Shown: positions 1 to 40,054 of the stretch, in pieces
How positions within the stretch are numbered: position 1 is the stretch's first letter
Layout: every line of letters begins with the position of its first letter
The notes under the pieces: generated by a model
What the model saw: only the letters and a program-made list of their open reading frames with translations
Database searches by the model: none
What the model was told of the DNA's origin: nothing
Source: an uncultured Bacteroidales bacterium
GTDB taxonomy: Bacteria > Bacteroidota > Bacteroidia > Bacteroidales > Paludibacteraceae
Direction: 5' to 3'
NCBI GenBank assembly: GCA_902798015.1
Contig: CADBVL010000025.1
Location: forward strand, 1-40,054
DNA: 40,054 nucleotides
Position numbers and translations under genes: made by a program

Positions 1-100
1 TGGTGGTGATGTAACGAGACATTCCGGGAACACCGCTGGCTTTTTGCTCAGTGCACTCAAGGATAACTTGAACGCGTGCTTCTTTTGTTTTCTTTGCCAT
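1..100 (-). CDS. rpmG: 50S ribosomal protein bL33 (partial, 3' end beyond window)
   Basis: The visible protein begins [20 protein letters not shown] and runs on through [12 protein letters not shown], the conserved N-terminal half of bL33, a small protein of the large ribosomal subunit. The ATG is at 100-98, and the gene leaves the window at base 1, so only about 33 codons are seen. It lies 18 bases downstream of rpmB on the same strand. The rpmB-rpmG pair is the usual Bacteroidota arrangement, so both are probably transcribed from the promoter at 420-451. Because the end is missing, I cannot say whether this is the cysteine-containing or cysteine-free form. Confidence 0.93.
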
Positions 101-118
101 TGTTTAGCTCCTTTCGTT

Positions 119-352
119 TTAGAGATAGCCCTTCTCCGCAGCTTGTTTCAGCGCGTTGTCGAGACCGATCTTGTTAATAGTTCTCAGACCTGCTGCACTC
201 ACGTTCAGCTCGATCCATACATCTTGTTCTACCCAGTAGAACTTGCGGCGGAAGAGGTTCACATCGAAACTGCGCTTTGTATGGCGCTTCGAGTGTGAGA
301 CATTGCAGCCGACCATGGCTTTCTTGCCTGTAATTTGACAAATCTTTGACAT
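119..352 (-). CDS. rpmB: 50S ribosomal protein bL28
   Basis: A 77-residue protein starting [20 protein letters not shown] and ending KQAAEKGYL, a full-length bL28 of the Bacteroidota type. It binds 23S rRNA in the large subunit. The reading frame stays open for another 65 codons upstream, but the conserved N-terminus fixes the ATG at 352-350. A promoter lies at 420-451, leaving a leader of about 60 bases. rpmG follows 18 bases downstream. Confidence 0.96.
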
Positions 353-419
353 TGTAGTATATATTTTATATTTTCGTTCAAATCCATGGATTCCTCGCAT
401 AATTACACGAAAAATCGCG

Positions 420-451
420 CAAAGGTACTGCTTTTTTTTGAAATACACAAA
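420..451 (-). promoter_or_regulatory. Bacteroidota-type promoter for rpmB-rpmG
   Basis: Read on the minus strand there is TTTG (451-448), a 20-base spacer and TACCTTTG (427-420). This matches the -33 TTTG / -7 TAnnTTTG consensus of the Bacteroidota primary sigma factor. Transcription should start a few bases below 420, leaving a leader of about 60 bases before rpmB. Confidence 0.75.
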
Positions 452-551
452 TTTTTCATGAATTATTTTTATTTTTTTCTTAAAATGCGTCAGAAAATAC
501 ACATTTCCGCACGTAAGTACACACAAATTATCAAGAAAAACGCGCACACCC

Positions 552-582
552 TTGTGTATATCATTTTTTTATATTATCTTTG
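552..582 (+). promoter_or_regulatory. Bacteroidota-type promoter for the SulP transporter
   Basis: TTG at 552-554, a 20-base spacer and TATCTTTG at 575-582 fit the phylum consensus. The ATG of the transporter is at 591, only 8 bases past the -7 box, so the transcript would have almost no 5' leader. Confidence 0.65.
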
Positions 583-590
583 CACCGAAT

Positions 591-2321
591 ATGAAGGAGA
601 AATATAACATCAAAGAGGTTTTTGCTCCGAAGATAGTAGCCACTTTGCGCGGTTACACGCGGGCACAATTCGGTCAGGACACATTAGCCGGAATCATTGT
701 AGGTATCGTTGCTATTCCGTTAGCGATCGCTTTCGGAATATCTTCCGGAGTGGGTCCTACGGAGGGCTTGGTGACGGCCATCATTGCCGGGCTGTTGATA
801 TCCGTTTTCGGCGGCAGCAAAGTGCAGATTGGAGGTCCTACGGGCGCGTTCATAGTGATCATCTACGGCATCATCCAGCAATTCGGACTGGCAGGTCTGA
901 TGATAGCCACCGTGATGGCAGGTATTTTGCTGATAATCATGGGTTTGGCGCGTTTGGGATCGGTGATAAAATTCGTCCCCTACCCCGTCATCGTGGGTTT
1001 CACGGCAGGTATCGCATTGACGATTTTCAGTACGCAGATGAATGATTTCTTCGGCTTGGGTCTGAGCAATGTGCCGGCAAACTTCGTGGATAAATGGATT
1101 TTCTACGCGCAGCATTTTCACGTGAACGGCTGGGCGTTAGGTATCGGTCTATTCTCGCTGCTGATATGTATCTTCATGCCGAAAATCACGAAACGTGTTC
1201 CCGGCAGTCTTGCCGCAATCATCTTCGCGACCCTCGCAGTATGGTTATTGAAGCGGTATGCACCTGAATCATGGGGTGCTGCGGGTGTACAGACAATCGG
1301 AGATTTATACGCCTTGCCGCATGGTATTCCTGCGCCACACCTCCCCTCTTTGGAACTTGCTGAAGGCCAGTCGTATTTCGGAATGATCCGCGAACTCTTC
1401 CCGGCAGCCTTCACCATCGCGATGTTAGGAGCCATCGAGAGTCTGCTGAGTGCGATGGTGGCGGACGGTGTGATAGGCGACCGTCATAATTCGAATACAG
1501 AATTGATAGCACAAGGTATCGCGAATGTAGTAGTACCGTTCTTCGGCGGTATTCCTGCTACAGGCGCCATTGCACGCACGATGACGAACATCAACAATGG
1601 CGGCCGTACGCCGATAGCAGGTGTCGTACATGCGATTGTACTGCTGCTCGTACTGCTGTTTTTAGGCCAGTTAGTAGGTATGATTCCGATGTCTTGTCTG
1701 GCGGCCGTACTGATTATGGTAGCTTACTCAATGAGCGGATGGAAGACAATTGTCGGACTCATCAAACACCCGAATCGTGACTTATGGGTACTGCTGATCA
1801 CCTTCTTCCTGACCGTCATCTTCGACTTAACGGTAGCCATCGAGGTAGGCTTGGTTCTGGCGATGGTGCTGTTCCTGATGCGCACCAACGAGCAGACACA
1901 TATCCGAACCTTGCATAATGAGATCGACCCGAATGAAGACACGGAGAGCAATCTTAATTTGGAACACCTGACCATCCCGGAAGGCGTAGAGGTCTATGAG
2001 ATTGACGGCCCGTATTTCTTCGGCATCGCGAACCGCTTCGACGAAGTGATGACCCATGTGTCGGGCGAGAAATATCCGGTTCGCATCATCCGCATGCGCA
2101 AGGTGCCGTTCGTTGATTCAACAGCAATGCATAACCTGAGCATGCTCATTCAGCGTTCGCACAACGAAGGTATCACCATCATCCTGTCCGGCGTGAACGA
2201 CCACGTACACAAGCAGTTACTGATCGGCGGTATAGAGCAACAAATGGACCCGCATAACATATGCGCGAACATCCATTTTGCACTGAGACGAGCGGAAGAC
2301 ATTATTCAAATGAAAGGTTAA
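591..2321 (+). CDS. SulP family inorganic anion transporter with C-terminal STAS domain
   Basis: A 576-residue membrane protein. The N-terminal part holds about a dozen hydrophobic segments with SulP (SLC26) features, including the GLVTAIIAGLLISVFGGSKV and GPTGAFIVII region near residues 60-95. The last ~110 residues (from about 455) form a STAS domain, with VRIIRMRKVPFVDSTAMHNL as its central strand-helix. The family moves sulfate, bicarbonate or other anions across the inner membrane by proton or sodium symport or by exchange; the substrate cannot be read from sequence. The frame is open upstream to 552, but the ATG at 591 is chosen because the promoter ends at 582. It overlaps the optional ATG of the next gene by one base. 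Confidence 0.93.
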   Translation: MKEKYNIKEVFAPKIVATLRGYTRAQFGQDTLAGIIVGIVAIPLAIAFGISSGVGPTEGLVTAIIAGLLISVFGGSKVQIGGPTGAFIVIIYGIIQQFGLAGLMIATVMAGILLIIMGLARLGSVIKFVPYPVIVGFTAGIALTIFSTQMNDFFGLGLSNVPANFVDKWIFYAQHFHVNGWALGIGLFSLLICIFMPKITKRVPGSLAAIIFATLAVWLLKRYAPESWGAAGVQTIGDLYALPHGIPAPHLPSLELAEGQSYFGMIRELFPAAFTIAMLGAIESLLSAMVADGVIGDRHNSNTELIAQGIANVVVPFFGGIPATGAIARTMTNINNGGRTPIAGVVHAIVLLLVLLFLGQLVGMIPMSCLAAVLIMVAYSMSGWKTIVGLIKHPNRDLWVLLITFFLTVIFDLTVAIEVGLVLAMVLFLMRTNEQTHIRTLHNEIDPNEDTESNLNLEHLTIPEGVEVYEIDGPYFFGIANRFDEVMTHVSGEKYPVRIIRMRKVPFVDSTAMHNLSMLIQRSHNEGITIILSGVNDHVHKQLLIGGIEQQMDPHNICANIHFALRRAEDIIQMKG

Positions 2322-2329
2322 TGGTTAGT

Positions 2330-3703
2330 ATGAAAAAGTATATAGTATTCCTTTGGGTTTGCGTGCTGAGCGTAGGGATGCAGGCGGTTAATCCGTCCGG
2401 AACACTGCCGATCGTCTATATGACGACGAATAGCGGTCAGGCAATCACGGACAAAGAGAACTACGTACCCGGCACGGTATATATCGACCCGCTGAGTACG
2501 AATTATGCGGCGTTGGGTTCGAGCAGCGCTCCGCTCACAGCGCAGTTGAAAGGACGCGGTAACTGGACCTGGTCCGGATTCGACAAGAAGCCTTACAAGA
2601 TCAAGTTCGACGCCAAGCAGAAAGTGTTAGGCATGCCGAAGAACAAGCACTGGGTGCTGATAGCCGGCGCCGACGACGGGTTGGGCTATCTGAAGAACCC
2701 CGTAGGATTCATGATCAGCAAGGCGTTGGGTCTTCGATGGACGCCGGGGATCGTGCCGGTAGAGTTGGTACTGAACGGCAACTACCAGGGACTCTATTTC
2801 CTGACCGAACATGTGCGTGTCGATAAGAACCGCGTGAACATCCAGGAACAGGAAGACCTATGTACGAATGCGGATAGCATCACCGGCGGATGGATGGTAG
2901 AGATAGACAACTACTGGTCGGAGAACAATATCGAGTTCAACGAAAATAACGGTCAGCACGTCATGGTATCGTTGGATGTGCCGGAAGTGCTCTCCAGCGT
3001 GCAGCGCGACTATATCGTTCATCAGATTGAGGCGCTCAACAACGCTATATACGGCAACAGTTCCGCCACACTGGAGCAGATCCTCGATATCGAAGAGGCG
3101 GCTAAGTTCTACCTCGTGCAGGAGATCATGGAGGATTGCGAGAGTTATCACGGCAGTTGCAAGCTCTATAAAGACCGCGACAGCCTGGGTACAGTGGACA
3201 AATGGAAGTTCGGTCCTGTATGGGATTTCGGCAATGCCTACGACCGCCATGCCGAGCGATGGATATACGATGGTCCGACTTGGCCGCAATACTGGATAGG
3301 ACAACTCGCCACATGGCCTGTTTTCCAAAAAGCGGTCAAGGAACAATGGTGGATCTACTACCATCAGTACAAAGACACGATCAAGCAGCAGGCGATTGAT
3401 TTTGCGAACCAGCTGACCGAGGCCGCCAAGCGCGACGCGCAAGTATGGGAGGGCACCTCTAACTTCCGCAATAACAGCAATATGACCGACCGACGGAATG
3501 ATTTCATCGACCGCTATAACTGGCGTATTAACTGGCTCTATAAGCAATGGGGCGAAGGTATTCAGCCCACGTCTGAGAGTTTAGAGTATAAAGATGAGAG
3601 TTTAGAGAATAAGACACAAAAGATTTTGCGGGACGGAAAGATGATTATTCTTCGAAACGGGAAAACTTATACAGCGTCGGGGACGCTTATTGGTGATTTG
3701 TAA
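2330..3703 (+). CDS. secreted CotH kinase family protein with T9SS-like C-terminal tail
   Basis: A protein of about 457 residues. It starts with a signal peptide (MKKYIVFLWVCVLSVGMQA) and carries CotH-family motifs: LKGRGNWTW near residue 76, KKPYKIKFD, GNYQGLYFLTEHVRVDK near 150-165, and KWKFGPVWDFG near 300. CotH proteins are atypical protein kinases, first known from Bacillus spore coats and common as secreted proteins in Bacteroidota. After a duplicated 7-residue linker, the protein ends in ILRDGKMIILRNGKTYTASG, the short beta-rich tail seen on Bacteroidales T9SS cargo. Export through the system encoded at 22981-28790 is therefore likely. An in-frame ATG at 2321 overlaps the SulP stop codon; I chose 2330 because it gives a cleaner signal peptide. 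Confidence 0.85.
   Translation: MKKYIVFLWVCVLSVGMQAVNPSGTLPIVYMTTNSGQAITDKENYVPGTVYIDPLSTNYAALGSSSAPLTAQLKGRGNWTWSGFDKKPYKIKFDAKQKVLGMPKNKHWVLIAGADDGLGYLKNPVGFMISKALGLRWTPGIVPVELVLNGNYQGLYFLTEHVRVDKNRVNIQEQEDLCTNADSITGGWMVEIDNYWSENNIEFNENNGQHVMVSLDVPEVLSSVQRDYIVHQIEALNNAIYGNSSATLEQILDIEEAAKFYLVQEIMEDCESYHGSCKLYKDRDSLGTVDKWKFGPVWDFGNAYDRHAERWIYDGPTWPQYWIGQLATWPVFQKAVKEQWWIYYHQYKDTIKQQAIDFANQLTEAAKRDAQVWEGTSNFRNNSNMTDRRNDFIDRYNWRINWLYKQWGEGIQPTSESLEYKDESLENKTQKILRDGKMIILRNGKTYTASGTLIGDL
3574..3615 (+). repeat. tandem 21-base duplication in CotH linker
   Basis: Two 21-base units (3574-3594, 3595-3615) share TGAGAGTTTAGAG and then diverge slightly. They are in frame and encode ESLEYKD ESLENKT, in the linker just before the C-terminal sorting tail. 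This is one of the repeat patches scattered through the window. Confidence 0.75.
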
Positions 3704-3723
3704 TTTGAAATTTGTAATTTATA
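3694..3723. repeat. short A/T repeat patch (gatttgtaatttgaaatttg type)
   Basis: Near-tandem 8-9-base units of ATTTGTA / ATTTGAA straddle the end of the CotH gene. The patch supplies its stop codon (3701-3703) and fills half the gap to the rubrerythrin gene. The unit resembles the patches at 5381-5408 and 15797-15829. Confidence 0.6.
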
Positions 3724-3759
3724 ATAACCCTTTTTATTAACCTTTTAACTATTTATCTT

Positions 3760-4308
3760 ATGGTAAAGAAATTTATCTGCCCGATCTGTGGTTATGTTCA
3801 CGAGGGCACAGAGGCACCTGAGCGTTGTCCGCAATGTAAGCAAATCGTTGAATGGAAAGTAGCATCCGACGACAAACTCTCTTTCGCTTGCGAGCACATT
3901 TTGGGAGTAGCAAAAGACGAGAAGGACCCGATCATTGCAGAAGGTCTGCGTGCGCACTTCATCGGCGAATGTACCGAAGTAGGCCAATATCTGGCGATGG
4001 CTCGTCAGGCTGACCGCGAAGGTTATCCTGAGGTAGCTGAAGCTTTCCGCCGCTACGCTTATGAAGAGGCTGACCATGCTTCCCGTTTCGCTGAACTGCT
4101 CGGAGAGATTGTATGGGACACCAAGACAAACCTTGAGAAACGCATGTTAGCGGAGTCCGGCGCATGCGAAGACAAGTTGAATATCGCTAAGCGTGCGAAA
4201 GAGTTGAACCTCGACCCGATTCATGACACCGTACATGAGATGGCACGCGACGAAGCGCGTCACGGAAAAGGGTTCGAAGGATTGTACAAACGCTATTTCG
4301 GAAAGTAA
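3760..4308 (+). CDS. reverse rubrerythrin (rubredoxin domain at N-terminus)
   Basis: A 182-residue protein. Residues 1-40 form a rubredoxin-like iron site with two CxxC pairs (C7/C10 and C23/C26). Residues 45-180 form a ferritin-like four-helix domain with di-iron ligands in GECTE (E70), EEADH (E103, H106) and DEARH (E165, H168). This domain order is that of reverse rubrerythrins, which reduce hydrogen peroxide, and sometimes oxygen, to water in anaerobes with electrons passed through the rubredoxin iron. This suggests an anaerobe exposed to occasional oxygen. It converges with mnmA with no bases between the two stop codons, so no separate terminator fits there. Confidence 0.92.
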
Positions 4309-5409
4309 TCAGCGATTGCTTATAATACCACCTCCCACCACAAGGTCGTCCTGGTAAAGAACGACTGACTGGCCGGGAGTGACACCCCAGACGGGGACTG
4401 CGAAGATTAAGCGGTCCCCGTCTATCTTTTCAACGGGAACAGCTTGGGTGCGATAGCGGATCTTGGCAGAGAGACGAGATACCGGGATATCGGGATAATG
4501 GGATAACGACGGCTTAAACATTATCTCCGTTGCATACATATCGTCATTGGTGCCGAGGGTGATGCGATTGGTTGCGGCATCGATAGAAGTGATATATGCC
4601 GGATGGCCGAGCGCAATACCAAGTCCCTTGCGTTGACCGATGGTATAATTGACGTATCCTTCGTGCAGACCTAGCACCTTACCGTCTTTATCCACATACT
4701 CGCCCGCGCGCACACGTTCCTTATAATCAGGCACGTTCGCGCGCAAGAAAGCACGGTAATCATCATTAGGAATGAAACAAATCTCTTGACTCTCTCGCTT
4801 GACAGCCAACTTCTCGTAGCCCTGCTGCCGGGCTATTTCCCGCACCTGATCTTTGGTGAGGTCACCCAATGGGAAAATTGTTCTTCGCAGTTGTTCCTCC
4901 GTCAGCATCCAGAGGAAATAGGTTTGATCTTTATGCGTATCGGCAGCCGTGCGCAGGAACATGTGTCCGTTCCGCTCGGCGATGCGGGCATAATGGCCGG
5001 TAGCGATATAATCACAATGAAACTCATCGGCTACACGCATCAGTTCCCCCCATTTGATATGACTATTACACAGCACGCAGGGATTGGGTGTCCTGCCTGC
5101 CATGTACTCATCAATAAAATTCTGTATGACACAACGACGGAAAGTATCCCGGAAGTCCACTATATGATGTTCAAAGCCCATCCGCTCCGCATTATGCTTG
5201 GCCTCCATGATGGAATCGATGGAACAGCACCCTTTCTCTTTGGCAAGGCAAGACTCTTTGATGCTATCAAAAGTGCGGAATGTGACCCCCACTACATCAT
5301 AGCCCTGCTCAAGAAGGAGCATGGCACTGACGGTAGAGTCAATGCCACCGGACATACCCAGCAAAACCTTGGGTTTTGCATTTGTGATTTGTGAATTGAG
5401 ATCTGTCAT
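4309..5409 (-). CDS. mnmA: tRNA-specific 2-thiouridylase MnmA
   Basis: A 366-residue cytosolic enzyme that puts sulfur on U34 of the tRNAs for Lys, Glu and Gln. Visible motifs are the ATP-binding PP-loop SGGIDST (residues 20-26), the catalytic cysteine motif NPCVLCNSHIKW near 110, GHYA near 130, and the second cysteine in ESQEICFIPNDDY near 210. The first ~12 residues (TDLNSQITNAKP) are encoded by a repeat patch and lie ahead of the conserved core. A second patch encodes SHYPDIPVSRL in the C-terminal barrel region. The ATG directly follows the stop codon of the ABC transporter, so it is the last gene of the 12891-4309 run. Confidence 0.95.
   Translation of the reverse strand: MTDLNSQITNAKPKVLLGMSGGIDSTVSAMLLLEQGYDVVGVTFRTFDSIKESCLAKEKGCCSIDSIMEAKHNAERMGFEHHIVDFRDTFRRCVIQNFIDEYMAGRTPNPCVLCNSHIKWGELMRVADEFHCDYIATGHYARIAERNGHMFLRTAADTHKDQTYFLWMLTEEQLRRTIFPLGDLTKDQVREIARQQGYEKLAVKRESQEICFIPNDDYRAFLRANVPDYKERVRAGEYVDKDGKVLGLHEGYVNYTIGQRKGLGIALGHPAYITSIDAATNRITLGTNDDMYATEIMFKPSLSHYPDIPVSRLSAKIRYRTQAVPVEKIDGDRLIFAVPVWGVTPGQSVVLYQDDLVVGGGIISNR
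4479..4506. repeat. in-frame ATCCCgttATCCC repeat patch in mnmA
   Basis: On the minus strand, four imperfect TATCCC / GATATCCC units follow one another and encode SHYPDIPVSR in the C-terminal part of MnmA. The pattern is unlike normal codon choice nearby and resembles the repeat patches elsewhere in the window. Confidence 0.55.
5381..5408. repeat. in-frame repeat patch at the mnmA start
   Basis: ATTTGTGATTTGTGAATTGA-type units cover the start codon region of mnmA and encode TDLNSQITNA. The same ATTTGTG unit occurs three times inside the DUF4886 gene at 15797-15829. Confidence 0.6.
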
Positions 5410-7272
5410 TTATTGTTGCATGTCCACAAGTTTAGTGTAGTAACCGCCGAGGGCATAGAGTTCGTCGTGGGTGCCGCGTTCCACGATGCGTCCTTCATGC
5501 ATTACGCAGATGAGGTCCGCATGGCGGATCGTGGACAGACGGTGCGCCACAACGAGGGTCGTGCGGTCACGCATCAGGTGTTCCAAAGCTTCCTGTACCA
5601 ATCGTTCCGACTCGCTATCCAGTGCTGAAGTAGCCTCGTCAAGGATGAGTATAGGCGGGTTCTTGAGGATAGCCCGTGCGATAGACAGTCGTTGTCGCTG
5701 TCCTCCGGAGAGACGCGACCCGCGGTCGCCGATAAAGGTGTCATACCCTTCCGGCATAGCCGCAATGAACTCATGAGCGTTGGCGATACGCGCTGCTTGT
5801 TCGGCTGCCTCACGCCATGTAAGACCCTGCGGCGCCGGCACGGAAGTATCGACACCGAAAGTGATATTATTCAGCACGGTATCATTGAAGAGGATGGGTT
5901 CCTGACAAACGATACCCATGAGGTCACGCAAGTCATGCGTCGTATGCTTACGGATGTCTATATCATCCATTGAGATGCAACCTTCCGTCGGATCATAGAA
6001 CCGCGGTAAGAGGTCTGTGAGAGTTGTCTTGCCACTACCCGATTGTCCCACCAAAGCAACGGTTTTTCCTTTCGGTACCGTCAGACAGATATCCGTTAGT
6101 ACTTCGCAATTCGGTTGATAGGCGAAGGAGACATGGTCGAACACTATCTGCCGGTCGAAATGTACCGGTAGTGGATTAGCCGGTTCGGTAATATTCGATT
6201 CTGTGTTAAGGACGGTATCGATACGCTCCAATGAAGCCATACCACGGCGAATGCCATACGCCGCCTTGCTGAGATCCTTCGAAGGATTGATGATGGAATA
6301 GAAGATGACGAGGTAATAAATGAATGTCGCAGCATCAATCGTCGCATGATCGGAGAGGATCAGCAGTCCGCCGAACCACAGGATAACGGCTATCAGTACC
6401 GTGCCGAGAAACTCCGACAGCGGATGCGCCAAATAATACCGGCGGTTAATGCGGTTGAACGTAGCGCGCGTGGCGTTGATGAGCGTCTCGAAGCGCGTAC
6501 GCAGTTTGCTCTGCGCATTAAAGCCTTTCACCACCCGCAAGCCTAACAAGGTCTCATCGATAGACGAGAGAATCTCTGCGTTCTGCTCCTGTCCGCGTTT
6601 CGACGCCCGCTTCAGGCTGCGTCCGATACGCCCGATAAGAAAGATCGCGATAGGCATGAGCAGCAACACGAAAAGCGTGAGTTGCCACGAGATGACAAAG
6701 AGCGTGATGAGATAGACGAGGATCATGATGGGGTCCTTGAACAGGATATCGAGGGCCGACATGATAGAAGCCTCTACTTCGTTCACGTCGTTCGTCATAC
6801 GCGAGATAATATCGCCGCGCCGCGCCTGGGTGAAATACCCCATAGGAAGCGAGAGCACTTTGTCGTACAACTGCTTTCTCAGGTCGCGTAACACACCCGT
6901 TCGGATAGGCACCATGAAATAGTTCGCCAGCCAAGCCGTGAGCACTTTGAGTCCCGTCATCAGGATAAGGAACAGACCTAAGAGCAGCAATACATATCCT
7001 GCTCCGTGGAGCGCTATCTGTTCGTTCAGCACGCAGTACATCTCGGTGCGCAGCGCCGCAATAGTCTGTTGCAGCCCGTGCACCTCATCCCATGGCACAC
7101 GCGTCACCTCAAGGGTATTCAGACCGAAGAGGATGCGCAACACCGGAATAATCGCCGCGAACGAGAAAAGGGACAGAAGCGTGGAGAGGAGATTGAAAAA
7201 GATATTCAATCCCATCTGCGCGCGGTAGGGCGGCACAAAACGACGAAGTATATTAGCGGTTCTCGCGAACAT
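5410..7272 (-). CDS. MsbA-like ABC exporter (fused transmembrane and ATPase domains)
   Basis: A protein of about 620 residues. It has an N-terminal six-helix transmembrane domain (residues ~15-340) and a C-terminal ATPase domain with Walker A GQSGSGKTT near 410, signature LSGGQRQR near 520 and Walker B LILDEATSALD near 540. Half-size exporters of this architecture work as dimers; MsbA flips lipid A across the inner membrane. Its position directly after lpxK supports that role, but a general lipid or drug exporter cannot be excluded. The frame opens with a TTG at 7293; I chose the ATG at 7272, which overlaps lpxK by 20 bases. Confidence 0.88.
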   Translation of the reverse strand: MFARTANILRRFVPPYRAQMGLNIFFNLLSTLLSLFSFAAIIPVLRILFGLNTLEVTRVPWDEVHGLQQTIAALRTEMYCVLNEQIALHGAGYVLLLLGLFLILMTGLKVLTAWLANYFMVPIRTGVLRDLRKQLYDKVLSLPMGYFTQARRGDIISRMTNDVNEVEASIMSALDILFKDPIMILVYLITLFVISWQLTLFVLLLMPIAIFLIGRIGRSLKRASKRGQEQNAEILSSIDETLLGLRVVKGFNAQSKLRTRFETLINATRATFNRINRRYYLAHPLSEFLGTVLIAVILWFGGLLILSDHATIDAATFIYYLVIFYSIINPSKDLSKAAYGIRRGMASLERIDTVLNTESNITEPANPLPVHFDRQIVFDHVSFAYQPNCEVLTDICLTVPKGKTVALVGQSGSGKTTLTDLLPRFYDPTEGCISMDDIDIRKHTTHDLRDLMGIVCQEPILFNDTVLNNITFGVDTSVPAPQGLTWREAAEQAARIANAHEFIAAMPEGYDTFIGDRGSRLSGGQRQRLSIARAILKNPPILILDEATSALDSESERLVQEALEHLMRDRTTLVVAHRLSTIRHADLICVMHEGRIVERGTHDELYALGGYYTKLVDMQQ

Positions 7273-8260
7273 AGGTGAGTATTTGTCGGTCAAAGGATTC
7301 TTTCGGAGTGCAGAAACGCACGCGGATAGGCAATGCTATGAGGCGCTTGTTCTGCGCATGCAGACGGTCCACAAGAGCGGTTGTACGCAGCCGCTGGATA
7401 TCTTTCTCCGTCGTGAGGACAAAGTCAAAATCCGCAGCGCGCTGCATGATCGCCTCGATATCCGCCGGCGTATAATGATGATGGTCGGGATAGGCCATCA
7501 GTTCCGCCTTCGGATAATGCGCCCGCACATATTCCATCATATACTGAGGCTGGGCGATGCCGCATAACACGAGCGGCGTTCCCTCCTGCTCCATAGATGC
7601 GTAACTGAGTCCCGTAAAATGCAGCAGTTGGAAGGTAGGCAGATGCAGGCGGTTGTCCACTACGCGCATGTCAATCGGACGGATAGTGTCCGGACATTTG
7701 GTCACCACCACGGCATCAGCCGTCAGCGCACGGTGCGGCAGGTCGCGCAATGTCCCCCACGGCAACATATGATCGTCTATATAGAGATGGTCATAAGGCG
7801 TGAGAAGGATGGTAAAGCCGCAGCGCAAAGCACGATGCTGCATCGCATCATCCAGCACCACCACATCCAGTTGCGTCAGTTGGCGTTGCAACTGTCTGAT
7901 GCCACGCACACGGTTCTCGCACACGGCAATGGGCACATCCGGAAACTTACGATGTAACTGCATCGCTTCATCTCCGATAGATTCTACAGTCGCCAGACGA
8001 TCTGCTAACAGAAAACCACGTGTCTTACGTTTGTAGCCACGCGAGAGAACAGCCGGATGGTACCCATTATCCAACAATAATTGCAACAGATACTCCACCA
8101 TTGGCGTCTTGCCTGTACCGCCCACCGCCAGGTTACCCACGCATATCGTCGGAACACGGACGGTAAACGAGGGTAACAGATGCTGGTCAAACAGCATATG
8201 GCGGATAGATACGCCTAAGGCGTAAAGCCAACTGAGCGGTATAGAAAGAGCTTTCAGCAT
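7253..8260 (-). CDS. lpxK: tetraacyldisaccharide 4'-kinase LpxK
   Basis: A 335-residue enzyme that phosphorylates the 4' position of the lipid A disaccharide at the inner membrane. The N-terminus is hydrophobic (LSIPLSWLYALGVSIRHMLF). It is followed by the variant P-loop GNLAVGGTGKTP (residues ~42-53), SRGYKRKT and the DDAMQHRAL segment, all typical of LpxK. The length is normal for the family. It overlaps the downstream exporter gene and follows sppA by 6 bases, so translation is probably coupled. Its presence means the cell makes lipid A and has a true outer membrane. Confidence 0.95.
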   Translation of the reverse strand: MLKALSIPLSWLYALGVSIRHMLFDQHLLPSFTVRVPTICVGNLAVGGTGKTPMVEYLLQLLLDNGYHPAVLSRGYKRKTRGFLLADRLATVESIGDEAMQLHRKFPDVPIAVCENRVRGIRQLQRQLTQLDVVVLDDAMQHRALRCGFTILLTPYDHLYIDDHMLPWGTLRDLPHRALTADAVVVTKCPDTIRPIDMRVVDNRLHLPTFQLLHFTGLSYASMEQEGTPLVLCGIAQPQYMMEYVRAHYPKAELMAYPDHHHYTPADIEAIMQRAADFDFVLTTEKDIQRLRTTALVDRLHAQNKRLIALPIRVRFCTPKESFDRQILTYVRENR

Positions 8261-8266
8261 GCAGAT

Positions 8267-10048
8267 TTATTGAATCTTGATTTCCGGCATAAGTGCCATA
8301 ATGCGCGGCTTGGAGCATAATTCACGCACCTTCATGATGAGGCGTTCCTCTTCCGTAGAGTTATCAAGCATCTTGAGCAATTCCTGATACGGGTCTTCTT
8401 TCTCCGGATAATAAACCAGCTTATAGTTCTCCAGTCCTGCAAGTTCGACCGCTTTGGCAATAGCATCATCGATGTTTCCGATTTCATCTACGATACCTAT
8501 CTCCTTACCTTTCTCTCCAAGCCATACACGACCTTCGCCGATGGACTTGATGTAGTCTTGCTCTACGTGACGGCCCTGCGCACAACGGCTTGTGAACAAG
8601 TCATAACCGCGCTCTACCATCTTCTGCATGAGATCGTGTTCTTCGTTGTTCATGCCCTTGTAGATCATATTCATTTCCAAATCCGAATGACGGTTCGTTG
8701 CCACACCGTCCACGTCAAGACCCACTTTATTACGGATCTTCGACACGTTAGGCACCGTACCGAAAATACCGATAGATCCGGTCAATGTCGTCGGCTCGGC
8801 GAAGATATAATCCGCGCCGCAAGAGATATAGTAACCACCCGAAGCGGCGTAGTCACCCATCGAAACAACAACGGGGATGCTGTCGGTTTTGATATTCTGG
8901 ATGGCATGCCATATTTGCTCGCTGGCATCCGCAGAACCACCAGGACTATTCACGCGCAGTACGAGCGCTTTGACATCATCTTCTTTACGGATCTTCTTGA
9001 TCGTCTTAACGACTTCTTTACCTACTATTCCCTCTCCGGAATCATCGGTGATCTCACCTTCCAGATAGAGTACCGCCACTTTATCCTTAGCCTTCGACGC
9101 CGGACGTTTCACACTCGCCATCTTGGTGGTAGAAAGAAGGTGATAATCCTTCGTTCCTGCATAAATACGCAGCAACGAGTCGATATCCTGAGTATATACA
9201 ATCGTATCTACCAGGCCTGCCGTCAACTGGTCTTCTGCCGGTTGCAAGTCCATGAAACGGTCGGCGAGTGCATTGAGTTGTTCTTCGCTCAAGTGACGTG
9301 CTTCGCCTACTGATTTCTTGTATTCACTCCAAATTCCATCCAAGTACTGCATAGTCTGCATACGGTCCGCGTCCGACATGCTGGTACGGAAGAACGGTTC
9401 AACAGCAGACTTGAAAGTACCGACTTTCAGAATCTGCATCTCTACACCGATTTTCTCCATAGCACGCGTGTAGTACATCTTCTGCGCCGCCAGACCGTGC
9501 CATGACACAGCACCTGTCGGGTCCAAACAGATACGGTCCGCAACAGAAGCGATATAGTAATTGGTTTGGCCATAGCTTTTGGCAGACGCTACTACCCATT
9601 TACCGCTCTGCTTGAAGTCGAGCAGGGCATCACGGATGGCTTTTGCACTCGCCGGCGCAGCCGATAACTCAGCACCGTCGAGCCATATACCGAGAATCTT
9701 GTCATCGTTTTTAGCCAAACGAATATTACTCAGTATTTCATCTAAACCCACGGTCTCGACATTTTGATTCCCGACAAAGGGAACGGACGGCATCGACTTC
9801 ATCAATCCGGCGAACGGATTGGATTCTTTTGCTTGCTCTACAAGTGTTCCTTTCATCTCCAGACGATAAATCGTCTTGTCTTGCAGTTTCACTTCGGAAG
9901 AAGAGAAAAGGTCTCCCATAATCCATCCAAGGATGGCACTGCAGATGAAATACACCGCGAAGAAAATCAGGCAGCCGCCAAGGCAGCCAACTTTGCGGCG
10001 AGGACGTTCCTGTCCTTCTACCACAATCGTTTTGCGATTAAAAAACAT
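8267..10048 (-). CDS. sppA: signal peptide peptidase SppA, long (67K) type
   Basis: A 593-residue membrane-anchored serine protease that digests cleaved signal peptides. One transmembrane helix lies near residues 22-46. The catalytic lysine is K213 in GTFKSAVEPF and the catalytic serine is S403 in GDYAASGGYYIS, the Lys/Ser dyad positions of the E. coli long form. LRVNSPGGSADASEQIW near 364-380 is the second-half core. The length is that of the duplicated two-domain form. It starts 4 bases after the rnhB stop codon and precedes lpxK by 6 bases. Confidence 0.96.
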   Translation of the reverse strand: MFFNRKTIVVEGQERPRRKVGCLGGCLIFFAVYFICSAILGWIMGDLFSSSEVKLQDKTIYRLEMKGTLVEQAKESNPFAGLMKSMPSVPFVGNQNVETVGLDEILSNIRLAKNDDKILGIWLDGAELSAAPASAKAIRDALLDFKQSGKWVVASAKSYGQTNYYIASVADRICLDPTGAVSWHGLAAQKMYYTRAMEKIGVEMQILKVGTFKSAVEPFFRTSMSDADRMQTMQYLDGIWSEYKKSVGEARHLSEEQLNALADRFMDLQPAEDQLTAGLVDTIVYTQDIDSLLRIYAGTKDYHLLSTTKMASVKRPASKAKDKVAVLYLEGEITDDSGEGIVGKEVVKTIKKIRKEDDVKALVLRVNSPGGSADASEQIWHAIQNIKTDSIPVVVSMGDYAASGGYYISCGADYIFAEPTTLTGSIGIFGTVPNVSKIRNKVGLDVDGVATNRHSDLEMNMIYKGMNNEEHDLMQKMVERGYDLFTSRCAQGRHVEQDYIKSIGEGRVWLGEKGKEIGIVDEIGNIDDAIAKAVELAGLENYKLVYYPEKEDPYQELLKMLDNSTEEERLIMKVRELCSKPRIMALMPEIKIQ

Positions 10049-10052
10049 ACTG

Positions 10053-10664
10053 TTACAATTTTAAATTAAACGTTAATCTATGATAGGGTGTTACACCGTA
10101 TTTCTTTATTGCCGCATAATGTTCGGCTGTTGGGTAACCTTTGTTATTTGCCCATCCGTATTGCGGGAATTCGTCATGCAGACGCAGCATATAATCATCG
10201 CGATAGGTCTTCGCCAGCACACTCGCTGCCGCGATAGACATGTATGTCGCATCGCCATGCACCACCGTATCCGCCGGGATCTCCAGTAGTTCGCCTTCCG
10301 GCACATAGGGCTTCCATTTATTGCCGTCCACAAGAATATGCTGCGGGCGTACGGTTAATCGGTCCAGCGCACGCTGCATGCCCAATATGGAACATTGCAA
10401 TATATTCCGTTCGTCTATCTCCTGCGGACTGACTTCCACCACCGCCCAAGCCACTGCTTCATGCTCTATAACAGGTCGGAGTGCATAGCGTTGTTTATCC
10501 GTCAGTTGCTTCGAGTCGTTGAGCCATTCAAACTCCGGCACTTGCGCTGCACGCTGTGGATTCAATATGACAGCCGCCGCAAACACGCTTCCCGCTAATG
10601 GTCCCCGCCCTGCCTCGTCGCATCCGGCTTCTACAAGCCCTTGTATCATTTGTAGTTTCAACAT
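10053..10664 (-). CDS. rnhB: ribonuclease HII
   Basis: A 203-residue enzyme that cuts RNA in RNA-DNA hybrids and removes single ribonucleotides from DNA. The N-terminal active site [11 protein letters not shown] gives D16 and E17. The third acidic residue is in LVDGNKW and the last in [18 protein letters not shown]. The frame extends upstream to 10688, but the ATG at 10664 is chosen because it lies one base past the tamL stop codon and leaves a normal short N-terminus. Confidence 0.95.
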
Positions 10665-10665
10665 A

Positions 10666-12891
10666 TTAGAACGGATATCCGATAGCAAAATGGAATGTCA
10701 TGTCATCCTTCCAGCACAACCCGTTGAAAGCTGTACGCCACTGCGACCCCAAGTCTATGCGGCTTGGGTCATACAACTTCACGCCGAAGTCGATACGGAA
10801 GACCATCACAGACAAATCAAAACGAAGTCCCACACCATAACTCCACGCAATTTGTTTATAGAACTCTGATGTGAACGCACCGCCCGGCTGCGAATCATAG
10901 TTGTAAATAGTCCATATATTTCCGGCATCTGTAAAGGCTGCCAACTCCATGAACCGTAGCACCTTAAAGCGATATTCAAGGTTCATCTCCAAGTGTATGT
11001 CTCCCACTTGCAGATCGTACGACATCGTGTTTCCCGCGCCGCGGAAGGTACCAGGTCCCAATGTTCGTGCCTGCCAACCGCGCACACCACTCGCGCCACC
11101 ACCGAAATAACGTTTCTCAAACGGAATCACTTTCGCATTCAAATAAGGAACCGCCGCACCAAAACCGATATGCGTCACCAGATGATGCTTGGGTGTGATA
11201 ATTCCGTGGTAAGTGAAATTAAAATCCCCTTTCGCATACTGCGCAAAAGGAATTTTCCCCATCATATATGAGCCACCCTCGTTCTTCGGGAAATGGAATA
11301 ACTCGCTGAGGGCATACAGGAAGTTACCTGCCGTCTCGGCACGGAGGGCGAATTGCAGATAGGAACGATTCGGAAAACGCGGATTGAAAGTAGAGTACGA
11401 ACAGGTATAACTCCAATCGACAATAAAATGGTCCTCGTAGCTGGCTTTCAGTACTGAGGAGCGGTCTATGAACTGCCGTTTGAACTCTTCCGACATCCAA
11501 GGCACGTAAATATAGTTGATATCCACAAGGTTGAACTCGTGCGTCCACCGGCTGCCTGGTGCGCGCGGAATTCTATAAGACAAAGACGCGTTCGCGATCG
11601 TTCGCGTGTATTCGTCCGGACGTTGCTGATAGTTATACGCCACCTCTACCTTCACGTTCGATGGGAAAATCAGACCTGCGTCTGCTCTTGCTTCGATAGC
11701 CCGTCCTCCGTTGGCGCGCCATTCATACGAAGCGCGCGCTCCGACTGTCAGCACTTCCGCACCATGGAAGATATTCTTATTGCTATACCGCAAACCGGCA
11801 GCGACACCCCAATCGCCGGCACTATACGTACCTTCCACCTCCGCTGTTACGGAGTTCAGACGACTTCGGGACACCGTGATATTGCAATCCAAAAGTGTAT
11901 CTCCTACCGGCGTGAAGGCAATATCAACATACTTCACCGGAGGCAAAGCATTCATCCGCGCATACGTACGCTCGACACGCCATTCCGCGTACTGCTCTCC
12001 AGCACGAATACGACTTGCTCGGCGTAAAGCGCCCTTACGCAAGAACGGAAAATCCTGTGCGTAGTTCACATCACGTATCGAATAGCGAGTCCTAAAGCGT
12101 TTGACCTCCGTAGAATCCAACTGCGACACATACGGTGCCAGATGCAGGCGGATATCCACCTGATGCGAATTTAATGAACTGTCGGCTGTGAATTCCAGCA
12201 GTGATTTCTCGAAATAGTAATACCCTTGATTGCGCAGTGCGCTGGTGATACGCTCGCGTTCTGCATCCAAGGTGGATGTAGAGAATTGTTCTCCGGGATG
12301 CACCTTACACCGCTCATCCCGCGCAATTGTGCATATCTCCGGAATGGGAATATCCACCTCATATTGGCGCACATAATACGGTTGATGCGCCGTCACCAAG
12401 TACGTCACTTCCACTTTGCGTTTCTTGAATCGCAACTGCGTATCTACTTCCGCCTGAAAATAACCCATGTTATTCATCTGCTGACGAATCTGTTGCATGC
12501 TCACCTCAGTCATTTCCTCGTCATAGATAATCGGTGCCTCACCCATTTTCTTTGCATTGCGCGCTGCTCGAGCGCGTGCTTTAGTCGTCGTATCCAGGGG
12601 AGCTGTATTATATACATGCAGCTGGAGCTTCCAGAAACCGAAGATCTCGGTATTCTGTTTTTGACGCACATAATTGCCCAAAGTGGCGGTAGAGACATTC
12701 TTGTCGTCCACACATTTAACGCGCACTTTGTTAAGCAGATATTTGTCTTGCGGAACAAATTTCGTAGTATTGCACGAACAAAGGACAAGGAATAAAGAAC
12801 ATAGAAAAAGTACCACCGATCGTGGTGTTTTTGCCCTGATTACCGGTTCCTGTATTCTTAAATTCCTATATGTACGTAATGTGCCTAACAT
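10666..12891 (-). CDS. TamL-type lipoprotein of the Omp85/BamA family
   Basis: A 741-residue outer-membrane protein. A hydrophobic stretch followed by LVLCSC gives a lipobox with the lipidated cysteine at about C40, so it should be a lipoprotein, as in the Bacteroidota TamL group. POTRA-like periplasmic repeats follow (about residues 45-330). A C-terminal 16-strand barrel holds the family's loop-6 motif GVRGW within [20 protein letters not shown], and the protein ends in an aromatic residue (FAIGYPF). It probably helps insert proteins or lipids into the outer membrane. No tamB gene is next to it. The signal-peptide core CSLFLVLCS is encoded by a repeat patch. The first ~22 residues ahead of it are unusually long, so a later start is possible. 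Confidence 0.88.
12777..12804. repeat. in-frame repeat patch encoding the TamL signal core
   Basis: On the minus strand, TTCTTTATTCC and TTGTCCTTTG-like units encode [10 protein letters not shown], the hydrophobic core of the lipoprotein signal. The same kind of alternating pyrimidine unit recurs as an intergenic repeat in many Bacteroidales (from memory, not checked). Confidence 0.4.
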
Positions 12892-12901
12892 AATGAGCGT
12901 G

Positions 12902-12932
12902 CAAAATTAGCAAAAAATTTTGATATATCAAA
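12902..12932 (-). promoter_or_regulatory. Bacteroidota-type promoter for the tamL operon
   Basis: On the minus strand there is TTTG at 12932-12929, a 19-base spacer and TAATTTTG at 12909-12902. The ATG at 12891 is only 10 bases past the -7 box. The -33 box lies inside the palindrome at 12917-12934, which is shared with the divergent trmH promoter. Confidence 0.7.
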
Positions 12933-12934
12933 AT
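12917..12934. promoter_or_regulatory. perfect 18-base palindrome between divergent promoters
   Basis: ATTTTGATATATCAAAAT is a perfect inverted repeat. Each half contains the -33 TTTG box of one of the two divergent promoters (tamL leftward, trmH rightward), both with 19-base spacers. It may simply result from two mirrored -33 boxes, or be an operator for a dimeric regulator acting on both. Confidence 0.6.
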
Positions 12935-12949
12935 ATTTTTGTACTTTTG
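12919..12949 (+). promoter_or_regulatory. Bacteroidota-type promoter for the TrmH-family gene
   Basis: TTTG at 12919-12922, a 19-base spacer and TACTTTTG at 12942-12949. The ATG at 12970 follows 20 bases later. Confidence 0.7.
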
Positions 12950-12969
12950 TGGCGTTTTTGAGTGTATCT

Positions 12970-13737
12970 ATGGAAAGAATCAGCAAAGCACAAATCAAAC
13001 TTGTCAAAAGTTTGCAGCAGAAAAAATATCGTGACGAAACAGGACTCTTTGTTGCCGAAGGCGAAAAATGCGTAGAGGAATTACGGAAGGGTTTTGAACT
13101 TGTTCACTTGTATCGCGAAGGAGAGAATGCCACACGAACGGAAATAGAACAGATGAGTGGTCTAAAGAATCCGCAAGGTATAATCGGAGTCTTCCGTAAA
13201 CGCGAAGTGCTAAACGGTGAACCTGTCGCATATGAAATCACGGACTCCCTTGCCTTGGTCCTTGACGGCATTCAGGATCCAGGAAACTTAGGTACTATCA
13301 TCCGCACTTGCGATTGGTTCGGAGTCCGGTCCGTACTCTGTTCACAAGAAACGGCTGACTGCTATAATCCGAAGGTAGTGCAGGCGACGATGGGGGCGTT
13401 GGCGCGCGTACGCCTTTACTATCTTGACCTTCCTGCATGGTTCCGTTTACTTACAACCAATAAGCAAGCACCAGCTACAACTATTTACGGCACACTTCTC
13501 GAAGGAAAAGACATGTACCATCTTCTTGAAGGCGAAGCCACAATGCGCGAAGCGCAAAAGAGCAAAACGATTATCATCATGGGCAACGAAGGCAATGGCA
13601 TCTCGCAAGCCGTGCGACCATTCATCACACACCCGATTCGTATTCCTTCGTATCCTAAAGACGCTGAGACATCGGAGAGTTTGAATGTAGCAATTGCCAC
13701 AGCGATCGTTTTGGCGGAATTTCGCAGAAAGGAGTAA
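12970..13737 (+). CDS. TrmH/SpoU family RNA 2'-O-methyltransferase
   Basis: A 255-residue SPOUT methyltransferase. An N-terminal RNA-binding part starts MERISKAQIKLVKSLQQKKY. The C-terminal knotted domain carries the three family motifs: DPGNLGTIIRTCDWFG near residue 105, MGNEGNGIS near 204, and ESLNVAIATAIVLAEF at the end. It methylates the ribose of a tRNA or rRNA nucleotide; which one cannot be read from sequence. The ATG at 12970 is preferred over a GTG at 12949, which lies on the -7 box. It is transcribed divergently from tamL. Confidence 0.92.
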   Translation: MERISKAQIKLVKSLQQKKYRDETGLFVAEGEKCVEELRKGFELVHLYREGENATRTEIEQMSGLKNPQGIIGVFRKREVLNGEPVAYEITDSLALVLDGIQDPGNLGTIIRTCDWFGVRSVLCSQETADCYNPKVVQATMGALARVRLYYLDLPAWFRLLTTNKQAPATTIYGTLLEGKDMYHLLEGEATMREAQKSKTIIIMGNEGNGISQAVRPFITHPIRIPSYPKDAETSESLNVAIATAIVLAEFRRKE

Positions 13738-13756
13738 CATAGGGTTAAAACGGTAT

Positions 13757-13791
13757 AAACACAGAGTAAACACGGAGGCAACACGGAGGCG
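13757..13791. repeat. intergenic repeat patch (acacggaggc type)
   Basis: Three imperfect units, AAACACAGAGT, AAACACGGAGGC and AACACGGAGGC, lie in the 176-base gap between the TrmH-family gene and trpB. Nothing else is seen in the first half of that gap. Confidence 0.6.
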
Positions 13792-13836
13792 ACTCGACTT
13801 TTAGAACATTTTAATCACATAAAAATCATTCTACTC

Positions 13837-13867
13837 TTGCATATTCCCATTTTTTGTTGTACCTTTG
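13837..13867 (+). promoter_or_regulatory. Bacteroidota-type promoter for trpB
   Basis: TTG at 13837-13839, a 20-base spacer and TACCTTTG at 13860-13867. The ATG at 13914 follows 46 bases later. Confidence 0.7.
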
Positions 13868-13892
13868 CGGTCGTTTACGCATAAAAGGTACA
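13858..13892 (+). promoter_or_regulatory. inverted repeat over the trpB -7 box
   Basis: TGTACCTTT (13858-13866) and AAAGGTACA (13884-13892) form a 9-base inverted repeat with a 17-base spacer. The spacer contains an inner GCG/CGC pair. The left arm includes the -7 element, so a protein binding here would block the polymerase. It could also form a short hairpin, but only its right part would be transcribed. Confidence 0.45.
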
Positions 13893-13913
13893 TCATTTAC
13901 ATTTTTTTCTACT

Positions 13914-15236
13914 ATGAGCAAACAAAAAAGGTTTTTATTGGACGAGAGCGAACTGCCTCGCCAATGGTATAACATCCAAGCGGATATGATTAACAAACCG
14001 CTTCCTTTATTGAATCCCGCAACAAAAGAGCCGCTGACCGCGGAAGATCTCGCGCATATCTTCGCGGCGGAGTGCGCAAAACAAGAGTTAGACCAAGAGC
14101 ATGCCTGGATAGATATTCCCGAAGAAGTACTAGAGCGATATAAATACTACCGTTCAACGCCGCTCGTTCGTGCATACGCACTGGAGAAAGCACTGGGCAC
14201 ACCTGCGCATATCTATTTCAAAAATGAGAGTGTCAACCCGTTAGGGTCGCATAAGATCAATTCCGCTCTTCCGCAATGTTACTATTGCAAACAGGAAGGG
14301 ACGACCAACGTCACCACCGAGACGGGTGCCGGACAATGGGGAGCCGCACTCAGTTATGCAGCAAAAGCATTCGGACTCGAATGCGCCGTGTATCAAGTGA
14401 AGATTTCCATGCAGCAAAAACCTTACCGCAGTTCCATCATGCGCACCTTTGGTGCGACTGTGGAAGGTTCGCCTTCGATGTCCACTCGCGCAGGCAAAGA
14501 CATCATCACCCGCGACCCATTACATCCCGGTTCCTTGGGCACAGCTATCTCAGAGGCTGTTGAACTGGCAACTACCACCCCGAACTGCAAATACACGCTC
14601 GGTTCTGTTATGAGTCACGTCTCGTTGCACCAGACAGTCATTGGTCTCGAGGCTGAGAAACAAATGGAGAAAGCCGGTGAGTATCCCGATACCATCATCG
14701 CTTGTTTCGGTGGCGGCAGTAACTTCGGCGGACTCGCGTTCCCTTTCATGCGCCATACCATCAAAGAAGGCAAGAAAATCGACTTTATTGCAGCCGAGCC
14801 ATCCAGTTGTCCCAAACTGACGCACGGCAAGTTTGAATATGACTTCGGTGACGAAGCGGGATATACACCCTTACTGCCGATGTACACGCTTGGACACGAG
14901 TTCAAACCGGCAAATATCCACGCAGGTGGCCTGCGTTATCATGGAGCCGGTACAATCGTCAGCCAACTACTAAAAGACGGATATATGCGTGCCGTAGATA
15001 TTCCACAGACGGAATCTTTCGCGGCAGGGCTGCTTTTCGCCCAGACAGAGAGTATCATTCCTGCACCGGAGAGTTGTCACGCCATCGCAGCCACCATTCG
15101 TGAAGCGAAGAAATGCATCGAGACAGGAGAAGAAAAAGTCATTCTCTTCAATCTCAGCGGGCATGGATTGATTGATATGACGGCCTACGACAGTTATCTG
15201 AACGGAGACCTCACCGATCCCGAATTTAAAGGATAA
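13914..15236 (+). CDS. tryptophan synthase beta chain, TrpB2 type
   Basis: A 440-residue PLP enzyme that makes tryptophan from indole and serine. The PLP lysine is K114 in NPLGSHKINSA and the TETGAGQWG motif follows at 135-143. The glycine-rich phosphate loop is FGGGSNFGG. The long N-terminus with SELPRQWYN and the LGSVMSHVSLHQT region mark it as TrpB2 rather than the TrpA-binding TrpB1. No trpA or other trp gene lies in the window, so it may salvage indole. It has its own promoter and probable operator, and a bidirectional terminator at 15257-15284. Confidence 0.9.
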   Translation: MSKQKRFLLDESELPRQWYNIQADMINKPLPLLNPATKEPLTAEDLAHIFAAECAKQELDQEHAWIDIPEEVLERYKYYRSTPLVRAYALEKALGTPAHIYFKNESVNPLGSHKINSALPQCYYCKQEGTTNVTTETGAGQWGAALSYAAKAFGLECAVYQVKISMQQKPYRSSIMRTFGATVEGSPSMSTRAGKDIITRDPLHPGSLGTAISEAVELATTTPNCKYTLGSVMSHVSLHQTVIGLEAEKQMEKAGEYPDTIIACFGGGSNFGGLAFPFMRHTIKEGKKIDFIAAEPSSCPKLTHGKFEYDFGDEAGYTPLLPMYTLGHEFKPANIHAGGLRYHGAGTIVSQLLKDGYMRAVDIPQTESFAAGLLFAQTESIIPAPESCHAIAATIREAKKCIETGEEKVILFNLSGHGLIDMTAYDSYLNGDLTDPEFKG

Positions 15237-15256
15237 AAACGTGAAATGCATACGAA

Positions 15257-15284
15257 AAAAGGAGTCGCGATTGCGGCTCCTTTT
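15257..15284. terminator. bidirectional rho-independent terminator between trpB and tRNA-Arg
   Basis: GGAGTCGC (15261-15268), loop GATT, GCGGCTCC (15273-15280), with one G-T pair. It is flanked by an A run at 15255-15260 and a T run at 15281-15284, so it can act on trpB transcripts and on the minus-strand tRNA transcript. Confidence 0.8.
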
Positions 15285-15286
15285 CG

Positions 15287-15360
15287 TGATCCATGCAGGA
15301 TTCAAACCTGCAACCCCCACATCCGTAGTGTGGTACTCTATTCAGTTGAGCTAATGGACC
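15287..15360 (-). tRNA. tRNA-Arg (anticodon ACG)
   Basis: On the minus strand, GGTCCAT pairs with ATGGATC as the acceptor stem, with one G-U pair. The D arm is GCTC/GAGT. The anticodon arm is CCACA - CTACGGA - TGTGG, giving anticodon ACG at 34-36. The T arm is GCAGG - TTTGAAT - CCTGC and the discriminator is A. CCA is not encoded. It reads CGU, and CGC/CGA after deamination to inosine. Confidence 0.93.
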
Positions 15361-15377
15361 ATTGCTTTAAAAAGAAG

Positions 15378-15391
15378 AGGGCTTGCGCCCT
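15378..15391 (-). terminator. hairpin between tRNA-Asp and tRNA-Arg
   Basis: On the minus strand AGGGC - GCAA - GCCCT is followed by CTTCTTTTT. It could terminate part of the transcript after tRNA-Asp or mark a processing site. tRNA-Arg lies only 17 bases further on and shows no promoter of its own. Confidence 0.5.
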
Positions 15392-15468
15392 TGGCGGTGC
15401 GGACGAGACTCGAACTCGCGACCTACGGCGTGACAGGCCGGTATTCTAACCAACTGAACTACCGCACC
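15392..15468 (-). tRNA. tRNA-Asp (anticodon GTC)
   Basis: On the minus strand the acceptor GGTGCGG pairs with CCGCACC, followed by discriminator G and an encoded CCA. The D arm contains AGTTCAGTTGGTTAGAAT, the anticodon loop is CTGTCAC (GTC) and the T loop is TTCGAGT. The outermost anticodon-stem pair is a C-T mismatch. The 77-base length with CCA is normal. Confidence 0.94.
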
Positions 15469-15494
15469 AGTGGTCTTCTTTTCAAAAGCGGGTG

Positions 15495-15526
15495 CAAAAG
15501 TACTGCTTTTTTTTGACATGTGCAAA
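15495..15526 (-). promoter_or_regulatory. Bacteroidota-type promoter for the tRNA pair
   Basis: On the minus strand there is TTTG at 15526-15523, a 20-base spacer and TACTTTTG at 15502-15495. It lies 27 bases upstream of tRNA-Asp, which suits a short precursor. Confidence 0.75.
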
Positions 15527-15554
15527 TAATTCTGCATTTTTTTTTCAAAAATCG

Positions 15555-16346
15555 TCACTTTTTGAATTCTTGCACCGCTTTATGTGCCGATTTTTGAGTT
15601 TGCAGACGCTGTTGACACGTCATTTGCGGGTTCTTATAGCGATTCTTCCGAACATCTTTTCCGGTCAGCACTTCATACCATACACACGCCGCCGTATAAC
15701 GACCATAGGCATAGTTCAGATGGTAGCCGTCGCGGCATAAGGTATCACCTAATTTCGTGTGTCGCGCATTCTGAATAGCGCTTCCACACGGAATAATTTT
15801 TAATTTGTGATTTGTGATTTGTGATTTGATACAAGCCTGAATACTATCCCACATCACTTGTTGATCCGACTGATAACGCGGATAGGCGGGGTGCTTGGCG
15901 TCCTTACTATACGCCCAAGTCTGCATCCAGCATAGTTTGGCTTCCGGTTGGTATGCTCGCACGGTGTCGATAAGGGTGGTTAGCCAGGGTTCGTAGCTGC
16001 TGCGAACACCACTGTCATGGCTCGCCTGCTGCAATGAGATAAAGTCGTACTTTCCGTCCTTGAGTGCCTGACGAAGGGAAATGGTATCCTTAACGAGTCG
16101 CGGGCATGTGTTGGTACACACACGATGCGAATAAGCCGCTGTATCTTTCGCAAGAAATTCCGCATGTTGCTGCAACGAACAGCCTCCATAATAAAGATTA
16201 TGCACCTCCACTTGGACTCCCTTGGCATCGCATAACGGCACCAACTCTTGTTCTACAGCATCCCATGAGAAACTGTTGCCAATACATAATACCCGGATGA
16301 CGAGTATTATGGTTGAGAGTTGAAAGTTGAAAGTTGAGAGAAGCAT
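15555..16346 (-). CDS. DUF4886 / SGNH-hydrolase-like protein
   Basis: A 263-residue protein. VLCIGNSFSWDAVEQELVPL near residue 21 resembles the GDS block I of SGNH hydrolases, and DGYHLNYAYGRYTAACVWYE near the C-terminus supplies a DxxH-like block V. This is the DUF4886 pattern common in Bacteroidota, with no settled substrate; an esterase or glycan deacetylase is possible. The start lies inside a repeat patch, and the first 17 residues (MLLSTFNFQLSTIILVI) look repeat-derived but act as a hydrophobic leader. A second patch encodes KSQITNHKLKI in the middle. The frame also opens with a TTG at 16403 inside polA; the ATG at 16346 is preferred. It follows the broken polA by 20 bases. Confidence 0.75.
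   Translation of the reverse strand: MLLSTFNFQLSTIILVIRVLCIGNSFSWDAVEQELVPLCDAKGVQVEVHNLYYGGCSLQQHAEFLAKDTAAYSHRVCTNTCPRLVKDTISLRQALKDGKYDFISLQQASHDSGVRSSYEPWLTTLIDTVRAYQPEAKLCWMQTWAYSKDAKHPAYPRYQSDQQVMWDSIQACIKSQITNHKLKIIPCGSAIQNARHTKLGDTLCRDGYHLNYAYGRYTAACVWYEVLTGKDVRKNRYKNPQMTCQQRLQTQKSAHKAVQEFKK
15797..15829. repeat. in-frame ATTTGTG repeat patch in the DUF4886 gene
   Basis: Three consecutive ATTTGTG units and a TTTTAATTTG edge encode IKSQITNHKLKI on the minus strand. It is the clearest in-frame example in the window. Confidence 0.75.
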
Positions 16347-16362
16347 GATCGTTGAGAGTTGA
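16312..16362. repeat. repeat patch (gttgagagttgaaa type) at the DUF4886 start
   Basis: GTTGAGA and GTTGAAA units occur about five times across the polA / DUF4886 junction. They contribute the start codon and first residues of the downstream protein (LLSTFNFQLST). Confidence 0.75.
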
Positions 16363-16366
16363 TTAT

Positions 16367-18638
16367 TTAGTGTGCTTCGAGCCAGTTCTTTCCTACTCCG
16401 CAATCGGCTATCAAAGGGATTGACAGATGTACTGCATTCTGCATTTCGGAGACGACTATCTCGCGTACACGGTCGATTTCAGCGGCAGGGACGTTGAAGT
16501 TGAGTTCGTCGTGAACTTGCATGATCATCTGCGCCTTCAGTCCTTCTTCTTTTAAACGGCGATGGATAGCAACCATGGCGATTTTGATAATATCGGCTGC
16601 GGTGCCCTGAATCGGCGCATTGACGGCATTACGCTCTGCAAAAGAACGCACCGTTGCGTTATTCGAAAGAATATCAGGCAGATAGCGTTTTCTGCCGAAG
16701 AGCGTCTCAGCAAATCCGCGCTGCCGCGCTATTTCTTTTTGCTGCTCTATATAACGAATCACGCCAGGGAAGGCCGCAAAATAATCATCAATCAGTTGAC
16801 GCGCTTCGGCACGCGGGCAATCCAATTGTTGCGCCAAGCCGAATGCCGAGATTCCATAAATGATACCAAAATTGGCGGTCTTGGCCTTACGGCGTTGGTC
16901 TTTAGTTATCTCTTCAATGGGTTTCTTGAAGATACGAGCCGCCGTTGCTGCATGGATGTCCTGTCCTGAACGGAAGGCTTGCAACAGATGTTCGTCCTTA
17001 CTCATCATCAGGAATGACGGCTTCACGGATCAATTTACCACGTTCGGAGCGGATAGGTAGATTCTGCAAGTTCGGATTGCTGCTACTCAGACGTCCGGTG
17101 GCCGTCACTGTCTGGTTGTACGTAGTATGAATTTTCCCGTCCGCCGCAATATATCCGGGAAGTGCTGATATATAAGTAGAGATAAGCTTGCTCAATGCTC
17201 TATAGTCAAGAATTGCGCCGACCACAGGGTGTTTTTCCTTCAAAGCGACCAGCACTTCTTCGGAAGTCGAATATTGTCCCGTGCGGGACTTTTTTGCCTT
17301 GGCATCAAGTTTGAGCTTGTCGAAGAGTAATTCTCCCACCTGCCGCGGACTATTGATATTGAATGTCTCACCAGCCAGTTCGTAAATGCGTTGTTCGAGT
17401 TCATGCAGTTCCGCCGTCAGTTGTTGCTCCGCCTCATGCAGTTTATTGACATCAAAGCGCACGCCGGCAGCTTCCATCTCACGTAACACCGGCACTAACG
17501 GCAACTCAACATCATTGTACAAATTCCATAAATCCGGGTCTGCCTTCAGCGCTGTCCAATTCGGAGCGATCTCGGGATTGAATGCCACCTCGGGATTAAG
17601 GAGATACTGGCACAGGCGATTCTCTATCGTGTCATACACCGGTTTTTTCTGAGTAGAAGGAGTAGTTGTTGATTCGTTGAAGTCACCGAACAAATCCAAT
17701 TGATTCGGATCGGTAGGTTTGGACTTTTTCGAAGTATTCGATGCCGCAGGTATGCTTGTTTGGTTATTTTGAGTATTCAAATTGATTTTTTTGAGCAGGG
17801 TATTGAATTCCAGTTCGCGGTACAGATTCGCAAGGGCTTCAAGGTCCGGTTCTTTCTTAGCCAGCTGCTCTTCATTTAAAGTAATGGGTACATCCGTACG
17901 GATGGTAGCGAGGAATTTGGAGAATTGGATATCCTCGATTTGGGATTCTACTTTGGTGCGCAGCGCACCTTTGATCTCGTCTGTATGGGCGAGCATGTTT
18001 TCAATCGAGCCGAATTGCTGTAGTAACGAAACGGCAGTCTTCTCTCCCACTCCCTTGCAGCCCGGTATATTATCACTTGCATCGCCCATCAAACCCAGCA
18101 AATCTATTACTTGCGTCTTGTCTTGCAGGCCGTATTTCTCACATACCTCTTTTGGTCCCATCACCTCGAAGCCGCCGGTATGACGCGGACGATACATGAA
18201 GATGTGCTCGGAGACGAGCTGACCGTAGTCTTTATCCGGCGTAGCCATATAAACTTCAAATTCTGCCTCTTCTCCTTGTTTGGCAAGTGTACCGATGACA
18301 TCGTCCGCCTCAAAACCAGGCACCTCAAAGGCGGGTATATTCATCGCTTCGAGCAGTCGCTTTATCACCGGCACAGCCTTACGAATATCCTCGGGAGTCT
18401 CTTCGCGTTGTGCCTTGTATTGCTCGTATGCCTCATGACGGAAGGTTCCACCTTTCGGGTCGAATGCCACACCGATATGCGTCGGATTGACTTTCTTCAA
18501 CAGGTCATCCAACGTAATGGCGAAACCAAAGATCGCCGAGGTATTCTCACCTTTACTGTTCATGCGCGGCGCGCGAATAAAAGCATAGTACGCGCGAAAG
18601 ATCATCGCATACGCATCAATAAGCAGTAGTTTTTTCAT
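16367..18638 (-). pseudogene. polA: DNA polymerase I, frameshifted and missing polymerase motif A
   Basis: Two frames make up one gene. Positions 18638-16998 encode 546 residues: an intact 5' nuclease domain (1 to ~285, with FEADDVIGTL and GDASDNIPGCKGVGEKTA), a low-complexity linker, a remnant of the 3'-5' exonuclease region (VYDTIENRLCQYLLNPE), and the polymerase thumb and palm up to SNPNLQNLPIRSERGKLIRE. This frame stops at IPDDE. Positions 17014-16367 continue in another frame from MSKDEHLLQAFRSGQDIHAA through KTANFGIIYG and the motif C segment MQVHDELNF to the normal end NWLEAH. The ~20 residues between, which should hold motif A (DYSQIELR) and its catalytic aspartate, are absent. Even repaired, it would be about 785 residues, well short of the usual ~930, because most of the proofreading domain is missing. 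It could be real decay or an assembly artefact. Confidence 0.85.
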
Positions 18639-18639
18639 A

Positions 18640-19302
18640 TTACCATTGAATAGGCGCTAAGCCGTGATTTTCCAAGTATTTATTGGCGGCGGAGAAATGT
18701 CCGCATCCGTCGAATCCGCGATAGACGGAGAGTGGTGAGGGATGAGAAGTTTGCAGAACGAGATGTTTGCGTCGGTCGATGATTTGGCCTTTTCGCTGTG
18801 CATAAGATCCCCAGAGCATAAACACCAAATGTTCGCGTTCTTTATTCAGGGCAGCAATAGCGGCATCCGTGAGTTCCTCCCAGCCTTTCCCCTGGTGACT
18901 ACCGGCTTTATGCGCCTCCACTGTGAGCGTGGCATTCAAAAGCAGAACTCCTTGATCCGCCCAGCGGCGGAGATCTCCGGTAGCAGGAATGGGTGTGCCC
19001 AAGTCACGGTGAATCTCTTTGTAGATATTCATGAGCGAAGGAGGAATCTGCACGCCTTCGGGTACAGAGAAACTGAGTCCCATTGCCTGTCCCGGCTCGT
19101 GATACGGGTCCTGCCCGATGATCACCACCCGCACCTTATCAAACGGACAGGAGTCGAAGGCATTAAAAATAAGACCTGCCGGAGGGAAGCACCGACGGGT
19201 CTTATATTGTTGGCGCACATAATCGGTGAGGAGTTCGAAATAAGGTTTGTCAAACTCCGTCTGCAACACGCGCTGCCAAGATGGATCTATTCTTACCTGC
19301 AT
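18640..19302 (-). CDS. ung: uracil-DNA glycosylase
   Basis: A 220-residue family 1 enzyme that removes uracil from DNA in base-excision repair. The water-activating motif is GQDPYHEPGQAMGLSFSVP, with D65. LVFMLWGSYAQRKG and the DNA-intercalation motif HPSPLS with a following H complete the site. The ATG at 19302 shares one base with the queA stop codon (TGATG). A TTG three bases earlier is ignored. polA starts one base after its stop codon, a fitting partner because Pol I fills repair gaps. Confidence 0.96.
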   Translation of the reverse strand: MQVRIDPSWQRVLQTEFDKPYFELLTDYVRQQYKTRRCFPPAGLIFNAFDSCPFDKVRVVIIGQDPYHEPGQAMGLSFSVPEGVQIPPSLMNIYKEIHRDLGTPIPATGDLRRWADQGVLLLNATLTVEAHKAGSHQGKGWEELTDAAIAALNKEREHLVFMLWGSYAQRKGQIIDRRKHLVLQTSHPSPLSVYRGFDGCGHFSAANKYLENHGLAPIQW

Positions 19303-20405
19303 CAATCAACGATTAACATTGCGTCTCCATAATCTCCGAAACGATATCCTTCTTTGATGGCCTCTTCATATGCATGCATAGTCTCTTCGAACCCTCCGAA
19401 AGCAGCGACCATCAATAATTGACTTGATTGCGGCATGTAGAAGTTCACAAAGAAACTATTTGCGACCATGAAACGGTGCGGCGGATAAATAAACTTGTTT
19501 GTCCATCCATCGTATGCTTTGAGAGTACCATTCGTTCCGGCCACGTGCTCCAGAGCACGCATCACCTCTGTGCCCACAGCACATACACGATGCATCTCCT
19601 CACGCGCCTTATTCACCGCATCTGTCATTGTCTCCGGCAAGATGATCTGCTCGGACTCCATCTTATTCTTCGTCAAATCCTCTACATCAATATCTTTGAA
19701 GATACCCAGCGACACATGGCTGGTCATGAACGTCGTCTCTATTCCACGGATCTCCATCCGTTTGAGTAACTGCTTGGAGAAATGCAGTCCGGCTGCCGGT
19801 GCCGCCACCGCTCCTATCTTATCTGCGAAAATAGTCTGGTAACGCTCGGTGTCCATTTCGTCCACAGGCTGGTCATGGAAGATTTCATCATATGCCGCCT
19901 GCGTAGCTGCATCCATCGGACGACGGATGTACTTCGGCAGCGGTGCTCTACCTAATGCATACAGACGCGGCACAAACTCTTCATTGTCATAGTCCGTGAG
20001 GAAACGGAAAGTACGACCGCGGCTCGTAGTATTATCAATCACCTCGGCTACGATAGAAGGATCGTCATCGAAGGTCAGTTTATTACCAATACGAATCTTG
20101 CGCGCCGGATCTACCAGTACATCCCAGTAACGAGACTTATGATTCAACTCGCGTAACAGGAATACCTCAATCAACGCATTTGTCTTCTCCTTGTGCGCAT
20201 AGAGACGCGCCGGAAAGACCTTACTGTCGTTCAGCACGAAAAGGTCTCCTTCTTCGAAATACTCCACTAAGTCCGAAACTTTCTTATGCTCAATCTCTCC
20301 AGATTTCCGATGCAGTACCATCAAACGTGCCTCATCGCGATAAGAAGACGGATACTGGGCAATCAATTCTTCAGGCAGTTTAAATTTAAACTGGCTGAGT
20401 TTCAT
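19302..20405 (-). CDS. queA: S-adenosylmethionine:tRNA ribosyltransferase-isomerase QueA
   Basis: A 367-residue enzyme of queuosine synthesis that adds the ribosyl part of SAM to preQ1 at tRNA position 34. Family landmarks are KLSQFKFKLPEELIAQYPS at the start, LFVLNDSKVFPARLYAHK near 60, GAVAAPAAGLHFSKQLL near 210, and a C-terminal NSFFVNFYMPQSSQLLMVAAF. The frame opens six residues earlier (MYKTND); the ATG at 20405 gives the family's usual N-terminus. Translation is coupled to ung. Confidence 0.94.
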   Translation of the reverse strand: MKLSQFKFKLPEELIAQYPSSYRDEARLMVLHRKSGEIEHKKVSDLVEYFEEGDLFVLNDSKVFPARLYAHKEKTNALIEVFLLRELNHKSRYWDVLVDPARKIRIGNKLTFDDDPSIVAEVIDNTTSRGRTFRFLTDYDNEEFVPRLYALGRAPLPKYIRRPMDAATQAAYDEIFHDQPVDEMDTERYQTIFADKIGAVAAPAAGLHFSKQLLKRMEIRGIETTFMTSHVSLGIFKDIDVEDLTKNKMESEQIILPETMTDAVNKAREEMHRVCAVGTEVMRALEHVAGTNGTLKAYDGWTNKFIYPPHRFMVANSFFVNFYMPQSSQLLMVAAFGGFEETMHAYEEAIKEGYRFGDYGDAMLIVD

Positions 20406-20433
20406 ATCATTGGTCTTGTACATATTCTTTTTT

Positions 20434-20472
20434 TAGCCTTTAGCTTCTCAATTATCAGCTTTCAGTTGTTCT
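20434..20472. repeat. repeat patch (gctgaaagctgataattg type) at the truB end
   Basis: Units of AGCTGAAAGCTGA and AGAAGCTAAAGGCTA on the minus strand supply the last codons and stop of truB (EQLKADN) and most of the gap to queA. Confidence 0.6.
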
Positions 20473-21143
20473 AAAAAACCATCTATGGTATAGCAATCTT
20501 CTACTCGGGTACTACCTACACGTGTGCGGCGTAAAGCTGTCAAGTGTGCGCCGGAGTGTAACCTTTCACCAATGTCGCGTGCTAATGCACGGATATACGT
20601 ACCCTTCGAGCATACAACGCGTATCGTCAGTTGCATCGTTGATGCATCAAAAGACAGCACCTCTATCTCATCAATCACCAACAACTTAGGTTTCAACTCC
20701 ACCTCTTCACCTTTGCGGGCAAACTCGTACGCACGCTTCCCGTTAATCTGCACGGCAGAGAATATCGGCGGTACTTGCCATTGTTCTCCTAAGAACTGCG
20801 GAATCGTTTGATAGACCAACTCGCGGGTTATGTGTTCCGTCGGATAGGTAGCATCAATCTCCTTTTCCAAATCATAACTCGGTGTAGTAGCACCTAATTG
20901 CAGCGTGGCAATATATTCTTTCACGTCATACTGCAACTGCTCAATCAGTTTAGTTTTCTTCCCCGTGCAGATGATGACAACCCCAGTCGCCAATGGGTCT
21001 AACGTGCCTGTATGACCTACTTTCAGTTTTTTTCGCCCTAACTTATGGCATAAGTTCCATCGCACCTTTGCCACCAAATCGAATGACGTCCAATGCAGCG
21101 GTTTATCGAACGCCAATATTTCGCCTTCCTCAAAATTCCACAT
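20448..21143 (-). CDS. truB: tRNA pseudouridine synthase B
   Basis: A 231-residue enzyme that makes pseudouridine 55 in the tRNA T loop. The N-terminal LAFDKPLHWTSFDLVAKVR and the active-site motif KVGHTGTLDPLATGV, with catalytic D49, are clear. VCSKGTYIRALARDIGE follows near 185. The protein is on the short side and lacks a PUA domain, as is usual in Bacteroidota. Its start lies one base after the uppP stop codon. The ftsX - DUF3098 - uppP - truB - queA order is typical of the phylum. Confidence 0.95.
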   Translation of the reverse strand: MWNFEEGEILAFDKPLHWTSFDLVAKVRWNLCHKLGRKKLKVGHTGTLDPLATGVVIICTGKKTKLIEQLQYDVKEYIATLQLGATTPSYDLEKEIDATYPTEHITRELVYQTIPQFLGEQWQVPPIFSAVQINGKRAYEFARKGEEVELKPKLLVIDEIEVLSFDASTMQLTIRVVCSKGTYIRALARDIGERLHSGAHLTALRRTRVGSTRVEDCYTIDGFLEQLKADN

Positions 21144-21144
21144 A

Positions 21145-21877
21145 TCAGCAAACAGTGGTGATGATAGCTATCGAGCCTACGATAGCGCAGTAAATAGCGA
21201 ACCACACCAAGCGCTGACGGCGAACAATTTCTATCATGAACCGGCATGCAAAACAACCAGTAATGAAAGCAGCAACGAATCCTACCAAGGCAGGCAAGAG
21301 ACCTAAATCGCTGACGATTTCACCCTGCAACAGTTTCATTAGATCTAAAAAAGCCTCACCAAGGATAGGGATGAGCACCATCAAGAAAGAGAACTGCGCT
21401 ACACTCTCTTTCTTCACTCCGCAGAGCAAGCCCGTAGCAATAGTTGAGCCGGAACGACTCAATCCGGGTCTTCTTCTGGAGCCATTCGCTCAACGCCAAC
21501 AATACAGCCGTTATAAGCAAACAGATACCTACCAAAAGCAATCCGTCACCGAAGAACGACTCAACAGTATCCTTAAAAAAGACACCGACAATAAAAACCG
21601 GTATCATAGACACCAGAATCTTAGCAACATAGTCTTTTTCTGCATTCCATTGCAGAGTTGTGAATGTTCCACGGAACAATTGGGCTACTTCACGCCAGAG
21701 CACAACCAGCGTTGAAAGCACCGTGGCAGCATGGACGATGATGGCAAAGGTCAGATTCTCTTCACCGGACGTTCCTAACAACACGTGCCCTATCTCGAGA
21801 TGGCCGGAAGATGAAACAGGCAGGAACTCCGTAAGTCCCTGCACTACGCCCAATATAAGTGCTTGTAACCAACTCAT
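21145..21877 (-). pseudogene. uppP: undecaprenyl-diphosphatase UppP/BacA, frameshifted with internal loss
   Basis: Two frames together give most of UppP, the membrane enzyme that recycles undecaprenyl diphosphate for cell-wall synthesis. The first (21877 to ~21465) has [20 protein letters not shown], with the essential [10 protein letters not shown], and runs to EWLQKKT. The second (to 21145) resumes at [20 protein letters not shown], the conserved PGLSRSG motif, and continues to the last helix. The join lies near 21460-21470. It changes frame, and about 20-25 residues (the helix before PGLSRSG) are missing; 137 plus about 107 residues compares with a usual ~265. No in-frame reading restores it. 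It may be non-functional or an assembly error. A PAP2-type phosphatase elsewhere could compensate. Confidence 0.82.
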
Positions 21878-22089
21878 TTTTTGCGACGGAATAAGATGGC
21901 AAAAATCATGCTCACAAAACCGAATAAAGCAATCATCGGTCCCACCGTAATACGGCGGACAGAGAAAATATCCGGATTATAACAATCCTCTCCGGAAGGA
22001 GCGCCAACCATCAGGCTAAAACCAATCACGATAATCACGAACGACACCGCTATGAGGAGAAGGTTGAGTTTTGGCAATGTATGTTTCAT
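21874..22089 (-). CDS. DUF3098 small membrane protein
   Basis: A 71-residue protein with two hydrophobic helices ([20 protein letters not shown] and [19 protein letters not shown]) separated by a short loop with [11 protein letters not shown], and ending in RRKK. This is the DUF3098 pattern found between ftsX and uppP in Bacteroidota. The function is unknown; its context suggests the division or cell-wall machinery. The ATG at 22089 is chosen over a GTG two codons earlier. Its stop codon overlaps the uppP ATG. Confidence 0.85.
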
Positions 22090-22119
22090 ACACAAGTTGT
22101 CTATTAGTAGGTTTAAATA

Positions 22120-22980
22120 TCAAATCTCATATAGAGAGTTATTGTCCATACGAATGTAGCGTCCAGTAGCAATCAGAGACGCAAATAGCGTAATTAGCAA
22201 TCCGCTTATCAGTACAACAACCGAGACAAAAGTGATATTTTGCCATGTTAACGGGAAAAGCAAGACACCTAAACGGTTCTCCACATAATACACCACACCG
22301 CTCAGTACGGCAAGAGCAGCTATACCCGAGCAGAAACCCATCAGCATATTGCGCAGAACAAACGGGCGACGGGTCACCCAAGACGTAGCACCGACAAGCG
22401 TCATCGTATTTATCAGAAACCGCTTTGCATAAATTTGTAGACGGATTGTATTAACAATGAGTACCATTGATACTAACAGCAACGCCAAAGCCACCCCTAA
22501 CAAGATTAGCGAGAAATCGTGGATGTTACTGCTCATCAAATCAGCCAAATCGCGCGGATAGATTACTTCCGAGACATACGGCAGTGATTTCAGTTGTTCT
22601 GCCAAGACCGTTAGGCTATCCGGAGCACTATATGCCTCCGTAGGATGAATTTCATAACTTGCCGAAAGAGGGTTGTAGCCCAAAAAAGCGCTGGGATCCT
22701 CTCCTAAAGAAGTGATGTGTTCCTGTAGTGCTTCTTTACTCGACACATAGCGGTAGCTGCTACAACGATCGCTAGCGTCCAACACCTTTTCCAGACGGGC
22801 ACATTGCGCGCTATCTGCATCTTGCGTCAGGACAGCCGTAAGAGTGATATTCTCGCGCATGCGCGTAACAAGCGCTCCTGCAGAAAGCAGGAGCACACAT
22901 TCCAAGCCAATAAGGCATAACACCAGCGATACGCTGACGGCGGAAGTTAAATAGGAATTCCGAAAACGATGTTTCCGCAT
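22120..22980 (-). CDS. ftsX: cell division protein FtsX
   Basis: A 286-residue inner-membrane protein of the FtsEX complex, which activates peptidoglycan hydrolases at the septum. It has one N-terminal helix (~12-35), an extracytoplasmic domain with YRYVSSKEALQEH and ENPLSASYEI-like GYNPLSASYEIHP, and three C-terminal helices around LVGATSWVTRRPFVLRNMLMG, the usual FtsX layout. It starts directly after the gldN stop codon, so the T9SS genes and division genes are probably on one transcript. No ftsE is in the window. Confidence 0.93.
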   Translation of the reverse strand: MRKHRFRNSYLTSAVSVSLVLCLIGLECVLLLSAGALVTRMRENITLTAVLTQDADSAQCARLEKVLDASDRCSSYRYVSSKEALQEHITSLGEDPSAFLGYNPLSASYEIHPTEAYSAPDSLTVLAEQLKSLPYVSEVIYPRDLADLMSSNIHDFSLILLGVALALLLVSMVLIVNTIRLQIYAKRFLINTMTLVGATSWVTRRPFVLRNMLMGFCSGIAALAVLSGVVYYVENRLGVLLFPLTWQNITFVSVVVLISGLLITLFASLIATGRYIRMDNNSLYEI

Positions 22981-23928
22981 TTAATATTCCCAGAGGTCTT
23001 GTTCGAAATTGAGCAATTCGGTAGCAATACGCTCCTGCTCTTTTTTCACTTGATCAGCTGTGCCCGCGTAATCAGGTATCCAGCGATTGTACATATTACC
23101 CTCACCTACAATGTATGATGTGAAGAGACGTTTCTGGAAGAACTCGTCAAAGGTCACACGTTTTACCTCGTTGCGGTTAGGGATCGCATACTGCATTGCC
23201 AAATACGGGCGAAGTTCATCGAATGCGATCCAGAACATAATGGACTCACGAAGGGAAGCCATAATATTCGAGTCGTCACGCGTTGATATCTTATCTGCCT
23301 GCAGCGGAGCAATTGCCATAATCTTCGTATGCAAACGCGAGGTGTGCTTGTCGAAGAACACCACTTCCTGAATCAAATACTTCAGCTGATTCTTCACCAA
23401 CTGCTCAAACGGATAGAAGTGGAACGACAACTCATCAGCTATACTATCGTAGTGTACCAACATAGCATCTGAAGATGCGATATCAAAGTGCGAAGGATCG
23501 TCTGAATAGTCAGCCAGAGGGTCATCCGCCATGAACATCGTTGGAATCACATTACGCGAGATTGGGTCTTGGTGCAGATCCGGTTTAATAGTCTCCATAT
23601 TCTTCTCAAAGATAGGAAGACCATCTACCACAGCGTCTGTAATCACTTTGAAGAGGTTACGATAGTCTGCATCATCCGATTTCGTAGGGAAATAGAGTTG
23701 ATAGTTCTGTTTGTATCGCATATCAATGATTCGATATACGTAACGCGCCCAGATCACATCATCGATACGGTGATCTACCATTACGATGGTGTCATGCGCT
23801 TGAGAAAACTCTGCCGTCTGGATACGCGCACTACCTACCTCGTCGAAGAACGAGACAACATTATGCTGTGCCTGAGCCGTTACAAGACCCAGCAACATGC
23901 ATGCGATAATACTTAATTTCTTTATCAT
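22981..23928 (-). CDS. gldN: type IX secretion system protein GldN/PorN
   Basis: A 315-residue periplasmic protein with a signal peptide (MIKKLSIIACMLLGLVTAQA). It has GldN features: DDVIWARYVYRIIDMRYKQN near 57-76, LFKVITDAVVDG, and SIMFWIAFDELRPYLAMQ. With GldK it forms the ring under the outer membrane in the T9SS. It is the last of the gldKLMN genes and is followed with no gap by ftsX. Confidence 0.95.
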   Translation of the reverse strand: MIKKLSIIACMLLGLVTAQAQHNVVSFFDEVGSARIQTAEFSQAHDTIVMVDHRIDDVIWARYVYRIIDMRYKQNYQLYFPTKSDDADYRNLFKVITDAVVDGLPIFEKNMETIKPDLHQDPISRNVIPTMFMADDPLADYSDDPSHFDIASSDAMLVHYDSIADELSFHFYPFEQLVKNQLKYLIQEVVFFDKHTSRLHTKIMAIAPLQADKISTRDDSNIMASLRESIMFWIAFDELRPYLAMQYAIPNRNEVKRVTFDEFFQKRLFTSYIVGEGNMYNRWIPDYAGTADQVKKEQERIATELLNFEQDLWEY

Positions 23929-23940
23929 ATTTGTTTGGTA

Positions 23941-25515
23941 TTAATTCAATGATAGAGGAATAGGCGACAGACGAGTCTCCTTACCATCGGGACCTTGCGC
24001 ACGTATATCGGTGATGACAACGATGGCTCCCATCTTCAATTTACCGAGACGATCCAACTGGTCGCGAGTAAATTTATTGCCGCGGGATTCCGTCAAAATA
24101 CCGTTGATATTCACCTTGAAACTCGTTATGCGGTACGGTAAGTCTAACAATCCGTCAGGTCCGTACGAAGCGATCACAGTAGCGGAACTGTTCAACAGCG
24201 CGCCACGGGAGATATTTCCATCGGAGTACTCTTTTTCACCCGACTTAAAGTAAGCTCCCGGTTTCGGCAATGCCTTCACGCGGTATTCTTTACTTCCCAT
24301 CGGTTGCATACGGCCATCCAGTTCTGCACTAACGGAAATTGTTACACTCTTTGCACCGTCACCCGGCTTAATGATCCATAAACCTCCTTGCTGACGAACA
24401 GCAGCACCATTCACGGATATTTTCACCTTATCGTTCGATACACCCGGAACAGAGATTGAGAACTTGTTATCATATCCGCGATACATGATATTGAGGTCAG
24501 TGTTTGAGATCGTCACAGCAGGCTCTCCTACACTATACTCACTCGAGAACGGTAAATTTTCCATTTCGCCTGTTGAAGGATTCTGGTAAGCAATCCAACC
24601 GGAATACTTTTTCAATCCTATACCAGAAGCTGCTACCTCATAAATACCTTGGTCATTGATACGCTGTCCCTCAATATAATATTCGGGACGCTGCGTTGAG
24701 TCAATTGCTGCCAAAATAATTTGAGCTGAATATTTGCCACCACGAATCACATAGTTCGAATTCGGTATCACGTACGCGTTCAATTTATTCACGCGCAGGT
24801 CACCCGCGTCCGTGCGATCCATAAGATACTGAATCACCTGGCTCTCCGTAGAGCGCACATCGTTCTGCATCTTCGTTAAGATGGTGATAGAAGCGCCTAC
24901 AGGCATTCCTTCGAAAATTGCCACTTCCCAGTCGCAGGAGTCCTTCTCGTGCGCATTATATCCACGCTCGGTAGCAAGGTTCTGAAGAATAGAGTTACGT
25001 AACTCCGCATCCTGATCCGCCAACTGAGCAGCATAATCGCGATAGTAAGCAACCATCTCTTTCAGTATTGCTCCGTTACCTTGTACAATAGCATACTGAG
25101 CTGTTACGTCCAAGTTCGAGTTACCTTCAATATGCATCGTCGGATCAATGCCTTGCGCTTTCAACTCCTCTACTTTCTTCTTGCTATCGGCCAAGATGGC
25201 GATGTGCTCTTTAAAGTCTTGAATATAGTTGTACAACGAGTCAGCACGCAGTTGTACCTCTTTAGCTTTATCGAACCACTCTTGCGTCTTCTCAGGGTTA
25301 TCCGCATTAGCAGCTTGGAAATCCTGATAGAGTTTCGCGTTACGTTTATCCGATGCAGCGATAGAGGAATGCAGACTATTGTCCACCAATGTAAAACCAT
25401 TGAGGATATCCGTACTTACGTTCAACGCCAACATGGCGGTGAGCACCAAGTACATCATACCAATCATTTTTTGTCTCGGGGTTTCCGGACAGTTTTTTGA
25501 CTTATGCGAGAGCAT
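23941..25515 (-). CDS. gldM: type IX secretion system motor protein GldM/PorM
   Basis: About 524 residues. The conserved N-terminus is NCPETPRQKMIGMMYLVLTA, whose hydrophobic part is the single membrane helix. A long periplasmic part holds the D1-D4 domains, including the GGKYSAQIILAAIDSTQ segment. With GldL it forms the proton-driven rotary motor of the T9SS. The frame is open to 25539, but the ATG at 25515 matches the family start. It overlaps the end of gldL by 14 bases. Confidence 0.96.
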   Translation of the reverse strand: MLSHKSKNCPETPRQKMIGMMYLVLTAMLALNVSTDILNGFTLVDNSLHSSIAASDKRNAKLYQDFQAANADNPEKTQEWFDKAKEVQLRADSLYNYIQDFKEHIAILADSKKKVEELKAQGIDPTMHIEGNSNLDVTAQYAIVQGNGAILKEMVAYYRDYAAQLADQDAELRNSILQNLATERGYNAHEKDSCDWEVAIFEGMPVGASITILTKMQNDVRSTESQVIQYLMDRTDAGDLRVNKLNAYVIPNSNYVIRGGKYSAQIILAAIDSTQRPEYYIEGQRINDQGIYEVAASGIGLKKYSGWIAYQNPSTGEMENLPFSSEYSVGEPAVTISNTDLNIMYRGYDNKFSISVPGVSNDKVKISVNGAAVRQQGGLWIIKPGDGAKSVTISVSAELDGRMQPMGSKEYRVKALPKPGAYFKSGEKEYSDGNISRGALLNSSATVIASYGPDGLLDLPYRITSFKVNINGILTESRGNKFTRDQLDRLGKLKMGAIVVITDIRAQGPDGKETRLSPIPLSLN

Positions 25516-26440
25516 TGAGCATGTTACCATAAATAGCATTCAGGTCAGCTACGTGCTTCTGCAACTGCTTCGTACCATTAGCAAATGCCAACTGAGCTTC
25601 TGCTGCTTCTTTTGCCGATGCAGCCGCGCTCTTTTGCGCTTCCACCTGTGCGTTAACAGCTTGCAGTTGGAGCTCATAAACCGAGTTCAACGAAGCGATA
25701 TTCTTGCCAACTAACTCTACGCCTTGCTTGTAAGCTTTGGTTTCTTCAGCTACCGCCTTGATGTCCTCGCCGATTTGTGCATACGAACCAGACAAACCAT
25801 CAGTTGCCTTAGCCAACGAGTCGGTTGAGAAGCCCACTGCGGTTATCTTCGAAGTGTACTCCATTGTAGCAGCCTCTGCAGCCACCAAGCGGTCATTCAG
25901 TTTCACGCCTGAAGCAGCCACTTTATTCAACTCACTCAACTGTGAAGCAGTCTTTGCCAAATCAGCAATACCATCCTTCAATGCCTGTACATCCTCGTCC
26001 TTTAACGACGGGACTTTAGCCGAAGTAGGTGCTGCAGTCGGGACGCCTGCCACACCGGCACTCATACCTGTTACTGCAGCAGTTGGTTCACCGGCAACAC
26101 CAGCGCCTAACAACGTAGGACGAGCCTGATGAGACTTCTCCTCAAGCAATTCCGGTTTTGTACCGAACTCCAATAACTGCGGGAAGACATTCTCCCAGTG
26201 GAACTCAGGATGCGGGTGCTCTAACGTACCAATAAGGAACAGGAATGCCTCCGTGAACATTCCGACCATCAGCACTTGACTAGCTCCCGGCCAGTGCAAA
26301 ATCTTAAACAACGCACCGATAATAACGACCGACGCACCTGCTGAGTAAACGATGTTAACCACGTTCTTACCCTGATAGGACTCATACCAGTGGAAGAATC
26401 TTGCACCAAAACCTTGGTTTGTAGCTTTTTCTGTAGCCAT
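25502..26440 (-). CDS. gldL: type IX secretion system motor protein GldL/PorL
   Basis: A 312-residue inner-membrane protein with two transmembrane helices around residues 27-72 (NIVYSAGASVVIIGALFKIL, then HWPGASQVLMVGMFTEAFLF and LIGTLEHP). These hold the conserved glutamate E65 in FTEAF and are followed by a cytoplasmic coiled-coil tail rich in Ala, Glu and Lys. It is the stator partner of GldM in the T9SS motor. A stretch rich in Ala, Gly and Pro (residues ~105-145) with a twice-repeated AGVAG.PTAA motif is a flexible linker. The length matches PorL-type proteins. Confidence 0.96.
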   Translation of the reverse strand: MATEKATNQGFGARFFHWYESYQGKNVVNIVYSAGASVVIIGALFKILHWPGASQVLMVGMFTEAFLFLIGTLEHPHPEFHWENVFPQLLEFGTKPELLEEKSHQARPTLLGAGVAGEPTAAVTGMSAGVAGVPTAAPTSAKVPSLKDEDVQALKDGIADLAKTASQLSELNKVAASGVKLNDRLVAAEAATMEYTSKITAVGFSTDSLAKATDGLSGSYAQIGEDIKAVAEETKAYKQGVELVGKNIASLNSVYELQLQAVNAQVEAQKSAAASAKEAAEAQLAFANGTKQLQKHVADLNAIYGNMLNALA

Positions 26441-26490
26441 AGTTTGTTATAACTTATATGTTTAATTGTATGTTATTTCTATATTATTCA

Positions 26491-27837
26491 TTATTCACCT
26501 ATGTATGCGCGAACACAGCGGAAGCCGATGTACGGACGGCTCTCATACTGGTACTCATAGGTACGAACGCCGCACTGCATGAAATAACTGATATCTTTCC
26601 AGCTACCTCCCTTAACGACCTTACGTTTCAAGATATCCGGATCTGCTTTACGAGCCATATAACTATAGTCCGGATTCAAGTCATGGATATGCGTATTAGC
26701 AGCACTCTGGTAAGCCGAGTTCGTCCATTCCGATACGTTACCCGCCATGTCGAACAAACCGAAATCATTCGGACGGAACTGAGCTACCTTCATCGTCGTA
26801 GTACCTGTATCATCGTTGTACGCACCGCGGTATGGCTTAAAGTTGGCGAAGAAACAGCCCTTGCCATCGCGAGCATAGTTGCTTCCCCACGGATACATCG
26901 CTAATTTACGGCCACCGCGCGCAGCATACTCCCACTGAGCCTCCGTCGGCAGACGGTATGCGTTTGCCTCGGTAGTAGAATACATGTTAAAGAGTTTCGA
27001 GCGCCAGTTGCAGAAAGCATGTGCTTGCTCCCACGTTACACCGACAACCGGATACTCTGCGTAGCCCGGATGCTTGAAATACATGTGCAACAACGGATCG
27101 TTGTACGAGAACTGGAAGTCACGCGCCCACACCAATGTATCAGGATAGATACTTATAATCTTTTCGGTCAGCAGGTCTTTCGGTTCACGCAACGGACGGA
27201 TAATTGTAGAATCCTTGATTTCGTTGTTAGCGTTTACCCAGAAAGTATCCACGCGTGCCGTTGCTCCCGGAGGATAAGTACTGGTAGCAACGTCAAATTT
27301 ATTGCGTTGCGGAAGCGCCTCGTCCATATTTACCCAATTGTAACGATAGTGCAGATTGTTCGTGTTGAACTTACCATCAGAGTAGTACATTGATGACAAT
27401 GCATCAACCACATCTTCCTCCTTGCTGTTCCATGGCACTTTCTTACGCCAATTGATCCGGAAATTGGTTTCATCAAAATCCTCGTCTTTCGGCTGGATAG
27501 CATAATCCGTCATGCCGGCCGCAATCAAGTTGGTCAAAGCGATTGAGTCACGCACCCAGTTCACAAACTGATGGTACTCGCTGTTAGTAATTTCGGTCTC
27601 GTCCATCCAGAACGCGTCCACCGTCACCATTACCACGTTGTCCGGTTGCTCAAACACTGCAGATTGCGTGTTTGCACCCATCATGAAGGAACCCTTCTTA
27701 ATGAACAACATTCCATAAGGATTTGCCTCCTTAAAGTTGGTACTCTTGCCTACTCCGACTAATTCGCCGGCCGGCTTGTTGCAACTCGCCAATGCAATCG
27801 CAAATACGATCAATGGCAAAATCTTAGTTACTTTCAT
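26491..27837 (-). CDS. gldK: type IX secretion system lipoprotein GldK/PorK
   Basis: A 448-residue outer-membrane lipoprotein. The signal ends in LASC, with C19 lipidated. It has a formylglycine-generating-enzyme-like (FGE-sulfatase) fold: YGMLFIKKGSFMMGANTQ, ETEITNSEYHQFVNW, YRLPTEAQWEYAARGG, NVSEWTNSAYQ, VVKGGSWKD and a final IGFRCVRAYIGE. In T9SS it forms the periplasmic ring with GldN. It starts 2 bases after porP. Confidence 0.96.
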   Translation of the reverse strand: MKVTKILPLIVFAIALASCNKPAGELVGVGKSTNFKEANPYGMLFIKKGSFMMGANTQSAVFEQPDNVVMVTVDAFWMDETEITNSEYHQFVNWVRDSIALTNLIAAGMTDYAIQPKDEDFDETNFRINWRKKVPWNSKEEDVVDALSSMYYSDGKFNTNNLHYRYNWVNMDEALPQRNKFDVATSTYPPGATARVDTFWVNANNEIKDSTIIRPLREPKDLLTEKIISIYPDTLVWARDFQFSYNDPLLHMYFKHPGYAEYPVVGVTWEQAHAFCNWRSKLFNMYSTTEANAYRLPTEAQWEYAARGGRKLAMYPWGSNYARDGKGCFFANFKPYRGAYNDDTGTTTMKVAQFRPNDFGLFDMAGNVSEWTNSAYQSAANTHIHDLNPDYSYMARKADPDILKRKVVKGGSWKDISYFMQCGVRTYEYQYESRPYIGFRCVRAYIGE

Positions 27838-27839
27838 AC

Positions 27840-28790
27840 TTACAAGTATCGAATTGATTTATATTTATTCGTTCTTTTCGGCTTCAGGATATCAAATCCA
27901 TAGGCCAGATATAGTTCATGACTTCCGTAGCTTTCCAATAGCAATTTGTTAGTCGGCAACTCACATGTGTATCCCAACTGCAAACCGTTAATAATATCTA
28001 TGCCTAGCAATATATTCACACTTCCGGCAATGCGATATCCGAGTCCCCAGCGATAACGGTCTTTATAGTCGCACATCAGCGTAAGGTTGATATCCCAACT
28101 GACAAAATCGCTCATCACCATCATGCTCGGCGTCAACATCCAATCCCGATGGTCCTTCAGCCGGAAATGGTATCCACCCGTGATATACATCGTTCCAACC
28201 AAAGTCACTGATGTGTACTCATCCCAAGTGACTGTTGGACGGGTCAAATGACTACAACTCGCACCCACCCACCATGTCGGAGTGCTGTAATATAATCCAA
28301 AACCCATGTCAAATGTCATTCCCGATTTGCTGCCAGTCGGCACCGACTCATCCGTCGCTTCGTGGTAATCGTCCCCCATCTTGCTGAGATTAATGGAATC
28401 CCCTTTGAACCCTACGTTCACGAATCCCAAATCGATTCCGATGCTCAAATAGCCGTTTCCCAACCTCTGACGATACGCGTACTGAGCATACAGTGATTGA
28501 TTGGTGAACAATCCGTAGCGGTCGTTAAGGAAACGCACCCCCGCGCCGTGACGCGTCTTGCCTATTACAAATGGCGAGCAGAAAGTGAACCAAGTACTCA
28601 TCGGTGCGTTGGTTATGTCCACATACTGCATGCGGTGCATTCCAACCACTCTCATCAAATCGCCCTCTCCCGCCGCTGCGGGATTATAGGCAGTCGGCAT
28701 AAACATATATTGTCCCATCTGCGGATCGAACTGCGCACTCGCAGTCACGACAGCCATAAGCGCAAGCAGAAGGCTAATACTCTTCCTCAT
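27840..28790 (-). CDS. porP: PorP/SprF family type IX secretion outer-membrane protein
   Basis: A 316-residue beta-barrel protein with a signal peptide (MRKSISLLLALMAVVTASAQ) followed by FDPQMGQYMFMPTAYNPAAA, the signature start of the PorP/SprF family. Alternating strands and a terminal KSIRYL follow. It links the T9SS ring or cargo to the outer membrane. The frame is open to 28892, but the ATG at 28790 gives the clean signal peptide. It overlaps the DUF2795 gene by 17 bases. Confidence 0.93.
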   Translation of the reverse strand: MRKSISLLLALMAVVTASAQFDPQMGQYMFMPTAYNPAAAGEGDLMRVVGMHRMQYVDITNAPMSTWFTFCSPFVIGKTRHGAGVRFLNDRYGLFTNQSLYAQYAYRQRLGNGYLSIGIDLGFVNVGFKGDSINLSKMGDDYHEATDESVPTGSKSGMTFDMGFGLYYSTPTWWVGASCSHLTRPTVTWDEYTSVTLVGTMYITGGYHFRLKDHRDWMLTPSMMVMSDFVSWDINLTLMCDYKDRYRWGLGYRIAGSVNILLGIDIINGLQLGYTCELPTNKLLLESYGSHELYLAYGFDILKPKRTNKYKSIRYL

Positions 28791-29001
28791 CGAAGAAGAA
28801 ATCCTCATCCTGTGTAGGATAATCCGGCCATATATCCAAGATGCTCTCATACTGTTCATCATCCTCGTCCTCCAGCTCGTGCAAATTCTCAATTACCTCC
28901 GCAGGAGCGCCAATGCGATTGGCATAATCAAGCAATTCTTCTTTCGTTGCTGGCCATGGAGCATCCTCTAATTTCGAAGCCAATTCAAGCGTCCAATACA
29001 T
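28774..29001 (-). CDS. DUF2795 small acidic protein
   Basis: A 75-residue protein, MYWTLELASKLEDAPWPATK onward, with EELLDYANRIGAPAEVIENL and a strongly acidic tail (DEDFFFDEEEY). This is the Bacteroidota DUF2795 form. The function is unknown. It is the first gene of the T9SS run, just downstream of the promoter at 29059-29090, and its end overlaps porP, which suggests translational coupling. Confidence 0.88.
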   Translation of the reverse strand: MYWTLELASKLEDAPWPATKEELLDYANRIGAPAEVIENLHELEDEDDEQYESILDIWPDYPTQDEDFFFDEEEY

Positions 29002-29058
29002 AGTTTATTTTCAATAACAATTCGACCCTCCGCGGGCATAGTTTTTCAAAATAGCGTG

Positions 29059-29090
29059 CAAAAGTAGTAAAAAAGATCGATTCATGCAAA
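29059..29090 (-). promoter_or_regulatory. Bacteroidota-type promoter for the DUF2795-porP-gldKLMN run
   Basis: On the minus strand there is TTTG at 29090-29087, a 20-base spacer and TACTTTTG at 29066-29059, with a 57-base leader to the ATG at 29001. No other clear promoter is seen between the next six genes, so this may drive the whole T9SS operon and beyond. The rest of the 163-base gap up to 29164 is A/T-rich with nothing recognisable. Confidence 0.72.
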
Positions 29091-29164
29091 TATTTCTCGT
29101 AATATTTTACATTTTTTGGTGTTTTTTACACAATTAAGCCTTTTTCCGTCAATTTTTCCACATT

Positions 29165-29695
29165 TTATTCTTTGCGCCAGGCTTCTTCTGTCTCACCGTT
29201 CTTGTACCCAATATAGCGCGCCAGGACGAACAAATAGTCACTGATTCTGTTCATTATTTTCATCACTTCATCGGGGCACCCTAATGCAATCATTCGGCGC
29301 TCTGCGCGACGACAGATGGTGCGGCAGACATGACATCTCGCCATACATTCCGAACCGGCAGGGAGGATGAACGCACGCTGCTTCGGGACTTCTGCTTGTA
29401 GAGCGTCTATCCATGTCTCCACCTGTTGTACATCCGTCTCGTCGACCCACTCTCCGGGAGCCAAACTCAACGCTGCCCCTAAGTTAAACAACTTGTTCTG
29501 TATCCACGCCAGTTGTTCGTCTGATTGTTGAAAACTGACGACAGACGACTTCAGTCCTGCCCGTAGCAAGCCTATCCAACTGTTGAGTTCATCTACGGTT
29601 CCGTACGCTTCGATGCGTTTGTCTGTCTTCGAGACACGCTCACCATTCGCCAGTGATGTCTCACCTTTGTCTCCTGTTTTTGTATAAATTGCCAT
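29165..29695 (-). CDS. PduO-type cob(I)alamin adenosyltransferase
   Basis: A 176-residue cytosolic enzyme that transfers adenosyl from ATP to cobalamin, forming coenzyme B12. Motifs are the N-terminal ATP-binding TKTGDKGETSLANGERVSK, the GTVDELNSWIGLLRAG helix and the CRTICRRAERRMIAL helix, as in the PduO/MMAB family. It probably serves methylmalonyl-CoA mutase in propionate metabolism, which is not in the window. It is preceded by a methyltransferase gene with a 35-base gap. Confidence 0.94.
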   Translation of the reverse strand: MAIYTKTGDKGETSLANGERVSKTDKRIEAYGTVDELNSWIGLLRAGLKSSVVSFQQSDEQLAWIQNKLFNLGAALSLAPGEWVDETDVQQVETWIDALQAEVPKQRAFILPAGSECMARCHVCRTICRRAERRMIALGCPDEVMKIMNRISDYLFVLARYIGYKNGETEEAWRKE

Positions 29696-29707
29696 TTGCT
29701 TATAAAC

Positions 29708-29736
29708 GATTGTAGACTATAGATTGTAGATTATAT
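29708..29736. repeat. repeat patch (gattgtagactatagattgtag type)
   Basis: Two GATTGTAGA units with an intervening CTATA lie between the adenosyltransferase gene and the end of the methyltransferase gene. Confidence 0.55.
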
Positions 29737-30543
29737 CTTTATTTTGTAATGCCGTTTCAGATAATGCGGATCAACGAACAGCAGTCCTACGTGATAGAGG
29801 TCCATGCTGGTTGTCACGCGCACGTCGCCTTTGAGTGCCTTCCAAGCCTGCTCCATCTGCCTGGAATGATGTATATCATCAATGACCACCACCCCTTTCT
29901 CGCTCATCCTTGGCAGCAAATAACCAACGTACCGTCTAGTTGCCTCGAACGTATGGTTTGCATCCACATACGCCACGTCAATTCTCTCGCGCGCGCTACT
30001 AAATAGAGTATCATCAATATTTCCCTGCCGCCACTCAATATTCTCCAAGCGCAGCGCTCGCCAGACACCTTGCGCTACATTCAGAACCTCCTCACTACCT
30101 TCGAGAGTGACCACCTTATTACGGCTGTCTGCACTCGCCATGTATGCTGTTGTCACGCCCAAAGACGTACCTAACTCAAGTATCTCCAGAGGGTGTTTCT
30201 CATGTTGTCCGATAAAATTGACTAAGCGGAAGAGCAACTGCCCAATAACCGGTCGTTCCAGATGTGTTTTGGCGATATCACATACACGGCGCTTAATCAG
30301 TTTGCCATCAGGAGAACCAGCCGACCCGAAATCCATCACATCGAGCACATCTCGGCATGCGAGCAGCGTTTCCCTCCGGCGTTCTATATCAGCGAAACAG
30401 TAGTAGGCATTTTTGTCACGTAACACGAACCGCACCAATTCAAACAAGTATGGTGAATGAATGCCTTCTCCTGTTGTATTCCATGCACTGAAAACATGTC
30501 GGACATACGCCCAAAAACGATGTGTGCTATCTTTTTTTGCCAT
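29731..30543 (-). CDS. class I SAM-dependent methyltransferase
   Basis: A 270-residue cytosolic protein with SAM-binding motif I ILELGTSLGVTTAYMA near residue 118, the acidic end of strand 2 in KVVTLEGSEE, and IDVAYVDANHTFEATRRYV near 188 and VVVIDDIHHSRQMEQAW near 216. This resembles O-methyltransferases of the catechol type (Methyltransf_24-like). The substrate is unknown. The N-terminal ~50 residues (HRFWAYVRHVFSAWNTTGEGIHSPYLF) are characteristic of a Bacteroidota group. It is divergent from the SpmAB-like gene, with both promoters in a 60-base gap. Confidence 0.85.
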   Translation of the reverse strand: MAKKDSTHRFWAYVRHVFSAWNTTGEGIHSPYLFELVRFVLRDKNAYYCFADIERRRETLLACRDVLDVMDFGSAGSPDGKLIKRRVCDIAKTHLERPVIGQLLFRLVNFIGQHEKHPLEILELGTSLGVTTAYMASADSRNKVVTLEGSEEVLNVAQGVWRALRLENIEWRQGNIDDTLFSSARERIDVAYVDANHTFEATRRYVGYLLPRMSEKGVVVIDDIHHSRQMEQAWKALKGDVRVTTSMDLYHVGLLFVDPHYLKRHYKIKI

Positions 30544-30551
30544 TTATGGCG

Positions 30552-30583
30552 CAAAAATACTATTTTTTTTGGATATGTGCAAA
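30552..30583 (-). promoter_or_regulatory. promoter for the methyltransferase - adenosyltransferase pair
   Basis: On the minus strand there is TTTG at 30583-30580, a 20-base spacer and TATTTTTG at 30559-30552. The ATG at 30543 is 8 bases past the -7 box. It overlaps the divergent promoter at 30568-30599. Confidence 0.65.
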
Positions 30584-30599
30584 AAAAAATGTAATTTTG
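30568..30599 (+). promoter_or_regulatory. promoter for the SpmAB-like gene
   Basis: TTTG at 30568-30571, a 20-base spacer and TAATTTTG at 30592-30599. The ATG is at 30604, only 4 bases on, so the mRNA would be leaderless. Confidence 0.65.
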
Positions 30600-30603
30600 T
30601 CGC

Positions 30604-31836
30604 ATGATTTTGAATTATATTTGGATTTCGCTCATTTTGCTTGCCATTCTGATGGGATTGGTGCAAGCTATTTGTTACGGAAACGTGGATATCTTCTCTG
30701 CGATTCTAAACTCTACTTTCGACAGTGCCAAAACAGGTTTTGAACTCTCCTTGGGTTTAACGGGTGTACTCTCATTGTGGATGGGTATCATGAATATCGG
30801 CGAGAAAGCCGGTGCGGTGAATACCTTGGGAAGAGCCATCAATCCGTTCTTCAGTCGTATATTTCCGGAGATACCAAAGGGGCATCCCGTATATGGTTCA
30901 ATGCTGATGAATTTTGCAGCAAACATGCTGGGACTTGATAACGCAGCTACACCGATGGGGTTGAAGGCGATGGGCGAACTGCAAGAACTAAACAGCGACA
31001 AGTCGAAGGCATCCAATGCGATGGTGATGTTCGTTGTATTGGGTGCAAGTGGTCTAACACTTATCCCGACAACTATCATGGCGTACCGCGCACAGTTAGG
31101 AGCTGCTAACCCTGCGGATGTCTTTCTCCCGATACTCATCGCTACATACGTAGCAACATTGGTGGGACTTCTCTGCGTTTGTATCGCACAAAGGATTAAG
31201 ATGAAAGATCCTGTTGTATTGGGTACGCTGATTGGTTTGACGGCGCTTGTAGGACTGCTTGTCTGGGGTTCAACGCTCCTCTCGCATAAAACTTTAGCTG
31301 CCGTTTCCGCGGCCATCGCGGCCATTCTGTTACTCGGTGTTATCTGTTGGTTTATTCTGCAGGCAACTTGGAAGAAGATCAACGTCTATGATACGTTCAT
31401 TGACGGTGCCAAAGGTGGTTTTCAAACGGCCATCGGCATTATCCCTTATCTCATCGCCATTCTTGTGGCCGTAGGTATGTTCCGCGCGAGCGGCGCGATG
31501 GGTCTCTTGGAACAAGGTATCGCCTGGTGTTTCGCCGCTTGCGGTATTAATTCCGACTTGGCGGGGGCTGTACCGACTGCATTGATGAAACCGCTCAGCG
31601 GCAGCGGAGCGCGCGGACTGATGCTCGAAGCGATGACTACCTATGGAGCAGACAGTCTGGTAGGACGCCTTTGCTGTATTCTTCAAGGCACTACAGATAC
31701 CACTTTCTACGTGCTGGCTGTCTATTTCGGCAGCGTAAATATCAAAGATACAGGGCACGCCGTAGTGTGCTGCTTGCTCGCCGACCTCGCCGGTGCCATT
31801 GCCGCCTTTGCTATAACGCCTATTTTCTTTAGTTAA
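30604..31836 (+). CDS. fused SpmA/SpmB-like nucleoside-recognition (Gate) membrane protein
   Basis: A 410-residue inner-membrane protein with two halves. The N-terminal half (~1-205) resembles SpmA (FELSLGLTGVLSLWMGIMNI, MNFAANMLGLDNAATPMGLK). The C-terminal half (~255-410) resembles SpmB (DGAKGGFQTAIGIIPYLIAI, GAVPTALMKPLSGSGARGLM, QGTTDTTFYVLAVYFGSVNI). Fused forms are common in non-sporulating Bacteroidota. The transported or sensed molecule is unknown. The ATG at 30604 is used because it matches the family N-terminus. It converges with the peptide synthetase gene, with 20 bases between and no terminator hairpin seen. Confidence 0.9.
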   Translation: MILNYIWISLILLAILMGLVQAICYGNVDIFSAILNSTFDSAKTGFELSLGLTGVLSLWMGIMNIGEKAGAVNTLGRAINPFFSRIFPEIPKGHPVYGSMLMNFAANMLGLDNAATPMGLKAMGELQELNSDKSKASNAMVMFVVLGASGLTLIPTTIMAYRAQLGAANPADVFLPILIATYVATLVGLLCVCIAQRIKMKDPVVLGTLIGLTALVGLLVWGSTLLSHKTLAAVSAAIAAILLLGVICWFILQATWKKINVYDTFIDGAKGGFQTAIGIIPYLIAILVAVGMFRASGAMGLLEQGIAWCFAACGINSDLAGAVPTALMKPLSGSGARGLMLEAMTTYGADSLVGRLCCILQGTTDTTFYVLAVYFGSVNIKDTGHAVVCCLLADLAGAIAAFAITPIFFS

Positions 31837-31856
31837 ACAGTTTGGAGGCAATGATT

Positions 31857-34800
31857 TTAATTATCAAAGTATCCTAATTGCGAAATGGCGGTCAGCATCC
31901 GATTCACGTAAGCGCTGTCAGGTATGGACCAGTGGAAGCCCAGACGGAGGAGGACAGCAGACGTGTAACGGTTGTTTCGCTCAATCGTGACTGCCTTTTG
32001 CCCGTGGGTCATATCCTGATATGCCAAGAGAGCGGACATGAGGTTTGCTTTCTTGGGGTCTTGACTTCCTTCGAGGATTGCTTGCTGGAACTCGTCTTCC
32101 TCCACGTAGCGGATGGACCTACCTATCTTCTCAAAGCCCGCAAGGATATCGCCCAAGAGGTCGGTATGGTTGTTGAAGGGTTGGAAGACGTTACACTCCT
32201 TCGGTGTGGAGGCGAGCAACACGACAGCTTTCGCGGTCTCGTTCACCGGTGAGAACTCTGCCGGCGAGTCGTATTCATCTATCGGACAGCAGCCAAGCGT
32301 GGAGAAGACTTTGAGTCGTCCCATGTAGCTGTTTGTCTGGAAGTTCGCTTGGAACTCACCGTCGTAGCTACGCGCAGCGAGGTTACCCACACGCATGATC
32401 TTAGCGTTCAATCCATGACGCGCTACCGCTTCGAGGATGACACGTTCGGCGAGGAACTTCGACCGCATATAGCGGTTATCGAGGAACTGGCCGAAGTAGA
32501 GGACGCGTTCCGAGAGTTCAGGAACCGCCTTGCCGTCACCACGCTCTATCCATATCTCTCCGACGGAAGTTGTGGAGATATGTATGAGTCGCGCACCGGT
32601 CTTGAGACAGAACTCCACGCAACGCTCCGCGCCACCGATGTTCACCTGCTCGATGTCATCGGTCTTGGAGAAGTGCTTCACGTTGGCTGCACAGTTAAAT
32701 ACTGTCTGAATACTGATATCTGATAACTGATTACTGAAATCATTTGTCACATCGCCGTTGACGACAAAGAGGCGGGAACCGAAAAGTTCATCAAAACGTC
32801 GGTCGAAATAGTAGAAGAGCAGGTTACGCAGACGTCGTTGTGCATCTTGTTGGTCTTTTCCGCGAACGAGACAGGTGATGGTCTTGGCATCCGAGTCGAT
32901 GAGTTCGCGCAGCACATGAATACCGAGATATCCGGTAGCACCGGTAAGCAGCACATTGCCTAACTCCTGACGCTCGCCGCGGAGGAAGGTATTGAGATTA
33001 TTGCGCTGGAGGATGGCATCGATGCCTGTATAATCGAAGGCTGCCTCTTCGGCTTCGTCTGCACTATTATCGGACGTTGACAAGTCGCCGGACAGGAACT
33101 GCGACAAGAGACGCGGCGTCGGATGGGTGAAGATATCGCCGTAGGCGACATGCTTGCCGGCTTTGTCCGCTTCGATGATGACGCGGGTGACCATGAGGGA
33201 CGTACCGCCGAGTTCAAAGAAGTTATCCGTGGCACCTATCTTGTCCTGGTTGAGGATAGACGCAAAGATGTCGCAGAAGAGTTTCTCGTTGTCGTTAGCC
33301 GGTGCCACGTAGTCACGGTCGGTATCCGTCAACTGCGGAGCAGGCAGTGCCCGTTTGTTCACTTTCTGGTTCTGGTTCAGCGGAATGACGTCGATCTGCA
33401 TGGTCGAAGCCGGTACCATGTACGGCGGCTTGCGATCGCGGATGAAGGCATTGAGTGCTTGTATATCAATCTTGCTGTCGCTGACGATATACGCGGCGAT
33501 GAACTTCCCTCCGGTGGGGTAATCAAAGGCCTGTACGGTAGCATCGTTAATACCGGGGTACTCTCGGATGACCGCCTCTACTTCTTTGAGTTCGATACGG
33601 AAACCGCGGATCTTCACCTGACCGTCCTGACGTCCCACAAACTGGATATTGCCGTCTGCGAGGTAGCGTACGACGTCACCGGTGCGGTAACAGCGAAGAC
33701 CATTCCAATCGATATAGGTCTCGGCGGTCTTGTCGGGACGGTTGAGGTAACCACGGCTGACCTGCGGACCGGAGACGAGCAGTTCACCTGTTGCTCCCAC
33801 GGGCACACGATGCAAGTCCTTATCGACGATGAAGAGTCGGAAGTTATCCAGCGGTTTGCCGATAGGGATATTCTTCTCCTGCTCGTGTATCGGATAGGTG
33901 GTCGTGAATATCGTACACTCGGTCGGACCGTAGGCATTATGCAGTAGATAATTAGCCGGCGGTGCGATGGTCGCGAGTTTCTCTCCTCCTACAGACAAGT
34001 GCTTGAGGGAGTGGTTGTCGCAGTTCTGCGCGAACTGATAGCCCACCTGGGTCGTCATGAACGAATGGGTGATGCCTTCGGCCTCGAAGTAATGATTCAG
34101 ATCCGGCAGATTCAGACGGATGTCCTCGCCGATAATATAGACCGCTGCACCACACGTGAGCGCCGGATACATATCCATCATGTTGGCATCAAAACCGTAG
34201 GAAGCATAAGCCGCCACTTTGTCTCCGGCATGGAGATCGTAATAACGGTGATACCAATGACAGAACGCCACGAGGTTGCGATGCTCGAGTTGGCAGCCTT
34301 TCGGCACGCCGGTGGAGCCGGAAGTATAGAGGAGAATGAATAAGTCCGAGGGGGAAGGAGATTCGTGATTACGTAATTTCGTAATTACGGGATTCGAAAG
34401 ATCCTTGGTCAGCAGAACCGGGCCCTCATATTCGTTGACGATGGGACGGAGGTCGGGATCGGCGATGAGGAGGGACGCGTTGGCATCCTTCATCATGAAG
34501 TTCAGTCGCTCTGCCGGATAAGAGGGGTCAAGCGGTTGGTACGCACAACCGGCTTTGAGGGCAGCCAACGAAGCGACTACCATCCATTCGGAACGGTTGA
34601 TGAGTATCGAAACAACTTTCTCTTTCGTGTCGTTGCCGATGACCTCTATGATCCGTGCAGCGATGGCGTCCGTACGCTCATCGACCTCTTTGTAGGTCAG
34701 GCGAACGTCGTGATACACGACAGCGAGGTTATCCGGTGTCTCGGCTGCTTGCTTACGGAAGAGTGAGACGATGGTCTGGGTGTTATCATAAGGCACCTCG

Positions 34801-37727
34801 ATCCGGTTGAACGAGTCGAGCACCGATGTCTGCGCTTCATTGAGGAGCGAGATAGCACGCAGAGGAGCGCTGGTATTCGCCGCAAAAGCCTGCACGGCAT
34901 TTGCCACCGACTGCGCGAGGTTGGTGATCAGCGCTTCGCTGTACCAGCCGTTGTCGAACTCGACGGCTATAGACGGCACGCCGTCCATCGGCATGATATA
35001 GAACGCTATCTTGAATTTCGGCACGTTCTGCTCCATGGTCTCATCCGCGAAGACGGGTTTGCCGAAGACGGAGTAGTTGCTCAGCACGCCCATCTGGTAC
35101 GCGAACATGATCTCTGCCTTGAGGTCGTAGTCTGCTGCGATACGTGCAAACGGATAATCCTCGTGCGCGAGCGTTTGCTCGAAGGACTGCGCGTTCTCGC
35201 GGACGAACTCCTCAACCGTCTGGTTCGCTATCTTTGTGGTGAGGGCGAGAGTGTTAACGAACATTCCCATGGTGTTGTTCACCCGCAGGTTGCTTCGTCC
35301 GTTGGAGATGGTGGTGATGCACACTTCATCCGTTCCAGCGAAACGTGCGAGCGAATAATAGACTGCACTCAGCAGCACCGCTGCCGGCGTCACGCCTAAT
35401 TGGGCCGCATATTTCTCTGCTGTAGGCATATCGAACGGAACGCACACGCGTCCGTTCTCGCCTTGGGGGATAGCATTGGTGAGGTCAGGTTGGATCTCGG
35501 TGACACTCTCTATACCGGTGAGACGCTCGGCGAAGAAGTCTTTTGCCGCCTTGAAGGATTCTCCTTCCTGAGCGGCTTTCTGCTCTGCCACAAACTGCGG
35601 ATAAGAGCACATCTCGGGTTCGATCTCCTTGCCTTCTAACAGGTCGCATATCTCGTGGATGAAGAGGTCATAGGACGCGCCGTCGCAAACGAGGTGGTGG
35701 ATGTCGCTCAAGAGATAGAGGTGCTGCTCCGTGCGCACGATGGCGAAGCGGAAGAGCAGGTCTTTCTGCAGATTGAACGGTCGTACGAACTCATGCTTGA
35801 AGGCGTCCATCTGTGCCTCATCGAGTGCTTTCTCGGGCACATCAATATTTGCCTCGTTCATCATCTTCTCGTCAATCGTCTGGATGACATCCGCTTCCTG
35901 GGTAGCAAAATGCACAAAGAGTTCGGAGTGGTTGAGCACCGCCTTGCGTACCGCTTGACGCAACGCCTCCGTCTCTACCTCCAAGGGCATCTGAATGCAG
36001 ATGGGCACATTATAGAGCGTCGAGGTCGGATTCTTCATGCACTCGAAATAGACACCGAGTTGGGCGAAGGAGAGGGGGGCGGTCAAGTTTTTCTCGGGAT
36101 TACGTGATTCCGTAATTACGGTATCCCGAGGACCACCTAACATCGCAGCGAGTATCTCATTTTCAATGGCCTGCAACGTGATGCCTTTGGTCATCTGTTT
36201 GGCATCGAGTTGGACACCGAAACGCTTGTATATCTGCGTCGCTAATTTGATGGCAGCGATGGAGGAGAGCCCCATATAACGCAGGTCGGTCGTGATGCCG
36301 AACTCCTCCATATTGACGATCTTCGCAATGATGTCATGCAACTCCTGCTCGAGGACATTGAGCGGAGCCGCAGCTACAACCTCCTCTACTTCTGGCTTGG
36401 GTGCTTCGGGCTTAGGCAGGGCGCGTTTATCGACTTTCTGGTTCGGGTTGAGCGGGATAGCGTCAATCTGCATCGTCACAGCAGGCACCATGTAGGGCGG
36501 TTTGCTGTCGCCGATGAAGGCATTGAGTTCGTCGATGTTGATCTTCTCGTCGCTCACGATGTAGGCGGCGATGAACTTACCGCCATCCGGGTAGTCGAAA
36601 GCCTGTACGGTAGCATCTTTGATGCCGGGGAACTCGCGGATGATGGCTTCCACCTCTTTGAGTTCGATACGGAATCCGCGGATCTTCACCTGTCCGTCCC
36701 GTCTGCCCACAAACTCAATGTTTCCGTCCTCGCGGTAATGAACGATATCGCCGGTCTTATAGCACCGCAAACCGTTCCATTCCACAAAGACCTCTGCGGT
36801 CTTCTCCGGCTGGTTGAGGTATCCGAGCGACACCTGCGGTCCGGCTACATAGAGCTCGCCGTCCGTGCCGGTCGGTACTTCCTTGCCGTCCTGTCCGACT
36901 ACGATGAGTTGCGTGCCGTTCGTATTGGCTTTGCCGATAGGTATATTGGGTTCGTTTTGCGTCACGAAGAAACTGCTGACATAGACGGTACACTCCGTCG
37001 GGCCATAGCAGTTCATCAACTTATAGGAAGGCGGATCGAGGCTGATGAGTTTCTCGCCGCCCGTTCCGAGCCACTGCAGGCCCGGGATGTCGGGGTAGTT
37101 GAGCACCAGCTGCGTCGCCATCTGGGTCGTCATGAAGCAGTGGGTAATGTGCTCGTCTTGGATATATTGGTTGAGCCCCTCCAGGTCAAAACGGATCTCG
37201 TCGCCCACGATGCAGATAGTAGCACCTGCCATGACGCAACACCACAGGTCCATTTGGAACGCATCAAAACCATAACCGGCATAGGTGGCGTATTTGCTTT
37301 GCGGAGTCAAGCCTATTGCCTGGACATGGAAATCAAGGAAGGCTAAGATATTCGCCTCGCTCAGCATGACACCTTTGGGAACACCGGTCGTACCGGATGT
37401 ATAGAGCAGCACGAAAGCTTCATCACCATCGTACTTGGAGGCATCCTCCCGCATGAATTTCAGTCGCTCTTCGGGATAAGAGCCATCGAGCGGCATAGCG
37501 GTCAAGCCTGCTTTCGCGATGGCGATAGGTGTCAGCACCATCAGTTCATTACGCGGCACGATAAACGATGCTACTTTCTCACCGCAACGGGTGACGTACT
37601 GCGGATCGAGAGTGTCCGACAGACGGTCTGCCTCTTCAAAGGTGATTCGTTTGTCCCCTGCGATGCAGAAGATATCATTCGGACGCTCGGCAACGTGTTT
37701 TTTGAAGTATTCGACTAAGTGTTTCAT
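31857..37727 (-). CDS. dimodular non-ribosomal peptide synthetase with terminal reductase (A-T-C-A-T-R)
   Basis: A 1956-residue cytosolic enzyme. Domains by eye: A1 (1 to ~430; LLYTSGTTGVPKG near 115), carrier T1 (pantetheine serine in YMGLSSIAAIKL near 486), condensation C (HHLVCDGAS near 676), A2 (LLYTSGSTGVPKG near 1131; YGPTEC; RTGD), carrier T2 (FFELGGTSLMVTRVI near 1507) and thioester reductase R (GATGYLG near 1594, catalytic YMRSK near 1752). It should load two amino acids, join them and release a dipeptide aldehyde or alcohol, which may cyclise. A1 lacks a block between FMREDAS and KYDGDEAF that is present in A2. Two near-copies of one repeat encode linkers near A2 and before C, and a third patch lies in R. 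No phosphopantetheinyl transferase is in the window. The gene follows the STAS gene by one base. Confidence 0.93.
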   Translation of the reverse strand: MKHLVEYFKKHVAERPNDIFCIAGDKRITFEEADRLSDTLDPQYVTRCGEKVASFIVPRNELMVLTPIAIAKAGLTAMPLDGSYPEERLKFMREDASKYDGDEAFVLLYTSGTTGVPKGVMLSEANILAFLDFHVQAIGLTPQSKYATYAGYGFDAFQMDLWCCVMAGATICIVGDEIRFDLEGLNQYIQDEHITHCFMTTQMATQLVLNYPDIPGLQWLGTGGEKLISLDPPSYKLMNCYGPTECTVYVSSFFVTQNEPNIPIGKANTNGTQLIVVGQDGKEVPTGTDGELYVAGPQVSLGYLNQPEKTAEVFVEWNGLRCYKTGDIVHYREDGNIEFVGRRDGQVKIRGFRIELKEVEAIIREFPGIKDATVQAFDYPDGGKFIAAYIVSDEKINIDELNAFIGDSKPPYMVPAVTMQIDAIPLNPNQKVDKRALPKPEAPKPEVEEVVAAAPLNVLEQELHDIIAKIVNMEEFGITTDLRYMGLSSIAAIKLATQIYKRFGVQLDAKQMTKGITLQAIENEILAAMLGGPRDTVITESRNPEKNLTAPLSFAQLGVYFECMKNPTSTLYNVPICIQMPLEVETEALRQAVRKAVLNHSELFVHFATQEADVIQTIDEKMMNEANIDVPEKALDEAQMDAFKHEFVRPFNLQKDLLFRFAIVRTEQHLYLLSDIHHLVCDGASYDLFIHEICDLLEGKEIEPEMCSYPQFVAEQKAAQEGESFKAAKDFFAERLTGIESVTEIQPDLTNAIPQGENGRVCVPFDMPTAEKYAAQLGVTPAAVLLSAVYYSLARFAGTDEVCITTISNGRSNLRVNNTMGMFVNTLALTTKIANQTVEEFVRENAQSFEQTLAHEDYPFARIAADYDLKAEIMFAYQMGVLSNYSVFGKPVFADETMEQNVPKFKIAFYIMPMDGVPSIAVEFDNGWYSEALITNLAQSVANAVQAFAANTSAPLRAISLLNEAQTSVLDSFNRIEVPYDNTQTIVSLFRKQAAETPDNLAVVYHDVRLTYKEVDERTDAIAARIIEVIGNDTKEKVVSILINRSEWMVVASLAALKAGCAYQPLDPSYPAERLNFMMKDANASLLIADPDLRPIVNEYEGPVLLTKDLSNPVITKLRNHESPSPSDLFILLYTSGSTGVPKGCQLEHRNLVAFCHWYHRYYDLHAGDKVAAYASYGFDANMMDMYPALTCGAAVYIIGEDIRLNLPDLNHYFEAEGITHSFMTTQVGYQFAQNCDNHSLKHLSVGGEKLATIAPPANYLLHNAYGPTECTIFTTTYPIHEQEKNIPIGKPLDNFRLFIVDKDLHRVPVGATGELLVSGPQVSRGYLNRPDKTAETYIDWNGLRCYRTGDVVRYLADGNIQFVGRQDGQVKIRGFRIELKEVEAVIREYPGINDATVQAFDYPTGGKFIAAYIVSDSKIDIQALNAFIRDRKPPYMVPASTMQIDVIPLNQNQKVNKRALPAPQLTDTDRDYVAPANDNEKLFCDIFASILNQDKIGATDNFFELGGTSLMVTRVIIEADKAGKHVAYGDIFTHPTPRLLSQFLSGDLSTSDNSADEAEEAAFDYTGIDAILQRNNLNTFLRGERQELGNVLLTGATGYLGIHVLRELIDSDAKTITCLVRGKDQQDAQRRLRNLLFYYFDRRFDELFGSRLFVVNGDVTNDFSNQLSDISIQTVFNCAANVKHFSKTDDIEQVNIGGAERCVEFCLKTGARLIHISTTSVGEIWIERGDGKAVPELSERVLYFGQFLDNRYMRSKFLAERVILEAVARHGLNAKIMRVGNLAARSYDGEFQANFQTNSYMGRLKVFSTLGCCPIDEYDSPAEFSPVNETAKAVVLLASTPKECNVFQPFNNHTDLLGDILAGFEKIGRSIRYVEEDEFQQAILEGSQDPKKANLMSALLAYQDMTHGQKAVTIERNNRYTSAVLLRLGFHWSIPDSAYVNRMLTAISQLGYFDN
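32706..32746. repeat. in-frame repeat patch in the reductase domain
   Basis: Units of CAGTAATCAGTTATCAGATATCAG type on the minus strand encode NDFSNQLSDISIQTVFN, ahead of the FNCAANV strand of the reductase. Confidence 0.6.
34360..34396. repeat. NRPS linker repeat, copy 1 (in A2)
   Basis: GATTACGTAATTTCGTAATT continues into ACGGGATTCG. On the minus strand it encodes NPVITKLRNHES, just before the A2 LLYTSGSTG motif. It matches the copy at 36092-36130 at about 23 of 26 core positions and in the same reading frame. Confidence 0.75.
36092..36130. repeat. NRPS linker repeat, copy 2 (before C domain)
   Basis: GATTACGTGATTCCGTAATT continues into ACGGTATCCCG, with outer CTCGGGAT / ATCCCGAG inverted ends and an inner palindrome CCGTAATTACGG. 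It encodes TVITESRNPEK in the T1-C linker, in the same frame as copy 1. Confidence 0.75.
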
Positions 37728-37728
37728 G

Positions 37729-38031
37729 TTATTCTATTGTAAAAAGGTTCTGAAAACCGCTCATGCGGAAGATGTCGCTCACGTCCTCGTTGAGGTGGGT
37801 GATGTGAATCGAACCGCCTTTAGCTTCTGATTCTCGTTTGAGTTGCATGAAGAACCGCAAGCCGGCTGAAGAGATGTACTCGAGTTGCTCACAATCAATC
37901 TCCAGCGCTTTGTCGGCAAGTGCCAACACCTGGTTCAAGTCCTCTACTTGGGTTGTAGTAACTGTCGTGTCAAGTTCGCCGATAAGGCAAACACGCGTCT
38001 CTTGGTCATTCGGAATAATGCTGATTTTCAT
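37729..38031 (-). CDS. STAS-domain anti-anti-sigma factor
   Basis: A 100-residue single STAS domain: VCLIGELDTTVTTTQVEDL, then LEIDCEQLEYISSAGLRFFM, with S55 at the phosphorylation position of SpoIIAA/RsbV. In partner switching, the unphosphorylated form frees a target from an RsbW-type kinase. The gene just upstream encodes both the phosphatase and the kinase-like ATPase, and the synthetase follows one base downstream, so regulation of peptide synthesis or of a linked process is likely but not shown. Confidence 0.9.
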   Translation of the reverse strand: MKISIIPNDQETRVCLIGELDTTVTTTQVEDLNQVLALADKALEIDCEQLEYISSAGLRFFMQLKRESEAKGGSIHITHLNEDVSDIFRMSGFQNLFTIE

Positions 38032-38038
38032 ATTGTAT

Positions 38039-38088
38039 AAAAGTTTAATGTCGCTGCGCGACGTTTAAGAGTTTAAAAGTTTAATGAG
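38039..38088. repeat. repeat patch (aaaagtttaa type) with a small hairpin
   Basis: AAAGTTTAA units at both ends flank GTCGC-TGC-GCGAC, a perfect 5-base stem, between the phosphatase and STAS genes. The patch also encodes the last residues of the phosphatase (LIKLLNS). Confidence 0.55.
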
Positions 38089-40054
38089 CGTGAGGACGTT
38101 TTTATTGTCGCGCCGCTCGTAGTGCAGTTCATCAACGATTTGTCGGATGAGATGGATTCCCAGACCTCCCACCTGGCGTTCACCGGTTGCTTTCTCATTG
38201 GGCACATGCCCCGTGGGGTCAAAAGCGATTCCGTCATCCGTTAGGGTGAGAATAATTTTCAATGCTTCATTTTTAATTTTTAATTCTATCTCAGAAGCTT
38301 GCGAATAATGAAGAATATTCACGACAGCCTCTTCGGCTGCCACTTCGAGTTTTTTGAGTCCTTTCTTGTCCATGCCGTTGCATAATCCAAAGGTATGGAT
38401 TGCCTTTCGCAAGACAGGCCATTGGTCTGCTTGGCAAGGCACGCGCAGCGTCACAGGTTGGACGGGGCTTGTCTTTCGAATCGTCATGAGGGTGATATCA
38501 TCCGTTGGTTCGGCCTGCCCTATAAAAGCTTTAATAGCGCCGTACATATCCTCCTTCTTCGCTACGATCTCTGACCATCGCTTCATTCCTAACATCTCAC
38601 GGGCGCTGTTCCGCGCTTCGGTCACGCCATCAGTGTAAAGAACGATTTTCTCTCCTTCGCCAATCATGCAGCCTTGCTCCACAAACGAATACCGGCCGTC
38701 ATATCCCAGCGGGATATTCGGTTCAACGGTGAGGGGTGAGGGGTTACCGGTTACGGGGGAGTAGATAAGCGGCGCACAGTGTCCGGCATTGCAGAAGAGC
38801 AGTTCGCCTGTAGGGATACACAGACATCCCACAAAAGCGGTCACGAACGTCAGGGAGGGGTTGTTCTCGCTAAGGACGGTATTGATTTCTTCCATGATCT
38901 GTTTGGGTGAGGTTGCTCTCACACCAGCTGCGCGGAAGAGGTTCACTGCAGCACTCATGAACATAGCGGCCGGAACGCCCTTGCCGCTCACATCTCCGAT
39001 GATGAACCAGAGGACGTCTCCTTCGCGATGGAAGTCAAAGAAGTCGCCTCCTACTTCGCGCATCGGGACAAGGAAGGTATGGAGTTCAATATCTCCGTTC
39101 GCTTGGGCTTTGATCCGTTCCTTGTCGTCTTTCAGGATTCCCATTTGAATATCATGGGCTATCTGCAGTTCGTGCGACACCACCTCTCGCTCCGTCTCCA
39201 AACGGGCGTTCTCTTGTTCATCCCGCGTCATACGACGGATCAACAGGCCCACCACGAGGATACCTAACACGAACACGCCCAAGGGCAACAAGGTGCCCAA
39301 ACGAAGACTATCGATAACATGGCTGCGCGGAACGGCAGTGACCATTCGGATATTTATCGGTTGAAGAGTCTTGCGGGAAACGATCCATGAGCCATCATCC
39401 AATTCTCCATCTTTCGGCGCACCGTCACTGGCGGCAAGGAGGGTCCCGTTGGAACTATAGAGCATACACTCCACCTCCTCGAATGGCCGGAAATGGTCCA
39501 GCATATTGTGTATCCATTTCAAACTGAAATCAATACCTGTGACGCAAATCAGATCGCCCTTCTCGTCCAGCACGTCATTCGAATAGGTATAGATCGGTTC
39601 GTCAAAATCTTCATCTATATACGGGGTGCTCCAATAGCCTGCGTTGTTTTGCACGGCTCCTTTATACCACTCGCGTTCAAAATAATCATGCTCAGCATCC
39701 CCAAAAGGGCAGGAGACTATCGAATCCTTCGTACGATAGGAAGTCAAGCCGAACCACTTCCCTTTTTCCGGATAATAATACGGCGGGAAAACTACATAGC
39801 AGGAATAAAAATTCGGATACCGCTTGATCAGTTCGTCGGTCTTGCTGTACAAATTCTCCGGGTGCGTCAGGTTCCTCTTCACCTCTTCTATCAGCTGAGC
39901 GTTGGCATCCAGCGCGTCGTACAACTCAAAACGCAGTTTCTCTTGCGCAATCTGCATCTCGAGATCCATTTTCTCCTGCAATTGAGACAGCGCCCTGCTA
40001 TAAGACACATATGACTGCACGCCCATGCCTAACAGGAGGAAGAGAGCCGCTAAA
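38065..40054 (-). CDS. membrane sensor SpoIIE/RsbU phosphatase fused to RsbW-like ATPase (partial, 5' end beyond window)
   Basis: At least 662 residues are visible; the frame stays open to the right edge (LAALFLLLLG ahead of the first in-window ATG at 40026), so the true start is outside. From N to C: a membrane helix cut by the edge; an extracytoplasmic sensor domain of Cache type (~30-235, with YFEREWYKGAV and CVTGIDFSL); a second helix (LLPLGVFVLGILVVGLLI); a coiled coil; a PP2C-type SpoIIE domain (VGGDFFDF, GDVSGKGVPAAMFM, DGVTEARN); and a histidine-kinase-like ATPase domain (EEAVVNILHYS, DDGIAFDP, GGLGIHLIRQIVD). It probably senses an outside signal and sets the phosphorylation of the adjacent STAS protein. 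Two repeat patches lie in frame in it. Confidence 0.9.
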   Translation of the reverse strand, partial: LAALFLLLGMGVQSYVSYSRALSQLQEKMDLEMQIAQEKLRFELYDALDANAQLIEEVKRNLTHPENLYSKTDELIKRYPNFYSCYVVFPPYYYPEKGKWFGLTSYRTKDSIVSCPFGDAEHDYFEREWYKGAVQNNAGYWSTPYIDEDFDEPIYTYSNDVLDEKGDLICVTGIDFSLKWIHNMLDHFRPFEEVECMLYSSNGTLLAASDGAPKDGELDDGSWIVSRKTLQPINIRMVTAVPRSHVIDSLRLGTLLPLGVFVLGILVVGLLIRRMTRDEQENARLETEREVVSHELQIAHDIQMGILKDDKERIKAQANGDIELHTFLVPMREVGGDFFDFHREGDVLWFIIGDVSGKGVPAAMFMSAAVNLFRAAGVRATSPKQIMEEINTVLSENNPSLTFVTAFVGCLCIPTGELLFCNAGHCAPLIYSPVTGNPSPLTVEPNIPLGYDGRYSFVEQGCMIGEGEKIVLYTDGVTEARNSAREMLGMKRWSEIVAKKEDMYGAIKAFIGQAEPTDDITLMTIRKTSPVQPVTLRVPCQADQWPVLRKAIHTFGLCNGMDKKGLKKLEVAAEEAVVNILHYSQASEIELKIKNEALKIILTLTDDGIAFDPTGHVPNEKATGERQVGGLGIHLIRQIVDELHYERRDNKNVLTLIKLLNS
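38261..38290. repeat. in-frame repeat patch (ttaaaaattaaaaatgaa type) in the ATPase domain
   Basis: ATTTTTAATTTTTAATT on the plus strand encodes ELKIKNEALK on the minus strand, within a beta strand of the ATPase domain before LTLTDDG. Confidence 0.65.
38728..38760. repeat. in-frame repeat patch (ggtgaggggtgagggg type) in the phosphatase domain
   Basis: GGTGAGG units and two GGTTAC units encode PVTGNPSPLTVEP in a loop of the PP2C domain between HCAPLIYS and NIPLGYD. Confidence 0.65.

Follow-up and report, generated by a model that had tools for sequence, protein, structure and literature searches.

The locus

The window covers contig C25 from end to end (40,054 bases); the draft genome it belongs to is 85% complete, and the source bacterium is probably a gut or rumen dweller. 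Gene calls and Pfam place three genes in a row on the minus strand: a membrane sensor, a stand-alone STAS protein and an A-T-C-A-T-R NRPS (Table 1). The original prediction read the sensor as carrying phosphatase and RsbW-like ATPase domains, beside a lone STAS and this synthetase, and Pfam finds all of these. It also called the pair directly fused in an operon to the synthetase. The single strand and the short gaps stand, but fusion is the wrong word, since these are three separate genes; no STAS or HATPase domain is fused to a synthetase among the open frames searched by HMM. The tight spacing suggests a single transcript for STAS and synthetase. Because the window ends with the contig, the 5' end of the sensor is missing. 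A look beyond the right edge, also proposed at the outset, leads to contig C55 of the same genome, which carries the 5' end of a sensor gene (a 265-base overlap at 82% DNA identity) preceded by an SNF symporter gene that overlaps it by 4 bases. The symporter gene probably lies upstream of the window's own three genes.

Table 1. Features of the sensor, STAS and synthetase genes in the window
Feature	Position	Strand	Description or basis
Membrane sensor, 662 aa	38065..40053	-	open at contig end; opposing phosphatase and kinase domains
Sensor PDC/Cache (dCache), aa 73-183	about 39505-39837	-	Pfam MCP-like_PDC_1 2e-16
Sensor SpoIIE PP2C, aa 346-526	about 38476-39018	-	Pfam SpoIIE 5e-39
Sensor RsbW-like HATPase, aa 541-658	38080-38433	-	Pfam HATPase_c_2 1e-19
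Sensor-STAS gap	38032..38064	-	33 bases
Stand-alone STAS, 100 aa	37729..38031	-	anti-sigma-antagonist fold; Pfam STAS 1e-12; TIGR00377 above cut-off
Predicted phosphoserine S55 of STAS	37867-37869	-	motif position
STAS-synthetase gap	37728..37728	-	1 base
Reductive bimodular NRPS A1-T1-C-A2-T2-R, 1956 aa	31857..37727	-	Pfam
A1	about 36408-37727	-	Pfam
T1	about 36153-36365	-	Pfam
C	34821-36083	-	Pfam
A2	about 33342-34760	-	Pfam
T2	33093-33278	-	Pfam
R	about 31860-32948	-	Pfam NAD_binding_4

Of the canonical Rsb/SpoIIA traits, the sensor has a SpoIIE-type PP2C and a kinase of the RsbW type, complete with N-box and ATP lid. According to Pfam, kinase and phosphatase are combined in one protein in the manner of SypE. 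All 64 sensor rows, the window's among them, have the ATP-lid motif GGxG, and 62 have the N-box pattern. The PP2C motifs [YF][TS]DG and DD[IMVL]T occur in 64/64 rows and GDx[SA]GKG in 42/64. The nearest solved chains to the Cache domain are 3lic (1e-8) and 6d8v (1e-5), and PctA is a weak match (0.014). The STAS protein matches SpoIIAA chains and anti-sigma-B-antagonist chains in sequence. Its [AS]S[ASK][GA][LIV]R motif, serine included, is found in all 72 STAS rows, and we take S55 to be the phosphorylated serine by analogy with SpoIIAA and RsbV.

In the synthetase, Pfam reports AMP-binding, two stretches of PP-binding, one Condensation, two AMP-binding_C and the NAD_binding_4 reductase. Residues H677/H678/D682/G683 of the C domain, the carrier serines S489 and S1510 and the reductase pair Y1753/K1757 are invariant across 12 aligned sequences. 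The T-R didomain matches PDB 6vtj at 1.5e-90. The AusA model NF047350 is the top NCBIfam match, at a score of 1139 bits that falls below its cut-off of 2500. The A-T-C-A-T-R order with the reductase Tyr and Lys, a trait of gut dipeptide-aldehyde and pyrazinone NRPSs, is present; that gut family was reportedly described by Guo in 2017. By analogy only, the product would be a dipeptide aldehyde. Synthetase frames exceed 2,300 aa in 23 of 44 loci of the lineage, and two longer relatives among those scanned (L076, L053) have two Condensation stretches, so that on sequence comparison the window's enzyme, which lacks a first condensation domain, looks derived in this respect.

Linkage in relatives

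The window's synthetase lineage offers 44 loci with upstream sequence of about 1.6 kb or longer, and in 42 of them STAS lies directly upstream of the synthetase on the same strand. With start codons as called, the two genes overlap by 14 bases at one extreme (L083) and stand 113 bases apart at the other (L038). Conserved co-occurrence was the check that the original prediction proposed, and these counts bear it out. A chance neighbourhood is ruled out by this recurrence together with the genus survey. Among 178 genomes surveyed, 44 of the genus have a module-type STAS and every one of these also has the synthetase: 29 by one search, 14 of 15 by another, and G354 as a fragment at a contig end. 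Not one of the 178 has the module-type STAS without a synthetase. Elsewhere in the genus and in the family, further lineages retain the link with different gene orders.

A synthetase without the regulators in close relatives was named in advance as the finding that would speak against the link, and a few such loci exist. The pair was not found in the stretch examined around the related synthetases of L045 (G277), L048 (G270), L085, L087 and L091, and L088 has no pair upstream. The pair is thus probably dispensable for activity. In G301 the pair and the synthetase sit on separate contigs, and L062, a synthetase copy of G277, comes with no STAS and with a sensor that lacks the kinase domain. A wider contig scan covered at least 79 loci, a phylogenetically uneven control. 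It found STAS and/or a PP2C sensor in five (L086, L089, L090, L092, L162) and, at the threshold used, the MATE/RsbW protein alone in a sixth (L094); the remaining 73 of the 79, mostly from named organisms from outside the gut, show none of these.

Comparison of the pair tree with the synthetase tree indicates that this synthetase lineage has been paired with at least two sensor/STAS lineages. A single recruitment of the pair is weakly rejected (AU p 0.047 and 0.017, for groups named after the tree was seen). The swapped pair in L057 shows 36% identity in Cache, 55% in the kinase and 75% in STAS, with 94% over the first 570 residues of the synthetase, and L044 is another such swap. A closely matched interface between STAS and synthetase is therefore not strictly required. 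Mean identity of the module over 40 loci is 54.8% in the kinase domain and 75.9% in STAS; in the paralogous core pair it is 69.3% and 75.3% over 11 loci. A module kinase diverging more than its STAS is compatible with room for a further STAS partner. Partial distance correlations are higher between STAS and kinase (0.49) than between STAS and synthetase (0.29), and the co-evolution test does not single out the synthetase as the STAS partner.

An exporter with an RsbW-like domain

NRPSs in Clostridia and in one archaeal MAG adjoin a MATE exporter whose C-terminus bears an RsbW-like domain. In one class sample, 10 of 15 MATE/RsbW fusions lie away from any NRPS in the stretch examined. In three of the five NRPS-linked fusions (L259-L261) no STAS or PP2C occurs in the roughly 6.9-11 kb past the MATE gene, the upstream side being unseen, and L262 has the order NRPS-MATE/RsbW-STAS-sensor. 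The GGxG lid is absent from all 24 MATE/RsbW rows, although 19 of them retain the N-box Asn, so with the lid gone the domain may dock rather than phosphorylate. The MATE HATPase of L089 is unreported by Pfam and was detected by custom HMMs alone. In the archaeal MAG (G362, locus L276) genes for NRPS, MATE/RsbW, STAS and HATPase stand together and adjoin a tannase gene. G362 has TFIIB, no Sigma70_r2 above cut-off and no MCR_alpha match, and the L276 contig may be misbinned. The window's operon itself has no MATE and no docking domain.

Where the output of the switch may lie

Partner switches of the STAS/RsbW/PP2C type usually control a sigma factor. The original prediction argued against that route here, and the survey agrees. 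No SigB/F/G-type sigma factor exceeds the cut-off in any of 10 genomes, the window's own among them (the model exceeds it in 1 of 14 control genomes). Nor do these 10 contain a clear stand-alone RsbW: each of their 18 PF13581 matches above cut-off falls in a frame the size of a sensor (662-747 aa), and a single borderline match comes from a 416-aa frame. Outside the 10, a 134-aa stand-alone HATPase frame adjoins STAS in L049 (G254), so the genus is not devoid of stand-alone RsbW-type proteins.

That frame is one of the reasons to consider a transcriptional output, in which the pair would set expression of the operon through an ECF sigma factor, a non-HATPase anti-sigma factor or a DNA-binding protein. 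Such control is the classical role of these systems, five Sigma70_r2 matches in the window's genome exceed the cut-off, and Leahy 2010 (PMC2812497), in the sections used here, proposes regulated NRPS expression. We nevertheless consider this output unlikely given the survey of the 10 genomes. Related genes also adjoin NRPSs in the archaeal MAG with no Sigma70_r2 above cut-off, and the window encodes no diffusible RsbW to sequester a sigma factor because the kinase is joined to the phosphatase in a single membrane protein. It could also be argued that the pair is a co-transcribed passenger which regulates unrelated stress or envelope physiology, the linkage reflecting operon inertia or shared transfer. 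The paralogous core pair has a RelA/SpoT-type family alongside in 7 of 11 core loci (one family member scanned) and no NRPS, pairs are exchangeable against the synthetase, and some related synthetases lack one. Yet the linkage persists through pair exchange and through changes of gene order and phylum while the outer flanks vary, and the module-type STAS keeps to genomes with a synthetase; we regard a passenger as quite improbable.

With a sigma factor apparently absent, the direct object of the switch may be the enzyme or its transporter. We lean, with some reserve, towards post-transcriptional control of the reductive peptide pathway by a partner switch that is dedicated to it and independent of sigma factors. 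The periplasmic Cache domain would bind some extracellular ligand. Binding would shift the sensor towards its PP2C phosphatase or its RsbW-like kinase, whose domains and motifs are in place, and so determine the presumed phosphorylation of STAS Ser55. Unphosphorylated STAS would then bind and gate a protein of the pathway, either the synthetase, a co-encoded transporter or both. The synthetase, judged by its domains, would make and reductively release a dipeptide aldehyde. Loss of the first condensation domain, which seems to have happened here, would probably leave that product with a free amine. Candidate transporters are the SNF symporter that probably stands upstream in the window's operon and, in Clostridia and the archaeal MAG, the MATE with its own RsbW-like domain. 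In our judgement the synthetase is a rather doubtful target of STAS and the transporter an unlikely one, and the exporter fusion points at least as much to a transporter as to the synthetase. More tentatively still than the switch itself, we suggest a cassette, present in at least one archaeal MAG as well as in two bacterial phyla, that has come free of sigma factors and whose unphosphorylated STAS docks on a reductive NRPS or an exporter. The lid-less RsbW-like domain on MATE would be the docking domain, and this binding would gate small-molecule output in response to an extracellular ligand.

Relation to known systems

Partner-switching genes beside a Methanobrevibacter NRPS and STAS-like control of diguanylate cyclases are already known; the Bacteroidota operon is real and conserved. 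The cluster around mru0068 of Methanobrevibacter ruminantium M1 (Leahy 2010, PMC2812497) likewise groups a MatE exporter, serine phosphatases and an anti-sigma-factor antagonist around a bimodular synthetase, whose terminal domain is a reductase in the Fig. S8 legend and a thioesterase in the text. Unlike the window it is archaeal, has separate phosphatase genes and the first condensation domain, and is assumed to be controlled in expression; the consulted sections mention no fusion. In SiaABCD of Pseudomonas aeruginosa, HsbA-HsbD and BgrV-BgrR the phosphorylation of a STAS-like protein also decides enzyme control, and unphosphorylated SiaC directly binds and activates SiaD (PMC8457831). There, however, a diguanylate cyclase serves as the effector, SiaC belongs to DUF1987, and two different proteins provide the kinase (SiaB) and the phosphatase (SiaA). 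In Vibrio fischeri one kinase and phosphatase protein, SypE, acts on SypA, a lone STAS of unknown target, but SypE has a receiver domain, no membrane Cache sensor, and biofilm as its output (PMC8256260, PMC12826045).

The aureusimine synthetase AusA shares A-T-C-A-T-R with the window's enzyme, and the portions of three papers on AusA and the gut pyrazinone family consulted here (PMC11257994, PMC10794557, PMC12153313) mention no partner-switch regulator. Among them, protease-inhibiting peptide aldehydes are reported for gut reductive NRPSs, and AusA in Staphylococcus is affected by amino-acid supply. In the literature searched, as far as those partial sources go, this effect and the suggestion of Leahy 2010 are all that is given towards a dedicated on-switch for gut reductive NRPSs. 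Neither the Bacteroidota operon nor the MATE-RsbW fusion turned up as reported in the same search.

If the switch does act directly on synthetase or exporter, NRPSs or transporters are added to the short list of enzymes that STAS switches control, and the sensor ligand and STAS Ser55 become handles for activating silent clusters. The MATE-RsbW fusion makes the idea of a direct output testable with two purified domains. Within the extracts drawn on from the literature searched, the association is described only in Leahy 2010 and for the Vogesella response regulator TciR, which has an RsbW-like domain and affects indigoidine production (PMC12826045).

The operon and its cut end

The original prediction of a sensor, a STAS protein and a reductive synthetase on one strand, with gaps of 33 bases (sensor to STAS) and 1 base (STAS to synthetase), is borne out by the coordinates and by Pfam.

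Genes of the operon in the window, with their Pfam domains
Feature	Position	Strand	Domains and remarks
Sensor	38065-40053	minus	PDC/dCache, SpoIIE, HATPase_c_2; cut by contig end
STAS protein	37729-38031	minus	STAS
Synthetase	31857-37727	minus	AMP-binding, PP-binding (two stretches), Condensation (one), NAD_binding_4

The window spans all of contig C25 in a draft genome. Another contig of that genome, C55, contains the beginning of a sensor gene, which shares 265 bases with the window's sensor at 82% identity. The gene ahead of it on C55, overlapping it by 4 bases, encodes an SNF symporter and is 97% identical to its counterpart in locus L065; the full order is therefore probably SNF-sensor-STAS-synthetase. 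The imperfect match suggests strain variants within the assembly. The symporter may take up an amino acid used as substrate, or transport the product. SNF genes adjoin the synthetase in loci L045, L088, L091 and L077 as well as in the window's clade, and these include loci that have no pair. Elsewhere in the window, at 26491-28892, are genes of type IX secretion, from the GldK and PorP/SprF families.

Conservation of the linkage

The sensor, the STAS protein and the synthetase are a conserved unit because few outside families recur across 68 loci (SNF in 11, MATE in 7, all others in at most 6). The co-occurrence suggested as a check in Bacteroidales was found in the window's lineage. This lineage offers 44 synthetase loci whose upstream sequence extends for at least about 1.6 kb; shorter ones, among them L040, L061 and L064, were left out beforehand. 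In 42 of the 44 the STAS gene lies directly 5' of the synthetase, the two genes overlapping by up to 14 bases or standing up to 113 bases apart, and a PP2C sensor, whole or partial, is present in 43. The two loci without an upstream STAS, L045 and L062, both belong to genome G277. The sensor is split over several frames in L068, L069 and L197. Its kinase domain is absent from L062, L074 and L054; STAS is kept in the latter two and missing in L062. In genome G301 the pair and the synthetase are on separate contigs.

The synthetase is present in 42 of 300 sampled family genomes, 37 of them from the window's genus (window genome counted). STAS classes were drawn from matches in 178 genus genomes. 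The module-type class, which accompanies the synthetase, comprises 46 matches, spread over 44 genomes, with at least 58% identity and 109 bits; the paralogous class reaches at most 44% and 77 bits among the matches listed. All 44 genomes with a module-type STAS carry the synthetase: 29 in the family sample, 14 of 15 in a follow-up search, and G354, whose synthetase is an N-terminal fragment at a contig end.

Eight genus genomes of the family sample have the synthetase without a module-type STAS. In five (G146, G171, G199, G237, G243) a different sensor/STAS pair lies no more than about 6 kb away. A sixth, G254, has a STAS close to a contig end, next to a stand-alone 134-aa HATPase frame (the two together at L049:180-931); elsewhere the sensors are two-domain. 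In the remaining two, G270 and G277, a full pair was not found near the synthetase. The concern that relatives might carry the synthetase without the regulators is real for a few loci, L045 (G277) and L048 (G270) among them. Elsewhere in the genus and family, lineages with the order synthetase-sensor-STAS or synthetase-STAS-sensor occur (L051, L053, L055, L056).

Several further genes adjoin the synthetase: arginine-deiminase-like genes (PF02274) directly 3' (L066:606-1922, L074:16423-17739), a deiminase-DUF3089 fusion directly 5' (L048:7766-9865), and genes for 447-449 aa proteins that match no Pfam family (L046:13344-14687, L048:17207-18553, L049:4782-6131).

Exchange of the pair

Forty module sensors group together in a single clade of the sensor tree (100/99), and the sensors of L044, L046 and L086 are sister to those of the core pair (95/94), a paralogous sensor-STAS pair without an NRPS. 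In the synthetase tree the L044 synthetase is sister to the module synthetases (100/95). Forcing the module and L044/L046/L086 sensors into one clade gave p 0.047 in the AU test, and forcing the module and L044 gave 0.017, for groups picked after the tree was seen. Trees and tests together indicate that the synthetase lineage swapped its pair, yet mostly retained one. Identities to the window in eight close loci (L042 synthetase over its first 570 residues) are 84-98% for STAS, 89-95% for the synthetase, 67-97% for Cache and 63-82% for the kinase domain. The swapped locus L057 has 75%, 94% (first 570 residues), 36% and 55%.

The core pair was seen at 11 loci (L214, which is contig C63 of the window genome, 1-4714, and L215-L224). 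Its neighbours include a RelA_SpoT-domain family of about 350 aa (7/11), APH (7/11), HD_4 (10/11) and tyrosine phosphatase (9/11), labelled by scanning one member each. By these domains it would be a partner switch next to alarmone-type enzymes.

Longer synthetase orthologs have an extra front condensation domain (L076 and L053 each show two Condensation stretches). It is missing from the window's clade, where L073 retains only the C-terminal part. L045 falls in this clade in the T-R tree, yet has a front domain, with just 27-30% identity to that of tested module orthologs. About 40 residues of A1 ahead of LLYTSGTTG (window ~37410-37450) are absent in the window, L044, L071, L073, L076 and L041, and retained in L046, L048, L051, L053, L054 and L055.

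How the switch may act

We surveyed ten genomes, the window's own among them. No SigB/F/G-type sigma factor scored over cut-off, and the kinase domain PF13581 did so outside sensor-sized frames (662-747 aa) only in one borderline 416-aa frame; G254, with its HATPase frame beside STAS, is outside this set. Because kinase and phosphatase domains share one membrane protein in the window, STAS would have to carry the message, as for SypE/SypA (PMC8256260). STAS-type control of enzymes is described for diguanylate cyclases (PMC8457831). The best-supported reading, in line with the original prediction of a route without a sigma factor, is a pathway-dedicated, sigma-independent switch whose target would be the synthetase or a transporter. 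Distance correlations did not single out the synthetase as the STAS partner.

MATE-RsbW fusions

Clostridia NRPSs (L089, L090, L092) adjoin a MATE transporter that carries an RsbW-like domain at its C-terminus, recognized by Pfam HATPase_c_2 in L090 and by purpose-built HMMs in the other MATE loci; the HATPase of the L089 protein had no Pfam match. The L092 protein model (pLDDT 80.8), compared as a whole, matches MATE structures. L262, from the class of L092, has NRPS, MATE/RsbW, STAS and sensor on one strand at spacings of 12, 19 and -4 bases, and Pfam confirms both HATPase domains.

With a cut-off of 1e-15, a search of 245 genomes of this class placed the RsbW-like domain at 15 sites in 13 genomes (query's own counted), and all 15 are MATE fusions. 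Five adjoin an NRPS (L092, L259-L262) and ten do not (L263-L272); frames for PP2C, STAS or a separate HATPase lie close to nine of these ten. No STAS or PP2C was found at L259-L261 within the fetched ~6.9-11 kb beyond the MATE gene. The GGxG ATP-lid motif is found in none of 24 MATE/RsbW rows (two identical) versus 64 of 64 sensors. The N-box Asn is mostly kept (19 of 24). With no lid, the role of the fused domain may be docking rather than phosphorylation.

Full-text searches of open-licence literature found neither this fusion nor the Bacteroidota operon, its spread and the pair exchange. Partner-switch genes beside an NRPS were already noted for one archaeon, by Leahy 2010 (PMC2812497).

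A MAG labelled Methanobrevibacter has NRPSs (L094, L276) that adjoin a MATE with a C-terminal RsbW-like domain by HMM. This MAG has archaeal TFIIB, and gave no Sigma70_r2 match over cut-off and no MCR_alpha match. At L276, next to NRPS and MATE/RsbW, the opposite strand encodes STAS, HATPase and a PP2C-type protein, the last fetched in part. A subtype A tannase gene (L276:12231-14138) adjoins the NRPS cluster, through either transfer or misbinning.
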